Assembly (NCBI GenBank): GCA_020831625.1
Contig: JAFIGD010000004.1
Span: 1-64,000, forward strand
Direction of reading: 5' to 3'
Source of the DNA: Verrucomicrobiota bacterium
GTDB taxonomy: Bacteria > Verrucomicrobiota > Kiritimatiellia > SS1-B-03-39 > UBA6053
DNA length: 64,000 nt
This document shows, piece after piece, positions 1-64,000 of the stretch. The translations under genes were made by a program, and so were the position numbers. Each line of letters starts with the position of its first letter. The first letter of the stretch is position 1. A model generated the notes under the pieces. It saw only the letters and a list, made by a program, of their open reading frames with translations, was not told where the DNA came from and searched no databases.

Positions 1-161
1 TGACGAATGACGAGTGACGAGTGACGAGTGAAGAATGACGAGTGACGAATGACGAGTGACGAATGACGAATGACGCGTGACGAATGACGCGTGACGAATG
101 ACGAGTGAAGAATGACGAGTGACGAGTGACGAGTGAAGAATGACGAGTGACGAGTGACGGA
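1..161. repeat. Heptanucleotide tandem repeat (TGACGAR)
   Basis: About 23 head-to-tail copies of a 7-base unit, mostly TGACGAA or TGACGAG, with TGACGCG and TGAAGAA variants. The array starts at or before the window edge, so its true length is unknown. Each unit contains TGA, and because 7 is not a multiple of 3 every frame is stopped, so it is not coding. It ends only about 8 bases before the glpD Shine-Dalgarno AAGGAGA (169-175), so it occupies the glpD 5' leader or promoter zone. Confidence 0.95.
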
Positions 162-179
162 ATGACTTAAGGAGATGTT

Positions 180-1736
180 ATGAAACGTGAATATGCGATC
201 GATCAGATTAAGAATCCGGAGGAGCCGTTTGACATGATTATTGTCGGGGGCGGGGCGACGGGCCTGGGCACGGCGGTGGACGCGGCTTCGCGGGGGCATC
301 GGGTGTTGCTGATGGAGCAGTCGGATTTCGCCGCCGGAACCTCCAGCCGGAGCACAAAGCTGGTGCACGGCGGGGTTCGGTATTTGAAGCAGGGCAATAT
401 TTCCCTGGTGCTGGAGGCCTTGCGCGAGCGGGGGCTGATGGTTCAGAACGCGCCGCATTTGGTGCACAACATGGCGTTTGTGATTCCGAATTATAAGTGG
501 TGGGAGGGTCCGTTTTACGGGGTGGGTATGAAGGTGTACGACAGTTTGGCGGGAAAACTGGGGCTGAGTCCCTCGAAGGTGCTTTCCAAGGAGGAGGTGG
601 TGGCGGCGATTCCCACGGTGGAGACTGAACATCTGACCGGGGGCGTGATATATCATGACGGTCAGTTTGATGATTCCCGTCTGGCGGTGAATCTGGCGCA
701 GACGGCGGTGGAATGCGGGGCCTGTGTGGTGAATTACATGAAGTGTTTGGGCCTGATCAAGGAGGGGGATGAGGTGCGCGGGGTGATCGCCAGGGATGAG
801 GAGAGCGGGGAAACGCACGAGATCCGCGGTCGGGCGGTGATCAATGCCACCGGCGTGTTCGTGGATGAACTGCGGATGAAAGACGACCGGGAGGCGAAAG
901 GGATTATTGCGGTCAGTCAGGGGATTCACGTGGTGCTTCCGAAAGCGTTTTTGCCCGGAGAGGCGGCGATTATGATTCCGAAAACGGCGGACGGGCGGGT
1001 GTTGTTCGGGGTGCCGTGGCATGACCGGGTGGTGGTGGGGACGACGGACACGCCCCTCAAGGAGCATTCGATGGAACCGCGGGCTTTGCAGGAGGAGCGG
1101 GACTTTATCATGGAGCACGCCGCCAAATATTTGACAAAGGATCCGGGGCCGGAGGATGTGCTGAGCATTTTCGCGGGACTGCGGCCGTTGGTCAAATCCG
1201 GCGACGCGTCCAATACGGCGGCGCTCTCGCGGGATCACACCCTGATGGTGTCGCATTCGGGATTGATCACGGTGACGGGCGGGAAGTGGACGACGTATCG
1301 GAAAATGGGGGAGGATGTGGTGGATCAGGCGGAGATGGTGGCCGGGGTGGAGAACCGCGATTGTGTCACCAAACGCCTGCAGATTCACGGATGGACGCGG
1401 GCGGATATCGCAGAGAAAAACCTGAGGGTGTACGGTTCGGATGCGGCGGACATCCGCAGGCTGGTCCGGGAACGTCCGGAGTGGGGGGCGTTGATTCACC
1501 TGAATCTCCCGTATCAGAAGGCGGAAGTGATTTGGCATGTGCGTCAGGAAATGGCGCGGACGGTGACGGATGTGCTTTCGCGCCGGACGCGGGCGCTGTT
1601 GTTGGACGCGAAGGCGAGCGCCGAGGCGGCGGAGGGGGTGGCGGGGCTGATGGCGCGGGAGTCGGGGAAGGACGCGGCCTGGGCGGAACGGGAGGCCGAA
1701 ACGTACCGGACGTATGCGAAAGGATATATGTTTTAG
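180..1736 (+). CDS. glpD: Aerobic glycerol-3-phosphate dehydrogenase
   Basis: FAD-dependent sn-glycerol-3-phosphate dehydrogenase, 518 aa. It oxidises glycerol-3-phosphate to dihydroxyacetone phosphate and passes electrons to quinone at the inner face of the membrane. The N-terminus has a Rossmann FAD motif (GGGATG, residues 23-28) with an acidic residue, E46, at the end of the second strand. Then comes the family signature around residues 53-69 (GTSSRSTKLVHGGVRYL). A second FAD-contacting stretch, GGKWTTYRKM, lies in the last third, followed by the helical C-terminal domain. Length matches GlpD/GlpA enzymes. The ATG at 180 follows a strong AAGGAGA. No glpF or glpK is nearby, so the substrate may come from phospholipid turnover or distant genes. 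The upstream leader is the heptamer repeat. Confidence 0.93.
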   Translation: MKREYAIDQIKNPEEPFDMIIVGGGATGLGTAVDAASRGHRVLLMEQSDFAAGTSSRSTKLVHGGVRYLKQGNISLVLEALRERGLMVQNAPHLVHNMAFVIPNYKWWEGPFYGVGMKVYDSLAGKLGLSPSKVLSKEEVVAAIPTVETEHLTGGVIYHDGQFDDSRLAVNLAQTAVECGACVVNYMKCLGLIKEGDEVRGVIARDEESGETHEIRGRAVINATGVFVDELRMKDDREAKGIIAVSQGIHVVLPKAFLPGEAAIMIPKTADGRVLFGVPWHDRVVVGTTDTPLKEHSMEPRALQEERDFIMEHAAKYLTKDPGPEDVLSIFAGLRPLVKSGDASNTAALSRDHTLMVSHSGLITVTGGKWTTYRKMGEDVVDQAEMVAGVENRDCVTKRLQIHGWTRADIAEKNLRVYGSDAADIRRLVRERPEWGALIHLNLPYQKAEVIWHVRQEMARTVTDVLSRRTRALLLDAKASAEAAEGVAGLMARESGKDAAWAEREAETYRTYAKGYMF

Positions 1737-1764
1737 TTGAATGGTGTCTGAAATCCCTTAGAGT

Positions 1765-2892
1765 GTGCGCATGTCCAAAAGTTCAGACCCGCCCTCACCG
1801 ATATATCTTGTGCATGGAAACGAAGAGTTTCCGGTCGATCAGTTTGCCCGTGAAATGCTGAAGTCGCTGTGTCCGACCGCGGAGGCGGACGGCGTGCTGA
1901 CGACGCTGCGCGGGGATGTGGACACGGTGGACGCGGCGGTGGAGGCGGTGAAACGCGCGCTGACGGAGATTCAGTCCTTCTCGATGTTCGGGGACAAGAA
2001 TGTGACCTGGCTGCGGGATGTGAAGTTTTTGACCGGAAAGCTGTACACCTCGGCCGAGGTGAAGGCGGCGGTGGAGCGTTTATTGTCGGTTCTGGAGAAA
2101 GGGCTGGGACCGGAGCAGATTTTTGTGGTCAGTGTCGCGGGTAAACTGACGGCGACGTCGAAAGTGTTGAAGCGGTTCGGGGCGCTCGGGGGCGTCGCGG
2201 AGTTTTCGAAGTCGGACAAGCCCTGGGAGGCGGCCAAGGAGGATGTCGCGGCGCTGCGGACGCAGTTGAGCGCAAAAGGGATTCAGGCGGATCCCGCGGT
2301 GATGGAGGCGTTCGCGGACCGTCTGGGCGGAGACGCCCGGATGCTGGTGCAGGAGGTGGAGAAAGTGGATGTGTATTTAGGCGACCGGCGCACGTTGACG
2401 CTGGAGGATTTGGATTTGATGGTAAGTCCGATGCGGGAAATCGCGGCGTACACCTTCGGGGACGCGGTGGCGCGCCGGCAGCTTTCGCGGGCGATGTATT
2501 TGTTGAATCAGATGGAAACACAGAAGGTGAGCCCGATCGCGCTGATCGCGCAGTTGCACAATCAGTTTAGGGAAATGGCGCTGTACCGTTCGTTAATGGC
2601 GAAAGGGCTGGCGCGTCTTGAACGGAAGGGGTCTTACGGCGGGAAATTCGCGGTTCAGGACGCGTCCGTGAACGGAATAATTGCTGAGGTGAACGGAAAC
2701 CGGAAGCCGTCGCCGTACCGGATGGCCCAGTTGGCGGAGTGCTCGATGGCGTTTTCGGTGGGGCAGCTGGATCAAATGGCCCGAATGACGGCGGAAGCGT
2801 ATCAGCGTCAGTTTCAGAGCGGCCTTTCCGGATTTCTGCAGTTGGAGATTTTGCTGTTGCGCCTGTTAACGCCAAACGGGAAGGTCGCCTGA
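1765..2892 (+). CDS. holA: DNA polymerase III subunit delta
   Basis: Delta subunit of the clamp loader, 375 aa, which opens the beta sliding clamp during replication. Recognised by the N-terminal segment IYLVHGNEEFPVDQF, the central AAA+-like fold without catalytic P-loop residues, and the C-terminal helical collar region containing SPIALIAQLHNQFREM. Length is typical (about 340-375 aa). The first start is GTG 1765; ATG 1771, two codons later, is equally plausible. It follows glpD by 28 bases. Its stop overlaps the next gene's start in an ATGA, so it is probably co-translated with the DUF3108 gene. Confidence 0.9.
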   Translation: MRMSKSSDPPSPIYLVHGNEEFPVDQFAREMLKSLCPTAEADGVLTTLRGDVDTVDAAVEAVKRALTEIQSFSMFGDKNVTWLRDVKFLTGKLYTSAEVKAAVERLLSVLEKGLGPEQIFVVSVAGKLTATSKVLKRFGALGGVAEFSKSDKPWEAAKEDVAALRTQLSAKGIQADPAVMEAFADRLGGDARMLVQEVEKVDVYLGDRRTLTLEDLDLMVSPMREIAAYTFGDAVARRQLSRAMYLLNQMETQKVSPIALIAQLHNQFREMALYRSLMAKGLARLERKGSYGGKFAVQDASVNGIIAEVNGNRKPSPYRMAQLAECSMAFSVGQLDQMARMTAEAYQRQFQSGLSGFLQLEILLLRLLTPNGKVA

Positions 2893-3713
2893 TGAAAGGG
2901 ATTCGGATCTTTATAGCGGTTTGTTTTTTCGGGACGGTGTGTATTCCGCTGTCCGCGAATGAAGCGGAGGCCCCGCCCAAGCCGGAAGTTGATTTGCCGT
3001 TCCCGATCGGCGAGGTGCTGGAATACGGTCTGTTCTGGGGGTGGATCGGGGTGGGAACGTCGGTTGCGGAAACCCGCTGGGAGTTGAGAGACAACCGCTG
3101 GTACATTGTGATTCAGTTCCAGACCCGCACCAATCACGTTTTGCGGCGGCTGTATCCGGTGGAGGACCATGTGGAGACGTGGATTGACGCGGAGACGCAG
3201 CGGCCGGTTGAGTTCACTACTGTTCTCCAGGCCGGACGGCATTACCGCAATGAGAAAACCACCTTTGACTGGGAGAGAAATCAAGCTGTATACGAGCGCT
3301 TTCATGAAGACGGTCGTGTGGAAACGAAAACCTATGAGATTCAGGACAATGCCAGAGATTTGGTGTCGTTTATGTACTTCATGCGGAATAAGGATCTCCC
3401 CCCGGATTCCTCTTTTGAGTACGAGGTGGTTGTGAACGACAAGCTGTATGAGCTGGAAGTGAACACAAAAGGGGTTGAGAGAGTGAATTTGAGAAACTAC
3501 GGGCGGATTGACAGTATCCGAATTGATCCCCGGGCAAGTTTTGAGGGTGTATTCGTGCGGCGGGGAGAGATGTCGGTCTGGGTTTCGGAGGATCCCCGGA
3601 GGATACTCACGAAGCTGGAAGTGGACACACCCTTTGCGAGTGTGAAGATTCTGCTCCGGAATGTGAGAGGTCCCGGCGATGATTTCTGGATCCGCCAGGC
3701 GGAGCCTGAGTAA
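2892..3713 (+). CDS. DUF3108 domain protein, secreted
   Basis: A 273-aa protein with a short signal peptide (MKGIRIFIAVCFFGTVCIPLSANE). The body matches the DUF3108 pattern: a FPIGEVLEYGLFWGWIGVG opening, then alternating beta strands that include an intact YPVEDHVETWID segment. DUF3108 proteins are periplasmic or outer-membrane-facing and of unknown biochemical role. The ATG at 2892 overlaps the holA stop as ATGA, and longer upstream in-frame starts lie inside holA and would destroy the signal peptide. Its stop (3711-3713) is one base from the convergent kinase stop at 3715, so there is no room for a separate terminator. Confidence 0.8.
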   Translation: MKGIRIFIAVCFFGTVCIPLSANEAEAPPKPEVDLPFPIGEVLEYGLFWGWIGVGTSVAETRWELRDNRWYIVIQFQTRTNHVLRRLYPVEDHVETWIDAETQRPVEFTTVLQAGRHYRNEKTTFDWERNQAVYERFHEDGRVETKTYEIQDNARDLVSFMYFMRNKDLPPDSSFEYEVVVNDKLYELEVNTKGVERVNLRNYGRIDSIRIDPRASFEGVFVRRGEMSVWVSEDPRRILTKLEVDTPFASVKILLRNVRGPGDDFWIRQAEPE

Positions 3714-3714
3714 A

Positions 3715-4887
3715 TCAGCGCTTTTCCTCCGCCTGATGTTCAGGGAGACAAAGGTTAACCTGTGTGCCGCCCTCTTTTGGACAACTGACGATGATGCCGC
3801 CGCCGAGCTTTTTAACGATTCCGAGGCAGACTGGAAGTCCCATGCCGCGTCCGGTGAATTTGGTGGTCACAAACGGATCGAAAATCTGGCGGATTCGGTC
3901 TGACGCTATACCCGCCCCCTTATCCTGCACAATCAGTTTGATGTAGTGTCGGTTTTCCGGAAGGTCTCCGCATGAGCTGACTTGGGGGATGTTCGAGGGG
4001 ATTTTCAAGCAGGACAGGGCGTCAACATGTTCTATGGAAATCCGGGGCGCATGAAGTGGATTGGCTTCCAGAGCGTTTTTAAGAATTTGCAGAACGACTT
4101 CATGAATCTCTGCCGGATTGGCAAGGATTTGATACGTAGCGTTTGAAGCAAGGAGGGACGCTTGCTGTAGTGCAGGGTAGTCATGAACCAGTTCGGCGAT
4201 GACTGTCCGGCAGACGGTCCCAAGGTTGACGACTTCCGGGAGTCCCCGGTTTTGACTCAGATATGTCAGCATTTTTCTGCCGATTTCGGCCGCCTCCTCC
4301 GCGGCGGCATGGGTTTGTTTCAGCAACTGGATTTCATCCCTGTCAGGTCCATCCAGCTCTGTAAGTCCCATAAGAACGAGGTCGAGGCCACCGATGACCG
4401 CCTGGAGTTTGTTGTTCAAGTGATGAGCAATTCCTCCGGCCATCTGGGTGAGGCTGGCGGCTTTTTGTTGCCGTTCCAGCTCCAAAAGGGCTTTGGAGTT
4501 TTTGTCCAGCTTTTTTTGGAGTTCCAGAAAGCGAATGCCGACATGCACTCTGGCTTTGAGTTCGCCGGGGTTTACGGGTTTGACCAGATAATCATTGGCG
4601 CCGGACTCCAGCCCCTCCACTTTATCGGAGGTTTCATTCCGGTTGGTTAACAAAATAAGATACGGGTAATTTTCGATTTCCCGACGGAGTGTCCGAATCA
4701 CGTCCGGACCATCCATCTCCGGCATAATCCAGTCCAGAATCGCCATTTCCGGAGCGTTTTCCCCCAGCATCCGCTTCAATGCCTGCGCACCGTTTGAATA
4801 TCCCTCCACTTCATAGCCCATTTTTTCGAGAAGACGGGTGACGAGGGTTCGGGAGACAAAATCATCATCGGCGACCAGGATTTTCAT
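3715..4887 (-). CDS. Response regulator-histidine kinase hybrid
   Basis: A 390-aa soluble protein with an N-terminal receiver domain (acidic pocket D7-D9, phosphoacceptor D52 in AILDWIMPEMDG, T81, K103). A coiled segment follows, then a dimerisation/phosphoacceptor helix with GGIAHHLNNKL (likely H155). The C-terminal HATPase domain carries DKGAGI and the GRGMGLPVCLGIVKKLGG lid/G2 box. No membrane segment or DNA-binding domain is visible. Receiver-first order means the kinase is probably gated by phosphorylation from another protein. Its start overlaps the stop of the upstream 1372-aa hybrid kinase by four bases (ATGA), making that kinase the likely partner. The H box resembles NtrB/AtoS-type kinases. 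Target and signal are unknown. Confidence 0.85.
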   Translation of the reverse strand: MKILVADDDFVSRTLVTRLLEKMGYEVEGYSNGAQALKRMLGENAPEMAILDWIMPEMDGPDVIRTLRREIENYPYLILLTNRNETSDKVEGLESGANDYLVKPVNPGELKARVHVGIRFLELQKKLDKNSKALLELERQQKAASLTQMAGGIAHHLNNKLQAVIGGLDLVLMGLTELDGPDRDEIQLLKQTHAAAEEAAEIGRKMLTYLSQNRGLPEVVNLGTVCRTVIAELVHDYPALQQASLLASNATYQILANPAEIHEVVLQILKNALEANPLHAPRISIEHVDALSCLKIPSNIPQVSSCGDLPENRHYIKLIVQDKGAGIASDRIRQIFDPFVTTKFTGRGMGLPVCLGIVKKLGGGIIVSCPKEGGTQVNLCLPEHQAEEKR

Positions 4888-7800
4888 GATGCCTCCAGGG
4901 AATTGACGGCCTTCTCCAGTTTGCTCAGGGCCTGTTGGAATGAATTCGACGTGCCGGCTGGATCCACATGGTCACCCTGTTTCAACATCTCTTGAACCGA
5001 GTCGCAAAGAGTGATGATCTCCAGGGCATTCAGATTTAAGGCGGACCCTTTGATGGTATGATTGATGCGGCGCGCGTCTTCCAGCCTTCGCTCCCGAAGG
5101 GCCAGCTCAAGTTTTTTCAGCCGTTCGGGCGCGTCTTCCAAAAAATGCCGCAGGATATGGAGCGCCGTGTCCCGATCCCCCATCACCCGTTCACAAAGGC
5201 CATCGAACTCGATGACGCCCGACAGAAGATTATCGGTGTTGACGGGTATCCGGGGTGTTTGTTCCGCATTCACCGGAAACCAACGGGTTATAACCCGGAC
5301 AATTTCGCGCGGCGAGACAGGTTTGGCGATAAAGTCGTTCATGCCTTTTGCTTGAAATCGTTCAGGATCACCGTGCATGGCATGGGCGGTCATCGCGATT
5401 ACAGGAATCGTCAGGTTTTGGTTTCCCGAGTTCGGGTCGCGCAGGGTGCGCAGGAGTTCGAGGCCGTCCATACCCGGCATTTGGAGATCGGTGAACACAA
5501 GATCCCAAGGAGCGCTTTTCAGCTTTTCGAGCGCCTGATTTCCGTCTGCGACCAGCACGGGTGACATTCCGAGCTTTCGAAAAATCGCATCAGCGACCTC
5601 CCGATTGACCGGATTGTCCTCCACAATGAGAATACGCAGGCGTAAATGGGCGAAAATATGATGGATTGATCTCGAAGAGACACGGTGGGGGGATTCAACG
5701 GAATCATCAGATTTACAAGTCCCTGCGGGGCATTCCTCCAGGGGCAGTACACAGAGGAAACGGCAACCTCCCCCGGCCCGATTTTCGACGTGGATTTGAC
5801 CGCCCATCATTATCGCAAGTTGTTCGCAAATATACAGGCCCAGTCCGGATCCCCCGTGTTTACGGGTAAGGGAGTTGTCCACTTGCTGGAATTTATGAAA
5901 AATAAAGTCCAACTGGTCTTCGGGAATGCCGGGGCCGCTGTCTTCGGTGATGATGTGCAGTTCCCGGAAACGCGGGGTGGAACCACGTATCTCCAGCTGA
6001 AACCGCACTAGGCCCTGTTCTGTGAATTTGACCGCGTTATTGAGCAGATTCAGCATAATTTGCCGTATTCTTCCCGTATCGCCTATAAAACACGCGTCTT
6101 TTTTCGCCATGAACTCCACTTCAAACCGAAGGCTTTTAGCCTCCGCCTGATATCGGATCAGGGACGTGATTTCTTTAAATAATTTCCACAGGCTGAACGG
6201 GGCGGGAAGAATACTGAACATGCCGGACTCGATCTTAGACAGATCCAGAAGATCGTTCAGGAGGTCTAACAAATTCAAGGCACTTCGATGGGCGACTTCG
6301 ATATAATCGCGTTGCTCGGAATTCAAAGGGGTGTCTTTGATCAGTCCCGTCATTCCCAGAATTCCGTTCATCGGGGTGCGGATTTCGTGACTCATATTCG
6401 CCAGGAACGCACTTTTCGCCTCGTTGGCGGCCTGGGCGGCTTTGCTGAGCCGCTGGGCCTCTTCGGTGGCGATCCGTAGACGCTCATTGGTGAGTTGGAG
6501 GTTTTTTTCGGCGTTTTTTCGCTCGGTTACATCCGCGATGTACCCCCGCCAGAGGACACTGCTGTCGGGCTGCGCCTCGGGACTGGAGATCCCCCAAAGC
6601 CAGATGGTCCCTTTTTCCGGGTGTTGATAGCGAAAATCCAAACTCCAAATTTCGAGGGTGCGAAATGATGCTTTCATGGATTGAATGACGCGGTCCATAT
6701 CCTCGGGATGCACATTTGCGATCGCGGGCGATGCGTCATAGCGCACCTCGGATGGATAACAGCCGATCACATTCTGACTGTGTTCAGACAGGTATGGGAA
6801 GCATATCCTCCCGTCTGCAAACATCTGAAACTCATAGACCATTCCCGGAATTTGTTCAGAAAGGGTTCGCAAACGCTGTTCACTGTTTTTTAGAGCGATT
6901 TGGCTTCGCTTGCGCTGAACGAGGGTCCAGATTTCGTTCAGGAGCATTTGAGAGGTTTCCAGATCGAAATCGGTATAGGCTGAATCTTGTTTTTCGAGAA
7001 CCGCAAGGAGTTTCACTTTCCCCCCTTCCAGCACCGGGACGCTGATAAAATGGCGGGCGTCCGCGGTTATGCCGTCACAGTTCCGGTTCTTAAAAGTGGC
7101 GTGTCCCCGAACTGGCTTTTTGCGGAAAACACCTTCAATCCAGGGCCCTGCATCGTCAAATGGAACTTTATTTTGTCGCTGGCATTGGCAGTCCGGAGAC
7201 AGGACACACCCCGCGCAGACCAGTTGTTGTGCTGTTTGGTTTTCCTCGTCCACCGCATGAAAAACCCCTATGTGACTTTTGGTCAGATGCAAAGCGGTTG
7301 CCAGCGTCTCGCGCAGGAAAACTTCTTCGCTGTTTGCTTCCAGCAAAGCTGGAAATCGAAGTTGCGCCTCCACCCGTTCGCGGACGGCTTCCAGATAAAA
7401 CGCCTGATTTTTCTGGCGTGTGATATCCACGCACGTTGCCAGGATCCTGGGTTCGCCGTTAAGGATAATGCGCCGAAGAGTCACCGTCTCCCAAAACACG
7501 GTTTTATCTTTACGGATATTTTTCCATTCGAAGTGGATCAAACCTGTGTCCCGGGCTTTGTGAATATTGTTCAAAGCGGTTTCGGCGGTATACGGCAGTT
7601 CGTTCAGCCAAAGCATTTCGGTGTAAAATTCTTTGTGACTGGCGAACCCGTATGAATTGAGCGCCGCCTCATTCAGATCCAGCACTTCGCCTGTGTCCGG
7701 GTGATGAATATAATTACTGACCGGACTTTCCCTAAAAAGGGTGCGGAACCGGTCTTCGCTGTTCAGAAGCTCTTGTTGGGTCTTCTTATGTTGAGTGACA

Positions 7801-9002
7801 TTCTCAAACGTGATGCCCACTTTTCGGTTCGGCAGAGGAAAGGCTTTCACCGCATAGGCGCTTTCAAGAACGTGGTCGTCATTATAATTGAGATCCATAA
7901 AGTCTTTAGGCTTTCCGGATTTTATAATCTCCACAAAGAGGCTGGGTATGCCGTTGGCACGGAGTTGTGGGAAGATGTTGTCGATCCGCCGCCCCAAAAG
8001 GTTCTGTACCGGGATACCCGTAAGTTGTTCACTGGCGGGATTGGCGGTCACTAAACGCAGACTTTTGTCATCATCCGGATCTTCAATCTCATAGACATAG
8101 AGGCCGATCTGCATGTTCTTCAGGATGTCGTCCGCTTGTTGCAACGAGTTTTGCGTCTCTTTGAGAGGGGTGATGTCGATATGACACCCGGTCATGCGAA
8201 CAGGCGTCCCGTCTCCGGCCCATTCAATGACCTTTCCCGTACAGATGACATGCACCGTGGAGCCGTTTTTGTGGCGGTATCGGACTTGATTGTAGTATGG
8301 TTCCCGGCCGTGCGAGTTCACATGTCGATCAAATGTTTCCAAGACTGTCGGCAGGTCTTCCGGGAAGATAATCCGCTGCCAGGCCGCCGGTGAACTTTCC
8401 ATTTCATGATCTTCATACCCGAACATACGCTTAAACGTCGGGCTAAGGTATTCAGTGTTTTCAATGAGATTCCAGTCCCAGAAACCCGAAAGCGTACTTT
8501 CCATGATTTCCCTGAGCGATTGTTCGCTTTGGGTAACCGCCTCTTCCTTCCGTCTGCTTTGGTGAATGTTCACATGATATCCAACCATCCGGAGCGGCTG
8601 TCCTTCCGGATCCCGCTCTATGACACGGCCGGAGCAGACAATCCGAATCCAATGTCCCTGTTTATGATGGAAGCGGGCCTCTTGGTGATACGGGTCTGGC
8701 CCCGATCCTGTGAGATAATCCCGCATCAGGCCTTCCGCTTCGGCACGGTCCTCCGGATGCATCAGGCGCCGGCGGGCTTCCGGGCTTTCCGCGAGTTCTC
8801 CGGGTTCATAGCCCAACATGCGGCAACAGGCCGGACTGTAAAAAACACGATCCTTTTGGAAATCCCAGTCCCAATATCCGATCATGTCCAAGTCCAGAAT
8901 CTGTTCAAGAATTTTCAAAGAAGGCATCTTCGAATCCGCCGTTTCCTCTGGCCGGCCAGAGGCCGGCTGCTGCCTGTTTTGTTCTGAAGTTTCGGGTTTC
9001 AT
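4884..9002 (-). CDS. Multi-PAS/GAF hybrid sensor histidine kinase with REC and Hpt
   Basis: A 1372-aa phosphorelay kinase with no transmembrane helix, so probably cytoplasmic. Domain order by eye: PAS (~30-150), PAS (~160-280), PAS (~288-410), PAS (~415-535), GAF (~550-705), PAS (~710-835), HisKA with FLANMSHEIRTPMNG (~870), HATPase with NNAVKF, DSGPGI and GGSGLGLYI, receiver (~1125-1245, TDLQMPGMDG), and C-terminal Hpt with INHTIKGSALNL. The first two PAS domains resemble each other strongly (YWDWDF...GYEPGE versus FWDWNL...GYEDHE), suggesting duplication. The GAF domain contains a cysteine cluster (CAGCVLSPDCQC) that could bind metal or sense redox state. All relay modules needed for His-Asp-His transfer are present in one chain. 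The downstream receiver-kinase is translationally coupled. Confidence 0.9.
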   Translation of the reverse strand: MKPETSEQNRQQPASGRPEETADSKMPSLKILEQILDLDMIGYWDWDFQKDRVFYSPACCRMLGYEPGELAESPEARRRLMHPEDRAEAEGLMRDYLTGSGPDPYHQEARFHHKQGHWIRIVCSGRVIERDPEGQPLRMVGYHVNIHQSRRKEEAVTQSEQSLREIMESTLSGFWDWNLIENTEYLSPTFKRMFGYEDHEMESSPAAWQRIIFPEDLPTVLETFDRHVNSHGREPYYNQVRYRHKNGSTVHVICTGKVIEWAGDGTPVRMTGCHIDITPLKETQNSLQQADDILKNMQIGLYVYEIEDPDDDKSLRLVTANPASEQLTGIPVQNLLGRRIDNIFPQLRANGIPSLFVEIIKSGKPKDFMDLNYNDDHVLESAYAVKAFPLPNRKVGITFENVTQHKKTQQELLNSEDRFRTLFRESPVSNYIHHPDTGEVLDLNEAALNSYGFASHKEFYTEMLWLNELPYTAETALNNIHKARDTGLIHFEWKNIRKDKTVFWETVTLRRIILNGEPRILATCVDITRQKNQAFYLEAVRERVEAQLRFPALLEANSEEVFLRETLATALHLTKSHIGVFHAVDEENQTAQQLVCAGCVLSPDCQCQRQNKVPFDDAGPWIEGVFRKKPVRGHATFKNRNCDGITADARHFISVPVLEGGKVKLLAVLEKQDSAYTDFDLETSQMLLNEIWTLVQRKRSQIALKNSEQRLRTLSEQIPGMVYEFQMFADGRICFPYLSEHSQNVIGCYPSEVRYDASPAIANVHPEDMDRVIQSMKASFRTLEIWSLDFRYQHPEKGTIWLWGISSPEAQPDSSVLWRGYIADVTERKNAEKNLQLTNERLRIATEEAQRLSKAAQAANEAKSAFLANMSHEIRTPMNGILGMTGLIKDTPLNSEQRDYIEVAHRSALNLLDLLNDLLDLSKIESGMFSILPAPFSLWKLFKEITSLIRYQAEAKSLRFEVEFMAKKDACFIGDTGRIRQIMLNLLNNAVKFTEQGLVRFQLEIRGSTPRFRELHIITEDSGPGIPEDQLDFIFHKFQQVDNSLTRKHGGSGLGLYICEQLAIMMGGQIHVENRAGGGCRFLCVLPLEECPAGTCKSDDSVESPHRVSSRSIHHIFAHLRLRILIVEDNPVNREVADAIFRKLGMSPVLVADGNQALEKLKSAPWDLVFTDLQMPGMDGLELLRTLRDPNSGNQNLTIPVIAMTAHAMHGDPERFQAKGMNDFIAKPVSPREIVRVITRWFPVNAEQTPRIPVNTDNLLSGVIEFDGLCERVMGDRDTALHILRHFLEDAPERLKKLELALRERRLEDARRINHTIKGSALNLNALEIITLCDSVQEMLKQGDHVDPAGTSNSFQQALSKLEKAVNSLEAS

Positions 9003-9064
9003 GTTGGGTGCCGATTGTTGGGCTCAGACGCCGCCGTTCGGATGTAACATCCACAGTGTTCAGA

Positions 9065-9094
9065 TTGTAAACCTGCGTTCGCTTTGAGTAAAGT
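9065..9094 (+). promoter_or_regulatory. Possible sigma70-like promoter for the TPR/Exb operon
   Basis: TTGTAA (9065-9070) and TAAAGT (9089-9094) are separated by 18 bases in the 126-base divergent gap between the multi-PAS kinase and the giant TPR gene. Each hexamer is an imperfect match, so this is only a candidate. Confidence 0.3.
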
Positions 9095-9128
9095 AAATTT
9101 TTTCTTGTCGGCGGGAGGAAAGTTTCCT

Positions 9129-12100
9129 ATGAATTTCGCATTATCTTCAGATTATTTACGGTTAATGCTTATGATGATTCCAGATTCTTTACAGGTTGTG
9201 TGTGATTTTGTGACCCGTTCTCCCGGAAATCCGGTTGTCAGAACAGGCCTTCGGTCCTTTGTCCGGGCGGCGGCCGTTTTCATGTTGGCGGCATCCTCCT
9301 CGGCGTCTCTCCGCGCCGAAGTTCCCGGGGAGGCCCTGGCGAAGTTCCGCTCCGGGGATTACCGAGCGGTCGAGGACGCGCTTGAGCCGCTGTTTTCCCG
9401 GGAGCCCGTGCCGCTGGAGGCTTTGGAGCTGTCCTATACCGCCGCCCGCCGCGACGGACGGGTGTTCACCGCCGAGCGCAGGGTGCGCGAACTGATTCGG
9501 CGGGAAGGGGAGCGGACTCCCCGCTGGATCTATGAGGGGGCGCTGGTGGCCCGCGACATGGGGTACACGGCCCGTTACTTCGACCGCCTCATGTTTTTCG
9601 CACGTCAGCAGGACGAAAAGACGCCTGAACTGGAGCGGGCCCTGCGGACGCTGTCCCACCGTTCGGTGTTTCCCGACGCGTTCCGGATGTATCGGGAACT
9701 GTACGGTGCGGAACAGGCGCGTTTTGATATCGGGGCTGAAATGCTCGGACGCATTCGTGAAACGGGTCAGGTGATTCCCTATTTGGAACTGGCCGATTCG
9801 TTGATGGGCATGGCGGAGAGCCCCCGGGAAAGCAACCTGGTGATCCAGGAGGTGTTTGACGCGTTGGAAAACCGCATGTTCGGTTTGGAGCGGGACGCGG
9901 TGTATGCGGTGCTGTTCAAGCACAGCATCCACGATCTGCGGGTGATGCGGGAACTGATCCGCCGTCAGGGTATTGATCTGACGCATCTGATGGCATTGCA
10001 GCGGGCGTATGGCCGGCCGTTCCCTTCGGAATTGATTTCCCGGCTTCGGCGTCTGGACCGTGTCCAGCCCGGGGCGGTCCGACTGCCCGCGGCCCGCGAA
10101 TGGATTGAGATGGAGCCGATCTACCGTGAACAGGCGGAGCCGGCGATCTACCGTCTGTATCTGGGCACGGTGCTGGGACAGCCGGAGTATTTTATTGGAG
10201 AGGAGGACCGTCTGGTGTCCGAAGAGACTATGGTGGAGATGCTCCGCCACCTTTATTCCGTATACGACAGCGGTCCGGAGCAATTGCGCTGGCTGGGAAA
10301 TCAGGCTATGCGCTCCTCCCATAACGGAACGCCGCACCGTTTTCTGCCGACAGAGGAAACGCGATCAGAACTGATGCGGGAGTTCCCCATGGCGTTTGAC
10401 GCCGGAACGCTGCGGGAACTGATCAGCGATCATGTCGGTGAGCGGGAGCGGATTGACGCGTATTTGACTTTGACGCGGGACCGGCAGGATGTGCGGCTGA
10501 CGCTGCTCAGTGACTTCGCGCGGCATGAGTATCACGATTTGCTTGAAGAGACCGTCCGCCGGGAGTTTCGTTTGAATCCGACGGGTTTTGACGAGCGGGA
10601 AATCGCGCGTCATTTCTTAAGTGTTTCCGGTGTTCCGATGGAGACCCGGATCCGGGTTCTGGAGGAGGGGGTTCGTTTTTCCGGCAATGCCGGGCGTTTC
10701 CGCAGCCTGGTGGAACGGGGGGACAACCGCGCCCGCAATGAAGAGGAGATGCGGGCGTTTGCGGAATCACTTGCGGAAGTTCCCGAGGCCTCCGATCCGC
10801 TGCTCGCGCTGCTGATCCGGGTGACGACTGACAGCGACCTCCGCGCCGGCAACGAACCGCAACCTGCTTTCACCGCCGCGTTGGAAGAGGCGTTTGATTT
10901 GTACGGCCGGCCTTTTCCCGATGCGTCGGTTTCACCGGAACGGACCCGGTTTATGGGGGAGATTCTGGAATTGTACCGGGTCACCGCCCGCCGCCGCCGC
11001 GAAGGACGCCGCGAATTCGCCCGGGTGGTTTCACCCCGTCTCAGCGCCGAAGCCGATTGGGAAGAACACATCGAATTCTGTATTTTGGACAACAACCGGG
11101 ACGGCAGCGCCTCGCTGTATGTCGCCCGCGCCTACACCAAACGGTTTGACCGGTGGCATGAAGACTTTGATGCCGTTTGGCACGATGAGGAGGATGACGT
11201 CTTCGCCCGGCCCTATTTTGAGCACATGGAGGCGGAGGATGTGATGGTGTACCTGATGCGGAACCGCAACCGCTGGTCGCCGTCGTTTCTGACGGAACAA
11301 CTGGCGGCCGCGCTTGCCCCGCATGATGTTTCCGAGGTCCGGACCAATCTGGCGCATTCGATCCTGGATGTGCTGATTGAAAACGCGGAGGATGCTGTGA
11401 TCCAGAATCTGCCGCTGGACGCGCTGGGCGGTCAGTTTTTAAAACCCGGGGCTTCGGGCGCATACGGAGGAGACCGAAGAATCCGTCTGCAGGTGATGCG
11501 TTTGTTTGTCGCGGCGGGTCGTCAGATGGACGGGGTGGACATGTTGTTGCGCGGCGCGGAATCCGCGAACCCGGTCGCAGCGGTCAATGTGATCCTGGAA
11601 ATCACCGAGGATCAGAATCTGGTTCCGCAGGAGGAGACGGACGCTGAAGACGTGGCGCGGGGGCACCGCCGCTACATGCTGGTGTCACAGGCGGGGCCGC
11701 GATTTGCGGAGATTTCGTCCGATGAGGCCGGAGGGGTCCACATTCCGCGATGGACTTTCGGACACATCAACTGGTTTGAACGGCGGGGGGAGGCGAACCC
11801 GGATGTGGTCGCGAACCTGCATAACGTTGAAGAGGAATTCATTCGAATGCTCAGCGAGGGGGCCCGGACGGACGCCCGGTACCGTGATCTGCACCCGGCG
11901 TTGCGGCGGAGTCTTGAGCAGGCCGTGGAGACCGGGGACCATCCCCGCGCGGTGGCCCTGGTGCTGCTGGCCGGTCGTTTCGGCGATGATGTGCGGTCCG
12001 GACAGGTTGATCAACTGGCGGACATTCTGGAAACCGCGGAGCAGTATGAGCCGCTGCTCCTGCTGACCCGGGTTGTGCGGGACGCGGATCCCTCCGCGAT

Positions 12101-15100
12101 GGCGCAACTGGCCCGGATCCGGAACCGCGCCTCGGCGAATGTGGCCGGTATTTTTCCGGTGGGGGAGGATGATCCCCGTTATCCGCTTTTTGTCGCCGCG
12201 CAGGAGCTGTCTTTGAACAATCCTGAGCAGGCGTGGAATCTGTTGCGTCAAAACCTGGAGGTGTTTTCCGGGGATCCGCTGCAGTTTCCCTCCGAATTTG
12301 TGGCCTGGACGCTGGAGCGGCTGCGGAATGTGCGGGGCGAAGACGACGAATTTCTCAACGCGTCGCTGGATCTCAGTCATGAGGTGATCGCGCGGGGCGA
12401 TGAGCTTCCGGTGGAGACGCGGGCGCGGGTGATGCTGAACCGGGCCGAGATCTTCCGGGATCAGCGGAATTTTGACGCGGCGCGTCTGGAATATCAGGCG
12501 ATCCGCACGCATCCCGAATATCAGCAGACCCCCGCCGGACGGCAGGCCATGTTCCGCGATGTGGATCTGATGATCGCCATGGGCAACACCTCCGCCGCCG
12601 AAAGCATTCTTGAATTTTGGCTGGCCAATCCCGATCCGACGCTGCGGGCCAACGCGCATTACTTCCAGGCGCTGATCGCGTTCCAGGACGGGGATGACGA
12701 CACCACCCGCACTCAGCTCGAGCGGGTGTTCGCGTTGGATTTCACCCATACCGCCGCCCGGCTGCTTCACGGGCGCTGGCGGCTGCGCACCAATTTTGAA
12801 GTGGACAATCCCGAGATTCTGCTGGGCGATTTGCGGGACCGCACGATTCTGCGTCCGGGTCAGCCGCTGCGGATCACGGTTCAGGATCCCAATCTCGCGG
12901 TTGTGGGCGGCGGCGGGTCGATCCCGGTGATTGTGCGCACCAGCGAAGGCGGCGATCTGGAGCGTCTGAGTCTGTTTCCCTCCACGCGCGATCCGCGTTT
13001 GTTCCGGGGAGTGTTGGACACGGTGCTGGGCGCGGCGGTGCCGGGCAACCGGGTGCTGGAGGTGAACGGGCTGGATGTGATTTCCTTTGAATTGGATCCG
13101 GAATTCCTGGCGGCCAGGGGCATGGAGCCCGGCGAACCCCGGACCCTGCGGATTGTGGATGACGCGGTGCTGATGGTCAGCGCCGGCGAACTGCTGACCG
13201 AGGCCGAGCAGCAGGCCCTGGAAATTCAACAGCAGATGAGCGGCAGCCGGGAAAGCTTTCCCGAGGCCGGCGGCGCGGTGCGGCCCGGCAATCCTGTCTA
13301 TGTGATGGTGCGGGACCGGGACCAAAGCCGGGGCGGTGAGGGGGGCTCTGTCCGGGTGACCGCGGAGACCCGCAGCGGCGACCGGATTCCGTCGGTGATC
13401 CTGCGGGAAACCGGTCCGTACACCGGAGTTTTCCGGGGTGAAATTCCCACCGCGCTTCCGCCGCCGCACGCGACGGCCTCGGACAGCGCGGACGGAACGC
13501 TTCCCGGAAACACCATCAATGTGAACCGTCCCGGGCCCTGGCGGAGCCGGACGGACGGAGAGCAGGGCAAATGGCTGGCCGTGGACACGATGAACAGTCA
13601 TTCGATCCGTCAGGTGGATTTGATCACTCCGGACGCGGACAGTATTTCGGAGATCCGGCTTGTGGGCCGTTTGTCGGGCGACTGGATTCGTCTGGGGTCC
13701 CTGCCCGGGCGGGATCTTCCCGGAGGCGGGGTCGAGTTGCGGACCACGGACCGCAATTTGTCCTCCCTGTTTGAATACCGCAGTCATTTCTCGCAAACGG
13801 GTGACACGCCCGCTTCCCTGGAAACCTTCCGGTATGAAGTGGAGTCCCGCTTCCGCCGGATTCATATGCGCGGCGCGTTTTATCTGTCCGACGCGCTGAG
13901 CACACGGCTCTTTTTCGATCCGTTGGAACCGGATGAAAACAACGCGATGCGCGACGCTTATGTTCGGGTGTTGGTGAACGGTGAAGTGATCGCGCAGGGC
14001 CGCGGATCGGATTTCCGGGGCGGCGAGGGCATTCCGCTCTCGCTGGCCGAAGGCGGCCACTTTCTGGAGATTTTCGGTTATATCCGTTTTGAACGGGACG
14101 GATTCCAACTGGCGATGGAAATGCCGGACGGGCAGGTGGCACCGTTCCCGTCGGAGTGGATGTCGGTCGCCGACAACCCCGAACTCGAGCGTTTCCTGAG
14201 CGACCGGGCGGAGATCACCCGGAGCGGTGAGGGATTCCGGGCGCGGTTCAACGAACCCGAGCGGCTTCGCGCCCTGCGGTGGGAATTTGTCCGCTACACC
14301 GGCGAGGCTGTCACTGTTGAAGAGATGCGGGTGGAAAACGCCGACGGGGAGGTTATTCTTCCCGGCGAGACCGATTTCACCGACGCGCTCGACAACGATG
14401 TGCTTGAGATTGCGCCCGGCGACCGCATCACCGTTTCCTACACCGATCAGCACACGGTCAGCGGGCAGACCCGTCTGCTGTCCCGCGAACTGAACTCCCG
14501 GTTCACCAACGGAAGCATCGGATTTTATTTTGAGCAGATCACCGCTTCGGCGCAGGGTATGCAGAGCCAACTCCAGCGGGCGTACCGGTTCCGTCCCGGG
14601 GATGATTTCCTGGTGGTGGTGCGGGACGCGGATGAGGATGTGAGTCCGCAGGCCGACACCCTTGAGGTGACGATCCGCACGCGGAGCGGGGAGACCCTGA
14701 CGGTCACCGCGGTGGAACAGGGGGATCCCGATGCGGGCGGCGTGCATTCCGGCCGTTTTGTGGCTCTGGTCCGCACCCGTCTGGACGGGGAAACCGGCGG
14801 GGACACGCTGAGCGTGCGTCCGGGTGACCGAATCACGGCCTCCTATCTCGACCGTGAAAACACCAATCCCGGGGTTCCGGTGGAACGGGAGGCGGCGCTC
14901 GACAGTGTGCACGCCGGTGAACCGCAGGTGACATTTTTCCACACCTGGCTGGAGCGCCGGGAGGATACCGGGGCGGATGCCGCGCGCAGACTGGCGCAGA
15001 TCCGGGCCCGTCCCGGCAATCAGCATGTGGGGGCCCTGTATACCTGGGACCGTTTCGCCATGCCCATGGCTCCGGATGACGCGACGGCGGATCCGGTGAC

Positions 15101-16865
15101 CGTTAATGTGGACACGCCGTTTCCTCTGGAGGTCTACCATCCCTCGGCGGCGCTGCATCAGGGAAGCCGTCTGCTCCTCATCGCGGCGGCGGAATCCGAG
15201 ATTGATGCCGCGCGGCGTGAAGGACGTGAACCGGCGGTGCTGCAGCGGCATCTGACGCTTGGACGGGCCCGGTCGGGCTTTTCCATGCAGTCCAATCCAC
15301 GGGTTGAAGCTCCGCAGGCGGACATGATTCTCCCGAACGCCCACTTCAGCGGCGTGTTGAATTTCGAGCTGGGCGCGGCCTCCGACCGGGGGGGGCGTGT
15401 CGACGGCGACACCGCCACGCTGTTTGTTCAGGGCAACGACCGGGTGCAGCTCCGCATTGTGGATGAATCCCGCAACACAGTGTACCGCGGCAATCTGGAA
15501 CTGTCCTCGGAAGCCTCGCTGGCTCTGCTCGACAGTTCTTTTCAGGCGGAGCGGACGCAGGCGCATCTGGGCGAGCGGTTTTTTGTTCAGGTGATCGACC
15601 GCAAACAGGACCGGACTCCCGGACGGGACCGCGTTTCCGTCGCCGTGGAGGCGGAGCTTTCCGGCGAACAGGTAGAGCTGGTTCTGGAGGAAACCCTGCC
15701 GAATTCGGGGGTGTTCACCGGTGTGATTCTGCCGGAATTCAAGCGACCGGAAGGCGCGGAGGCGGGGAACGGGGAGGAAACGCTTGATCCGTCGCTGATG
15801 GGCCTTCAGCGGATCGGGGTCGCTTTCGGGGATACCCTGCGGTTCCGGTATGCCGATGAGGGCGGCCTTCCGCACCGTCCCGCCCGCACTCACGAGGCCG
15901 CCGGCACAATTTTCGAAGGCTCCGACGGAACCCTGTGGGCTTTTACCAAACAGTTTGACGATCCCGAAATGGCGGTTCGCGTGCAGTTCCGTCTGGCCGA
16001 GAGCCTGTTTGAGATGGCGAAAGATTATCGGCGGCTTGATCGACGGGACCGTTCCGCGGAGGTGATTGAGGAGGGGCGCAGAATTCTGGAAGAGGTGTTG
16101 ATGCAGAATCCGGAAACGTCGCTGGCGGTTGAGGGGGAATATCTGCTGGCGCATCTGTATCAAGAGTTCGGCAACGAATCGGAAAAAGACGATCCTGAAG
16201 CGGCGCGGGAATATTTCCAGGAGGCGCTTTCCCGGTTTTCGGTGTTGCTGAGCAATCACCCCGACAGTGAATTCGCTCCCCGGGCCCAGTTCCAAAAGGC
16301 GCTGGCTCTGGAGAAACTGGGCGATTTCGCCGCCGCCGGGGAGGAGTATGTTAAATTGACGTACATCTATCCGGAATCGCCGCTGGTGGGGGACGCCTCG
16401 ATTCGGCTGGCCACGCATTATTTCCGGCACGAACAGCGCTTTGACATCGCCGGGCGGATTTTCTCGAATTTCGCGGAGCGTTTTCCGACGCATCCCATGG
16501 CCGCGCGGGCGATGTTCATGAGCGCCCAGTCGCACATGAAACAGGCGGAGGTGTGGGAAAACGAACTGCGCGCCGAAGGGCTGTCGGAGCGGCAGGTGAA
16601 AACCGCGCCGGTGTTGGATGAGTACGCGCTGGCGGTGGCCAGTTTTCAGCGGTTGATTGAGGACGGCAGCGGCGCGGTGGAGGCGGATCTGCGCGCCCAG
16701 GCGATGTACTGGGCCGGGGATGCCAGTCTGCGGGGGCTGGATTATGCCAACGCGTATATCTTCCTGCGCCGGACCGTTTTTGAGTATCCGGAGTCCGAAT
16801 GGGCCCGGCGGGCCCGGGGGCTTCTGCTGCAGCAGGCGGACCTGTTTGAGGGGCTGGACTCATGA
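9129..16865 (+). CDS. Giant secreted TPR/beta-module protein
   Basis: A 2578-aa protein opening the TPR-Exb operon. ATG 9129 is chosen because GGGAGGAAAG lies 7 bases upstream; an in-frame start at 9084 lacks a comparable site. A hydrophobic segment ending near SASLRAE (about residues 45-65) looks like an export signal with a long n-region. About residues 65-1230 are helical and TPR/solenoid-like. Residues about 1240-2250 hold several copies of a beta-rich module: a PGD/PGN-type opening with alternating hydrophobic residues, then D-x-D, then SGVF-TG, and an ending resembling GDRITVSYTD. A PA14-like or lectin-like stretch may lie near 1480-1760. The last ~300 residues return to clear TPRs. The next gene starts in its stop codon (ATGA). 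Probably periplasmic or outer-membrane scaffold; function unknown. Confidence 0.8.
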   Translation: MNFALSSDYLRLMLMMIPDSLQVVCDFVTRSPGNPVVRTGLRSFVRAAAVFMLAASSSASLRAEVPGEALAKFRSGDYRAVEDALEPLFSREPVPLEALELSYTAARRDGRVFTAERRVRELIRREGERTPRWIYEGALVARDMGYTARYFDRLMFFARQQDEKTPELERALRTLSHRSVFPDAFRMYRELYGAEQARFDIGAEMLGRIRETGQVIPYLELADSLMGMAESPRESNLVIQEVFDALENRMFGLERDAVYAVLFKHSIHDLRVMRELIRRQGIDLTHLMALQRAYGRPFPSELISRLRRLDRVQPGAVRLPAAREWIEMEPIYREQAEPAIYRLYLGTVLGQPEYFIGEEDRLVSEETMVEMLRHLYSVYDSGPEQLRWLGNQAMRSSHNGTPHRFLPTEETRSELMREFPMAFDAGTLRELISDHVGERERIDAYLTLTRDRQDVRLTLLSDFARHEYHDLLEETVRREFRLNPTGFDEREIARHFLSVSGVPMETRIRVLEEGVRFSGNAGRFRSLVERGDNRARNEEEMRAFAESLAEVPEASDPLLALLIRVTTDSDLRAGNEPQPAFTAALEEAFDLYGRPFPDASVSPERTRFMGEILELYRVTARRRREGRREFARVVSPRLSAEADWEEHIEFCILDNNRDGSASLYVARAYTKRFDRWHEDFDAVWHDEEDDVFARPYFEHMEAEDVMVYLMRNRNRWSPSFLTEQLAAALAPHDVSEVRTNLAHSILDVLIENAEDAVIQNLPLDALGGQFLKPGASGAYGGDRRIRLQVMRLFVAAGRQMDGVDMLLRGAESANPVAAVNVILEITEDQNLVPQEETDAEDVARGHRRYMLVSQAGPRFAEISSDEAGGVHIPRWTFGHINWFERRGEANPDVVANLHNVEEEFIRMLSEGARTDARYRDLHPALRRSLEQAVETGDHPRAVALVLLAGRFGDDVRSGQVDQLADILETAEQYEPLLLLTRVVRDADPSAMAQLARIRNRASANVAGIFPVGEDDPRYPLFVAAQELSLNNPEQAWNLLRQNLEVFSGDPLQFPSEFVAWTLERLRNVRGEDDEFLNASLDLSHEVIARGDELPVETRARVMLNRAEIFRDQRNFDAARLEYQAIRTHPEYQQTPAGRQAMFRDVDLMIAMGNTSAAESILEFWLANPDPTLRANAHYFQALIAFQDGDDDTTRTQLERVFALDFTHTAARLLHGRWRLRTNFEVDNPEILLGDLRDRTILRPGQPLRITVQDPNLAVVGGGGSIPVIVRTSEGGDLERLSLFPSTRDPRLFRGVLDTVLGAAVPGNRVLEVNGLDVISFELDPEFLAARGMEPGEPRTLRIVDDAVLMVSAGELLTEAEQQALEIQQQMSGSRESFPEAGGAVRPGNPVYVMVRDRDQSRGGEGGSVRVTAETRSGDRIPSVILRETGPYTGVFRGEIPTALPPPHATASDSADGTLPGNTINVNRPGPWRSRTDGEQGKWLAVDTMNSHSIRQVDLITPDADSISEIRLVGRLSGDWIRLGSLPGRDLPGGGVELRTTDRNLSSLFEYRSHFSQTGDTPASLETFRYEVESRFRRIHMRGAFYLSDALSTRLFFDPLEPDENNAMRDAYVRVLVNGEVIAQGRGSDFRGGEGIPLSLAEGGHFLEIFGYIRFERDGFQLAMEMPDGQVAPFPSEWMSVADNPELERFLSDRAEITRSGEGFRARFNEPERLRALRWEFVRYTGEAVTVEEMRVENADGEVILPGETDFTDALDNDVLEIAPGDRITVSYTDQHTVSGQTRLLSRELNSRFTNGSIGFYFEQITASAQGMQSQLQRAYRFRPGDDFLVVVRDADEDVSPQADTLEVTIRTRSGETLTVTAVEQGDPDAGGVHSGRFVALVRTRLDGETGGDTLSVRPGDRITASYLDRENTNPGVPVEREAALDSVHAGEPQVTFFHTWLERREDTGADAARRLAQIRARPGNQHVGALYTWDRFAMPMAPDDATADPVTVNVDTPFPLEVYHPSAALHQGSRLLLIAAAESEIDAARREGREPAVLQRHLTLGRARSGFSMQSNPRVEAPQADMILPNAHFSGVLNFELGAASDRGGRVDGDTATLFVQGNDRVQLRIVDESRNTVYRGNLELSSEASLALLDSSFQAERTQAHLGERFFVQVIDRKQDRTPGRDRVSVAVEAELSGEQVELVLEETLPNSGVFTGVILPEFKRPEGAEAGNGEETLDPSLMGLQRIGVAFGDTLRFRYADEGGLPHRPARTHEAAGTIFEGSDGTLWAFTKQFDDPEMAVRVQFRLAESLFEMAKDYRRLDRRDRSAEVIEEGRRILEEVLMQNPETSLAVEGEYLLAHLYQEFGNESEKDDPEAAREYFQEALSRFSVLLSNHPDSEFAPRAQFQKALALEKLGDFAAAGEEYVKLTYIYPESPLVGDASIRLATHYFRHEQRFDIAGRIFSNFAERFPTHPMAARAMFMSAQSHMKQAEVWENELRAEGLSERQVKTAPVLDEYALAVASFQRLIEDGSGAVEADLRAQAMYWAGDASLRGLDYANAYIFLRRTVFEYPESEWARRARGLLLQQADLFEGLDS

Positions 16866-18466
16866 AGTGGTTTTTGACCGCGGTATTGGCGTGTTTGATG
16901 TGGACGTCCGCACCGGCGGAGTGGTCGTATGTTATGCCGGTCCCGTTGTATCAGACGATGAGTCTGGCGCAGCGTGCCGCGCTGGACCGGGCACTGGAGA
17001 TGACCAACCGGGGCGGGGAGGGGCGTAACCGGAGCGAACAGCAGATCCATCAGAACGCCGCCAACGAATGGGAGCGCTTCCGCGCCCAGCACGGTGATCA
17101 GGTGGACCCGGAAATCTTCGCCTACACGTTTCTGATGCAGGCCTTAAGTCAACGCGGGGCGCATGACCGGCACACGGCGGTCCGCACCTTCACCGAGGTT
17201 CTGGATTTCTTTCCCGAGGAGGTCTGGCTGGCGGCGCCGACGCTGTATTTCAGAGCCCGGACGCATTTTGATATCGGGGATGACCGCAGAGGCTTCTCCG
17301 ATTTACGGGATTTGATTGAGCATGAGCAGTATCAGGAGCATGTGCTGGCCGCCGACGCGATGAACCGGATTGCGGCGAATCACTGGGAAAACGCGCGGTC
17401 GGCTGAGGCGGTCGGTTTGTGGAGCCGGGTGGCGGAGACCTTTGCGGAACAGGACCGGAGCGCCGGCCGCGAGGCTGAAAACCGGCTGCAGGACTGGGCG
17501 CTGGTTCAGGGGGCGTTTGACGAGGCCCTGGATTTGCAGCGGGAGCGGGAGAACCGCGGGCCGGAGGCGCGGCGGGATTCCCAGGCGGTTTTGCGGGTTT
17601 TTGAAGAGGGTGTCCGCGAAATGCACCGGCGTTATCCGGGATGGTATTTTCACCGCATGCATGAGGAGGAGGCCGGCAACGTCTTGCGGGACGAACGGCG
17701 GACCGCCCTTTACGCATGGTTTCTCGGGCGGCAGTCTGAATTTTTCGAGGCGGAGCGGCTTTGGGATTTTCTGCTGGCCCGGTTTGATTACGAGGCCCGC
17801 TTTCAACCGGAGTCGCTGGATGATCTGTTAACGGAACTGTCCGCTTATCTTCGGTCACACGAGAGTGATTCCGACCGCCAAAAGCGTTATGCGGACGATC
17901 TGATCGGGCGGCTGGCCTCCCGGGATCTGTGGGATTCCGCGTATTCTCTGCTGGTTTTTTTCCGCGATCCCGCCGAACGGTTGTGGAAAGAATTCGCGAT
18001 CAGCGAGCGCCGCCGCACACATGAGCACAGTCTGGATGTGCTGGTCCGCATCGACGCGCTCGAGGACCCGGAGATGAGCCGCCGCGCGCTCCGGGAGCGG
18101 GCCGGGCTTCTGCATCAGCGGCTCAACCGCTATGAGGAGGCGATTGAACTGTATTATCAAATCAACGATCCGCCCGACACCCTCTGGCGCATTGTCGATT
18201 GCCACCGCCGCGCCGAACAGCGCGAAGAGGCCCGGCGGGTGTTGACCGAAATCGCGAGTATTTTCCCCGATCAGGCCGCGCGCGCGGTGTTCACGCAGGC
18301 GGAACATCACCGCGCGGACGGCGAAGAGGACGCGGCGGTCACGTTGTATTTGCGGGTGTTGCGGCATCCGGAGTGGACGCGGACGCAGGAGGCCTCGCGT
18401 TCGCACGACCGCCTGGAGGCGATGGGACACGACACGGCGGGAGGGGTGATTCATGATGTGCATTAA
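16862..18466 (+). CDS. Secreted TPR-like helical protein
   Basis: A 534-aa protein with a clear N-terminal signal peptide (MKWFLTAVLACLMWTSAPAEW). The rest is predicted helical, rich in Arg, Glu, Ala and aromatics spaced like tetratricopeptide or Sel1-type solenoids, for example RLNRYEEAIELYYQI and REEARRVLTEIASIFP near the C-terminus. The start is fixed by the ATGA overlap with the giant TPR gene, implying translational coupling. No enzymatic motif is visible. In context it is one of three exported solenoid proteins preceding an ExbB/ExbD motor, so a periplasmic scaffold or adaptor is the best guess. Confidence 0.75.
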   Translation: MKWFLTAVLACLMWTSAPAEWSYVMPVPLYQTMSLAQRAALDRALEMTNRGGEGRNRSEQQIHQNAANEWERFRAQHGDQVDPEIFAYTFLMQALSQRGAHDRHTAVRTFTEVLDFFPEEVWLAAPTLYFRARTHFDIGDDRRGFSDLRDLIEHEQYQEHVLAADAMNRIAANHWENARSAEAVGLWSRVAETFAEQDRSAGREAENRLQDWALVQGAFDEALDLQRERENRGPEARRDSQAVLRVFEEGVREMHRRYPGWYFHRMHEEEAGNVLRDERRTALYAWFLGRQSEFFEAERLWDFLLARFDYEARFQPESLDDLLTELSAYLRSHESDSDRQKRYADDLIGRLASRDLWDSAYSLLVFFRDPAERLWKEFAISERRRTHEHSLDVLVRIDALEDPEMSRRALRERAGLLHQRLNRYEEAIELYYQINDPPDTLWRIVDCHRRAEQREEARRVLTEIASIFPDQAARAVFTQAEHHRADGEEDAAVTLYLRVLRHPEWTRTQEASRSHDRLEAMGHDTAGGVIHDVH

Positions 18467-20705
18467 GACAAGGACGACTATGAAACAGTTTGGACGAATG
18501 ATGACGGGTTGGATGTGTTTATGGCTGTCGCTGACCCCGGTCGGCGCGCAGAGCGGAGCCGATGCGGCGGGCGGCGCAGAGAGCGGCGAGGCGGGCGGCA
18601 CGACTTCGGCGGCGGCGCGGCGGGACGCGTTGCGGGCCCGCCGAATGATCGACAGTGCGCTTGAACTGCTGCGGGCGGGTCAGCACGACCGCGGGGTTTC
18701 GATGCTGGAGGCGGTGGGAACGATGTTTCCTGAATCCGAGGTCCGTTTCCGGGCGGCGCTGGAGCTGGGCCGGCATCATATGGAGCGCCGGGAGTTCACC
18801 CGCGCCCGCGCCGCGCTGCATCAGGCGCGGCAGTCTCCCGATGAGGACATTCAGGCCGAGGCCTGGTTCCGTCTGGGCGCGGTCTCGTTTTATCAGGCCG
18901 ATTACAATGAGGCGTTTTCCGCGTTCCGCCGGGTGACCAATGATTTCCCGGCCGGCGGATTCACCAATCACGCCTACGACTACATCGGACAGGCGCATTT
19001 TCAACAGGGCCGCTGGGGGAAAGCTGTGGAGGCCTTCCGCATGGTGGGCACCGCCGTGCCGGACACGCTCGACGAGGAGGAGGAGCGGCTGGTGGAGGCC
19101 GGTCAGCGTCTGTTTGTGAAAGTCAACGACCGGGATTTGCGGATTCTGTCGTTGCTGGGCAACACCACCGAAGTGACCCTGCGCTCCGGCTCGGGTGATG
19201 AGGAGCGGGTGCCGCTGGAGCGTCTGGGGCGCAGCGGGGATGACTGGATCGCCTCGGTGATGATGGTGCCGGAACCTTCGGAACCGAACGACGGGGTGTT
19301 GACGGTGCGGGGAGGGGATGTGGTGACGGTGGTGTATATTGATGAGAACAATTCACAGGGTGAGGTGGATTTGGAACTCACCACCCGGGTGCGGGTGGTC
19401 TCCACCGGCGCGGTGCGCTTCACCGACGGGGCGTATCAGCGCAGCGTGCGCGGGGTGTTCGCCGGGCAGCCGGCGTTTATCCGGCTGGTGGATCTGGATT
19501 TGGATGTCAGTGAGGAACGGGACACGGTGGATGTGGAAATCGCGGTGGTGCGGAAAGTCGAACGCGAGGAGCCGGACAGTCCGCTGACCTCTGTGGATGT
19601 GGAGGATCTGGACGAATCGCGCGCGGATGAGGATGAATGGGTTGAGCGGTCCACGCTGCGGGTGCGGTTAAGGGAATCGGCGGCGCATTCCGGTGAATTT
19701 CACGGACGGGTGATTCCGGTGCTTCAGGAGCGGGCCTCCGGGGATCCGAACGAGGTGGTGGTCACGCCCGGCGATTATCTGGAGGTGCGCTATGTGGACG
19801 AACTGCATATGGGTGGCGATGAGCCGCGGCTTCGCAGCGACCGGGCGCAGGTGGTCACCGGCGGAACCTCGGAACCGCAGTCGATCGTGTCCGAAGCCAA
19901 CGATCCCGACACCCAGGCGGAAAAGCTGTTGATCGAGGCCAAACTGCTCCACCGCTGGGGCAGCATCTTTCAGGAGGTGGGTCTGGAGGAGAACGCCTCC
20001 GCCCGCGCGGAGGAGGGTCTGGAGAAAATCGATGAGATCATGCGGATCACCGCGCGGCGGAGTCTGCGGCGCGATATTCTTGAGGACGCTTTTGAGGTCC
20101 GCTGGGAGCTGTATTTGATTCAGGGGCGGTTGAATCAGGCGATTGCCGCCTGCATGGCGCTGGTCGAACTGTTTCCCGACACCGACCGGGTGGACCGGGC
20201 CTTTATGAACATCGCCCGGGCGCGGTCCCAGTCCCGGGCGCAGGAGGATTTGCGGGAGGCGGTCCGCGTGTACCGCTCGATTCTGGATCTTCCGGAATCG
20301 GCCTATCAGGCCGAGGCGCAGTTCCGGATCGGGGAGGTCACGGAGCAGTTGATCCGCCTGAATCTTCAGGCCGGACAGACGCCCAATCTTTCGCCCGCCA
20401 TGGTGGAATTCCAGCAGGTCACCGAACGGTTTCCGCATTCCTCCTTTGCCGGGGAAGCCTTCAAAAAGATCATCAATTTCCACCTGCAGCAGGAGGATTA
20501 TGTCCGCGGCGTGGAACTCATGGACCGGGTGGTTCTGGATTATCCGGACGCTCCCTGGCTCGATGAAATACTGTTGCAGTGGGGCGTGGCCGCTTTCCGG
20601 ATGCGGAATCCGTCCGTGGCCCGGCAGAAATTCATGCAGGTTCTTGAAGAATATCCCAACGGCGCCGCCGCGGCCCAGGCGGCGAACTTTCTGCGGCGTC
20701 TGTAA
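18453..20705 (+). CDS. Secreted TPR protein with two beta modules
   Basis: A 750-aa exported protein. ATG 18453 has GGGAGG 8-10 bases upstream and overlaps the previous gene by 14 bases; ATG 18480, with AAGGA, is an alternative. A hydrophobic signal segment ends near PVGAQS. Residues ~60-210 form TPR repeats (AEAWFRLGAVSFYQADYNEAFSAF type). Residues ~216-300 and ~337-462 carry the same beta module seen in the giant protein: FVKVNDRD, RLVDLDLD, HSGEFHGRVIPV and PGDYLEVRYVDE. Residues ~480-750 are TPRs again (YQAEAQFRIGEVTEQL). This TPR-beta-TPR order is a small version of the giant protein, supporting a shared origin and likely joint function with the motor genes that follow. Confidence 0.8.
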   Translation: MMCIKTRTTMKQFGRMMTGWMCLWLSLTPVGAQSGADAAGGAESGEAGGTTSAAARRDALRARRMIDSALELLRAGQHDRGVSMLEAVGTMFPESEVRFRAALELGRHHMERREFTRARAALHQARQSPDEDIQAEAWFRLGAVSFYQADYNEAFSAFRRVTNDFPAGGFTNHAYDYIGQAHFQQGRWGKAVEAFRMVGTAVPDTLDEEEERLVEAGQRLFVKVNDRDLRILSLLGNTTEVTLRSGSGDEERVPLERLGRSGDDWIASVMMVPEPSEPNDGVLTVRGGDVVTVVYIDENNSQGEVDLELTTRVRVVSTGAVRFTDGAYQRSVRGVFAGQPAFIRLVDLDLDVSEERDTVDVEIAVVRKVEREEPDSPLTSVDVEDLDESRADEDEWVERSTLRVRLRESAAHSGEFHGRVIPVLQERASGDPNEVVVTPGDYLEVRYVDELHMGGDEPRLRSDRAQVVTGGTSEPQSIVSEANDPDTQAEKLLIEAKLLHRWGSIFQEVGLEENASARAEEGLEKIDEIMRITARRSLRRDILEDAFEVRWELYLIQGRLNQAIAACMALVELFPDTDRVDRAFMNIARARSQSRAQEDLREAVRVYRSILDLPESAYQAEAQFRIGEVTEQLIRLNLQAGQTPNLSPAMVEFQQVTERFPHSSFAGEAFKKIINFHLQQEDYVRGVELMDRVVLDYPDAPWLDEILLQWGVAAFRMRNPSVARQKFMQVLEEYPNGAAAAQAANFLRRL

Positions 20706-20744
20706 TTACCTTTTAAACCAACCAACCCCGATGAGGAATCTCTC

Positions 20745-21377
20745 ATGTTAACCTATATTCTGGATGGCGGACCGATCATGTGGCCGCTGCTTTTTCTTTC
20801 CGTGCTGTCGCTGGCGATCATTCTCGACCGGGTGCGGGCGTTTCAGGCCGCCACCGGCGACACGCCGGATTTGCGGCGTCTGGTGAATCAGGATCTGATG
20901 GACGAGAAACTCGACGCCGCGATTGAGCGGGTCGAGAGCACCGAGGGGCCGGTCGCCGCCTGTCTGCTGGTGGGTCTGCACCGGTACCGTAAAATGCGCG
21001 ACCGCGGGCGGCATCCCGAGGAAATCGAAATGGCGGTGTCCAAAACCATGGAGGACTATGCGCCCAAGGCGGTGAGCGGTTTGGAAAAACGGCTGAACGT
21101 GCTGGTGTTGATCGCTTCGGTGTCCCCCCTGCTGGGCATGACCGGCACGGTGACGGGGATGATCAAATCCTTCGCGCGCATGGCCGAGGACGCGGGGCTG
21201 GATCCGGGCGCGGTCTCGGGCGGGATCTCCGAGGCGCTGATCACCACCGCGGCCGGTCTGATTATCGCCATTCCGGCGGTGGTGGCCTACAACCTCTTTT
21301 CGCGGCGGGTGGAGGAATTCAATATCGCCATCGAGGAATGCATCACCGATCTGGTGGGTTCGATCAGCGAACACTGA
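20745..21377 (+). CDS. MotA/TolQ/ExbB proton channel family protein
   Basis: A 210-aa inner-membrane protein of the ExbB/TolQ family, which forms the proton-conducting stator pentamer around an ExbD dimer. The first helix is MWPLLFLSVLSLAIILDRV, then a cytoplasmic region, then the conserved pair of helices around LNVLVLIASVSPLLGMTGTV and LITTAAGLIIAIPAVVAYNLF, with the hallmark Gly/Thr-rich GMTGTVTGMI. Start ATG 20745 follows GAGGAA. Forty bases after the 750-aa TPR gene and 7 bases before the first ExbD. Whether it powers TonB-like transport, motility or envelope maintenance cannot be told from the sequence. Confidence 0.92.
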   Translation: MLTYILDGGPIMWPLLFLSVLSLAIILDRVRAFQAATGDTPDLRRLVNQDLMDEKLDAAIERVESTEGPVAACLLVGLHRYRKMRDRGRHPEEIEMAVSKTMEDYAPKAVSGLEKRLNVLVLIASVSPLLGMTGTVTGMIKSFARMAEDAGLDPGAVSGGISEALITTAAGLIIAIPAVVAYNLFSRRVEEFNIAIEECITDLVGSISEH

Positions 21378-21384
21378 GCGCGAT

Positions 21385-21804
21385 ATGTCCCGTAAACGAC
21401 GAGCGAAAGCGGAAGCGGAAATCGATGTCGGCGCCTTTGCCGACATCGCGTTCCTGCTGATTATTTTCTTCATTCTCACGACCAGCTTTGTGCGGCCGCT
21501 GGGGCAGGAGGTCCGTATCCCGCAAACCGAGACGCCGGAAAACCGGGAGGTGGATGATCAAACCCCGTCGGTGAATGTCACCGCGAATTTGATCCGGTTC
21601 GGAGAGACGGAGGACTCGATGGCGGACATTTCTCTGGATGCGCTGCGGGACCGGCTGTTTCAAATGAACCTGATGAACGCGGAGGATCAGGACCGGATGA
21701 TCGTGCTGGAGGTCGCCGATGACGTGACCTATGAACGTTATTTCCAGGTGGTCACGCTGATTAGTGACGCGGGCGGTATCATCGCGATTGTGGAGGAGAA
21801 CTGA
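21385..21804 (+). CDS. ExbD/TolR family protein 1
   Basis: A 139-aa ExbD/TolR-type protein: a short basic cytoplasmic N-terminus (MSRKRRAK), one transmembrane helix beginning GAFADIAFLLIIFFILTT with the buried aspartate that accepts protons, and a periplasmic domain of about 95 residues. Its stop overlaps the start of the second ExbD by one base. It would pair with the adjacent ExbB. The linker after the helix (QTETPENREVDD) is acidic. Confidence 0.9.
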   Translation: MSRKRRAKAEAEIDVGAFADIAFLLIIFFILTTSFVRPLGQEVRIPQTETPENREVDDQTPSVNVTANLIRFGETEDSMADISLDALRDRLFQMNLMNAEDQDRMIVLEVADDVTYERYFQVVTLISDAGGIIAIVEEN

Positions 21805-22205
21805 TGCCGGTGCGCCGCCGCAAAAAGCTGAAGGTGATGATTCCCCTCGCGTCGATGGGGGATATCGCGTTCCTGTTGATTATTTTCTTTATGCTGGTGT
21901 CCGATTTTATGCGGGATCATCAGGAACTCGATCCCGCGCCGGGGGCGGATGTGGGCGAGCTGGCGCCGGCGGAGGTGAGTGTGGCGGTGGACCGGGAGGG
22001 GCGGATATGGGTTCAGGGGCTGGAAGTGGGCGTCCACGATCTGGGGGCGGCGGTGGAGATTCTTTTGGAGCGTCGGCGGGAGGATGGCATTGTGCATCTG
22101 AACGTCGACCGAAGTTTAACCCGGCCGGAATACATGCCGGTCATCGAGGCCCTCAGCGGCGCGGGGGCGCGAATCGCCCTGGTCGGAATGCGGGACACGG
22201 AGTAA
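21804..22205 (+). CDS. ExbD/TolR family protein 2
   Basis: A 133-aa second ExbD/TolR protein. A basic N-terminus (MPVRRRKKLK) precedes a helix containing DIAFLLIIFFML, identical over ten residues to the first ExbD although the periplasmic domains differ. The critical aspartate is kept. Having two consecutive ExbDs suggests a heterodimeric rotor or two alternative effectors, as known for some gliding motor loci with paired ExbD-like proteins. It starts within the previous stop codon, and the next gene begins 4 bases after its stop. Confidence 0.9.
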   Translation: MPVRRRKKLKVMIPLASMGDIAFLLIIFFMLVSDFMRDHQELDPAPGADVGELAPAEVSVAVDREGRIWVQGLEVGVHDLGAAVEILLERRREDGIVHLNVDRSLTRPEYMPVIEALSGAGARIALVGMRDTE

Positions 22206-22209
22206 TATC

Positions 22210-22656
22210 ATGAGCGACAGCAAACAAAATGACGGAGTAAGTGTGAGCGAACCGGACCGCCTTCTTGTGGCGGTGAACCGGTCGGTCCTGGCGAAAACAT
22301 TCTGGGTCTCCCTCGCGGCGCATGTTGCGGTTCTGGGGCTCACCTCGTTCGGTCTGTACCGCGACTGGGCGGAGATGGGCCTGTATTCCGAGGCGGGTTT
22401 TCACACCCCGTCCACCATGGCGCAACTGCGCCGCGACCGCGTCCGCGAACGGGAGGCCGAGGCCCGCGCGGAGCGGGAGACGGAACGGCGGACCGAACAG
22501 GCCGCCCGGGCGCTGGAGGCGGAGGAGCGCGCGGCGCGGCAGAGCGCTCAGCCGTCGGAGGCCCCGGGCGCCCCGGACACGCCCGTCGAGCCGGAAATTG
22601 AGCCGCTTGAGCCCCGTCCGTTCTCGCTCGATGATCTCCCGGACCTGGACATCTAA
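22210..22656 (+). CDS. TonB-like N-terminal anchor protein without TonB C-domain
   Basis: A 148-aa protein. About 30 polar residues precede a single transmembrane helix (TFWVSLAAHVAVLGLTSFGLY, with the HxxV arrangement often seen in TonB/TolA anchors). A strongly charged Arg/Glu helix (REREAEARAERETERRTE, roughly residues 75-110) follows, then a Pro/Glu-rich stretch ending in an acidic DDLPDLDI. The usual C-terminal TonB domain is missing, since the reading frame simply ends. Position directly after ExbB-ExbD-ExbD is where tonB or tolA is commonly found, so it is likely the energy-transducing partner. How it would contact outer components is unclear; the TPR proteins are candidates. Confidence 0.65.
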   Translation: MSDSKQNDGVSVSEPDRLLVAVNRSVLAKTFWVSLAAHVAVLGLTSFGLYRDWAEMGLYSEAGFHTPSTMAQLRRDRVREREAEARAERETERRTEQAARALEAEERAARQSAQPSEAPGAPDTPVEPEIEPLEPRPFSLDDLPDLDI

Positions 22657-22662
22657 ACGTTC

Positions 22663-24282
22663 ATGAGGGAATTTCCGCCGTTGTATGCTTTGTTCAGCCG
22701 GTTCCACGGCGCGCTTGCCGCCGCCCTGGTGACGGCGCTGGGGCGGGTGATCCGCCTGCAGGCCCGGCTGCCTCTGCGCCTGCGCCTGTGCGCCGGGTTT
22801 CTGGTGCTGGCGGGGATCAGCGCCTGGACGGGGGGACGGGCGGCGCCGCATTATTGGGAGTGGACCGGGTATATTGAGGCGCACCTCGACCGCCTTCAGG
22901 AAGGGGGGCTGACAGGCCTCGGGGACCGGGTCGCCTGGCTGGGACGGATTTCCGCCGGGATCTGTCTTCTGACCGCCGGAGCGGTGTGGCTGCGGCATCC
23001 TTTGGTTTTCGGCCTGCAAAAAATCACCCTGGCGGTCTACGGTGTCATGTGGCTGAGCTGGCATTTGTTTGTGACCCGTGTTCCCTCGTATTTGAACGCG
23101 GTGGACGTGAAGGGTTTTCCCAACGCCTTGCGGAATGAATACTGGCTGCGCGCCTGGGGGCCCTGGCTTCCCGCGCTGATTCCTTTCTTGCTGCTGGCGC
23201 TGGGCGTGGCGCGGCGGGGCACCCGCCGGGCGTTCACGCGACAAGAGGCACCCAAACCGCTTTTCGGCGACCGGGTGTATGAAAACCTTCGCACGGGCGG
23301 ACGCGATCCGCGAATGCGCTCCTCGACGTACTGGTCGGCTTTTCTGTTTTTCATGGTCCTCGTCGGTCCCTTTTTGATGCGCGGCTGCGGATGGGAGGAT
23401 CCCTACGGACTCATTCAGGGGTCGGGCGATCCGGTGGTGGAGATGGTGCGGGTCACGCGGCAGCGCGAGATTCCCCAACAGCGGATGATTGTCAACACAT
23501 GGAGCCCCTTCATCTTCGAGCGGATGAAACTTGATGACATCCAGGTGATGGAGGAACTGGATGAACTGACGCAAAACACCTATGAAATCGCGCAGGAGAC
23601 CTCCGGCCGTCTCGGCGAGGGCGGCGGGGACAGCGGCGGCTGGCCCGACGGCATGGAAGGCGCGACGGTCCGCTTTATCCGTTTGCAGTATTCCGGCGGC
23701 GACTGGGATCAGAATATGGAGCGCAATTCAGATTCGAACCTGTTGCGGCGCATGCATCAGATCACCGGATTTCCGGTGGCGGGCGACGGTGAAGGATTGG
23801 CCATCAACCGGCTGCGCCGATTCCCCGAAGGCCGCAAGCCCCCGTTTGTGTTCATGACCGGCCGCGGAAACCTCCGCCTTTCGCAGCAGGAGGTGAACAC
23901 CCTGCGCTGGTACACGCTGGAGGAGGGCGGGATGATTTTCGCCACGCACGGGGGCGGAAACTTCGGCGGCAATTTCCGCCGGGAACTCGGGCGGATTTTT
24001 CCTGGATACCGGCTGGTGGATATTCCGAACGACGACCCGATATTCCGGGCACCGTTTTTATTTCCCGGCGGCGCGCCGCCGCTGTGGCAGCAGGACGGCT
24101 CGCGGGCGCTGGGTATCCGTCATGAAGGCCGCTGGGTGGTGTTCTATCATCCCGGCGACATGAGCGACGCCTGGCGCGACGGACATTCCGGGGCCCGGCC
24201 CGAAGTGGCCGAGCAGGCCTACCGCATGGCGATCAATGTCATGTACTACGCCTTCAACATGTATCACGCCCGTCACAATTAG
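22663..24282 (+). CDS. Membrane-anchored DUF4159 protein
   Basis: A 539-aa protein. The N-terminal half contains about five hydrophobic helices, including segments around LCAGFLVLAGISAW, ITLAVYGVMWLSWHLFV, WLPALIPFLLLALGVA and STYWSAFLFFMVLVGPFLM. The C-terminal ~220 residues match DUF4159: VRFIRLQYSGGDWDQN, a long helix with NLLRRMH, PPFVFMTGRGNLRLSQQE, GGMIFATHGGG, and a C-terminal NVMYYAF. DUF4159 resembles class I glutamine amidotransferase-like folds without an obvious catalytic triad, and its role is unknown. It usually sits near MoxR/DUF58/VWA envelope clusters; here it closes the TPR-Exb operon. Its 3' end overlaps the convergent membrane-protein gene by 29 bases. Confidence 0.85.
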   Translation: MREFPPLYALFSRFHGALAAALVTALGRVIRLQARLPLRLRLCAGFLVLAGISAWTGGRAAPHYWEWTGYIEAHLDRLQEGGLTGLGDRVAWLGRISAGICLLTAGAVWLRHPLVFGLQKITLAVYGVMWLSWHLFVTRVPSYLNAVDVKGFPNALRNEYWLRAWGPWLPALIPFLLLALGVARRGTRRAFTRQEAPKPLFGDRVYENLRTGGRDPRMRSSTYWSAFLFFMVLVGPFLMRGCGWEDPYGLIQGSGDPVVEMVRVTRQREIPQQRMIVNTWSPFIFERMKLDDIQVMEELDELTQNTYEIAQETSGRLGEGGGDSGGWPDGMEGATVRFIRLQYSGGDWDQNMERNSDSNLLRRMHQITGFPVAGDGEGLAINRLRRFPEGRKPPFVFMTGRGNLRLSQQEVNTLRWYTLEEGGMIFATHGGGNFGGNFRRELGRIFPGYRLVDIPNDDPIFRAPFLFPGGAPPLWQQDGSRALGIRHEGRWVVFYHPGDMSDAWRDGHSGARPEVAEQAYRMAINVMYYAFNMYHARHN

Positions 24283-25000
24283 GTGTCATGGTTTTCCGGC
24301 ACAGGCCGAGAAGATACCAGAGGAAAAACCAGGCGATGGCCATTTCCTTGAATTCGCCGTCAGCGAAAAACTCCAGGGCGGTGACCTCCCGGAAGAAAAG
24401 ACGGGCCATGCGGCTGAAAAGCAGAAACGCCGCCGGAGCGATGCAGGGATTTGGCGGCAGGATCCAGGCGATCCAGCCGGAAAGGGGTGGTTTGAAACCG
24501 GTTCCGCGGCGGAGTTTGGGGAAGGCCCATGGAATGATGCATCCGCCGCCATAGATAAACAACTCGATCATCAGCCGGGGCTTTTCGCTGAACCAGGAGG
24601 AGATGTTGTGAATATTCGTCTCGTCCTGACGGTTGATTTCAGCCCAGGCCTCCGGGGTGTCCCAGCCGAACCACCATTGGCCCCAGCTCACCTCCTCGCC
24701 CAGAAAATAGAACGTCGCCAGTAGCCAGCCCGCGAACCAGAAGGTCAACATGCCGTCGGGAATGCGTTTTCGGTGTTTGAAAAAGACCGGGGTGGCAAGG
24801 AGCAGGCCCAAAAAGAGAAACAGTTCGGTGAACTGCTCCACCGCGCCCGCGCCGCCCGGGAAATCTTTGACCAGCAGGACTTCGGCGACCTCCGGGAAGA
24901 AAAAAAACGCTATGGAAAAGCCCGTCAGAAGAAGAAGCGTCATCAGATTTGAGACGCGAAGCTGAGTCTGGGAGTCGGTGTAAAGGGGTTGTAAAATCAT
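24254..25000 (-). CDS. Uncharacterised multi-span membrane protein
   Basis: A 248-aa protein with about six hydrophobic helices. Between the second and third pairs lies a striking conserved-looking loop: GEEVSWGQWWFGWDTPEAW followed by INRQDETNIHN. I recall similar EE-SWGQ and NxQxExNxHN motifs in other uncharacterised bacterial membrane proteins, but no function is established. Paired acidic residues, His and Asn within an otherwise membrane protein could be an active site. It is convergent with, and overlaps, the DUF4159 gene by 29 bases, and is divergent from tilS across an 83-base gap. Confidence 0.65.
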   Translation of the reverse strand: MILQPLYTDSQTQLRVSNLMTLLLLTGFSIAFFFFPEVAEVLLVKDFPGGAGAVEQFTELFLFLGLLLATPVFFKHRKRIPDGMLTFWFAGWLLATFYFLGEEVSWGQWWFGWDTPEAWAEINRQDETNIHNISSWFSEKPRLMIELFIYGGGCIIPWAFPKLRRGTGFKPPLSGWIAWILPPNPCIAPAAFLLFSRMARLFFREVTALEFFADGEFKEMAIAWFFLWYLLGLCRKTMTPNCDGRDTC

Positions 25001-25083
25001 CCTAACCGTCCCCTAACAAAACGTTTTTAGATTGCAATCACAGGGCGGTTGAAAAACGCTTTGCGCATCGTTGTGGCGAGAGC

Positions 25084-26508
25084 TTGCATTCATTCCGGCC
25101 GGGAGTGTATCATGGGGGTGTGAGGAGACAGACCTTTTTTGGTGAGCGTGTTGATGTGGGGGATCTATTCCCGGATCCGCCGCACCGTGTGCTGGTGGCG
25201 TGTTCGGGGGGGATGGACAGTGTTTATCTTTTGTTGGGCTTGTGGGGGTGTCGGACGGAGTTGGGACTGGATTTGGCGGTGGTGACCTGTGACCACGGGC
25301 TGCGTCCGGAGAGCGGGGCGGATGCAGAGTGGGTGAGGCATTTGGCGTGGTCGCTGGGGCTGCCGTGTCATGTGGAGCGCTTTGAGATGCGGGAAAGCAA
25401 ACGGGCGGGGGAGTCGGTCGAGATGTGGGCGCGGCGCTTGCGGCGGGAGGCGTTTGTGCGGATTGCGAAGCGGACCGGTGCGGATTCGCTGGCGCTGGGG
25501 CATCATATGGATGACCAGGCGGAGACGGTGCTGATGCGGTTGTGCCGGGGCACGGGAACCGGCGGGGCGGCGGGGATGGCGCGGGTGCGGGAGGTGGAGG
25601 GTGTTCGCTTTGTGCGTCCGTTGCTGGGCATGCGGCGGGAGGCGATTCAGGATCGGCTGACGGCCTGGGGCCGGGAATGGCGCGAGGATGTGTCCAACGC
25701 GGATCAGGATATGACGCGGAACCGGGTGCGGCATGTGGTTTTGCCGTCGATGTGCCGGGAGGTGAACGCGAAGTCGGTGGAGCATCTGGCGGCGTTCGCG
25801 GAACAGCTTCGGGGGCTGGAGAGCTGGGCGGCGGCGGAGACGGAAAAGGCGTTGGCGGGGTGTCTTATGGACGGGGTGCTGGAGTTAGGGGCGTGGCGTG
25901 CGGCGCATCCGGTTTTGCGGGAGCGGATGGTGTTTTGCGCGCTGGAGCGGTGGGGGGCGGATCCGCTGAAGCTGTCGCGGGAGGCGGTGCTGGGGCTGGC
26001 GGCGGCCTGGTCGGAGCCGGAGAGCGAGTCGAAGCGGTATGAGACGGCGGGGTTGCGGCTGATTCGGGCGGGTGAGCGGGTGTTGCCGGATGCTGAGCCT
26101 CCTGCGATCGGCGGGATTCGTCTGGCGTGCGGCTCCCGGGTGGTGTGGGAACCGTTGGAGCGGGCGTTGTCGTGCGCGCGGGCGGATGCGGTTTCGCGGG
26201 CGGCGAGTTTGAAATCGGACTGGCGGGGGGCGTTGACCGCGTTCTGCCGGGAGGGAGCGTTTGAAGTGAGGGTGCCGCGGCGGGGGGACCGCTATCAGCC
26301 GATGGGGCTCAAGGGGACGGCGAAGGTTTCGGATTTGCTGGGGGGCGCGAAGGTTCCGGCGCATCTGCGGAAGCGGTGGCCGGTGGTGACCTGCGGGGAG
26401 GCGATTGTCTGGGTGCCGGGTTTCCGGGTGGCGGAGGCGTGGAAGGCCGGGAAAAACGGGATTCTGCGGCTGGAACTGGGGCCGGTCAGCGGTTCAGCAA
26501 CGCTTTGA
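25084..26508 (+). CDS. tilS: tRNA(Ile)-lysidine synthase
   Basis: TilS converts the wobble cytidine of tRNA-Ile(CAU) to lysidine, giving isoleucine decoding of AUA. The PP-loop ATPase motif SGGMDS (residues 41-46 counted from 25084) is intact, followed by HGLRPESGADAEWV, GHHMDDQAETVLMRLCRG and MTRNRVRH. The C-terminal substrate-recognition domain is present (VPRRGDRYQPMGLKGTAKVSDLL). Length, 474 aa, is usual. The start is uncertain: the longest frame begins at TTG 25084, and GTG 25120 is a good alternative, as no convincing Shine-Dalgarno decides. Its end overlaps the convergent patatin gene by 23 bases. Confidence 0.93.
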   Translation: MHSFRPGVYHGGVRRQTFFGERVDVGDLFPDPPHRVLVACSGGMDSVYLLLGLWGCRTELGLDLAVVTCDHGLRPESGADAEWVRHLAWSLGLPCHVERFEMRESKRAGESVEMWARRLRREAFVRIAKRTGADSLALGHHMDDQAETVLMRLCRGTGTGGAAGMARVREVEGVRFVRPLLGMRREAIQDRLTAWGREWREDVSNADQDMTRNRVRHVVLPSMCREVNAKSVEHLAAFAEQLRGLESWAAAETEKALAGCLMDGVLELGAWRAAHPVLRERMVFCALERWGADPLKLSREAVLGLAAAWSEPESESKRYETAGLRLIRAGERVLPDAEPPAIGGIRLACGSRVVWEPLERALSCARADAVSRAASLKSDWRGALTAFCREGAFEVRVPRRGDRYQPMGLKGTAKVSDLLGGAKVPAHLRKRWPVVTCGEAIVWVPGFRVAEAWKAGKNGILRLELGPVSGSATL

Positions 26509-27400
26509 GTTTGTCCTCGTTTTCATGCACGCAGCGGCGGCCGGCCTCGATGATTTCGTCGGCGTGGTGGAAATCGAGGACTTCGATGTCCCCGACTTCG
26601 GGGGCGATGAGGAGGTCGGGGGGATCGATTTTGAGCCGGACTTTGCCGATCTGGTTTTCGATGATGTGGAGGGTGAAGCCCATGACATCGATCATGTTCG
26701 GCATGTCATCGGACTTGAACCAGTCCATGATTTTGTCGAGGTGCCTGGACTCCTGTTTTTTAAGTTTGGCTTCGATGCTTTGCATCCATTCGTCGAAGGT
26801 GCTTTTATCGCGTTCGCTTTTTTCTTTTTCGGGGGCGACCTGACGGGAAAGGCAGCCGTGGTTGACATCGACAGCCAGGGTCCGGGTTGCGCCCATTTCG
26901 AGGAGCTGGTCGACCGGAATGGGATTGACGAGTCCGCCGTCGACGAGAAACTGACCGCCGGATTTCGCGGGGGTGAAGATGCCGGGGATGGAGATGCTGG
27001 CGCGGATGGCGGGGTGGACAGGGCCTTCGGAGAAGACGACCTCCTCTCCGGTTTTGAGGTTGGCGGCGATGCAGCGGAAGGGTTTGTCGAGGGACTCGAA
27101 AGTGACCTCGGGCATGAGGTCTTCGATGAGGGCATTGATGCGTTTGCCTTCGACGAAACCGCTGTGGGGCATGCCGAAGTCCATGATGCGGAACACAAAA
27201 GTGCGGAGGTCGAGATTGAGGGCGAGTTCGCGCATGTCGTCGAGTTTGCCGCTGCAATACCCTGCGCCGATGAGGCTGCCGATGCTGGTGCCGGAGACGA
27301 CATCGGGTTCGATGCCGAGTTTAGCGAGTTCCTCGAGGACCCCGATGTGGGCGAGGCCGCGGGCTCCGCCGCTGCCGAGGGCGATGCCGAGTTTGCTCAT
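26486..27400 (-). CDS. Patatin-like phospholipase (RssA family)
   Basis: A 304-aa serine hydrolase of the patatin family. It carries the oxyanion loop GSGGARG (residues 9-15), the nucleophile elbow GTSIG with S39, and the aspartate of the catalytic dyad in VDGGLVNP. Members cleave acyl groups from phospholipids; the physiological substrate is not predictable. ATG 27400 is chosen because it overlaps the upstream 68-aa ORF as ATGA and places the oxyanion loop at the usual distance from the N-terminus; a longer in-frame start lies inside that ORF. No signal peptide, so cytoplasmic. It is the last gene of the minus-strand operon that starts with doxX. Confidence 0.88.
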   Translation of the reverse strand: MSKLGIALGSGGARGLAHIGVLEELAKLGIEPDVVSGTSIGSLIGAGYCSGKLDDMRELALNLDLRTFVFRIMDFGMPHSGFVEGKRINALIEDLMPEVTFESLDKPFRCIAANLKTGEEVVFSEGPVHPAIRASISIPGIFTPAKSGGQFLVDGGLVNPIPVDQLLEMGATRTLAVDVNHGCLSRQVAPEKEKSERDKSTFDEWMQSIEAKLKKQESRHLDKIMDWFKSDDMPNMIDVMGFTLHIIENQIGKVRLKIDPPDLLIAPEVGDIEVLDFHHADEIIEAGRRCVHENEDKLKALLNR

Positions 27401-27603
27401 TTGGACTGCAGCCTTCTTTTTTTGCCGCGTTCCAGAAACTCTTCCGCCAGATTGCATAGTTCTTCAGTCGCGAGAATTTTATCCTGGAGGCTCATACGTT
27501 TAAACCAACGTAATTCCTCCAACTGTTGTTGCTCCCATGCCCGTGAAATTTCTTCAGGGGTGATGTTGTCAAAGGGGGTAAACGTTTGCTTAGGAGATAT
27601 CAT
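27397..27603 (-). CDS. Small protein paired with nucleotidyltransferase
   Basis: A 68-aa mainly helical, charged protein (EEISRAWEQQQLEELRWF, then KILATEELCNLAEEFLE, ending in a basic KKRRLQSK tail). No family recognised. It overlaps the upstream nucleotidyltransferase gene by 14 bases and the downstream patatin ATG by four (ATGA), which argues strongly that it is translated. It shares the AT-rich base composition of the nucleotidyltransferase. The pairing of a MNT-fold protein with a tiny partner resembles antitoxin/toxin or HEPN/MNT-like arrangements, but this ORF has no HEPN motif (RxxxxxH), so a toxin role is only speculation. Confidence 0.65.
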   Translation of the reverse strand: MISPKQTFTPFDNITPEEISRAWEQQQLEELRWFKRMSLQDKILATEELCNLAEEFLERGKKRRLQSK

Positions 27604-28093
27604 TTTTCAGTTTCTCCAAATAGTCAATGTCGATGATGTCTTGCGGCCTGCCGGCGCTCCGTTTCATTTCAAGAAGACGGTTTATGTCCAGAAAATAAAC
27701 ATCTGTTCCATCATCCAGTCTGTCAATGGTTTTCTCTTCAAATGCTTTGTCAAAGTCAAAGGGTTCATAAACAAAAACATCCGCCCTTGCTCTGTGATCT
27801 TTTACGGAGAACATATTGAGAACAATCATGTGTTTTTCTTTAATCCAGGATTCTCTCAAGTCTTTTTGAGCGAATTGTTCAGGTGTAATGGGAACATTGG
27901 GACGGAAGCCGCACCGGGCAAGCGCAGCGAAGGCTTTAATTAGATTTTCCGGCTCCAACTGTATGACAAGATCAATATCATTTGTCATACGCCCATATCC
28001 GTGGGCGATTACCGCCATCCCTCCGACGATCAGATAGCGCACGTCACTTTTTTTCAGTTCTCTGGCAATTTCGTAAACAGATTGAGCGTGCAT
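27590..28093 (-). CDS. Nucleotidyltransferase-fold protein
   Basis: A 167-aa protein of the nucleotidyltransferase superfamily: the glycine motif followed by the acidic pair reads YLIVGGMAVIAHGYGRMTND then IDL, and a third acidic position lies in ADVFVYE. The C-terminal MKRSAGRPQDIIDIDYL is typical of AbiEii/DUF6036-like proteins. Such proteins act as antitoxins, tRNA- or protein-modifying enzymes, or orphan transferases, so the substrate is unknown. The gene is visibly more AT-rich than the GC-rich fkp and patatin genes around it, suggesting separate acquisition. It starts two bases after the fkp stop, so it is transcribed with it. Confidence 0.82.
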   Translation of the reverse strand: MHAQSVYEIARELKKSDVRYLIVGGMAVIAHGYGRMTNDIDLVIQLEPENLIKAFAALARCGFRPNVPITPEQFAQKDLRESWIKEKHMIVLNMFSVKDHRARADVFVYEPFDFDKAFEEKTIDRLDDGTDVYFLDINRLLEMKRSAGRPQDIIDIDYLEKLKNDIS

Positions 28094-28095
28094 AT

Positions 28096-30945
28096 TCAGC
28101 TCCGGGTGATTTGAAGTCCGGTCCGGGACAGGGAAACATCGACGAAGCGGGCGCGGGGGTTGGGGGGATTCTCGCGGAGGCGGGTCCGGACGCGGGCGGC
28201 GTCCTCCGGGCTTTTGGCGAGGAGGAGGAGGTAGCCGCCGCCGCCGGCGCCGAGGAGTTTCATGCCGTGCAGGCAGTCGTCAATGGGGGCGAGGATGGCC
28301 TGCACTTCGGGGGGATTGGTGCCGGGGTCGAGGCGCTGGTTGAGTTCCCAGGTGCGGCGGACGTTTTGACCGACGGCGGCGAAGTCGCCTTTTTGGAGGG
28401 CCTCGTACATGTCGTCGGCATGGTGGTCGAGGGCGTCGAGGGTGTGCAGCACCTGTTGCCGGTTGAGGAACATGCCGCGGACAATTTCGCCGAGGAGGTT
28501 TTTGGCGACGCGGGTGATGCCGGTGTAGTAGAGGAGGATGCAGCCGCTGTGGGCGGGGTCGGTGAAGAGGTGGTCGGGCAGCCATCGGATTTCGGGAGTC
28601 TGGAGAAGTCCGGGGCGGGTGCGGAGGAGTTTGAGGCCGCGGGTGATGCCGCCGAACTGGTCCTGCCAGCCGCCGCCGGAGGTGAGCATTTGTTCGAGGG
28701 CGAGGGTGCGGTTGCCGATTTCGGTGAGGTCCCAGCGGAGGCCGCAGAGTTCGGAGAGGGCTCCGAGCACGGTGGCGGCGAGGATGCTGCTGGTGCCGAG
28801 TCCGGAGCCTTTGGGCACGGCGCAGAGCAGGGAGAGTTCGATGCCGCCGCCGAAGTCCCGCAGTTGTTCGGCGAGGGTGCTGTGGGCGGTGACCGCTTGA
28901 AACTCGGGATGGAATCCGGCGAGGGCGAGGGCGGCGCGCGGGATGGAGAAGCCGGAGCCGAGTTCGCTGTAGCGGGCGATGTCGTCGTAGGTTTCGAGGT
29001 GTTCGGTGACACCGAGATCGATGGAGCGGAGGGTGATGCGGGGTTCGTCGCAGGAGCGGGCGAAGACCTGGATGGGGGGCTGGCCGTTGAGTTCGACGGC
29101 GAGGTTGACGACTTGTCCGCCGTGGAGGAAGCAGTGGGGCGGGGTGTCGGTCCAGCCGCCGGCGAGGTCGAGGCGGACGGGGGAGCGGGCCCAGATGACC
29201 TGGTCGGAGAGGGCGGTGTTCCGGGGGGCGGAGGTTTGGCCGCGGTAGGGGGCGATGATGGATTCGCGCAGGGCGGCAAAGGCCTGCGCGGCTTCGGGGG
29301 TGCCGTCTTCGCCGCGGAGGCGTTTGACCTGGGAGTGGAACATGCGGTCGTGGAGGTACGCGAAGAGCTGGGCTTTGGGATCCGGGGGTGTCGGCGGGAG
29401 GGCGCGGAGCACATCGTCGGTCACTTCGCGCGCGGTGTGATCAAGATCCACCTGATAAAAGACGCTGCGGTGGGCGTGGCGGGCGAGCACGGGAAGGGTG
29501 CGGCGGTGGCGGGCCGCGCGTTCGCCGGTGAGGCGGGCGAGGTTGGCTTCGGAGGCGAGTTCCTCGGCGGACCGTTTCGGGGCGGCCTGATAAAGCGCGG
29601 TGTGGGCCGGATCCGGCTCCGGCGCGGCCTGAATCATCCATTGAATGAATTCGCCGGTGAGGTCTTCGGCGGCGAGGACGGGAAAAAGGGGCGTCTGCTG
29701 GATGTCGGCGCCTTGAGGAGACGGGATGCCTCGCTGTGCGAACCAATGTGGAGCGGATTGTCCCATCCAGAGGGTGGTTTCGGACTGAATGTCTCCCCGG
29801 AAGGGATCGTCAAAGCCGTAGGGGCGTATGGCGAGGCGGGTTTCGCCGATGGGGACGATGTCGAGACAGAGGCCGGGGGGGAGGTCGAGACACCAGTCAT
29901 TTTGCGGAATTCCGGTGAGGACGTGTTTTTCCCGGAGGGTCCATCGGGTCCCGATTTCGCTGTTTTCGATCCAGATGTCGCGGCTGTCGGCACTGAGCGG
30001 ATTGCCGGTGTCGGCGTTTTGGACAAAGAGAGAGGGGTGGGGTTTGATGAGGGGGCTGCGGATGCGGCGGGGGTCGTGCACCCGGTTTTGGAGGGCGAGG
30101 GAGGACCGGATGAGGTCGCGTGAGGTGCCGAAGTGGTAGAATTCGCCCCGGGTGAGCGGCAGAACGGCGCAGGAGAGAGTGGAAATTTCCGGGTCGGGCC
30201 GGGTGGGGGTGCGTCCGAGGGCTTCGCCGAGATGGGTGTATAAATCGAATTCATCGGGAATGCCGCGGGCGAATCCGGTTCCGGTCCATCCGCATTTTTT
30301 CATGAGGACCCCGACGGCGCGGGGGCTGAGGAGCCAGATGCCGACGTCGAGGAGGAACAGGTATTCTCCGGCGAGGGACTGGATTTCGGCGGGCGGGGGT
30401 TTTTGGCGCATGAACTCGAAGGCTTCGGGCCGGGCGCGGGGGGTGAAGAAGACGCCGTGGCCGCTGGCGGCTTCGGGGCTGTCCCACAGGCCGACGCAGA
30501 GGACATCGACTTCCGGAATTTCGGGCAGCGGGGCGTCGTTCCAAACGAGCACATCGCCGCTGGCGACGAGGGTGTTGAGGGAGGCGGGGGCGCGTTCGAG
30601 GAGGGTTTGCAGCAGAGGCTTCTGGAGGTCGATCAGGGTTTGATCAAGGCGCTGTCCGGTGCTCCAGCGGAAGACGGGGACGGGGAGGAGGGCCTTGCCG
30701 GAGGCGGCGTAGGCGGGGAGGCGGCGGCTTTGGCCGCCGGCGTGAAGCAGCAACTTGGGATTATGCCGGAGCCAGTCGGAGAACGCGGTGTCCGGGGCCT
30801 CCTGTTTCCAGGCTTCGACGAGGAGATGGGCGGTGCCGCCGCCGGAGCCGAGTTTGCGGCCGACGGGGTCGTGGGTCATGAAGTCCGCCGCCGGAGGGAG
30901 GGGAAGTTTGCAGAGGGCGGGCGGGACCGAGAGATAGGTTTTCAT
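28096..30945 (-). CDS. fkp: Bifunctional L-fucokinase/GDP-fucose pyrophosphorylase
   Basis: A 949-aa fusion enzyme of the fucose salvage route, turning L-fucose into fucose-1-phosphate and then GDP-fucose. The N-terminal half carries the guanylyltransferase signatures KLGSGGGTAHLLVEAW and LLHAGGQSRRLPAYAASGKA. The C-terminal half is a GHMP kinase: PVRLDLAGGWTDTPP, the ATP loop PKGSGLGTSS, and LGAGGGGYLLLL. Length and domain order match Bacteroides Fkp. The start shares one base with the stop of the upstream 209-aa gene. GDP-fucose produced here could feed the exopolysaccharide loci in the same window. Strong G/C bias produces long antisense open frames that are not genes. Confidence 0.93.
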   Translation of the reverse strand: MKTYLSVPPALCKLPLPPAADFMTHDPVGRKLGSGGGTAHLLVEAWKQEAPDTAFSDWLRHNPKLLLHAGGQSRRLPAYAASGKALLPVPVFRWSTGQRLDQTLIDLQKPLLQTLLERAPASLNTLVASGDVLVWNDAPLPEIPEVDVLCVGLWDSPEAASGHGVFFTPRARPEAFEFMRQKPPPAEIQSLAGEYLFLLDVGIWLLSPRAVGVLMKKCGWTGTGFARGIPDEFDLYTHLGEALGRTPTRPDPEISTLSCAVLPLTRGEFYHFGTSRDLIRSSLALQNRVHDPRRIRSPLIKPHPSLFVQNADTGNPLSADSRDIWIENSEIGTRWTLREKHVLTGIPQNDWCLDLPPGLCLDIVPIGETRLAIRPYGFDDPFRGDIQSETTLWMGQSAPHWFAQRGIPSPQGADIQQTPLFPVLAAEDLTGEFIQWMIQAAPEPDPAHTALYQAAPKRSAEELASEANLARLTGERAARHRRTLPVLARHAHRSVFYQVDLDHTAREVTDDVLRALPPTPPDPKAQLFAYLHDRMFHSQVKRLRGEDGTPEAAQAFAALRESIIAPYRGQTSAPRNTALSDQVIWARSPVRLDLAGGWTDTPPHCFLHGGQVVNLAVELNGQPPIQVFARSCDEPRITLRSIDLGVTEHLETYDDIARYSELGSGFSIPRAALALAGFHPEFQAVTAHSTLAEQLRDFGGGIELSLLCAVPKGSGLGTSSILAATVLGALSELCGLRWDLTEIGNRTLALEQMLTSGGGWQDQFGGITRGLKLLRTRPGLLQTPEIRWLPDHLFTDPAHSGCILLYYTGITRVAKNLLGEIVRGMFLNRQQVLHTLDALDHHADDMYEALQKGDFAAVGQNVRRTWELNQRLDPGTNPPEVQAILAPIDDCLHGMKLLGAGGGGYLLLLAKSPEDAARVRTRLRENPPNPRARFVDVSLSRTGLQITRS

Positions 30946-31574
30946 CAGAAGGGATATTCGCCGTCGATGTCCTCGTCCCAGTCATCGCCGAAGTCGATGT
31001 CGGGCTGGGGCAGGGCGGCATCGCGGTCCATCGGGGGTGTTCTTCGGGGGGGGAGAGGATCGTCGGGGTAGGTCTCCATCCAATCCTGGCGGTCTTCTTC
31101 GGAGGCGAAGAAGCTGAGCCAGTCGGCGGTGTCCGCCTCGCTGCCGCTGCCGCACATGTCGATGTGCATGGCGCCGTTGAGGGCGTTGGACATGTCCCAG
31201 GTGAATTCGTTGAGGGTTTCGGTCCAGAGCCGTTCGTACAAGGTCCGGTCGGTGAGGTGGTTGGTGTTGTCGAAGAACACGCGGAGTTCGGCGAGCTTGT
31301 GGATGATTTCCCAGAGCTTGTCGTGCAGTTCGCTGTCGCTGAGGTCGTCGGGGGGAGGAAGACTGACCCCGGCGGCGATAAGCTGATGGGCGTGGGTCAC
31401 GGAGGGCTGGGACTCCATGACGTAGATGTGTTCGAGAAAGGCGAGTTCCTCCTCGGGATCGTCCTCATCGGCGCAGTAATCGAGGATGTCCTCGAGGTCC
31501 TTCATTTTATTCCGCAGATAGGCGATGCGGGCTTTGACGTATTCTTCGCGGGAATTGAAATCGGATTCTTTCAT
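30945..31574 (-). CDS. Conserved hypothetical acidic helical protein
   Basis: A 209-aa soluble protein with no signal peptide. It is largely helical and acidic, with a central ELHDKLWEIIHKLAELRVFF segment followed by NHLTDRTLYERLW, and an unstructured tail rich in Pro and Asp that ends DDWDEDIDGEYPF. I recognise no named family. It sits between doxX and fkp on the same strand, sharing one base with fkp, so it is part of that transcript. Its role could be regulatory or unrelated to fucose; nothing in the sequence decides. Confidence 0.7.
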   Translation of the reverse strand: MKESDFNSREEYVKARIAYLRNKMKDLEDILDYCADEDDPEEELAFLEHIYVMESQPSVTHAHQLIAAGVSLPPPDDLSDSELHDKLWEIIHKLAELRVFFDNTNHLTDRTLYERLWTETLNEFTWDMSNALNGAMHIDMCGSGSEADTADWLSFFASEEDRQDWMETYPDDPLPPRRTPPMDRDAALPQPDIDFGDDWDEDIDGEYPF

Positions 31575-31584
31575 GCCGTGAACA

Positions 31585-32007
31585 TTATTTCAGGAGGCGG
31601 TCGAGCGAGAATTTTCCGGGGCCGGCGACGAAGATGGACACGTATCCGGCGAGGAAAAGCAGGGCCATTTCTTTGGTGCGTCCGCTGCCAAAGAGGGGAT
31701 CGGGGCCGTGAATGATGAAGGCGGCGACAATCATGGTGATAATCAGGGGGATGAGCGCGGCGCGGGTGAGGAGACCGATGCTCACCAGAAAGGCGCAGAC
31801 GACTTCCGCAAACACGGCGAGGCCGAGGCTGACGGCGCTGCCGACGCCGAGGGGATCGGGGAAAGAGTCCATCCGGTCGCCGAAGTTGACGAGTTTGCCC
31901 CATCCGTGCCCGAAGAGCATGAAAAGACCGAATACGAGCCTTTGGATTAACAGGGAAATCGATGCCGGCGTTGAATGGGTGGGATTGGAAAACAGAAATT
32001 TTTTCAT
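31585..32007 (-). CDS. DoxX family membrane protein
   Basis: A 140-aa protein with four hydrophobic helices, of the DoxX/DoxD-like family: an N-terminal LLIQRLVFGLFMLFGHGWGKL, then VSLGLAVFAEVVCAFLVSIGLLTRAALIPLIITMIVAAFIIH, and a final ALLFLAGYVSIFVAGPG. DoxX-like proteins are small quinone-interacting or redox-linked membrane proteins of mostly undefined role. ATG 32007 is preferred, with AAGGA eight bases upstream; GTG 32010 is immediately before it. A good promoter lies 40 bases upstream. First gene of the doxX-209aa-fkp-nucleotidyltransferase-68aa-patatin operon. Confidence 0.88.
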   Translation of the reverse strand: MKKFLFSNPTHSTPASISLLIQRLVFGLFMLFGHGWGKLVNFGDRMDSFPDPLGVGSAVSLGLAVFAEVVCAFLVSIGLLTRAALIPLIITMIVAAFIIHGPDPLFGSGRTKEMALLFLAGYVSIFVAGPGKFSLDRLLK

Positions 32008-32046
32008 CACGGGATCCTTAACGGGGTGAGGTTTCGCTGAGGGTCT

Positions 32047-32074
32047 ATATTAGAGACGATTTGAAGCGCGTCAA
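32047..32074 (-). promoter_or_regulatory. Sigma70-type promoter of the doxX-fkp operon
   Basis: On the minus strand TTGACG (32074-32069) and TAATAT (32052-32047) are separated by 16 bases, both close to consensus. It sits about 40 bases before the doxX ATG, leaving a normal leader with an AAGGA ribosome site. This is probably the main promoter for all six minus-strand genes down to 26486. Confidence 0.65.
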
Positions 32075-32083
32075 GTATTCGGG

Positions 32084-33214
32084 TTATCGGATCAGAATGC
32101 AGGTGGGTTCTTCGGCGAACGGATTGCCGTGAACGGCGTGGGCCCGGGAGCGGGATCCGCCGCAGGCGGCTTTGAATTCGCAGCGGCCGCATTTGCCTTC
32201 CAGCCGTCGGGGATCGCGGAGCGCGGTGAAGAATTCGTGGTGCCGGTAAACCTCGGTGATGGAACGGGTCCGGACGTTTCCGCAGACTTCGGGGAGAAAG
32301 CCGCTGGGGCAGATGTCGCCGGTGTGGTCCACAAAACAGAATCCGTTGCCGGCATTGACCACTTTGGAGGACATGCCGATGGCGGGACGCCCCCCTATGG
32401 CGTGTATTTCGGTGGCATGTCCGCGGTTGGCAAGGGACGGACCGCGGTCCCGCTGCGAGTGTTGAAGGAGATGGCGGCGGTAGTGCTGGGCCTCGGTGAC
32501 TTTGATGACGTAGGGCGCGGTTTTGGACCGTTCGCGGAGCTTTGTGAAGAGCGCTTCGGTTTCTTCGGCGTCGCACCCTTGCAGTTGGGTCCCGCGTCCG
32601 GTGGGCACCAGAAAAAAGACCTCCCAGAACACGATGTCGAGGCCGGCGACGAGGTCGGCGATTTCATCGAACTCTTCGAGGTTGTTGCGGCTGAGGACGG
32701 TGTTGATTTGCAGGGGGATGTCCAGGTCCCGGGCCCAGCGGGCGCCCTGCAGGGTGAGGTCAAAGGAGCCGGGCACCTGGCGGAAGGCGTCGTGGCGTTC
32801 GGCGGTGGCGGCGTCGATGCTGAAGGCGACCTGATCGACCCCGGCGGCTTTGAGGGAGGCGAGGCGTTCGCGGGTGAGGCGCGGCGTGCCGGCGGGAATG
32901 GTGCCCATGCGGAGTCCGAGGGATTTGCCGTGGGCGATGAGATCCTCCAGATCGTCGCGCTGAATTGGATCGCCGCCGGTAAGAACCACGATGGGCGTGC
33001 CCATCTCCTTAATTTCGTCGAGGAGTCTTCTGCCTTCGTCGAGATTGAGTTCGGCGGGGTGGCGCTGATTGATGGCGGAGGCCCGGCAGTGCCGGCAGGC
33101 GAGCGCACAGGCGCGGGTGACCTCCCAGATGACCAGAAGCGGGGCCTGTTGAAAATCAACCTGAAACGGCAGGCGGGCGGGCGCGGTGTGTACGGAAGCC
33201 GGAGCGGAATGCAT
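32084..33214 (-). CDS. Radical SAM/SPASM protein (TIGR04053-like)
   Basis: A 376-aa radical S-adenosylmethionine enzyme. The [4Fe-4S] motif CALACRHC (C36, C40, C43) is followed by the SAM-binding GGDP motif in VVLTGGDPIQRDD. A SPASM-type C-terminus holds extra cysteines (CPSGFLPEVCG, then GKCGRCEFKAACGG and a last PTC near the end) for auxiliary clusters. The whole resembles the TIGR04053 group, related to the heme-pathway enzymes AhbC/AhbD and peptide-maturing SPASM proteins; the substrate is unknown and no precursor peptide is apparent. ATG 33214 is the only reasonable start, since the next Met is past the cluster motif. The promoter's -10 box ends 7 bases before it, implying a leaderless mRNA. 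Confidence 0.87.
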   Translation of the reverse strand: MHSAPASVHTAPARLPFQVDFQQAPLLVIWEVTRACALACRHCRASAINQRHPAELNLDEGRRLLDEIKEMGTPIVVLTGGDPIQRDDLEDLIAHGKSLGLRMGTIPAGTPRLTRERLASLKAAGVDQVAFSIDAATAERHDAFRQVPGSFDLTLQGARWARDLDIPLQINTVLSRNNLEEFDEIADLVAGLDIVFWEVFFLVPTGRGTQLQGCDAEETEALFTKLRERSKTAPYVIKVTEAQHYRRHLLQHSQRDRGPSLANRGHATEIHAIGGRPAIGMSSKVVNAGNGFCFVDHTGDICPSGFLPEVCGNVRTRSITEVYRHHEFFTALRDPRRLEGKCGRCEFKAACGGSRSRAHAVHGNPFAEEPTCILIR

Positions 33215-33220
33215 GGGGGT

Positions 33221-33248
33221 CTTATATCCCGGAGAATCAGACTGTCAA
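33221..33248 (-). promoter_or_regulatory. Near-consensus promoter giving a leaderless radical SAM mRNA
   Basis: Minus-strand TTGACA (33248-33243), 16-base spacer, TATAAG (33226-33221). The ATG of the radical SAM gene is at 33214, exactly where transcription would be expected to begin, so there is no space for a Shine-Dalgarno site. Confidence 0.7.
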
Positions 33249-33338
33249 ATATCCGATTTAAATTTATGCCCTGTGCCGTTTGACCGGATGGCGGAAAAAT
33301 GGCATCGCAATTTCAGAAAGACGCGTTATTTAACAGGG

Positions 33339-33734
33339 ATGATCAGACTTTGGATGGCAATAATTTTTGGAGCGTTTTTGATTTCGGGGTGTGCGACCCG
33401 GCCCCGGGCGACCCCGGATGAGTTGGGCGCGGCGGTGCGGCGGCACACGGATGTTGGATTGAACCATGTGTTCTATATGGGATCGCGGGGCGAAGACCAT
33501 TTTTTGCTGCATCAGCATGCATGGGGGAGTCGTGTGTATCGGATCTCCTCGCACGACGTGGTGATTGATCCGGTTTTTGCTTACACCCGTGACGCCAACG
33601 CATGGCGTTTGTTGACAGAAAGATGGTGGCCGGTCCAGAGCCCGGGTGAACCGCTTGTGTTTCGGGAGCAGACGCCTCTGAGAGGCGGGGATGCCGGCAC
33701 GGTCCGCATGAGCCCGGTGCGGAACGGAGAGTGA
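33339..33734 (+). CDS. Small putative lipoprotein
   Basis: A 131-aa protein with a lipoprotein signal: MIRLWMAIIFGAFLISGC, lipobox cysteine C18. The mature part is about 113 residues with several aromatic and His residues (HVFYMGSRGEDHFLLHQHAWG) and no recognised domain. ATG 33339 gives the correct signal-peptide length; longer in-frame starts add an unrelated upstream segment that runs into the divergent promoter. Weak ribosome site (CAGGG). Divergent from the radical SAM gene and upstream of the protease gene, but neither relationship identifies a function. Confidence 0.65.
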   Translation: MIRLWMAIIFGAFLISGCATRPRATPDELGAAVRRHTDVGLNHVFYMGSRGEDHFLLHQHAWGSRVYRISSHDVVIDPVFAYTRDANAWRLLTERWWPVQSPGEPLVFREQTPLRGGDAGTVRMSPVRNGE

Positions 33735-33882
33735 TGTCCGGTGAAATGTTGGGGTCTGTTTTCCCGCTTGTGGATTTCAAATCCTGTCCGATAGTGGGTT
33801 TTGTGTAATTTTCGTTCGCCTTGAACCGATGATGCCTCTAGGATGTCACAGATACTATTCGCTCACCTCATTTGGACAGATT

Positions 33883-36024
33883 ATGAAATTGACCGGTTTT
33901 TTTACATTGATTTTCGCCTGTAACGGTTTTCTGGCGGCTCAGGAGCTGATGCCTCTGGGGCCGGACGACAACGCCGCCCACATCACCCGCACGCTGGTGC
34001 GGGTTGTGCCGCAGGCGCACATGAACCGGGAGCCGTTCACGGAGGCGATCGCCCGGCGGACACTGGATAATTATCTTCGGGCCCTGGATTTTGACCGGAG
34101 CATCTTCCGGGCGTCGGATATCACGGAATTCCGGAGCATGGGGCTGACGCTGCGGGAGGATTTGATGGAGGGTCGGCTGGATTTGGCGTTCGCGGTGTTT
34201 GAACGGTTTAAGGAGCGGGCGGAAAACCGGGTCGCATTTGTCCGCGCTTTTTTGGAGGAGGGTGTGGATGCGGAACTGGACACAGAATTTGTGTGGCGCC
34301 GCCGGGACATGCCCTGGGTGGATACGGAAGAGGAATGGGATGAACTGTGGCGGCATAAAATCACCAATGAATATATCGGCCACCGGGTCAGTCAGATGAT
34401 GCGTGAACTGGAGGCCGAGGAGGCGGCGTCCGCAAAAGAGGAGACCGCGAAAGAGGAGGTCGATGAGGAAGAAGAGGCCACCGATGTCGCGGTGGATTCT
34501 GAAGAAGAGCCGGAGGAGGAGCGTTCCCTTGTCGCTCCGCAGCTTGATCTTTCGCCTGTCGAGCGGATTCTGAGGCGGTATAATCAGTTTATTGACGTGT
34601 TGCGCGGCCATGACGCCGAGTATGTTCAGCAGATGTTTTTGAGCAGTTTTACCCGGGCGTATGACACGCATTCGTCCTACATGTCTCCGCGGGCGAACGA
34701 GGACTTTGATATCAATATGCGGCTTTCGCTCACCGGGATCGGGGCCATGCTGGGATACGAGGACGGAGCCGCGAAGATCGAGCGGTTGATTAAAGGCGGC
34801 CCGGCTCATCGTGACGGACGGCTGCAGCCGGGTGACCGTATTATTGCGGTTGGGCAGGGGGAAGACACCCCGGAAGACATCCTGTTCTGGCCGCTGTACC
34901 GCTCGGTCCGGCTTATTCGCGGTGAAATCGGGTCGACCGTGGTGTTGCATGTGATTCCCGCCAGTGATCCCACCGGCACCGAAGTCCGGGTGATTGATTT
35001 GGTCCGCGATGAGATCAAACTTGAGGAAAACGCGGCGAATATGAAAATCCATGAGCTGGAGCGGGACGGCAGAACGTTTCGGCTGGGCATTTTGCTGCTG
35101 CCTGATTTTTACCGGGATTTTCAGGGGGACCGCAGTTCCGCGGCGGATGTGAAAGCGCTTCTGGAGGAATTGAATCTCGAGGAGGTCGACGGAATGGTGT
35201 TTGACTTGCGGAACAACGGCGGCGGCAGTCTGCAGGACGCGGTGGAGATGTCCGGCTTTTTCATTGATTACGGTCCGATTGTGCAGGTCCGTTCCGAGGG
35301 AAATGTCAGGGTGTTGTCCGATCCGCGCCGGGGGGTTGTGTTTGATAAGCCCATGGTCATTCTCGTGAACCGCCAAAGCGCGTCGGCTTCGGAAATTCTG
35401 GCCGCGGCGCTGCAGGATTACGGTCGTGCGGTGATTGTCGGCGATTCGAAAACCCATGGAAAAGGTTCGGTGCAATCCATCATGCCGCTGGACCGCCGGG
35501 ACAGCAGCCTCGGATCGCTTAAGGTGACGACTGCGGCGTTTTACCGTATTGACGGGCGTTCGACACAGTTGAAAGGCGTGAGCCCGGATATTGAGATCCG
35601 CAGTCCTTCGGATGTGCTGGAACTCGGCGAGGAATTTCTGGAAAATGTTCTGCCCTGGACCTGGGTTGCGCCGGTTCGTTTCCGCCCCCATGGCAGCCTG
35701 AGGGCGTTTAATGAGGAATTGCGTGAGCAGTCCGCCGCGCGCATGGCCGAGGACGACGAATTCATTCATTTTCAGCAGAAAATTGACCGATTGGAAGAGC
35801 GGGCCCGGCGTCGGCAGGTCTCGTTGAATTTGACCGCGCGCAAAGAACAGGCGCTGGCAGACCGTGAGTTGGACAGTCTTCAGGAGGACGGAATGGTTTT
35901 AGAGGACGAGGAGAACGGGGATGAGGAGGAAACCCGCAACCGGATCCGACCCGAGCGGGACATTGTTTTAAGAGAGGGCTTGCAGATTCTGGCAGACCTG
36001 GTCCAATTGACAGAGCGGAACTGA
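33883..36024 (+). CDS. prc: Tail-specific (C-terminal processing) protease, S41 family
   Basis: A 713-aa periplasmic serine protease of the Prc/Tsp type, which degrades or trims proteins with exposed nonpolar C-termini. ATG 33883 begins a clean signal peptide (MKLTGFFTLIFACNGFLAAQE). Order: helical N-terminal domain (~20-180), a very acidic linker (~182-220, EEVDEEEEATD, EEEPEEERS), PDZ (~290-380), and the S41 core with NRQSASASEIL (nucleophile Ser) and SKTHGKGSVQ (Lys of the Ser-Lys dyad). A C-terminal DUF3340-like helical region contains ARRRQVSLN. Size agrees with Gram-negative Prc. The acidic linker is unusual. The VWA gene begins 39 bases later and may be co-transcribed. Confidence 0.92.
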   Translation: MKLTGFFTLIFACNGFLAAQELMPLGPDDNAAHITRTLVRVVPQAHMNREPFTEAIARRTLDNYLRALDFDRSIFRASDITEFRSMGLTLREDLMEGRLDLAFAVFERFKERAENRVAFVRAFLEEGVDAELDTEFVWRRRDMPWVDTEEEWDELWRHKITNEYIGHRVSQMMRELEAEEAASAKEETAKEEVDEEEEATDVAVDSEEEPEEERSLVAPQLDLSPVERILRRYNQFIDVLRGHDAEYVQQMFLSSFTRAYDTHSSYMSPRANEDFDINMRLSLTGIGAMLGYEDGAAKIERLIKGGPAHRDGRLQPGDRIIAVGQGEDTPEDILFWPLYRSVRLIRGEIGSTVVLHVIPASDPTGTEVRVIDLVRDEIKLEENAANMKIHELERDGRTFRLGILLLPDFYRDFQGDRSSAADVKALLEELNLEEVDGMVFDLRNNGGGSLQDAVEMSGFFIDYGPIVQVRSEGNVRVLSDPRRGVVFDKPMVILVNRQSASASEILAAALQDYGRAVIVGDSKTHGKGSVQSIMPLDRRDSSLGSLKVTTAAFYRIDGRSTQLKGVSPDIEIRSPSDVLELGEEFLENVLPWTWVAPVRFRPHGSLRAFNEELREQSAARMAEDDEFIHFQQKIDRLEERARRRQVSLNLTARKEQALADRELDSLQEDGMVLEDEENGDEEETRNRIRPERDIVLREGLQILADLVQLTERN

Positions 36025-36063
36025 TGAACCGTGTTTTATGAACGTTGACAGAAGCCGCGTCTC

Positions 36064-37854
36064 ATGTCGGTAATCCCCGCCAAAGCAAATCCTCCCGGCC
36101 GCCTGCCACTTTTTTTGGCGGTGGCGTTGTCGCTTGGTTTGCATGCGGCTCTTTGGCGTTTAAATCCCTCGATTCTGCTTACGGGGGGCTCCGGATTCGA
36201 GTCCCCGGAGCAGGTAAGCCCCCATCAGCGGTTGAGGTTGGACGCCTTGATGGAGTCCCGTCCCCGGTCTGAAGCCGCCGATTTGGAGCAACGTTTGTCA
36301 GGCGCGGAGGGTGGGGAGATGGATCTGCCGACGGCGCAGCCGGACCTGGGAGATTTAGAGGCTTCTTTTCCTGACATCGATACAGGACTGGCGTTCATGG
36401 AAGGTGAGTTCTCTTTCGCGCCACTGGAACCGGATGCGTTGCCGGAAGGTCCGGTATCCGCTGATGATTCCTGGCAAGCCCGTCCGGAGATCCTCGCGAT
36501 TCGCGAGCAGCGGGTTGAGGCGCGGCCAGACGCGCGACCGCGGGAAATTGTATCCCGTGTGGAGACGGATGAACCGGTCGCGGATATTCTTCCGTCCCTT
36601 GCGGCGGAGGGGGCGTTGGACCCCGGCCCGGTCGGGGTCGGCTTTTTTGGAGCGGAATTTGAGGACACCTCCGGGCGGCCTCGGCCTCTTTCAGCCCCGG
36701 GCGGAGGAATACCGTTGGGTTTGGCGGGAGACGGGGGGGCGGGGGAGGGCTTCGAATGGAGTCCGGAGCTTCGTCCTTCGGGTCTGTCCTCCGGTATGAT
36801 GGACGACACCCTTTTTCCGCATGCGGCTGAAGTCGCGGACCAGTTGTTGCGCATAACGGCCCAGACCTACCTGGATCCCTCCCGTCCAGACTATCGCTAT
36901 TTCAAAGTGCAGCTTCGCCCCTCCGAACTGGAGGAACTCGAGGTGATGCCCCGCGAAGTGCTTTTTCTTTTGGACGCCACGTCCAGAGTGACGCCCGAGG
37001 CCTTTCAGCAGGTTGCCCGGGCAGTGGGAACCGTTTTAGGCGAACTGGCACCCGGGGACCGGTTTAATTTGTTTCTTTTGCAGACGGACGTCACGCAGCT
37101 TTTTGACGAAAGTCAGGCCGCGACCCCGCTGAATCTGGCCCGGGCGCGGGGGCGCCTGGCACAGACCCGTCCTCAGGGGCGCGGGGATTTGTTTGCGGGA
37201 TTGAATATGCTTTTGAAGCCGGCCGACACCCCGGACCGGTTGCGGATCGGCGTTGTTGTGACCGACGGGGTGCCCTCCCTGAGCGTTGAAGAATCCGCCG
37301 CATACATCGAACGGTTCACCCGCGGGAACCGGGGAGAGATCTCCATTTTCACCGTGGGCGTTGGACGTCAGGTCAACCGCTATTTGCTTGATTTTCTTTC
37401 GTTTCAGAACCGGGGGGATTCGCTGGTGACAGAGCAAACGGTGCAAATTGGGGATGCACTGCGCCGCACCCTGCTGGGGGTGAGGCGCCCGGTGCTTCGG
37501 CATTTGACTTACCGCTTTGCGGACGGGGACCGGCTGTGGGTATATCCCGAAAGCCTGACGCATTTATATCTGGATCGGCCTCTGATTCTCGTGGGAAGGA
37601 TCCCGGCGGATCAGAAGGCGCTCACATTTCAGATTGTCGGGCATTCGCAAGAAGGCGCTCACGACATGCTCTACACGTTGGACGTGAACCGCATTCCACC
37701 CGGACCCTGGTCCTTGCGGCAGGATTGGGCCTGGCAGGCGGTTTTGAAGCAGGTCAGTGATTATTTACAGCTTCAGGATCCGGCCGTGCTTGAGCGGATA
37801 CGCGGGTTGTCCCGCGCTTACGGAATCACCGTTCCGTATTTGTACATCCCCTGA
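36064..37854 (+). CDS. Membrane-anchored VWA domain protein
   Basis: A 596-aa protein. One N-terminal helix (LPLFLAVALSLGLHAALW, TonB-like in style) anchors it, then ~240 residues of Pro/Gly/acidic low-complexity sequence. A von Willebrand factor A domain follows at about residues 295-470: EVLFLLDATSRVTPEAF, DRFNLFLLQTD, RGDLFAGLNMLL, IGVVVTDGVPS. The metal-binding DxSxS motif is degenerate (DATSR), so metal-dependent adhesion is doubtful. The C-terminal 110 residues are beta-rich. Located 39 bases after the tail-specific protease, suggesting an envelope role. Followed by a new promoter at 37902, so probably the last gene of its unit. Confidence 0.8.
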   Translation: MSVIPAKANPPGRLPLFLAVALSLGLHAALWRLNPSILLTGGSGFESPEQVSPHQRLRLDALMESRPRSEAADLEQRLSGAEGGEMDLPTAQPDLGDLEASFPDIDTGLAFMEGEFSFAPLEPDALPEGPVSADDSWQARPEILAIREQRVEARPDARPREIVSRVETDEPVADILPSLAAEGALDPGPVGVGFFGAEFEDTSGRPRPLSAPGGGIPLGLAGDGGAGEGFEWSPELRPSGLSSGMMDDTLFPHAAEVADQLLRITAQTYLDPSRPDYRYFKVQLRPSELEELEVMPREVLFLLDATSRVTPEAFQQVARAVGTVLGELAPGDRFNLFLLQTDVTQLFDESQAATPLNLARARGRLAQTRPQGRGDLFAGLNMLLKPADTPDRLRIGVVVTDGVPSLSVEESAAYIERFTRGNRGEISIFTVGVGRQVNRYLLDFLSFQNRGDSLVTEQTVQIGDALRRTLLGVRRPVLRHLTYRFADGDRLWVYPESLTHLYLDRPLILVGRIPADQKALTFQIVGHSQEGAHDMLYTLDVNRIPPGPWSLRQDWAWQAVLKQVSDYLQLQDPAVLERIRGLSRAYGITVPYLYIP

Positions 37855-37901
37855 ACCCGGCCTTCGATCGCACAATCGCACAAATCAAACCGAATGAACG
37901 C

Positions 37902-37931
37902 TTGACATCGCGGCAAAGGATGAAATAAACT
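37902..37931 (+). promoter_or_regulatory. Sigma70-type promoter of exopolysaccharide locus 1
   Basis: A perfect TTGACA (37902-37907) and TAAACT (37926-37931), spacer 18. It lies 63 bases before the first gene of the locus, whose ATG 37995 has GGAG at 37984. The flanking intergenic sequence is more AT-rich than the genes. Confidence 0.6.
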
Positions 37932-37994
37932 CCTGGATGATAACACTGGTGTTGTGTTTGCTTACAATCTGAATCCTGAACCTGGAGATCTGTT

Positions 37995-38639
37995 ATGTGC
38001 ACCTTTCAAAAAGCCCGTCTTTTAATTCTGGCCGCAATGCTTACAATTGCGCCCGCTCTTCATGCTCAAACCGCCTCCCTGTCTCAAGGGCAGGCTGCGG
38101 TTTTGCTGGCCCAGCGACTGGGTTTCGCATTGCAAACCACCCGGACTCTGACCGAAGTTGAAGCGGTTCGATTGTTGACGGAGAATAACATTTCCCCTTT
38201 TGGTGGCTGGCAAATTGAGGAGCCGCTGTTTGAAAATGACTTGGCCCGGATTCTTGTCTACGCGATGGGAAAAGAGGGCGAAATCCCTGAAGAAGAGCGG
38301 GATGATCCCCAAACCACAGCTTTTCAGGACTTTCTGATCCGTGAATATGATCTGGAAATCACCGGATCTGAAATCCCGCCTGAGGCCTTGGATTTAGAGC
38401 GGGGCAACCGGAACATTCAAGGCACTGCTGGCGATGTTGTTTCCTCCGATCCGCTTCTGTCTGACGCGCTCGGGGGTGACCCGTCACAAATCTCGCCGAC
38501 CGTGCTCGGGACAACCTTTTTACCTGTCAGTGAAGCAAATCTTCAGGCCGCATTGGCCGCGCTGACGCCTTCGCCCGGAACCGGCCCTGCGGGTCGCCCC
38601 TCCCAACAGGTTCAAGACACCACTCCGAGCACCCCCTGA
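37995..38639 (+). CDS. Secreted hypothetical protein, exopolysaccharide locus 1
   Basis: A 214-aa exported protein with signal peptide MCTFQKARLLILAAMLTIAPALHAQ. The mature N-terminal ~100 residues are helical (SQGQAAVLLAQRLGFAL, EVEAVRLLTENNISPFGGW); the C-terminal third is Pro/Gly/Ser/Thr-rich and probably disordered. No domain recognised. It is the first gene after the promoter and is followed 39 bases later by the outer-membrane beta-barrel gene, so it probably works with the barrel or the exported polymer. A second secreted protein of equal length (214 aa, with a similar Pro-rich tail) sits in exopolysaccharide locus 2, though similarity by eye is weak. Confidence 0.7.
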   Translation: MCTFQKARLLILAAMLTIAPALHAQTASLSQGQAAVLLAQRLGFALQTTRTLTEVEAVRLLTENNISPFGGWQIEEPLFENDLARILVYAMGKEGEIPEEERDDPQTTAFQDFLIREYDLEITGSEIPPEALDLERGNRNIQGTAGDVVSSDPLLSDALGGDPSQISPTVLGTTFLPVSEANLQAALAALTPSPGTGPAGRPSQQVQDTTPSTP

Positions 38640-38678
38640 GGAACTATCGCAATATTCAGCCTTTACTGAAAGATCATT

Positions 38679-39872
38679 ATGAAACACTTCTATATCCCCA
38701 CCGCGCTTCTGCTGGCCGTTTCCTCCACTTGGGCACCCGCCCGGGCTCAAAACCTCCCCGTGGATGTCACAAACACCCTGCGTATTGAATATGATGACAA
38801 TGTTTTCACCACCGGGTCGGACTCGTCCACCGGGAAAGTGGACAGCTTTAAAATTGTCAATACCCTGGAGTTTTTGGTGGATACCCGTCAGGACGCCAAC
38901 TACCTGGGCATTCGGTATGCACCTTCGATTGTCTGGTATGAAGACCGTCCGGGTGACAGCACTGACATCAATCATGTTCTGGATTTGATTGCCAGTCGGC
39001 AGTTTTCCCCCACGTCGGTGTTTCAGTTCCGAAACAGCTTCCGTTATGCGCAGGAACCGGAATTGATGGACAGTGATGTTACCCTCCGGCGCCGCAACGA
39101 TTACTACTATAACTCTGCGAATGCCTCCTATGAGCGTCAACTGATACCTGACCGGACCACACTGCGTCTTGACGGACGGTATGTGATTCTTCGCTATGAT
39201 GAAAGTGATGTCGCGGATTTCAATGATTATGACCGTTTTGTCCTGGGGTCGGATCTGGTATACCGTGTGGCGCCCAACACGGATGCGGGCGGACAAATTC
39301 GCTATGAGTCTGTTCAGTATGAGAATGATCTGCGTGATGTGGATTCCGTTCAGCTCGGTTTGGTCTTAAATCGGATTTTCAATCCCAAATGGCACGGGGA
39401 CTTCCGTGCGGGGATTGAATTCCGCGATGCGGATAACGCGTTGGAACAGTCCTCTGAAGCTCCGTATGTGGAAGGAAGCTTTGTGTTCCTCCCGGTTGAA
39501 CGCACGCGAATCAGCGTCGGCGCAGGATACTCGAAAGATCTTTCTCCCATTAACCGTTTCGCACAGCAAACCCGCACCCGGATTTTTGGCCGGATCACCC
39601 ATCCCCTCACCGCCGCCACAGTTTTGAGCGCGGATGCCGCCTATGCGATGGGGAATTTTGATTTGGATGATTCGACCTCCGCATTCGATCCTGAAATTCA
39701 TCAGGACGGTGACGAAACCGCGGTGCAGTTCTCCCTTCGGTTGGACCATCGGATTAATGTCCGTAATTCCATTGAAGCGGTGATTCAGTACACTGACTTG
39801 GATTCGGACGTCCGTCCCAACGAGGACTTCGACCGGACCCGTGTTTCTTTGGGTTGGAAATATAGCCTCTAA
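38679..39872 (+). CDS. Outer-membrane beta-barrel protein, exopolysaccharide locus 1
   Basis: A 397-aa protein: signal peptide ending PARAQN, then regularly alternating amphipathic strands with many Arg/Asp/Tyr and short turns (NTLRIEYDDNVF, NYLGIRYAPSIVWYED, TLRLDGRYVILRYDESD), ending with an aromatic-rich terminal strand (RVSLGWKYSL) typical of Gram-negative porin-like barrels. Barrels of this kind are common in exopolysaccharide/exosortase loci and may form or support the exit pore. Locus 2 has a counterpart of similar design. Two terminator-like hairpins follow directly. Confidence 0.82.
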   Translation: MKHFYIPTALLLAVSSTWAPARAQNLPVDVTNTLRIEYDDNVFTTGSDSSTGKVDSFKIVNTLEFLVDTRQDANYLGIRYAPSIVWYEDRPGDSTDINHVLDLIASRQFSPTSVFQFRNSFRYAQEPELMDSDVTLRRRNDYYYNSANASYERQLIPDRTTLRLDGRYVILRYDESDVADFNDYDRFVLGSDLVYRVAPNTDAGGQIRYESVQYENDLRDVDSVQLGLVLNRIFNPKWHGDFRAGIEFRDADNALEQSSEAPYVEGSFVFLPVERTRISVGAGYSKDLSPINRFAQQTRTRIFGRITHPLTAATVLSADAAYAMGNFDLDDSTSAFDPEIHQDGDETAVQFSLRLDHRINVRNSIEAVIQYTDLDSDVRPNEDFDRTRVSLGWKYSL

Positions 39873-39892
39873 CCTTGACAATTCCCGGTTGT

Positions 39893-39909
39893 ACCCTCAA
39901 AAAGAGGGT
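39893..39909 (+). terminator. Small hairpin after the beta-barrel gene
   Basis: ACCCTC, loop AAAAA, GAGGGT: a 6-bp perfect stem starting 21 bases after the beta-barrel stop. It is followed by GCTTTATC, not a strong T-run. It lies just before the stronger hairpin at 39917 and may act with it. Confidence 0.4.
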
Positions 39910-39916
39910 GCTTTAT

Positions 39917-39945
39917 CGGCGTATCGGCCTGAGGCGGATACGCCG
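39917..39945 (+). terminator. Rho-independent terminator or attenuator inside exopolysaccharide locus 1
   Basis: CGGCGTATC (39917-39925) pairs with GATACGCCG (39937-39945). The internal GCC-TGA-GGC extends the stem past a G-G mismatch. TTTTCGTTGT follows. It separates the secreted protein/beta-barrel pair from the kinase-Wza-ligase genes, leaving only 36 bases before the kinase start. With little room for another promoter it may reduce rather than stop transcription. Confidence 0.7.
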
Positions 39946-39981
39946 TTTTCGTTGTATGTACTTCTCTGATTTAGAGGCTTT

Positions 39982-42123
39982 ATGGAATCACAAAACGCGT
40001 TGACCGAACCACAGCAGTTGCATTTTTTAGATTATTGGCGGGTTGTCCGCTCCCGGAAAGAGGTGATATTGGCCGTAACCCTGCTGGTGTTTATGACCGG
40101 TGCTTTCGTAACAAATCTTATGCCCGAACGGTTTATGGCAACGACCCGTATCCGGGTGCAGCAGGATTCGACCGCGGTACAGTCATTTGGGGGGGGCGGG
40201 CATCAGATGCAGCAGTTCAATCCCTATTTTCTGCTGACCGAGATGGAGGTGCTTCAGTCCGAACTTATTCTTGGGCAGGTGGTTGACCGTGCTGATTTGG
40301 CCCGTCGCTGGGGTGAAACCCTCACTCGGGGGACCCGTTCATTGGAGCGGAAAGAGGCGGTTGAGCTGTTGAAACGAAGGGTGGGGGTACAACAGCAACG
40401 GAACACCAGCAATATCGATATTACGGTGGTGGCGGATTCCGCACAGGAGGCCGCGTTTCTCTCCAACATGATCGCGGAAACGTACCGTCAACACCGGCTG
40501 ACCTCAAAGACGGAGGAGGTGCTGGAGGGGATTGCGGTTTTGGAATCCATCTTGGATCAAAAGGCGATGGAGGTGGAAGAGGCCGAGGACGAACTGGAGC
40601 GAATTCGTGAAGAGCTTGGGTTGACCGCGATCGGAATGATGGGTGCCAGGATTACGGCTGAAACCGAGCGGGTTCGTCAATTACAAGCAGATTTGATGGC
40701 CTTCCGTGTGGACATGTTAACCCGGGAGGCCCGCCTGAGAGAATTGGAAAAGCTGGAAGGGGAGGGCTTGGTGAATGCTTTGTTAATGAGTGTTCCCGAC
40801 CGCAGTCTGGAAGTCTTGCGGGAACAGTTGATTGATGCTGAAATCCAAATGAGTATGCTGCTCGAAAGTCTGGGTGAAAACCACCCGGATGTTCGTCGTG
40901 TCCGGGCGGGTTTGCAGGAGACCGAACGCCGTTTAAACGCGGCAATCAACGGAATTAAAGCGGGTCTCCGCACTGATTTTCTGGTTTCTCAAAGCAAGGT
41001 TCAGGCTTTGGAAAATGAATTAGGCCTGGTGGAACAGGCTGAGCGTGACGCTCAGAGCCGAAAACTTTTGCCCTTTGAGCGCGCTGAACGCGAATTGCGG
41101 CAACGCCGAACTATTCATGCGGCGCTTCAGGCGCGCGTGGCACAGGAGGGTGTCGATATCAGTCTGCCCCGGACTCCGGTGGAAATTTTTGAAAGGGCTG
41201 AGCCCCCTGACCGCCCCTTTTCCCCCCGTTGGGTATTGAACCTCATCTTGTCTCTGTTTGTGGGCGGCGTGTTTGGGGTTGGCCTTGCATTCTTTATCGA
41301 GTACCTGGACACATCGGTGAAAACGGTGGATGATGTGGAACGTCATTTGAACACGCCGGTTATTGGTGTGATTCCACAAAAAGTGAAACCGCTGAATCAG
41401 GAGGGGCCGGACAGTCCCCATGCCGAATCCTATCGGGTGTTGCGCACAAACCTCCAGTTCAGTCGAAAAGGTCAGGTTGGCGGAGCGTTTGCCGTGTGTT
41501 CCGGCGGTGTGGGTGAAGGAAAATCGACCACACTTTTCAATTTGGGATACGTCTGTGCGATGATGGGCGATAAAGTTCTGATTGTGGATGGCGATCTGCG
41601 CCGCCCGGTTCAGCACACGATTATGGGGGTATCCAATCGCGTGGGCCTTTCAAATGTTCTGTTGCGTGACACGCCGGTCGAGGATGCGATTAAAACCACC
41701 GAGCATCCCAATCTGCATTTCATGCCCTCCGGCCGACTGCCCGCGAACGCGATCGGACTGATTGATCCCCGGCGGGTCCGGGATTTGATTAAAAATCTGA
41801 AAGCCCGATATGATTATGTGCTGTTTGATTCACCGCCGATTATGGGGGTAAGTGATTCTTCGATCATCGCCAGTGAGGTGGACGGCGTGCTGCTTGTGGT
41901 TCAATACCGGAAATATCCCAGACAGATGTCCGCCCGGGCCAAGCGTCTGGTTGAGAATGTCGGGGGAACCATTGCCGGGGTTGTCTTGAACAACATCAAT
42001 ATTCTGCGCGATGATTCCTACTACTACTACAGCTCATATTATTCGCATTATGCGGAGGGATCGGATCCCGAGCGTGAGGCGGTTAAAGATTCATCCACGG
42101 TTTCCGCACAGGAGCGATTTTAA
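39982..42123 (+). CDS. wzc: Polysaccharide co-polymerase/tyrosine autokinase (Wzc-like)
   Basis: A 713-aa inner-membrane protein controlling chain length and export. An N-terminal Wzz domain with TM1 at EVILAVTLLVFMTGAFVTNL is followed by a long periplasmic coiled coil (~170-390) and TM2 at WVLNLILSLFVGGVFGVGLAFFIEY. The cytoplasmic BY-kinase has Walker A GVGEGKSTT, Walker A' VDGDLRRP and Walker B YVLFDSPP. A C-terminal tyrosine cluster (SYYYYSSYYSHY, ~676-687) is the usual autophosphorylation tail. ATG 39982 follows AGAGG. The stop overlaps the wza start by one base. The best-conserved member of locus 1. Confidence 0.92.
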   Translation: MESQNALTEPQQLHFLDYWRVVRSRKEVILAVTLLVFMTGAFVTNLMPERFMATTRIRVQQDSTAVQSFGGGGHQMQQFNPYFLLTEMEVLQSELILGQVVDRADLARRWGETLTRGTRSLERKEAVELLKRRVGVQQQRNTSNIDITVVADSAQEAAFLSNMIAETYRQHRLTSKTEEVLEGIAVLESILDQKAMEVEEAEDELERIREELGLTAIGMMGARITAETERVRQLQADLMAFRVDMLTREARLRELEKLEGEGLVNALLMSVPDRSLEVLREQLIDAEIQMSMLLESLGENHPDVRRVRAGLQETERRLNAAINGIKAGLRTDFLVSQSKVQALENELGLVEQAERDAQSRKLLPFERAERELRQRRTIHAALQARVAQEGVDISLPRTPVEIFERAEPPDRPFSPRWVLNLILSLFVGGVFGVGLAFFIEYLDTSVKTVDDVERHLNTPVIGVIPQKVKPLNQEGPDSPHAESYRVLRTNLQFSRKGQVGGAFAVCSGGVGEGKSTTLFNLGYVCAMMGDKVLIVDGDLRRPVQHTIMGVSNRVGLSNVLLRDTPVEDAIKTTEHPNLHFMPSGRLPANAIGLIDPRRVRDLIKNLKARYDYVLFDSPPIMGVSDSSIIASEVDGVLLVVQYRKYPRQMSARAKRLVENVGGTIAGVVLNNINILRDDSYYYYSSYYSHYAEGSDPEREAVKDSSTVSAQERF

Positions 42124-42929
42124 TGAAACGGTTTTCTTCTTTATCTCGGCTTTTTTTATGGGCGGTTTTATTCGCGGCATTCTTTTCCGGTTGCCAGTCC
42201 ACTTCCATATTTGACCCCTACGCGGTGATTTTCCCAGAAGATGAGATTAGTGCAGCACCTCTCCGGGTTGAGGAGCCTGTCCGGGTTGAGGAGCCTGTGT
42301 TGGAGGCGGACGAGGAACCCCGCTCGCGGCGGCGTTGGTTTGGTCGTCGGTCTGAAGCGGATACCTCACCGGCTGAAGGTGCGGAAGGAGCTGCTGAGAG
42401 TGTAACGGTTCCTCAAACGCAACTAGTGAATCCGGAGACATTGCCGGACCGTTACTTGTTGCGTGTGGGAGATCAGTTGCAGATTCATATCACCGGCTCC
42501 GGTCTCGACGAGCAGTTGGAAATGCCTGTGGATGAAAACGGCGAAATCACCCTGCGTTTCATTGGGCGAATCCGTGCCGCCGGGCGTTCGATTTCACAGT
42601 TGGAGCGGGAGATTGAACTGGAATACACGGAACGCCAGCGGATTTTCAGGGAAGTGTTCGCCCGGGTGAATGTTCCTTATACCTTTTACTTTATTGGCGG
42701 TGAAGTCCGTCAGCCGGGACGTTATCCAATTACCGGGCGGGTGACTCTGAGTCAGGCGATTGTCGCCGCAGGCAACTTTACGGAGTGGGCCCGGCGGGAC
42801 GGACGTTTGACGCTGGTTCGCAATAATGAACGCACGACTATTCTTTTCCGAGACATTTTGGAGGATCCAACCCGTGATATTGAGTTGCGTACCGGGGACG
42901 TGATCACAGTTGAGCGTTCTTTTTTGTGA
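42123..42929 (+). CDS. Polysaccharide export lipoprotein (Wza-like)
   Basis: A 268-aa outer-membrane lipoprotein: lipobox ends FFSGC with C24, then a ~90-residue charged linker. The Poly_export domain (YLLRVGDQLQIHITGSG, ITLRFIGRIRAAGRSISQLE) is followed by one SLBB/beta-grasp repeat (FYFIGGEVRQPGRYPITGR, LSQAIVAAGNFTEWA). It is shorter than E. coli Wza (379 aa), with one SLBB and no C-terminal amphipathic helix, so the outer pore may be supplied by the beta-barrel gene of the locus. The linker contains two perfect 18-base repeats (42263-42298). Starts inside the wzc stop codon. Confidence 0.88.
   Translation: MKRFSSLSRLFLWAVLFAAFFSGCQSTSIFDPYAVIFPEDEISAAPLRVEEPVRVEEPVLEADEEPRSRRRWFGRRSEADTSPAEGAEGAAESVTVPQTQLVNPETLPDRYLLRVGDQLQIHITGSGLDEQLEMPVDENGEITLRFIGRIRAAGRSISQLEREIELEYTERQRIFREVFARVNVPYTFYFIGGEVRQPGRYPITGRVTLSQAIVAAGNFTEWARRDGRLTLVRNNERTTILFRDILEDPTRDIELRTGDVITVERSFL
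42263..42298 (+). repeat. Two perfect 18-base tandem copies within wza
   Basis: The unit CCGGGTTGAGGAGCCTGT occurs twice in tandem and encodes VEEPVR-VEEPV in the lipoprotein linker. Being in frame, copy-number change would only lengthen or shorten the linker. Confidence 0.85.
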
Positions 42930-42936
42930 GCAGAGC

Positions 42937-44835
42937 ATGAACCGTTCCCGCAGAAAGCGAAAGCGGTCCTCGAGTGTGCCGCCCCTTTCGGACGGAAGAC
43001 CGCCGATTCTGGATGCCGGCCTTCTGTCCGGGCTGGTTTTCTGCTCTCTTGTGACCGCCTTTTTGCTGGGAGGAACCGTGTTTTGGACTGCGGCCCCGGT
43101 GTTGGTGCCGGCACTTGTCCTGGTTTTGCTCTCCCAGGGGTTGGCGATGTTTTCAGGAACACCTCTAAAAATGGTGTTGCCTCCGGGTGGAGCCGTTTGG
43201 CTCGTCTTCTGGTCGTATGTCCTTTTCCGGGCAATTTGGATTCCCCGGATCCCCTATCAGGCCTGGTCGGTGTTTCTTTATGTCGGGGCCGTTTTTTTCC
43301 TGTATGTGACGCTGACGGACCTTTGTAACCGCCGTCACGCGGCGCGTTGGGTCATGGGGATGTTTTTCATCGCGGTGATTCTCCAGTCCATGTATGCCCT
43401 TTCGCTGCACTATCACGGGTTGAGGAATGTCCTCTGGCTGCAGCGGCCTGAAAGTTACGGTATGCGTGCCAGCGGCACCTTCATTTGTCCAAATCACTTC
43501 GCGCAGTTGTTACAGATGGGGCTTGTGTTGGCCGCGGCCTGTTTGATTTGGCCGGGGCTGGGAATCCCGTTGAAACTTGTGGCCGGATATTCAATTTTGG
43601 TGGCGTTGCCCTCGATTATTTTATCCGGTTCCCGTGCGGGCTGGTTGGGAATGGTTGTCGGGGTCGGGATTGTTTTACTGGGAGGGGCCCTAAGAAAAGG
43701 CTTTAAGGTGACCTTGCTGGCGATTGCCGCGTTGATCCCCGTTTCCCTGGGTGCGTTCTGGTCCCTTTACCGATATGTCCCGATGGTCCGGGACCGTGTA
43801 GAATTATCCAGACGGGCAGATGTCCGGTTCACCGCGCTTTGGCCTGACACGTGGCGGTTGATTGAGGGAGAAGGTTTCTGGGGGGCCGGTCCCGGGATGT
43901 TCAGACATCTCTTTGAACAATACCGACATCATTTTAATGTGCCCCGTTTATATTTGCGGCACGCCCATAACGAATTCCTTCATCTGATCGCCGACTATGG
44001 CTGGGTAATCTTTTTTGTGGTGGTTTTTGGCCTGTTGGTAATTGTCTGGACGTTTGTCTCGACCTGTTGGCGGGAGCGGAACAGCGCGCGTATGATGATT
44101 CCTTTGACGCTTCTGGCGTTACTTTTCGCGAAAGCCACTCATTCGGCGTTTGATTTCAATGTGCATGTGTTGGGCAATATCGTTCCGTTTGTGCTGCTGG
44201 TCGGAGGATTGTACGGGTATGGTCTGTATGAGGGCATTTGGAAGGTGCGTCCGCTCCCGACCGGGTTGGCGCGGCCGGTTCTTGGGATTTCAATGCTACT
44301 CACTCTGGGTGTCCTGCTGGGCGTTTCGGCGTTCGGGTGGTCCAACTGGGCCGAATACCGGATGGATCAGGCCAGGCGGCGGCAGGATATGGACGCGGAA
44401 AAACGGTATGCCGCGATGATCCGAACCTGGACGCCCTTCCATTGGCGCGGTTGGACCGAGTATGGTTTTCAACTTCGCAGCGAGGCTTTTTTGATTCGGG
44501 ATCCCGCGTTGCGAGCGGAAATTTCGGAGCAGGCTCGGACCGCATATGAAACCGCATTGCGTTGGAACCCTTATGACCGGATCGCCATGCTCGGTCTGGC
44601 TCAGTTGGATATCCGCGAAGGGAATCATGAAGAGGCTCTGGTGATACTCGAAACTCTGATTGTGCTGGATCCGCTGGATGAGCACGTGCGGACGCAATAT
44701 GCCCTAACCCTGCGGCGGCTTGGCCGCTATCCCGAGGCCCTGGAGGCTTTCCGTGAGGCAAGGCGGCTGGAGCCTGGCAACCGTCAGGCTCTGGCCAATA
44801 TTCGCTGGCTTGAGCAACAAATAAGCGGGAACTGA
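42937..44835 (+). CDS. O-antigen ligase/Wzy-type polymerase with TPR C-terminus
   Basis: A 632-aa membrane protein of the O-antigen ligase/polymerase superfamily. About ten helices occupy residues 30-480, with a large periplasmic loop holding the Wzy_C-type signature GEGFWGAGPGMFRHLFEQYR and LRHAHNEFLHLIADYG. After the last helix (~465-485) come TPRs (AYETALRWNPYDRIAMLGLAQL, HEEALVILETLIVLDP, YPEALEAFREARRLEPGN) in the final 150 residues. It would polymerise or attach the repeat units in the periplasm. ATG 42937 (8 bases after wza) is chosen; a TTG upstream lies in wza. The oxidoreductase begins two bases after its stop. Confidence 0.87.
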   Translation: MNRSRRKRKRSSSVPPLSDGRPPILDAGLLSGLVFCSLVTAFLLGGTVFWTAAPVLVPALVLVLLSQGLAMFSGTPLKMVLPPGGAVWLVFWSYVLFRAIWIPRIPYQAWSVFLYVGAVFFLYVTLTDLCNRRHAARWVMGMFFIAVILQSMYALSLHYHGLRNVLWLQRPESYGMRASGTFICPNHFAQLLQMGLVLAAACLIWPGLGIPLKLVAGYSILVALPSIILSGSRAGWLGMVVGVGIVLLGGALRKGFKVTLLAIAALIPVSLGAFWSLYRYVPMVRDRVELSRRADVRFTALWPDTWRLIEGEGFWGAGPGMFRHLFEQYRHHFNVPRLYLRHAHNEFLHLIADYGWVIFFVVVFGLLVIVWTFVSTCWRERNSARMMIPLTLLALLFAKATHSAFDFNVHVLGNIVPFVLLVGGLYGYGLYEGIWKVRPLPTGLARPVLGISMLLTLGVLLGVSAFGWSNWAEYRMDQARRRQDMDAEKRYAAMIRTWTPFHWRGWTEYGFQLRSEAFLIRDPALRAEISEQARTAYETALRWNPYDRIAMLGLAQLDIREGNHEEALVILETLIVLDPLDEHVRTQYALTLRRLGRYPEALEAFREARRLEPGNRQALANIRWLEQQISGN

Positions 44836-44837
44836 TC

Positions 44838-46166
44838 ATGACGAAGGTGGATGTGCTGATTGCGGGGGCCGGAGCTGGTGGGATTTGCGCGGCACTGGCG
44901 GCGGCGCGTTCCGGGGCCAGGGTCCTGCTTCTTGAGAAAGCGGATCAAATCGGTGGCACCGGGGTACATTCTCCCGTCTCATTGATTTGTAAATTCCACG
45001 GAACAGATCACCGTCCTGTCAATTTGGGGATTCACCGCGAACTGTTCCCCTTCGCCTATTTACACAGTACGCAGGATTTCAGACCTCAGGCTTTGCGGCT
45101 TACGTACGATGAGCGGGAGTTGTATCAGCGATATTTGATGTTGCTTTCTGCGGAGCCGCTTCTGACCGTCAGAACAGGGGAAGGGGTTCAATCCGTTCAC
45201 AGAGACGGGAGCCGTATAGGGCATGTGATAACCGATCTTGGTCGTGAAATAGCGGCCCGTGTCTTTATCGATGCCACTGCAAACGGCAATTTATCCGCGA
45301 TGGCTGACTGTCGGGCAATGAAAGGCCGAGAGGGGGACGGTGCCCTGCAAAGCGCGACGTTGGTGTTTGGGATGGGCAATGTCGATGTTCAGAAATTAAA
45401 GGTTGCTGAATTTAAAACCCGTGGAGGGCTTGCCAGCTTATGGAGGGAATTAAGCGATTTATACCGAAAAGCAAAAAAAGAGGGGCGTACCCGGAATCCG
45501 AAGTCCTCGGTTGTGGCGTTTCCGTATCCGGATGGAAAGCGTCTGCTGTTTAATTCCAATGAGGTTACCGGTGTGGACCCGACCGTTCCGGGTGCGGAGG
45601 AGGCCTCAAAAGAAAAGGGGCGGGAATTGGTGCAGGAACTGATTGAGATTCTTCGTGAACATCCCGCGTTTGAGAACGCGACCGTTGAATTTGTGGCCAA
45701 TAAGATGGGAATACGGGAGGGACGGCGCATTCTGGGGGATTATATTTTGACTGAGCAGGATTGCCTCGGGGAAGCCCGGTTTGATGACATGGTCGCGGCG
45801 TGCGCCTATGAGATTGATATACATGATCCCGGTGGCGGCCCGACCCGGATGGTGAATATTCCGGGCTCCGGATATTATCATATTCCGTATCGCAGTCTTG
45901 TGGCGGCGGATGCTGAGAACCTTCTGTTGGGGTCCCGTTGTATCAGCGGTACCCATGAGGCGCATTCTTCGTATCGGGTGATTTCTGGAGTCAGTGCTGT
46001 TGGTCAGGCCGCCGGAACCGCCGCCGCGCTTGCGGTGCGATATGCGAACGGGGATGTGCGGGCCGCACGGCCGGAATGGATACGGTTTGTATTGCGGGAG
46101 CAGGTTCAATTTGTCGAAGGGAATGTATACAGCCCTCCCGGTTGGAAAACACCTTACTCTGAATAG
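44838..46166 (+). CDS. FAD-dependent oxidoreductase
   Basis: A 442-aa flavoprotein with an N-terminal Rossmann motif (VLIAGAGAGGICAALAAARSGARVLLLEKADQ), a GGTGVHSPVS loop, and a C-terminal segment with YRVISGVSAVGQAAGTAAALAV typical of the FAD_oxidored group (PF12831-like). No signal peptide. The substrate is unknown. Members are abundant in Planctomycetota and Verrucomicrobiota and often linked to sugar metabolism. Two bases after the ligase/polymerase stop, so it is expressed with exopolysaccharide locus 1 and may modify a sugar or lipid precursor. Its 3' end overlaps the convergent rsmD by 13 bases. Confidence 0.85.
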   Translation: MTKVDVLIAGAGAGGICAALAAARSGARVLLLEKADQIGGTGVHSPVSLICKFHGTDHRPVNLGIHRELFPFAYLHSTQDFRPQALRLTYDERELYQRYLMLLSAEPLLTVRTGEGVQSVHRDGSRIGHVITDLGREIAARVFIDATANGNLSAMADCRAMKGREGDGALQSATLVFGMGNVDVQKLKVAEFKTRGGLASLWRELSDLYRKAKKEGRTRNPKSSVVAFPYPDGKRLLFNSNEVTGVDPTVPGAEEASKEKGRELVQELIEILREHPAFENATVEFVANKMGIREGRRILGDYILTEQDCLGEARFDDMVAACAYEIDIHDPGGGPTRMVNIPGSGYYHIPYRSLVAADAENLLLGSRCISGTHEAHSSYRVISGVSAVGQAAGTAAALAVRYANGDVRAARPEWIRFVLREQVQFVEGNVYSPPGWKTPYSE

Positions 46167-46720
46167 TCTAAAAACAATATTGCTGTGCTTCCGTACTCTT
46201 CTTTGCGCATTAGATTCCAAGGGTTGGGCAGAACCGGGCGGGTGCGTCCGCCGACTTCAAGAATCAGGATGCCGTCCTCTTTCAAAATACGGCTTTGTTC
46301 CATCGTGCGAAGAAGTTCCTGAAGCTCCTCGTTTTTCCGCATTTTATCGTAAGGCGGATCCGCAAAAACCAGATCCGCAGATTCCGGACCGGAGCCGCGA
46401 AGAAAGGAAAGCACCTCCTGTGTTTTCACAGCTCCACGCGTAGTGACTCCCGCCGGGGCCAGGCGCGCGAAATTCTGTGAGATGAGTGCGGCGGTGGCGG
46501 GATGTTTCTCGACCCAGGTCACGTGTTCCGCGCCCCGGCTCGCGGCCTCAAGTCCCAGTGATCCGGAGCCGGCATATAGATCGATCACCTGCGCATCCGG
46601 GATCAAATCCCGAAGGATGGCGAAGACACTTTCGCGGACCCGGTCGGTGGTGGGCCGGGTTATATTTCCGGGCGGCGTCTCGATCCGCAGACCCCGGGCC
46701 TGACCTCCAGTGATGTGCAT
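46154..46720 (-). CDS. rsmD: 16S rRNA (guanine(966)-N(2))-methyltransferase
   Basis: A 188-aa SAM-dependent methyltransferase modifying G966 of 16S rRNA. The start MHITGGQARGLRIETPPG, the SAM-binding IDLYAGSGSLGLEAASRGAEHV and the catalytic DPPY (in VFADPPYDK) are classic RsmD features; length is normal. It lies between the exopolysaccharide oxidoreductase (convergent, 13-base overlap) and a same-strand glycosyltransferase 3 bases upstream. Housekeeping gene with no obvious tie to its neighbours. Confidence 0.93.
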   Translation of the reverse strand: MHITGGQARGLRIETPPGNITRPTTDRVRESVFAILRDLIPDAQVIDLYAGSGSLGLEAASRGAEHVTWVEKHPATAALISQNFARLAPAGVTTRGAVKTQEVLSFLRGSGPESADLVFADPPYDKMRKNEELQELLRTMEQSRILKEDGILILEVGGRTRPVLPNPWNLMRKEEYGSTAILFLDYSE

Positions 46721-46723
46721 GTG

Positions 46724-47419
46724 TTAATCCGTGATCCGGTATTTGAAAATACACCAAATGGCCCGGAATCCGTCTTTCCAGGTGATTTTTTTTCCTTCCT
46801 CATAACTTCGCCCGTAATAACTGATAGGCACTTCGTAGATGACCGCCTTGCGCCGTGCCAGCTTCGCGGTCACTTCCACTTCAAACCCGAAACGCTCCTC
46901 TTTCAGGTTCAGAGATTGAATAATGTCGCGCTTAAACACTTTGTAGCAGACCTCCATATCGGTCAGGTTGATGTTGGTCATCATGTTTGAAAGCATCGTT
47001 AGAAATTTATTTCCGACATAATGCCAATAATAGACCACCCGGTGAGCCCCGCCGCCAAGGAAGCGGGAGCCGTAGACGACATCCGCGCGCCCCTGCAGGA
47101 TCGGGGCGAGAAGTTTGGGGTAGTCTTTGGGGTCATATTCCAGATCCGCATCCTGAATCAGCACAATGTCCCCGGTGGCTTTGGCGAACCCGGTATGAAG
47201 CGCCGCGCCCTTGCCCCGGTTGACCGCGTGAAGATCGATGACCACATCCGGGAATTGTTGCGCCAGTTTTGGAAGCAGATCACGGGTGCCGTCACTGGAA
47301 CCGTCATCGACCAGAATGATTTCGCGGTCCAGACCCGTGTCCACTTCACGTACGGCATTTAAGAGTTCCGCCAGAGTGCTGACTTCGTTGTATACCGGAA
47401 TAATGATCGATAGTTTCAT
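46724..47419 (-). CDS. Family 2 glycosyltransferase (DPM1/Ppm-like)
   Basis: A 231-aa GT-A glycosyltransferase. N-terminal [25 protein letters not shown] (residues 37-45), and the metal/nucleotide motif QDADLEYDP are intact. The C-terminal half has [21 protein letters not shown] and a [15 protein letters not shown] end typical of polyprenyl-phosphate mannose/glucose synthases without the C-terminal TM domain. It would transfer a hexose from a nucleotide sugar to a lipid carrier at the cytoplasmic face. It is the only glycosyltransferase in the window, so it might help the nearby polysaccharide loci, though it is on the opposite strand and adjacent to rsmD. Confidence 0.88.
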
Positions 47420-47575
47420 AAGGGATCTCTAATGTTTTCTTTTTGGAGTAAAAGGAAAAAACGAAAAGAGTGAAGGGAATTCAATTTATGCCCGGGTTGT
47501 TTCGAATGCCTGAATTTCATGCGGGAAAGAGCGGGTGTGATTCCTTTACAAGACGGGAGGAACAGAGTAAGCGGA

Positions 47576-49546
47576 ATGGGCTTCATGACCGACAACGTTT
47601 CCAGAATCCATATTCCTTTTCACAGTGCCCTGCGCATGCTGGGTGGATATTTCCGCGTTCGGGTTCTGGAGCAAATCCGCTCTATCTCTTTTATTTTAGT
47701 GTATTTACTGGGGTTTCAAATTCTTGTACTGGGCACAACCCCGGCCAATGCGCTGCAACTGACGCTCGGGATCGGCATGGTGGTTTTCGGACTGATGTTT
47801 TTTCTGGAGGGTTTAATTCTGGGGCTAATGCCGCTCGGAGAGCAGGTTGGCGTGCAGTTGCCCCAGAAAGCCGGCGTGGTGCTGATTGCGCTGTTCGGGC
47901 TGTTGCTCGGGGTGGGCGCGACGTTTGCCGAACCGGCGATCGCGTCCCTGCGGGCGGCGGGGCTTTCGGTGACACCCTGGGACGCTCCGCTGCTGTATTG
48001 GATGCTGGAGCGCGCGCCCGGCCAACTGGTGGCCGCCATCGGCGGCGGTGTGGGGGTGGCGGTGGCGTTCGGGATGTTGCGCTTTTATTTGGGGCTGCCG
48101 ATCAAGCCTTTTGTTTACGTCCTGATTCCCTTGCTGCTTTTGGTTTCGGTCTATTGCGCGCTGGATGAAAATCTGGTTTCGATACTGGGGCTGGCCTGGG
48201 ACGCCGGGGCGGTGACAACGGGGGCGGTGACCGTTCCGCTGGTGCTGGCCCTGGGGATCGGTATTTCCCGGGCCACGGGTAAACAGGACCGTGCCACCGC
48301 CGGCTTCGGCGTGGTGATGCTGGCGTCCGCATTTCCGGTGCTGGGAGTGATGCTCTTGGGAATCCATCTCAACCAGCAGGCTCCACGCCCGCAAAGCGAA
48401 GCGGATTTCTTTTCGCAGGAGAATCGGAAGAGCGCGATACTCTGGGTCGGATCTGAAGAGGGGCTGACGCTGCTGGCGTTTGAACGGGGAACGGAGACAG
48501 GCCGCCAGGCGCTGTTTCCCGGCGAGGTGTCAGAGCCGCACACGGAACAAGCCCCTCCCGTGATTTCTCCGGGGCTTTCATTAATGCCGGTGATTCGCAC
48601 GGAATCCGGACATGCTGTGCGCTCGGTGCTTCCGTTGACGTTTTTATTGCTGGTCGTTTTGATGCTCTGGCTCCGCAGCCGTCCCCGGCACGGGGACGAG
48701 GTGGCGCTGGGTGTCTTTTTCGCATGGCTGGGCATGAGCCTGCTGACCAGCGGGATCCGGCTGGGGCTGGCTCCGCTGGGGGATGAGGTGGGCCGCCCGC
48801 TTCCCCGTCTGTTCCGCAGTGTGGCGCGTGAGGAAGGCCGCTTGATTTTTGAACCGTTTGACCCGGACCTTGTCTTTTCCGCAGTGGCCTCCGACGGGCG
48901 CGTCGACCGCTTTTTTTATCTTCAGGAATCGGCCGGGGTTCCGCGGGCCGTGCCTTTTGATCCCGAGCGTTTTGATCCGGCACGGATGCGTTATGAACAT
49001 ATTCTCAAACGTCCGCCGCTCTTCGGTCCGGAACTCACGCTGGCTGGAATCGCCCTGGTGTTGATGTTCGCATTCGGTTTGGGCTACGGGTCCACGCTCG
49101 CGGAACCGGCGCTGCGTGCGCTGGGGCGGACGGTGGAGGAACTCACGGTGGGCACGATCCGCCGTGTGGGCGTCGTGCGGGCGGTTTCTCTGGGGGTGGG
49201 CGTCGGGCTGGTGATCGGAGTCAGCCGAATTTTGTACGACCTCCCCATGATCTGGCTTTTACTGCCGCCTTATTTGTGTTTGCTGCCGCTGACCTTTTGG
49301 AGTGATGAGGATTTCGCCGCCATTGCCTGGGACTGCGGCGGGGTCACGACCGGAAGCATCACCGTGCCGCTGGTTTTGGCGATGGGGCTGGGCATTGGCA
49401 GCGAGTTAAAGGTAATCGACGGTTTCGGGGTTCTGGCGATGGCATCCGCCTATCCAATTATTTCAGTTTTGCTGTATGGTTTATGGATGCAACGGCGTCA
49501 GGCCAGAAGCCTCATGGGGACGGAAGGAGATGTGGACCATGAATAA
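47576..49546 (+). CDS. Tandem DUF1538 membrane protein
   Basis: A 656-aa protein made of two related halves of about 230-250 residues. Both contain an AEPA motif (GATFAEPAIASLR / GSTLAEPALRALG) and a WDAGAVTTGAVTVPLVLALGIGI / WDCGGVTTGSITVPLVLAMGLGI pair, the hallmark of DUF1538. A ~200-residue non-hydrophobic insert separates them (residues ~245-450). It is probably a channel or transporter; substrate unknown. The start is uncertain: ATG 47576 follows GGGAGG by 15 bases, 47585 is close by, and 47519 has no visible ribosome site. Its stop overlaps the PII-like gene by 8 bases. DUF1538 genes are known to neighbour PII-type regulators. Confidence 0.82.
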   Translation: MGFMTDNVSRIHIPFHSALRMLGGYFRVRVLEQIRSISFILVYLLGFQILVLGTTPANALQLTLGIGMVVFGLMFFLEGLILGLMPLGEQVGVQLPQKAGVVLIALFGLLLGVGATFAEPAIASLRAAGLSVTPWDAPLLYWMLERAPGQLVAAIGGGVGVAVAFGMLRFYLGLPIKPFVYVLIPLLLLVSVYCALDENLVSILGLAWDAGAVTTGAVTVPLVLALGIGISRATGKQDRATAGFGVVMLASAFPVLGVMLLGIHLNQQAPRPQSEADFFSQENRKSAILWVGSEEGLTLLAFERGTETGRQALFPGEVSEPHTEQAPPVISPGLSLMPVIRTESGHAVRSVLPLTFLLLVVLMLWLRSRPRHGDEVALGVFFAWLGMSLLTSGIRLGLAPLGDEVGRPLPRLFRSVAREEGRLIFEPFDPDLVFSAVASDGRVDRFFYLQESAGVPRAVPFDPERFDPARMRYEHILKRPPLFGPELTLAGIALVLMFAFGLGYGSTLAEPALRALGRTVEELTVGTIRRVGVVRAVSLGVGVGLVIGVSRILYDLPMIWLLLPPYLCLLPLTFWSDEDFAAIAWDCGGVTTGSITVPLVLAMGLGIGSELKVIDGFGVLAMASAYPIISVLLYGLWMQRRQARSLMGTEGDVDHE

Positions 49547-50669
49547 CCCGTTTACGGATCCCCGGGAGGTCGTGCGCATCACCTGCATGGTTCATCAACG
49601 CCTGAACCCTGTCACCATTGAGGCTTTGCGGGATGTCGGCGCGCATACGGTTCTTTCCGAGAGCGCCCGGTGTGTGCGTCAGGAGAGTCTGCCGCCTTCG
49701 GTTCTGAAATTCGGAAGCCGTTTGCGTCATCAGGACGCTCCCATGGATATTTTCCGAACCACGGTGGCGCGTGATTACGCGCTCGGCGCGGTCCGGGGGC
49801 TGCGGGACGCGCTGGAGCTGGATAAACCGGGGCGGGGTTCGGTTTTCGTTCAGGATATTCAGGAGTACAGTATTTTATCCCCGGCGGAAGTTCCGGAATC
49901 AACCCTTGGTTTGGATGACGGGACGCTGCTCAATGATTTAACCCTGATGACTGGAATCGTGTCCACGGTCGGCAGTGCGGAGGCACTGGCACGGATCGCG
50001 CTGCGGCTGGGCGCGGGTGTTCCGGTGCTGACGCTGGGGCAGGGTACCGGAATCCGCGACCGGCTGGGGCTTTTACGGATCGCCATTCCCCCCGAAAAAG
50101 AATTGCTGCACCTGATTGTGCCGTCTCAGGACGCGCCCGGCTTGACGCGGCTTCTGATAGACGACGGACGGTTGGACCGGCCGGGAGGCGGATTCTTATA
50201 TCAGACCCGCGTCCGCGCGGCGGTTGTGGATTCGCTGGTCCGTATCGGACATCAGGAACATGCCGCGAGTATGGAGCAACTTATTGCGGCGGTGGATGAT
50301 TTGAAACGCGGAACCGGCTGGCGAAGGCGCTTCGCGGGGATGGATCCGCTGCAGGAGGGGGGCAGCAAGACGCGCAGGAATCACAGAGAAATCACGTTCA
50401 TCTGTCCCGAGGGCCGCGCCGATGCGTTTGTACATGCGGCGCTGAACACCGGAGCGGCCGGCGCAACCGTGACGAAAGTGCGTTGCCTGAGTTTCAGTGA
50501 TGTGGAGGGCGGGATCGCGGCGCGGGAGCGGGGCGTTTTGTGTATTCCCGCTGCTTTGGAGGAACGGGTTATGGAGGCGCTGCTTGTGGAGGCGGGCCGG
50601 GACGGAGAGTACGCCACACGTCTTCAGGTGTTGGACGCCCCGTCGGTTTTTTCTCATCAACGAACGTAA
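49539..50669 (+). CDS. PII-like multi-repeat protein linked to DUF1538
   Basis: A 376-aa cytoplasmic protein that seems to contain PII-like ferredoxin-fold units. The clearest is residues ~140-226 (IVSTVGSAEALARIALRLGAG, GQGTGIRDRLGLLRIAIPPEKELLHLIVP, DRPGGGFLYQTRV), which follows the PII layout with the usual GxGxG and PxKE motifs. Residues ~284-375 are a second unit (EITFICPEGRADAFVHAALNTGAAGATVTKVR). Residues ~10-130 may be a third, divergent one. ATG 49539 follows a strong GGAAGGAGAT; longer starts lie in the upstream gene. Coupled to the DUF1538 gene by an 8-base overlap, it probably regulates that membrane protein in response to a nucleotide or metabolite. Confidence 0.75.
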   Translation: MNNPFTDPREVVRITCMVHQRLNPVTIEALRDVGAHTVLSESARCVRQESLPPSVLKFGSRLRHQDAPMDIFRTTVARDYALGAVRGLRDALELDKPGRGSVFVQDIQEYSILSPAEVPESTLGLDDGTLLNDLTLMTGIVSTVGSAEALARIALRLGAGVPVLTLGQGTGIRDRLGLLRIAIPPEKELLHLIVPSQDAPGLTRLLIDDGRLDRPGGGFLYQTRVRAAVVDSLVRIGHQEHAASMEQLIAAVDDLKRGTGWRRRFAGMDPLQEGGSKTRRNHREITFICPEGRADAFVHAALNTGAAGATVTKVRCLSFSDVEGGIAARERGVLCIPAALEERVMEALLVEAGRDGEYATRLQVLDAPSVFSHQRT

Positions 50670-50678
50670 GGAGTTATT

Positions 50679-51488
50679 ATGAAGGGTACTTTGGTTTTTA
50701 TCGGCGCCGGGAACATGGCGGAGGCATTATTGCAGGGTATTTTATCCGCCGGGCTGTGGCGGCCGGAGGACGTGTGTCTCACGGACGTTCGTCCTGAACG
50801 CCTTGCTGAACTCAAGGCCCGGTTCGGTGTCAGGACTTCAACAGATAACGCGGAGGCGGTGCGGGGCGCGTCGGTGATTTTCCTTTGTGTGAAGCCGCAA
50901 CAGATTCCGGACGTTCTTTCGCCTCTGAAAGGTGCGGGCGCAGAGGCTCTCTGGGTAAGCATTGCCGCCGGGGTTACCCTCGGCACGATTGAGCATTTGT
51001 TGGGAGAGGGATGCCGGGTGGTCCGGGTGATGCCGAATACGCCGGCGCTGGTGCAGTGCGGGGCGGCGGGGTACTGTGGCGGGACGCATGCCTCCGAGCC
51101 TGATCTGCAGGTGGTCCAACGCTGTCTGGAGAGCGTGGGCATGGCGGTGCGGGTTTCGGAGCCGGATTTGCACGCGGTGACGGCGCTGAGCGGCAGCGGG
51201 CCCGCGTATGTGTTCTACTTAGTGGAGGCGATGCTTCAGGGAGGGGCCTCTCTCGGGATGGACCCTGAAACCGCCCGGGCTCTGGTGGTGCAAACGGTCA
51301 AAGGCGCGGCCGAACTGCTGACGGCCCAACCGACGGTCTCTCCCGGGGAACTCCGGGAGCGGGTTACCTCAAAAGGTGGAACCACTGCCGCGGCCATTGC
51401 CGAGTTTAATTCGCGGGGTGTGGGGGAGGGGCTTACCCGGGGAGTGCTTGCCGCTGCGGCGCGGTCTGTTGAATTAGCCGGTGAATGA
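50679..51488 (+). CDS. proC: Pyrroline-5-carboxylate reductase
   Basis: NAD(P)H-dependent last enzyme of proline synthesis, 269 aa. N-terminal Rossmann motif FIGAGNMAEALLQGIL, then VKPQQ, VRVMPNTPALV, and the C-terminal family signature ALSGSGPAYVFYLVEAM followed by SKGGTTAAAIAEF. Length typical. ATG 50679 follows AAGGAG that overlaps the stop of the PII-like gene (9-base gap), so the DUF1538-PII-proC trio is probably one operon. This hints that the trio concerns nitrogen or amino-acid balance, but that is inference. Confidence 0.94.
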   Translation: MKGTLVFIGAGNMAEALLQGILSAGLWRPEDVCLTDVRPERLAELKARFGVRTSTDNAEAVRGASVIFLCVKPQQIPDVLSPLKGAGAEALWVSIAAGVTLGTIEHLLGEGCRVVRVMPNTPALVQCGAAGYCGGTHASEPDLQVVQRCLESVGMAVRVSEPDLHAVTALSGSGPAYVFYLVEAMLQGGASLGMDPETARALVVQTVKGAAELLTAQPTVSPGELRERVTSKGGTTAAAIAEFNSRGVGEGLTRGVLAAAARSVELAGE

Positions 51489-51530
51489 GCCTCTTCCCCC
51501 CGGTCCGGGCGGCAGGTTTTTCGAATAAAT

Positions 51531-51543
51531 TCCCTTCGAGGGA
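51531..51543. terminator. Weak hairpin between convergent proC and exopolysaccharide locus 2
   Basis: TCCCT-TCG-AGGGA, a 5-bp stem with a 3-base loop in the 57-base convergent gap. AT-rich bases follow on both sides but there is no strong T-run, so termination is uncertain. Confidence 0.3.
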
Positions 51544-51545
51544 CA

Positions 51546-53954
51546 TTATTCCGGTTTCATGTCTCCGGCGGCAACCTGCTCGGGCGGCGCGGTGTTTTTG
51601 GTTTCATATCCGGCTTTGGAATACGTGGAGGCGAATTCACGGTAGTGGACGTCCAACGGCTCGTGTACTTTGCGCATATTGAAGTCGTTTACGATAATGC
51701 CGAGAACAGAGCACCCCACGCCTTTGAACTGCATGAGAACGTGGCGTAACGCGCGGTGACGCGTTTGTGCGCTCCGGCAGACAACGACCACACCGTCGGA
51801 GAGGCCGGCGATGACCAGACCGTCGGAAATAATCCCGATGGGCGGCGTGTCGATAATCACCCGGTCATAATGTTGGCGTGCCCAGGCGATAAGGTTTTGG
51901 ATTTTGCTGCCGCCGAGCAGGTCGGCGGGATTAATATCTGTGGAGGACAACGAGGCGATCAGATCAAGATGCTCCACGGGACCAGGCAGAAGAATTTTTT
52001 CGAAATCCCGGCCTCCCACAGACGAAAGATGGTGAAGAAGGGAATACGATTCTGGATCACCCTCCCGACTTTTAAGAGCCTCTTCGAAGACTTTCGCCAG
52101 ACGCGGACGGCGCATATCGCAATCAATGAGCAGGGTTTTCAGTCCCGCGCGTGCGGAGGTGATCGCAATGTTTGTGGCACTTACGGTTTTGCCTTCGCTG
52201 GGTGACGCGGAACAGAACATGACCACATGGGCTCCGGGGGACACGACGCCTTCTTTTTTGAGGCGCCGCTGGCGGGTAAGATTGATATGGTCCAGAATCA
52301 CCCGAATCGCGTTAAACGCCTCCGCAACCTGGCCGAATTTCTGGTTCATGGAAATCATCGCGAGATCCGCGCGTTTACCGCCGCTGATATGCGGAACAAT
52401 CCCGATGATGCGGCTGGAGATATTGGCTTCCAATTCAGCGATGGAGAAGATTCGATCCTCCATGGTTTCCGCTCCGAGCGCAAGCAGGAATCCGAGGGCC
52501 ATGCCGCCCGCCAAACCAATCGGCAGGATTAACATAATTTTCGGATGGACCGGAGCGTCAGGCCGGGTCGCCCGTTCCACGACTTTGAGGGTGGCGGTAT
52601 CCTCATCGGCGGCGAGACGGGCCTCTTCAATCCGGCTGAGCACACTTTTATAGGCCATTTCGGCCGCTTCCCGCTCCCGTTCGAGCGTACCCAGTCGCGA
52701 CATGCGTTCGACAATCCGCAGTTCCTGACGGGAAACGTTTTCCCGGGATTGTTCAATTTCAGCCACCACCGCGTTTCGTTGCCCTTCGATAATGCGGATT
52801 TGCTGCTGGAAGGTGCCCTGAGCGGAAGCGATTTCCCGATGGATATCCTGGGACAGTTCCTGAATACGGAAATCCACTTCCTGAACGGTGGGGTGACGCT
52901 CGGTGAAGCGCTCCAGGAGCAGATCGCGGTTGGCCCGCGCGGCGCGGTGCGACTGGATGCTGGTGATGATGCGTTCCCGGTTCGGGAGCGCGATTGGAAT
53001 TTCCAAATCGTCAATATCCTGTAAATCAATCGAGGTGACCGTATCCAGCAGTTCCCGGGTGCGCAGGAGTTCTCCGTTTATCTCCACCAGGGTTTGGTTT
53101 AAGGAGAGCAGGGCCATGCGGTCCGCCTCCTGTTGCGCCTTGAGGGTGTCGAGACGGTTTTCGGTACGGAAGGCAAGCAGGGCGTCTTCGGTGCGGTTGA
53201 CCTGGGCTTTTTGTACCTCGGCCTGACGGTTCAGCCATTCAACTGCGGCATCGGATAATTCTCTGTTTTCCTGCTGGAAGAAGGCCTCTGCGGCTTCTGC
53301 GGCTGCATTTGCGGAAAGAGCCGCGACCAGCGGATCGCTGCCCCGCGCCTGAATCTGTACCAGGCGGGACTGACGCATCATGTTATAGGAAATTCTGGCG
53401 AATTCCGGACGGTCTTCACCCGCGACCGGACGCCCGTGCGCGTCCCAGAGCAGATTGAAGCGTTCTTCCGCCAGAACTGCGAATCGATTCCCTCTCAGGC
53501 GTCCCAACCGGGTGTTGAAGACCTCTTCACTGCGGCCGAGATCCTGACGGACCACATCGCCAAGAATGCGCGGCGCGCGAATACTCATTTCAATGAGCGC
53601 GGTGGATTGGTATACCCGTTCCGACCTCCAAAAATAAAGGACCGATGCTCCTAAACCAAAAAGGGTCACCAGCAGAATCATAAACCAACGGCGCTTGAGG
53701 ACTTTCAGCAGTCGCTTGGGAGACAGAATTTCGGCAGCCTGCCCGCCGTATCCATAGCCGTATGCGTCATACCCGCCGCCGGTATAACCGTACTGGGGAG
53801 AGCCGACCGCATATCCATACTGTGCGCCGCCGTAGCCCTGAGGGGTCTGGGGCGCGTATTCATCCTGAGGTGCCGCCACAAAAGGTGCCAGGCGGGCCGC
53901 GGGATAGGAGGGGTAGGTGCCGGAGGGAGGGAGAGATGAAGAATCTTTAGCCAT
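51546..53954 (-). CDS. Polysaccharide co-polymerase/tyrosine kinase with Tyr-rich N-terminus
   Basis: An 802-aa Wzc/CpsD-type protein. A Gly/Tyr/Pro/Gln-rich N-terminal segment with 12 tyrosines (Y14-Y69; QYGYAVGSPQYGYTGGGYDA) precedes the Wzz domain with TM1 at RRWFMILLVTLFGLGASVLYFW. Then come a long periplasmic coiled coil (~215-470), TM2 at MLILPIGLAGGMALGFLLALG, and the BY-kinase: Walker A SPSEGKTVSATN, Walker A' IDCDMRRP, Walker B VIIDTPPIG. The C-terminus has only a few scattered tyrosines (VHYREFASTYSKAGYE) rather than the cluster seen in locus 1. Last gene of locus 2. The swap of tyrosine cluster from C- to N-terminus is odd. Confidence 0.9.
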   Translation of the reverse strand: MAKDSSSLPPSGTYPSYPAARLAPFVAAPQDEYAPQTPQGYGGAQYGYAVGSPQYGYTGGGYDAYGYGYGGQAAEILSPKRLLKVLKRRWFMILLVTLFGLGASVLYFWRSERVYQSTALIEMSIRAPRILGDVVRQDLGRSEEVFNTRLGRLRGNRFAVLAEERFNLLWDAHGRPVAGEDRPEFARISYNMMRQSRLVQIQARGSDPLVAALSANAAAEAAEAFFQQENRELSDAAVEWLNRQAEVQKAQVNRTEDALLAFRTENRLDTLKAQQEADRMALLSLNQTLVEINGELLRTRELLDTVTSIDLQDIDDLEIPIALPNRERIITSIQSHRAARANRDLLLERFTERHPTVQEVDFRIQELSQDIHREIASAQGTFQQQIRIIEGQRNAVVAEIEQSRENVSRQELRIVERMSRLGTLEREREAAEMAYKSVLSRIEEARLAADEDTATLKVVERATRPDAPVHPKIMLILPIGLAGGMALGFLLALGAETMEDRIFSIAELEANISSRIIGIVPHISGGKRADLAMISMNQKFGQVAEAFNAIRVILDHINLTRQRRLKKEGVVSPGAHVVMFCSASPSEGKTVSATNIAITSARAGLKTLLIDCDMRRPRLAKVFEEALKSREGDPESYSLLHHLSSVGGRDFEKILLPGPVEHLDLIASLSSTDINPADLLGGSKIQNLIAWARQHYDRVIIDTPPIGIISDGLVIAGLSDGVVVVCRSAQTRHRALRHVLMQFKGVGCSVLGIIVNDFNMRKVHEPLDVHYREFASTYSKAGYETKNTAPPEQVAAGDMKPE

Positions 53955-54060
53955 AATCGTTCCAAGGGGATGAATTTAGAACATATAACCGACGGAAAGC
54001 CGGAAAGTAAACCAGAAAGCAATATGTTTTCAGTGTCGGCGATAAAGCCGGTGAACCTGT

Positions 54061-55608
54061 TCATGGGGGAGTGTTTTTCAGACGGACCGCAGGCTGGAGA
54101 GCCCGCCAGTCCACACGTTCACTCCACACGGCCCGAGTCCCGTGTGTTTGCTGAGCCATGAGGAGAAAAAGAGCGCCGTGCGCGAAAACCGCCGGGCTGC
54201 GAAAGGGGAGATCAATCATACTGTGAGCCACCATCAGCAGGAGGCCGCAACCCAGACTGAACCGGACCGGGTCCGCCCAGACACTTTGATCGTGATGCGG
54301 GCAGAGGCGGCAATCGCGCAACAGCTTAAACATGGAGGGGACAAACACCAGGCCCAGCAAACTCATGCCGACAAGGCCGAATTCGCACAGAAACTGAAAA
54401 AAATCGTTGTGGACATTGGCTTTACCCCGGCTGAGCAAGCCCCAATATTCGGGATCGAGGTAGTACCCCACGAGATATTTATACCCCCAGCCTCCGGTGC
54501 CGAACCAGGGATGATCTTTCCAGATCGCCCAGGCGGATTCCACCTGAAAAAAGCGCGCTGTGAATTCCCGGCCCGGATCGAGTTTGGTGGTGGCGGCGGC
54601 AAATTCACGCAGATGGGCAGGCTGGGCAAACATTCGAAACCCGGCGATCAGCGCGGTGAGGGTCAGCAGGATGCCGAAAACCGCGTAGAACCGCTGCACG
54701 GGGTGGGCCCGGGGCCATCCAATCACCGCAAGGACGCCCAGGTTCAGAATCAGAACGATCCAGACACCGAGCATACCCGTGCGGCTAACACTGAACTGGG
54801 CGGTGAAAAAAAAGAGCAGCGCCAGGGTTGCGTAGACGGTGAGCACAACCGGCCTGCGCTCACTGCGGTCCCGGAGAAGCTCCCGGAGAAACAGTCCAAG
54901 TGTGTAAGAGAAAACCAGGATGAAATAGGTCGCTGCATTATTGGGGTAGCCAAAGCTGCCAAAGGTGTCACGGCCCGAATTCCGGGCGATTCCCCAGACC
55001 TCGCCCATGCCCCAAAAATCATACATCCGAGTCCATCCCGCGAATTGATGGATGAGGGCCAGAATCGCGACCAACATACAGTTTCCCAGGAAAAATCCCA
55101 CGGTTTTTGGGGATTCGGACAGGGGGCGGGCATGCTTGTAGATGAGAAATACGGTGAACACCGGAGCGAACCAGCGGATCATTTCCATGCCGTCCTCCTC
55201 TGTGAAGGCCCAGGGAAGTCCGGGATGAGGCGGCGGGCTGTATCCCCAGCGTCCGGTGTCAAAATCAAAGACACGAATTCGTCCGCTGTTCCAGGCCTGA
55301 ATTCCCAGAAAAACCATGAAACAGGCGGAGCCCCAAAACGCCGGGTCTCGAAGAAAAGTTTTCAGGCGGGCGCAGCGTGGGGGGAACCCAGCGGATGGCG
55401 GCGCAAGCCAGAAGCAAACCCATGCCCACAGGCTGAGGGGTATGAAACTGCCCTGCCAGCCCGGGAAGGTTCCGGCGTTCATCCAGACCGGAACAAACAA
55501 CACCGGCAGAAAGCCCGAAAGGAGAAGGGGCAGGGCCGTACACGGGGGCAATGAAAAAGCCCGACTCGTTTTCACAGAGGACGGGCTGGTATCGGGGGAA
55601 CCGTTCAC
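54061..55608 (-). CDS. O-antigen ligase/Wzy-type polymerase, exopolysaccharide locus 2
   Basis: A 515-aa membrane protein with about 11 helices. The large periplasmic loop carries the ligase/polymerase signature (SAWAIWKDHPWFGTGGWGYKYLVG, then KANVHNDFFQFLCEFGLVG). It lacks the TPR tail present in the locus 1 enzyme. It would polymerise or ligate lipid-linked sugar repeats. It starts 6 bases after the secreted 214-aa protein gene and is followed after 106 bases by the tyrosine kinase gene, a gap that could hold an internal promoter. Confidence 0.87.
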   Translation of the reverse strand: MNGSPDTSPSSVKTSRAFSLPPCTALPLLLSGFLPVLFVPVWMNAGTFPGWQGSFIPLSLWAWVCFWLAPPSAGFPPRCARLKTFLRDPAFWGSACFMVFLGIQAWNSGRIRVFDFDTGRWGYSPPPHPGLPWAFTEEDGMEMIRWFAPVFTVFLIYKHARPLSESPKTVGFFLGNCMLVAILALIHQFAGWTRMYDFWGMGEVWGIARNSGRDTFGSFGYPNNAATYFILVFSYTLGLFLRELLRDRSERRPVVLTVYATLALLFFFTAQFSVSRTGMLGVWIVLILNLGVLAVIGWPRAHPVQRFYAVFGILLTLTALIAGFRMFAQPAHLREFAAATTKLDPGREFTARFFQVESAWAIWKDHPWFGTGGWGYKYLVGYYLDPEYWGLLSRGKANVHNDFFQFLCEFGLVGMSLLGLVFVPSMFKLLRDCRLCPHHDQSVWADPVRFSLGCGLLLMVAHSMIDLPFRSPAVFAHGALFLLMAQQTHGTRAVWSERVDWRALQPAVRLKNTPP

Positions 55609-55614
55609 GGGTTC

Positions 55615-56259
55615 TCAGCTTTGGCCCGCATAGGGCTCAGGAATCGGGGGCGGCGGTGCGGGGGCGGGTGCCGGCGCTGTTCCTGCGGCCGGTTGGATCG
55701 GACTGACAGAAGGAGCCGGTGCGACCGCTCCCGGGGCCACCGGAGGAAGCGTTTGCGAGGAGCCCAACGATACGATTAGCTGATTATAAACCGATTCGCC
55801 AAGCGGAATGTTTGGCGCGTCCACGGCCTGGAGGAACTCTTCATTTTCTCCCGCGAGCTCACGCAGTGCCGCCATAAAACTGGAGGAACCCTGCCCGCCG
55901 ACTGAGAAGCCGGCCCAAACTGCGGGGAGCAGTTCTGCGGGCGCATTGCCTAAAACAACCGCGGCCATGTCGTCGGCATCGTTGCCGAGAAGAAAGGCAA
56001 ATCGTGCGGAGTAGTAGGCGGCAAGAAAGTTTTTCTGGCTGGGCACAACGTCACTTGCCTGGATCCGGCGAAGCAGTCGGACCAAAACCTGGCCGGCTTC
56101 TTCCGGATTGGCATCCTGAATCAGAGAGCGTACCATACCGGGATTGGCCAGAGCCTGGGAAAGTTGCCTGTCCGTTGGCGGGGTGTAAGCCCCCAGCAAA
56201 GGGGCGGCCAGCATACCCAAAAGGGAGGCGGCCATGAGGGATTTAAAGAAGTGTTTCAT
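55615..56259 (-). CDS. Secreted hypothetical protein, exopolysaccharide locus 2
   Basis: A 214-aa exported protein: signal peptide MKHFFKSLMAASLLGMLAAPLLGAY, a helical mature region (~25-150) with DRQLSQALANPGMVRSLIQD and PSQKNFLAAYYSARFAFLLG, then a Pro/Ala-rich tail (PAPAPAPPPPIPEPYAGQS). No domain recognised. ATG 56259 is preferred over the in-frame start four codons upstream because GGAG lies at the right distance. Lies between the beta-barrel and the ligase/polymerase, mirroring the small secreted protein of locus 1. Confidence 0.72.
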   Translation of the reverse strand: MKHFFKSLMAASLLGMLAAPLLGAYTPPTDRQLSQALANPGMVRSLIQDANPEEAGQVLVRLLRRIQASDVVPSQKNFLAAYYSARFAFLLGNDADDMAAVVLGNAPAELLPAVWAGFSVGGQGSSSFMAALRELAGENEEFLQAVDAPNIPLGESVYNQLIVSLGSSQTLPPVAPGAVAPAPSVSPIQPAAGTAPAPAPAPPPPIPEPYAGQS

Positions 56260-56285
56260 GATAGGCTCCAAGTGTCTGTGGCGGT

Positions 56286-57575
56286 TTAATAGCGGGCGCG
56301 GGCTCCGGCGGTGATTTGCATTTCGGTGTAGTTGTCCCCGGGAATTCGGCTGGAACCATCCTCGTAGCTTAAATTGGCGAAGAGGCTGAGCCAGGGGCGA
56401 ACGGTTTGGTAATCGAGCCGGTACTGATACCAGAGCGTTTCTTTCAATTCGTTCACGTCTTCTCCCTGGACCGTCAAGGGGGTAAGGTAATCATCTTCCC
56501 GCCAGGAGATGGAAATGCGTTGGCTTAACTGGGATGTGGTTTGGTGACTGAGGGCCGCAGACAATGCCGTTTCCTCCCGGGAACTGCTGCCCTGTGAAGA
56601 CCCGGCGCTGAATCCATTCCGCGCGCTGAGGGTGACACGGGTTTTTGTTGTGGCCGCATAGCGGATATTCGCGGTATATTTCAGACCTGAATTTTTCAGT
56701 TCATCTCCGGGGACGCGCTCCATCCGCTGTTCTTCAAAATTAGGTTCAAACACCAGCGGCGTGCGCGTGTAGGTTTCATATCCCACCGCGACATCAATAA
56801 AAAGTTTGTCGGTGGGGCGATAACGGATGCCCGCGAGGTAAAACGGCCTTTCCGCATTTCCGTCAAGCCCCTCATCATCGTCCAAGCCCAGCCCCACTCG
56901 AAAATAGGGTGAGGTTTTGTCTGAAAATTGATAGGATAGTTCCCCGGTAAAGAGATGGCTTGTCCGGTTATTGAATTGTTCCTCTTTATATTCGATGTCT
57001 GTCAGGCTGTAGGAGGCGGTTCCCCGAACAGATGTCGTGAGTTGTTGACCAAGGGCCAGACTGCTTCGGATTTCATCCCGCTCAACCCGCTCAGACACGT
57101 TGTCTAACTCTTCACTGGATTCCGTGTCAACCGCGACTCCCGTCAGCTCAGTCCGGTCAACCGCCCGTTGAAACGAAGCATTCCAGGAGAGATCCCGGGT
57201 TGCCGCCGGACTCACCCAGAAAAGGCCAGCCGAAGCGCCATAGGTGTCACGGTCCAAATTGGACTGTTCATCATAACGGCGCTCACCATACCATGCGCGG
57301 GCGTTCCATTGTGTTTGATCCGTCCAATGGCGAAAGGCCAGGGAAACCTGGGTGTTGAGAAACCGGTCTGAGTCATTGTTGTTCAGAACCTCTCCGCCTT
57401 CGGAAAGTGCTCTGCGACGCAGATTGACGTTATCGTTATAATTGACACTCGCCGACACCTCGGGGGTGATGACGGTCTGCTCCCCAATACGAATCCCGGA
57501 TCCGGGCTGGGCGCAGGCCAAGGACGTTGCAAACATAAGCAATACTTTAATAATAAGTTTTTCTGAGCGGAGCAT
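56286..57575 (-). CDS. Outer-membrane beta-barrel protein, exopolysaccharide locus 2
   Basis: A 429-aa protein with signal peptide ending LACAQPGSG and alternating strands throughout: VSASVNYNDNVNLRRRA, WNARAWYGERRYDEQS, GIRYRPTDKLFIDVAVGYETYT, and a last strand MQITAGARARY. The early YNDNVNLR strand matches the YDDNVF strand of the locus 1 barrel, suggesting a common family. Likely outer-membrane partner of polysaccharide export; with no Wza in this locus it may itself be the exit route or share the locus 1 Wza. First gene of the minus-strand unit, preceded by the AT-rich 57576-57834 gap. Confidence 0.82.
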   Translation of the reverse strand: MLRSEKLIIKVLLMFATSLACAQPGSGIRIGEQTVITPEVSASVNYNDNVNLRRRALSEGGEVLNNNDSDRFLNTQVSLAFRHWTDQTQWNARAWYGERRYDEQSNLDRDTYGASAGLFWVSPAATRDLSWNASFQRAVDRTELTGVAVDTESSEELDNVSERVERDEIRSSLALGQQLTTSVRGTASYSLTDIEYKEEQFNNRTSHLFTGELSYQFSDKTSPYFRVGLGLDDDEGLDGNAERPFYLAGIRYRPTDKLFIDVAVGYETYTRTPLVFEPNFEEQRMERVPGDELKNSGLKYTANIRYAATTKTRVTLSARNGFSAGSSQGSSSREETALSAALSHQTTSQLSQRISISWREDDYLTPLTVQGEDVNELKETLWYQYRLDYQTVRPWLSLFANLSYEDGSSRIPGDNYTEMQITAGARARY

Positions 57576-57834
57576 AACGTGTTTCCTTAAGAATGGTGAT
57601 CAGGAATGATTAAAGAATAGTCCTTTGCGACGTGGCACACAAGAAGAATCTTTGAGGGATATTGACCGTTTTACAAAATTGTGCTTGAGGCAGTTTGTTA
57701 GAATTCAAGCATTCATTAACCTTTTCAGCCTTCTAAACGAGTTATTCCTCTACAGGAGGATTGCAAGAGTTTTTTGACAAACGTTACTTTTCAGTTTTTT
57801 TAAACCCGGCATGTGCCTGAAAAGTGGGCGGATA
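57576..57834. other. AT-rich intergenic region upstream of exopolysaccharide locus 2
   Basis: 259 bases without a gene, clearly more AT-rich than its surroundings. It should carry the promoter for the minus-strand locus 2; several TTGNNN-like boxes exist but none pairs convincingly with a -10, so I name none. It also contains a 9-bp inverted repeat, ACTTTTCAG (57786-57794) and CTGAAAAGT (57817-57825), around an inner GGCA-TG-TGCC hairpin, just after the GTPase stop. That could be a terminator-like structure or an operator. Confidence 0.5.
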
Positions 57835-59238
57835 TCAGTTTGTTGACGATGACATGGCTTTTCTGAGGCGCTTTTGGATGTCCGGCGGCAGTGCGGGAGG
57901 GATGTCGGGTTCACGGCGGGAGGGGAGCAGGCTCCGGAGGGCATTGCGGTCAGTTTCGGACCAGGCGGCGACGAAGCCTTCTTTTTGTTTGAGGGATTCG
58001 AGGAAGGCGTCGTGATCGCGCCGGGCGTGGGCCCAGTTGCCGAGCCGAAGGAGGTAGAGGAGGGAGCGGTCGATGAGAATGGACAACAGGGCGATGTCTT
58101 TGAGGGGGCCGACCTGAAGCTGTTCGCGGGCGAGGGTCCGGTTTCCGGGCAGGGGCAGGCGTTTGGCTCCGAGTTTGGGGCCTCCGATCCAGCCGCTGAG
58201 GGCCCCGAGAGCACCGCCGCTCAGTGCGAGAACGCCGAAGGTGATCCCGCCGGCGGCGGCGTCGGCGCCGAGGCCGAGCAGTCCGCCACTGACCGCGCCG
58301 AAGGTGGCGAGCTGTCTGCGGGTGAGCCCAAGGAGCTTCCACACCCGCTCCGCGAAGAGGTCGTCGGTGAGCAGGGCGGCTTCATCGCCGCCGGGCAGCC
58401 GGGTGAGATGGTGCAGATTGCGCCATTGTTTGCGGGCCCGGTCCTCGAGGGCGCGCAATTCAGTTTGATAGGCTGCCAGAGCGCTTTGGGTCAGTGCCCG
58501 GGGATCGTCGCCGGTTTTGATCGGGATGCGGGTGACGTGGCGGGCGGCGTCGATGAGAAGGCTTTCGAGAATGAGCAGCGATTCCTCCAAACGGCGCTGA
58601 TGTTCGGTTTTAAGGGCCTCAATGACTTCGCGGAGCTGCGTGTCCCATTCGGGGTTCAGGATGCGGAGGGCGTCAAGGAGTTGCAGACGTTCGGAAGCGG
58701 TGGCGTGATGGGCGTTGAATTCCCGCTGGATGTTGAAGCGGCGGCCGATGGCGTCTTTCCAGGTGTCCAGATGGCGGGTTTCCTGTCGTTTGCAGTTGAG
58801 CAGCGCCATGCGGGGGAGTCCGGTGAGCCGGAGAATTTCCATTTCCTGGCGGTCGGATTCACGGAGGGGGCGGGACGCGTCGGCGACGTAGAGGATGCCG
58901 GCGCGGTCGGCCAGGGGTTTGAGCAGTTCGCAGTCGTGATGAAAGCGGGGTTCGCCTGCATGCCGTTGAATGAAATCCCGGACCATGTGCTCTTCGGGGC
59001 CGGCATGCGACTGAAAGGCTTCCAGCACCGCGGCGGGATTTTGGAAGCCGGGGGTGTCAATGAATTGCAGCCGGGGCTTGCCGCCGAGGGTGATAGCGTG
59101 GGTGCGGCAGGTGCGGGTTTCCCCCGGCAGGGGACTGACGGCAACGGTCTCGTCTTCGGTCAAGGTGGAGACCACGGAGGATTTTCCTTCGTTGGGATGG
59201 CCGAGAATTGCGAATGCGGGAAGGCTCACCCGGAACAC
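57835..59238 (-). CDS. DUF3482 domain GTPase
   Basis: A 467-aa TRAFAC-class GTPase with DUF3482. G1/P-loop GHPNEGKS (residues 13-20), G3 IDTPG (~58-62); the G4 site is degenerate (LLNCKRQ in place of NKxD). The C-terminal half includes a glycine-rich hydrophobic stretch (VSGGLLGLGADAAAGGITFGVLALSGGALGALSGWIGG, quoted here only as residues ~325-362) that may insert into membrane, then a helical end. In many bacteria this family is paired with DUF2868, which is absent here. The start MFRVSLPAFAILG positions the P-loop normally. Function unknown. Confidence 0.87.
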   Translation of the reverse strand: MFRVSLPAFAILGHPNEGKSSVVSTLTEDETVAVSPLPGETRTCRTHAITLGGKPRLQFIDTPGFQNPAAVLEAFQSHAGPEEHMVRDFIQRHAGEPRFHHDCELLKPLADRAGILYVADASRPLRESDRQEMEILRLTGLPRMALLNCKRQETRHLDTWKDAIGRRFNIQREFNAHHATASERLQLLDALRILNPEWDTQLREVIEALKTEHQRRLEESLLILESLLIDAARHVTRIPIKTGDDPRALTQSALAAYQTELRALEDRARKQWRNLHHLTRLPGGDEAALLTDDLFAERVWKLLGLTRRQLATFGAVSGGLLGLGADAAAGGITFGVLALSGGALGALSGWIGGPKLGAKRLPLPGNRTLAREQLQVGPLKDIALLSILIDRSLLYLLRLGNWAHARRDHDAFLESLKQKEGFVAAWSETDRNALRSLLPSRREPDIPPALPPDIQKRLRKAMSSSTN

Positions 59239-59295
59239 ATAGCACAGATTTCCGCGAAATTAAACAAGGGGTTTTGATTTAACGGTGGAGGGGGC

Positions 59296-60552
59296 TCACC
59301 GTTTCCTGAGCACGGTTTCCTCGTATTGATTCATTTCGCTGAGCCATTCCGAACCCACCGGGACCCCGGCCTGTTCGCAGAGGACATCCCACACCGCGCC
59401 GAAGGGCATGGATTTGAATTCCTCCATCAGCGCCAGCCGTTCGGTCAGCCGGCCCTGGCGTTCAAGGTCTTTCAAGAGCGCGGAGGGATCCAGCCGCGCG
59501 TAGAGCATCGCTTTTCGGGTTGCGCGGGTGCCGATGACGTAGGCCCCGATTCGGTTGATGGAGGCATCAAAAAAGTCCAGCGCCAGGGTTACCCGGTCCC
59601 ACACATCTCCCCGCTGAACCTCCAGAAACACATGTTTAAGGTCATCATTAAAGAGAACCACATGGTCGGAATCCCATCGGACCGGGCGGCTGACATGCAG
59701 GAGCAGCCGGTCCATGAACTGCAGGTGGCTGGAGATTTTGCCGTGAATCGTCTCGGTAGGATGGTAATGCCCCATGTCCATGCAGAGGCCGATTTTGCGG
59801 GTCAGGGCGTAATTCGCGCAAAATTCAGAGGAGGCGACCACATACTCCTCGGAACCGATGCCGAAGAGCTTGCTTTCCAGAAAATCGGCGCAGAGGGTTC
59901 GGTCGACGGAGTCTTCCGCGAAAATTTCATCGTAGGAGGCGGCCATGCGGGCGCGGGGTGCGAAGCGGTCGGCGGGGAGGTCCTTGGCGCCGTCCGGGGT
60001 CCACCAGTTCAGGGTGCAGGGCGAGCCCTGGGCGGCCGCCATGGCCTGCGCGATCCTGCGGCAGGCTTTTCCGTGCCGCACCCAGAAGGCGCGGACCGCA
60101 TCATCGGGATGGGAGAGGGTGAATCCATCCTCGGCCCTGGGATGCGCGAAGAAGGTGGGGTTGAAGTCGAGGCAGACGTTCTGATCCGCCGCCCAGCGCA
60201 TCCAGGCGGTGAAGCAGGACGGATCCATTTCATCCCGGTCGACAAAGCGGTCGGTTTCGGAGTAGCAGGCGTGAACATTGACGCGGTGAACACCCGGAAT
60301 CAGGGACATGGCTTTGGCAAGATCGCTCCGGGCCTCTTCTCCGTTTTTTGCCCGGCCGGGGTAGTTGCCGGTCGCCAGAATGCCGCCGCCCGACAAGCCG
60401 CCCGGCTTGGTCTCGAACCCGGCCACATCATCGGCTTGCCAGCAGTGCAGCGAAACGGGCTGATAGAGGACGGCCCTGATCGCCGCGTCGGTGTCGACGC
60501 CGAAATCCGCATACCGTTTTTTTGCAAATTCATACGCTTTGTCTATGCTCAT
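59296..60552 (-). CDS. rhaA: L-rhamnose isomerase
   Basis: Mn-dependent aldose isomerase converting L-rhamnose to L-rhamnulose, 418 aa. The family pattern is clear throughout: VSLHCWQADDVAGFE, MGHYHPTETIHGKISSHLQF (metal-site residues), and LHVSRPVRWDSDHVVLFND. ATG 60552 follows GGAG (GGAGACCTCCC spacing). Divergent from the AraC-type regulator across 66 bases, the usual arrangement for sugar operons. No rhaB, rhaD or transporter is adjacent, so the rest of the pathway must be elsewhere. Confidence 0.95.
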   Translation of the reverse strand: MSIDKAYEFAKKRYADFGVDTDAAIRAVLYQPVSLHCWQADDVAGFETKPGGLSGGGILATGNYPGRAKNGEEARSDLAKAMSLIPGVHRVNVHACYSETDRFVDRDEMDPSCFTAWMRWAADQNVCLDFNPTFFAHPRAEDGFTLSHPDDAVRAFWVRHGKACRRIAQAMAAAQGSPCTLNWWTPDGAKDLPADRFAPRARMAASYDEIFAEDSVDRTLCADFLESKLFGIGSEEYVVASSEFCANYALTRKIGLCMDMGHYHPTETIHGKISSHLQFMDRLLLHVSRPVRWDSDHVVLFNDDLKHVFLEVQRGDVWDRVTLALDFFDASINRIGAYVIGTRATRKAMLYARLDPSALLKDLERQGRLTERLALMEEFKSMPFGAVWDVLCEQAGVPVGSEWLSEMNQYEETVLRKR

Positions 60553-60618
60553 GGGAGGTCTCCGGGTTATAGCGGTACAATACCCTGTTCTTCACCGGAT
60601 TGCCTTGACCATTCCGAC

Positions 60619-61551
60619 ATGTTTCAGCATTATTACGACATGTCCTCATTCTCCCGCTCCTCGGCATTGCTGCCCAAAGACCAATGGCTGGAGGACCCGT
60701 CTCTGCCGCTGTTTGTGCATTTGCGCGATCCGCAGCCGGAGTTTCCCCTGCACGCGCATGAGTTCAGTGAACTGGTGATTATTCTGCGGGGAACCGCCCT
60801 GCATTGTGTTCATTCGCCCGGTCCGTCAGCCCGCGGCGGAGCGGTGCAGACTTTCGCGGTGAAGCGCGGCGACGCGTTTGTGATCGCGCCCGGCACCCGG
60901 CATCAGTATCAGGATCTGCACAATCTGGTCCTGGCGAATCTGCTGTTCGATCCGGATGCGCTCCGCATGCAGGAATGGGATATCCGCAGTCTGCCCGGAT
61001 TTCACGCGCTGTTCGCGCTGGAGCCCGCCTACCGGCGGCAGCATCAGTTCCGGAGCCGGTTGCAACTGAGCGACCGGGATCTGGCGGAAATCCAGCCACA
61101 CATTCTGGCGTTGCGCGACGAGATCGCGGCCCGCGAGCCCGGGTACCGGGTGATGGCGGCGGGGCGGTTTATGCAGATCGTGGTGCATCTTTCCCGGCTG
61201 TATTCCGGGCGGCCGGGGACGGAGTCGATGGAACTGCTCCGCATCGGTGATGCGATCGCGCATCTTGAAACGAGATACGCCGAACCCGTCACGCTTGATC
61301 AGCTTGCCCGCATGGCGCATCTTTCTCCGCGCCAGTTTCAGAGGATTTTCCGCGCGTGCATGGGCCGTTCGCCGATTGAGCATCTTTTGCACATCCGTCT
61401 GCAGCGGGCGGCGGAGCTTCTGCGGAGTACGGGCAAATCCGTGACCGAAATCGCCTATGAGTGTGGTTTTTCCGACAGCAATTATTTTGCGCGGGTTTTT
61501 CGCGCGCGCCATCAGCAGTCCCCATCGACTTACCGGAAGAGCTTTGGCTGA
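60619..61551 (+). CDS. AraC-family transcriptional regulator (RhaR/RhaS-like)
   Basis: A 310-aa activator: an N-terminal cupin sugar-binding domain (FPLHAHEFSELVIILRGTALH) and C-terminal double helix-turn-helix (LDQLARMAHLSPRQFQRIFRACMG, then VTEIAYECGFSDSNYFARVFR with the typical SPSTYRKSFG end). Start ATG 60619 (or 60640) is chosen; the open frame continues far upstream but that part is antisense to rhaA and lacks coding character. Divergent from rhaA and so probably its rhamnose-responsive regulator. Confidence 0.9.
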   Translation: MFQHYYDMSSFSRSSALLPKDQWLEDPSLPLFVHLRDPQPEFPLHAHEFSELVIILRGTALHCVHSPGPSARGGAVQTFAVKRGDAFVIAPGTRHQYQDLHNLVLANLLFDPDALRMQEWDIRSLPGFHALFALEPAYRRQHQFRSRLQLSDRDLAEIQPHILALRDEIAAREPGYRVMAAGRFMQIVVHLSRLYSGRPGTESMELLRIGDAIAHLETRYAEPVTLDQLARMAHLSPRQFQRIFRACMGRSPIEHLLHIRLQRAAELLRSTGKSVTEIAYECGFSDSNYFARVFRARHQQSPSTYRKSFG

Positions 61552-61577
61552 GCCTTGATCCGGGCCGGAACACAAAA

Positions 61578-61604
61578 TGCCCCGTGCGGAGTCCGCACGG
61601 GGCA
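61578..61604. terminator. Bidirectional terminator between araC-type gene and katG
   Basis: A perfect 13-bp inverted repeat, TGCCCCGTGCGGA (61578-61590) and TCCGCACGGGGCA (61592-61604), with a single-base centre. On the minus strand it is followed by TTTTGTG, giving a good rho-independent terminator for katG. In the plus direction it lies 27 bases after the regulator stop but lacks a T-run. Confidence 0.8.
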
Positions 61605-61628
61605 ATGGTCATTTACCGTGGGCCGCGA

Positions 61629-63851
<2,223 letters not shown>

Positions 63852-63861
63852 TCAGTTTAGG

Positions 63862-64000
63862 TTAAGTGTTTTTGGCTTGGCAATCGGGACAGATGCCCCA
63901 GTAAAGGACTTCGGCTTCATCGATTTCGTAGCCGTGTGTGTGTTTCGGCAGCAGGCAGGGTGCCTTGCCGGTGCCGCATTCGGTGTCGCGCATGGCCCCG
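63862..64000 (-). CDS. Fur-family regulator, C-terminal fragment (FurA/PerR-like)
   Basis: Only the last 45 codons are in the window; the rest lies beyond 64000. The end reads KHTHGYEIDEAEVLYWGICPDCQAKNT, with the Fur-type C-terminal CPDC zinc-site cysteines, preceded by a GKAPCLL segment like that of actinobacterial FurA. With the stop 31 bases from the katG start and the same strand, this is the furA-katG arrangement, in which the regulator represses the operon until peroxide inactivates it. Confidence 0.85.
   Translation of the reverse strand, partial: GAMRDTECGTGKAPCLLPKHTHGYEIDEAEVLYWGICPDCQAKNT

Follow-up and report, generated by a model that had tools for sequence, protein, structure and literature searches.

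What does a membrane protein of the DUF1538 family do together with a long, unnamed protein whose gene overlaps its own? This question is raised by the window analysed here, a stretch of 64,000 nt from a Verrucomicrobiota bacterium, in which the two genes are followed by proC. The preliminary description of the locus, whose coordinates were confirmed (Table 1), had proposed a channel, a regulator with several PII-type folds and a link to proline synthesis.

Table 1. Features of the locus (positions in the 64,000-nt window)
Feature	Position	Strand	Evidence or remark
Fused UmpA-UmpB-like DUF1538 protein, 656 aa	47576..49546	+	Pfam PF07556, NCBIfam, hydropathy
First DUF1538 half (UmpA-like); FAEPA and WDAGAVTTGAVTVPLVLA motifs	47693..48364	+	Pfam E 7e-49
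Soluble loop 1 between the halves, residues 264-347, 84 aa	48365..48616	+	Predicted outside cytoplasm
Second DUF1538 half (UmpB-like); LAEPA and WDCGGVTTGSITVPLVLA motifs	48638..49483	+	Pfam E 4.9e-55
Soluble loop 2 inside second half, residues 395-486, 92 aa	48758..49033	+	Predicted outside cytoplasm
Ribosome-binding site AAGGAG of the PII gene, within 3' end of DUF1538 gene	49524..49529	+	
Triple PII-like protein, 376 aa; 8-bp overlap with DUF1538 stop	49539..50669	+	ATG start at 49539
PII-like domain 1	49560..49880	+	hhalign, PDB profile match, alignment A3, AF2
PII-like domain 2	49926..50240	+	hhalign, PDB profile matches, alignment A4
Conserved linker HAASMEQxIAAxDxLKxGTGWRR	50241..50342	+	
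PII-like domain 3	50373..50663	+	hhalign; relatives L010 and L048 match Pfam P-II here
proC, pyrroline-5-carboxylate reductase; outside the conserved unit	50679..51488	+	TIGR00112 E 1.9e-78

The DUF1538 membrane protein

Pfam PF07556 matches the membrane protein in two stretches (E 5.4e-105 overall, 349.8 bits against a gathering score of 22.6), and both halves carry an AEPA motif (residues 118 and 509) and a WD motif (WDAGAVTTG at residue 208, WDCGGVTTG at residue 585), which bears out the internal duplication that had been noticed. The NCBIfam models for UmpA (E 2.7e-56, 190.5 against an equivalog cut-off of 490) and UmpB (E 8.4e-47, 159.7 against 500) match as well, both well below their cut-offs. 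Judged by these matches the protein is a homologue of UmpA and UmpB and not a certified equivalog. Hydropathy predicts 14 transmembrane helices, seven in each half. A single soluble insert of about 200 residues, as assumed before, had to be rejected: the same analysis gives two separate loops with two predicted transmembrane helices between them. Their location outside the cytoplasm follows from seven helices per half together with the positive-inside rule. Loop 2 has no counterpart at the matching place of the first half, nor in the relative L048.

Antiport by DUF1538 proteins is known from one divergent two-subunit member, UmpAB of Halomonas zhaodongensis, a two-component, pH-dependent Na+(Li+,K+)/H+ antiporter with an optimum at pH 9 (PMC5484666). 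As in the window protein, its halves are of the A and B types, belong to the same Pfam family and have seven predicted transmembrane helices each. In UmpAB these halves are separate subunits, whereas here they are joined in a single chain that also has two additional soluble loops. Because DUF1538 is the family of this experimentally shown antiporter, the label "channel" is probably wrong. By analogy, the membrane partner may act as a single-chain UmpA-UmpB antiporter that moves Na+ and/or K+ in exchange for protons.

Three PII-like domains in one chain

The protein encoded downstream is named by neither Pfam nor NCBIfam. It has no match to Pfam P-II (PF00543) above any threshold, and a PDB search with the single sequence returned chance cold-shock matches only. 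When profiles were compared by hhalign, all three segments matched single-domain PII proteins linked to DUF1538 (alignment A6), with E-values of 3.9e-8 for domain 1, 1.4e-18 for domain 2 and 3.5e-12 for domain 3; domains 1 and 3 were matched over 90+ columns. The scores of 48, 103 and 68, respectively, stand against at most 16.6 in 60 column-shuffled controls per domain, and reversed controls were also far exceeded. Domain 1 furthermore has a PDB profile match to PII 1hwu (E 0.0037) and domain 2 to GlnK1 7p52 and 2j9c (E 0.005-0.006). Domain 3 of two relatives matches Pfam P-II directly (L010 with E 4.8e-5 and 24.1 bits for a cut-off of 25, L048 with 35 bits). The DUF1538-linked PII proteins themselves match Pfam P-II (3.4e-10 for L017, 6.4e-8 for L069) as well as PDB PII chains (1.4e-7).

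One might still take domains 1 and 3 for unrelated ferredoxin-like folds which resemble PII by chance, since in the window protein both stay below the Pfam threshold, their profiles match each other only weakly when compared alone (E 0.0018), and Foldseek with the low-confidence model of domain 1 also found ribosomal ferredoxin-like folds. The control scores and the direct Pfam matches of domain 3 in L010 and L048 speak so clearly against this that we regard it as most improbable and largely refuted. AlphaFold, run with the window and L018 sequences only, gave a pLDDT of 40.5 over the full-length chain and of 61.5 in domain 1. At this low pLDDT the order of elements is as in PII in domains 1 and 3 (beta-alpha-beta-beta-alpha in domain 1), and the best PDB matches of the low-confidence whole-chain model are PII chains (Foldseek, E 3e-4), which is suggestive only. 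On the strength of the profile comparisons, the 376-aa protein is composed of three homologous PII-like domains. The earlier proposal of "two and perhaps three" PII folds thus stands as to several units and is settled at three as to their number, including the PII-like nature of segments 1 and 3.

Canonical PII proteins are single domains of ~112 aa, and the three domains here also differ from each other. In domain 1, a long loop rich in Arg occupies the position of the T-loop, and the B-loop PGxG is retained. Domain 2 has GxGxGxRDRLGLLRxxxPxxKE at the T-loop position, thereby retaining the T-loop of the partner type, and again a PGxG. In domain 3 the T-loop is truncated and the B-loop PGxG lost, the core being retained; it is also the only one with a Thr at the position equivalent to Thr29. 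No domain has a Lys at the position of Lys90, RxRTGE (Arg101, Arg103) is absent from all three, and the T-loop with Tyr51 (uridylylation loop) is missing. Domain 2 is the best conserved, with 69% mean column identity compared to 56% and 50% in the other two. The linker between domains 2 and 3 has no match to PII and is 97% identical to that of L018 (dN 0.013); the triple-PII gene is under purifying selection (dN 0.12, dS 1.7).

Gene neighbourhood and age of the triplication

The linkage of the triple-PII gene to DUF1538 is strict and the genes overlap. In 23 out of 24 genomes of the class that carry the triple-PII chain, DUF1538 lies immediately upstream, the 24th copy being at a contig end, so that the expected co-occurrence holds. 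Seen from the other side, 20 of the 21 DUF1538 loci are immediately followed by a PII gene, and the remaining one is cut by a contig end; wherever the sequence continues beyond DUF1538, a PII partner is present, with one, two or three domains. DUF1538 is the sole conserved neighbour among the compared loci, and a CzcABC-type efflux cluster, as known for PII-NG, does not accompany the pair. The proC gene starts 10 bp downstream of the triple-PII gene; this genome and its sibling G002 are the only ones where it adjoins the pair. It is single-copy here and in each genome searched, and sits on a different contig in the congeners G001 and G003. Of the gene trio first suggested, therefore, the DUF1538/PII pair is conserved and proC is not; proC was rejected as a partner of the system, and the suggested link to proline falls with it.

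All near-full-length matches within the class have three domains. The sibling L018, 82% identical, is labelled T3Sed10, a Tanatar-3 soda-lake sediment. No relative occurs in viral contigs. Single-domain PII proteins stand beside DUF1538 in Methylocystis, Chelativorans, L056 and L058-L060, two-domain ones in Clostridia (Vescimonas, Peptoclostridium) and L052/L053. In other phyla, plasmids carry DUF1538 followed by an annotated P-II, with one domain in Methylocystis and Chelativorans and two in Clostridia. These partners share with the window chain the genomic place, the profile family, mostly a PEKE-type end of the T-loop and the lack of Lys90, and differ from it by fewer domains and the missing linker.

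In a tree calculated without L048, domains 1, 2 and 3 are each monophyletic (support 0.998, 0.982 and 0.973), with a single-domain partner as the sister group of domain 2. Since the domains of 17 proteins fall into separate clades, one for each domain, the triplication is old. Read from this tree, it is one old triplication that produced the three-domain chain.

A proposed PII-like regulator on a putative antiporter

PII proteins are homotrimers. A chain of three PII-like units next to a putative antiporter looks like an old, conserved and undescribed version of the PII-on-a-transporter theme. We lean towards the reading that both genes constitute a cation-homeostasis module, in which the three domains of one chain would fold together as a pseudo-trimer at the cytoplasmic face, dock on the DUF1538 antiporter and gate it, in analogy to the homotrimers GlnK and SbtB, which gate AmtB and SbtA. 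The divergence of the three domains in T-loop, B-loop and Thr29 position would make such a cap asymmetric, probably with a single dominant docking loop and perhaps just one intact cleft for the ligand, and it might suit a transporter of pseudo-two-fold rather than three-fold symmetry; these symmetry arguments, which go beyond the UmpAB heterodimer, are speculative. Its ligand would likely be a nucleotide held mainly by the B-loop backbone, compare AMP or cyclic nucleotide in SbtB, and not 2-oxoglutarate. With slightly less than even confidence we extend this to a covalent pseudo-trimer that arose a single time as a fit to a cation/proton antiporter of pseudo-symmetric build. Its units would have specialised, one providing the docking loop, another a basic loop and the third a structural role, with a single composite ligand site; its three-fold symmetry would be broken and its one- and two-domain stages would still be extant.

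SbtB likewise belongs to the PII-like proteins, shares an operon with a transporter, the Na+-dependent SbtA, and senses AMP/cAMP (PMC8352866). SbtB itself forms a homotrimer, and the transporter it sits on is trimeric as well, compared to one chain of three differing domains here. GlnK caps AmtB with the T-loop as the likely contact, as we propose for the window pair; the window chain differs by lacking the ATP/2-oxoglutarate residues and the uridylylation site, and target and symmetry are different too. The text of the UmpAB paper makes no mention of PII (PMC5484666), and the open papers searched yielded nothing relevant on tandem or fused PII; regulation of the DUF1538 antiporter family seems to be unstudied so far. 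If our reading is true, a natural single-chain PII would allow T-loop, B-loop and C-loop to be mutated per subunit, which is impossible in a homotrimer, and PII control would reach beyond ammonium, bicarbonate and metal transport to a Na+/K+-proton antiporter family. Within a single transporter family, partners with one, two and three domains offer a ready series for following the path from symmetric oligomer to asymmetric single chain.

Other arrangements have to be weighed. Three chains could trimerise through domain 2 like ordinary PII, and domains 1 and 3 would then be decorated appendages. The high conservation of domain 2, its closeness to the single-domain partners and the existence of two-domain partners, whose domains alone cannot fill a trimer, are in agreement with this. 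The uniform three-domain architecture within the class argues against it, as does domain 3, which has kept its core without T-loop and B-loop, as would be expected if its role within a common trimer were structural, and we consider such a domain-2 trimer rather unlikely.

Similarly doubtful, in our view, is that the antiporter is real and its PII partner is an ion sensor (for Na+, K+ or a metal) or a constitutive subunit, without nucleotide sensing. Most nucleotide side chains are indeed lost, and PMC7726332 (citing Sant'Anna 2009) describes PII-NG, a metal-linked PII relative compared there with CutA1, which like the window chain adjoins a proton-cation antiporter, CzcABC; PII-NG is single-domain and CzcABC of a different antiporter family. 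The B-loop glycines, however, present only in domains 1 and 2, are invariant there, as if phosphate were still held, and beyond one conserved Cys each the alignments of domains 1 and 3 show no conserved Cys/His cluster. Far less probable is a control of nitrogen, amino-acid or proline transport, with 2-oxoglutarate/ATP sensed by the PII chain and proC as a partner. It can appeal to PII ancestry and to the closeness of proC, but that adjacency is not conserved, Lys90, Arg101/103 and the T-loop with Tyr51 are absent, and UmpAB, the known family member, is a Na+(Li+,K+)/H+ antiporter (PMC5484666). Furthermore, the same genome encodes elsewhere a canonical GlnB, with GDGK and RIRTGE present, which adjoins an Amt-like transporter.

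The DUF1538 locus and conservation of the gene pair

The genes of this locus and several related features are listed in the table. In several relatives the open reading frames of the same gene pair overlap by 4 or 8 bp, and such recurrent overlaps point to a translational coupling of the DUF1538 and PII genes.

Features of the DUF1538 locus and related genes (positions refer to the window unless a locus or a contig of its genome, G000, is named)
Feature	Position	Strand	Remark
O-antigen-ligase-like and Wzc-like polysaccharide genes	42910-44835, 51546-55608		near the module, apparently unrelated to it
Glycosyltransferase gene	46724-47419	minus	divergent; upstream flank of the three-gene block
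DUF1538	47576-49546	plus	gene 1 of three; stop at 49544-49546
AAGGAG	49524-49529		ahead of the ATG of the 376-aa gene
376-aa gene	49539-50669	plus	gene 2 of three; ATG at 49539, 8 bp overlap with DUF1538
Linker between domains D2 and D3	50241-50342		HAASMEQ...GTGWRR
proC	50679-51488	plus	gene 3 of three
Wzc-like gene	51546-53954	minus	convergent; downstream flank
DUF1538 protein of L049	L049:4197-7151		at contig end
GlnB-type gene (L072)	G000:C43:115229-115546		beside an Amt-like ammonium transporter
Diadenylate cyclase domain (L100)	G000:C61:26681-27034		
PTS EIIA-2/P-II fusion (L073)	G000:C65, about 3864-4103 and flanks		P-II match weak, E 0.0012

A phylum-wide sample of 289 genomes yielded DUF1538 in 20, and in 20 of the 21 loci studied a PII gene follows directly 3' of it, the remaining locus being cut by the contig end. 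Within the class, 24 of 346 genomes possess a chain of three PII-like domains like the 376-aa protein; DUF1538 is located directly upstream in 23 of them and the 24th (L090) lies at a contig end. Shorter PII matches, where examined in this class, also come after DUF1538. Partners with one domain occur at L056 and L058-L060, those with two at L052, L053 and, as two overlapping genes, L094. Plasmid-borne DUF1538 genes in other phyla have a one-domain partner in Methylocystis and Chelativorans and a two-domain partner in Vescimonas and Peptoclostridium. No other neighbour widely common to these loci was found. The proC gene, single-copy in each genome searched, stands beside the pair only in the window genome and its sibling G002; in the congeners G001 and G003 it is on other contigs. 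At L049, about 540 residues separate the two DUF1538 halves and the reading frame seems to shift ahead of the second half, as might result from a fusion or from an assembly error.

Three PII-like domains and their origin

By itself, the 376-aa protein gave no match in sequence searches of Pfam, NCBIfam or PDB. Alignment with its relatives resolves it into three domains (D1, D2 and D3) and a linker. For each domain a profile of 16 proteins (A3, A4 and A5), excluding the most canonical relative, L048, was compared with a profile (A6) of ten single PII units beside DUF1538 elsewhere, four of them taken from two-domain chains. A6 itself retrieves PII chains from PDB (GlnB-3, E 1.4e-7). Over 91-95 columns D1, D2 and D3 matched it with E-values of 3.9e-8, 1.4e-18 and 3.5e-12 and scores of 48, 103 and 68, whereas the top scores of column-shuffled controls (60 per domain) were 15.4-16.6 and reversed profiles scored 11-17. 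The D2 and D1 profiles also match PDB PII chains directly (E 0.004-0.006, weak taken alone), and D3 reaches E 0.14 at best. Pfam P-II is matched by D3 of the relative L010 (E 4.8e-5) and by the L048 chain (E 1.9e-8). A low-confidence model of the whole chain matched PII in Foldseek with E 3e-4, which is supportive only; for a model of D1 alone, likewise of low confidence, PII was among the matches along with other ferredoxin-like folds.

In a tree of all domains without L048, D1, D2 and D3 form separate clades (support 0.998, 0.982 and 0.973); with L048 included, the same clades have support of 0.49, 0.84 and 0.84. Since each domain forms one clade, a single origin of the triple chain, ahead of the divergence of these families, is most likely. 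In this tree the neighbour of D2 is the single-domain partner L056, and loci with two PII units beside DUF1538, in one chain or two overlapping genes (L052, L053, L070, L071, L094), are possible intermediates from single to triple.

All parts of the chain are constrained when compared with the sibling's (L018; dN 0.12, dS 1.7, the latter near saturation). The strongest constraint is found in the linker (dN 0.013), despite its lack of any match to PII profiles; it might be a membrane or partner contact.

The membrane protein and a possible mode of regulation

Both halves of the membrane protein are covered by Pfam DUF1538. Among NCBIfam models UmpA is the best match of the first half, and the second half is matched by UmpB; neither score reaches the equivalog cut-off. 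Hydropathy gives 14 transmembrane helices, seven in each half, the number published for UmpA and for UmpB (PMC5484666); with seven each, the two halves would be oppositely oriented. Around the short loops K/R versus D/E counts are 20 versus 17 on the assumed inside and 4 versus 9 outside. These counts fit an N-in/C-in topology, which would place both long loops (residues 264-347 and 395-486) outside. UmpAB, the sole characterised member of the family, is an antiporter of Na+, Li+ or K+ against H+ with an optimum at pH 9 (PMC5484666). The sibling with 82% identity originates from T3Sed10, T3 standing for Tanatar-3, a soda lake in the Kulunda Steppe (PMC13274419; PMC6146748); an antiporter of the UmpAB type is consistent with this high-salt, high-pH habitat.

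Each ligand cleft of a canonical PII trimer is built from two neighbouring subunits, one contributing its B-loop and the base of its T-loop, the other Thr29, Arg101 and Arg103 (PMC8395244), and the first phosphate is held by the backbone of Gly87 and Gly89 (PMC7919409). In our alignments the B-loop glycines (PGxG) are invariant in D1 and D2 and lost in D3. D3 always has threonine at the position of Thr29; D1 has lost it, and so has D2 except in L048. Lys90 and both arginines are missing from all three. At the T-loop position D1 is long and Arg-rich, D2 highly conserved (G.G.G.RDRLGLLR...P..KE), and in D3 the loop is nearly gone. From these residues we infer that, if D1-D3 pack as a trimer, only a cleft where the D3 threonine meets the B-loop of D1 or D2 could be similar to a nucleotide site. 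GlnK and SbtB insert their T-loops into their trimeric transporters; one chain with unequal loops would be suited to a transporter of two pseudo-equivalent halves.

That Lys90, Arg101 and Arg103 have been lost argues against an ATP/2-oxoglutarate read-out. Possible ligands are AMP, cAMP or c-di-AMP; a diadenylate cyclase domain is encoded in the genome (L100), but such genes are widespread and this one is no proof of c-di-AMP as ligand. The separate canonical GlnB-type gene (L072) places the housekeeping nitrogen PII elsewhere than at the DUF1538 locus. In this genome a second and distinct association of a PII-like domain with a cation/proton antiporter is seen at L073, where a PTS EIIA-2 domain fused to a weak P-II domain adjoins a Na+/H+ exchanger (PF00999).
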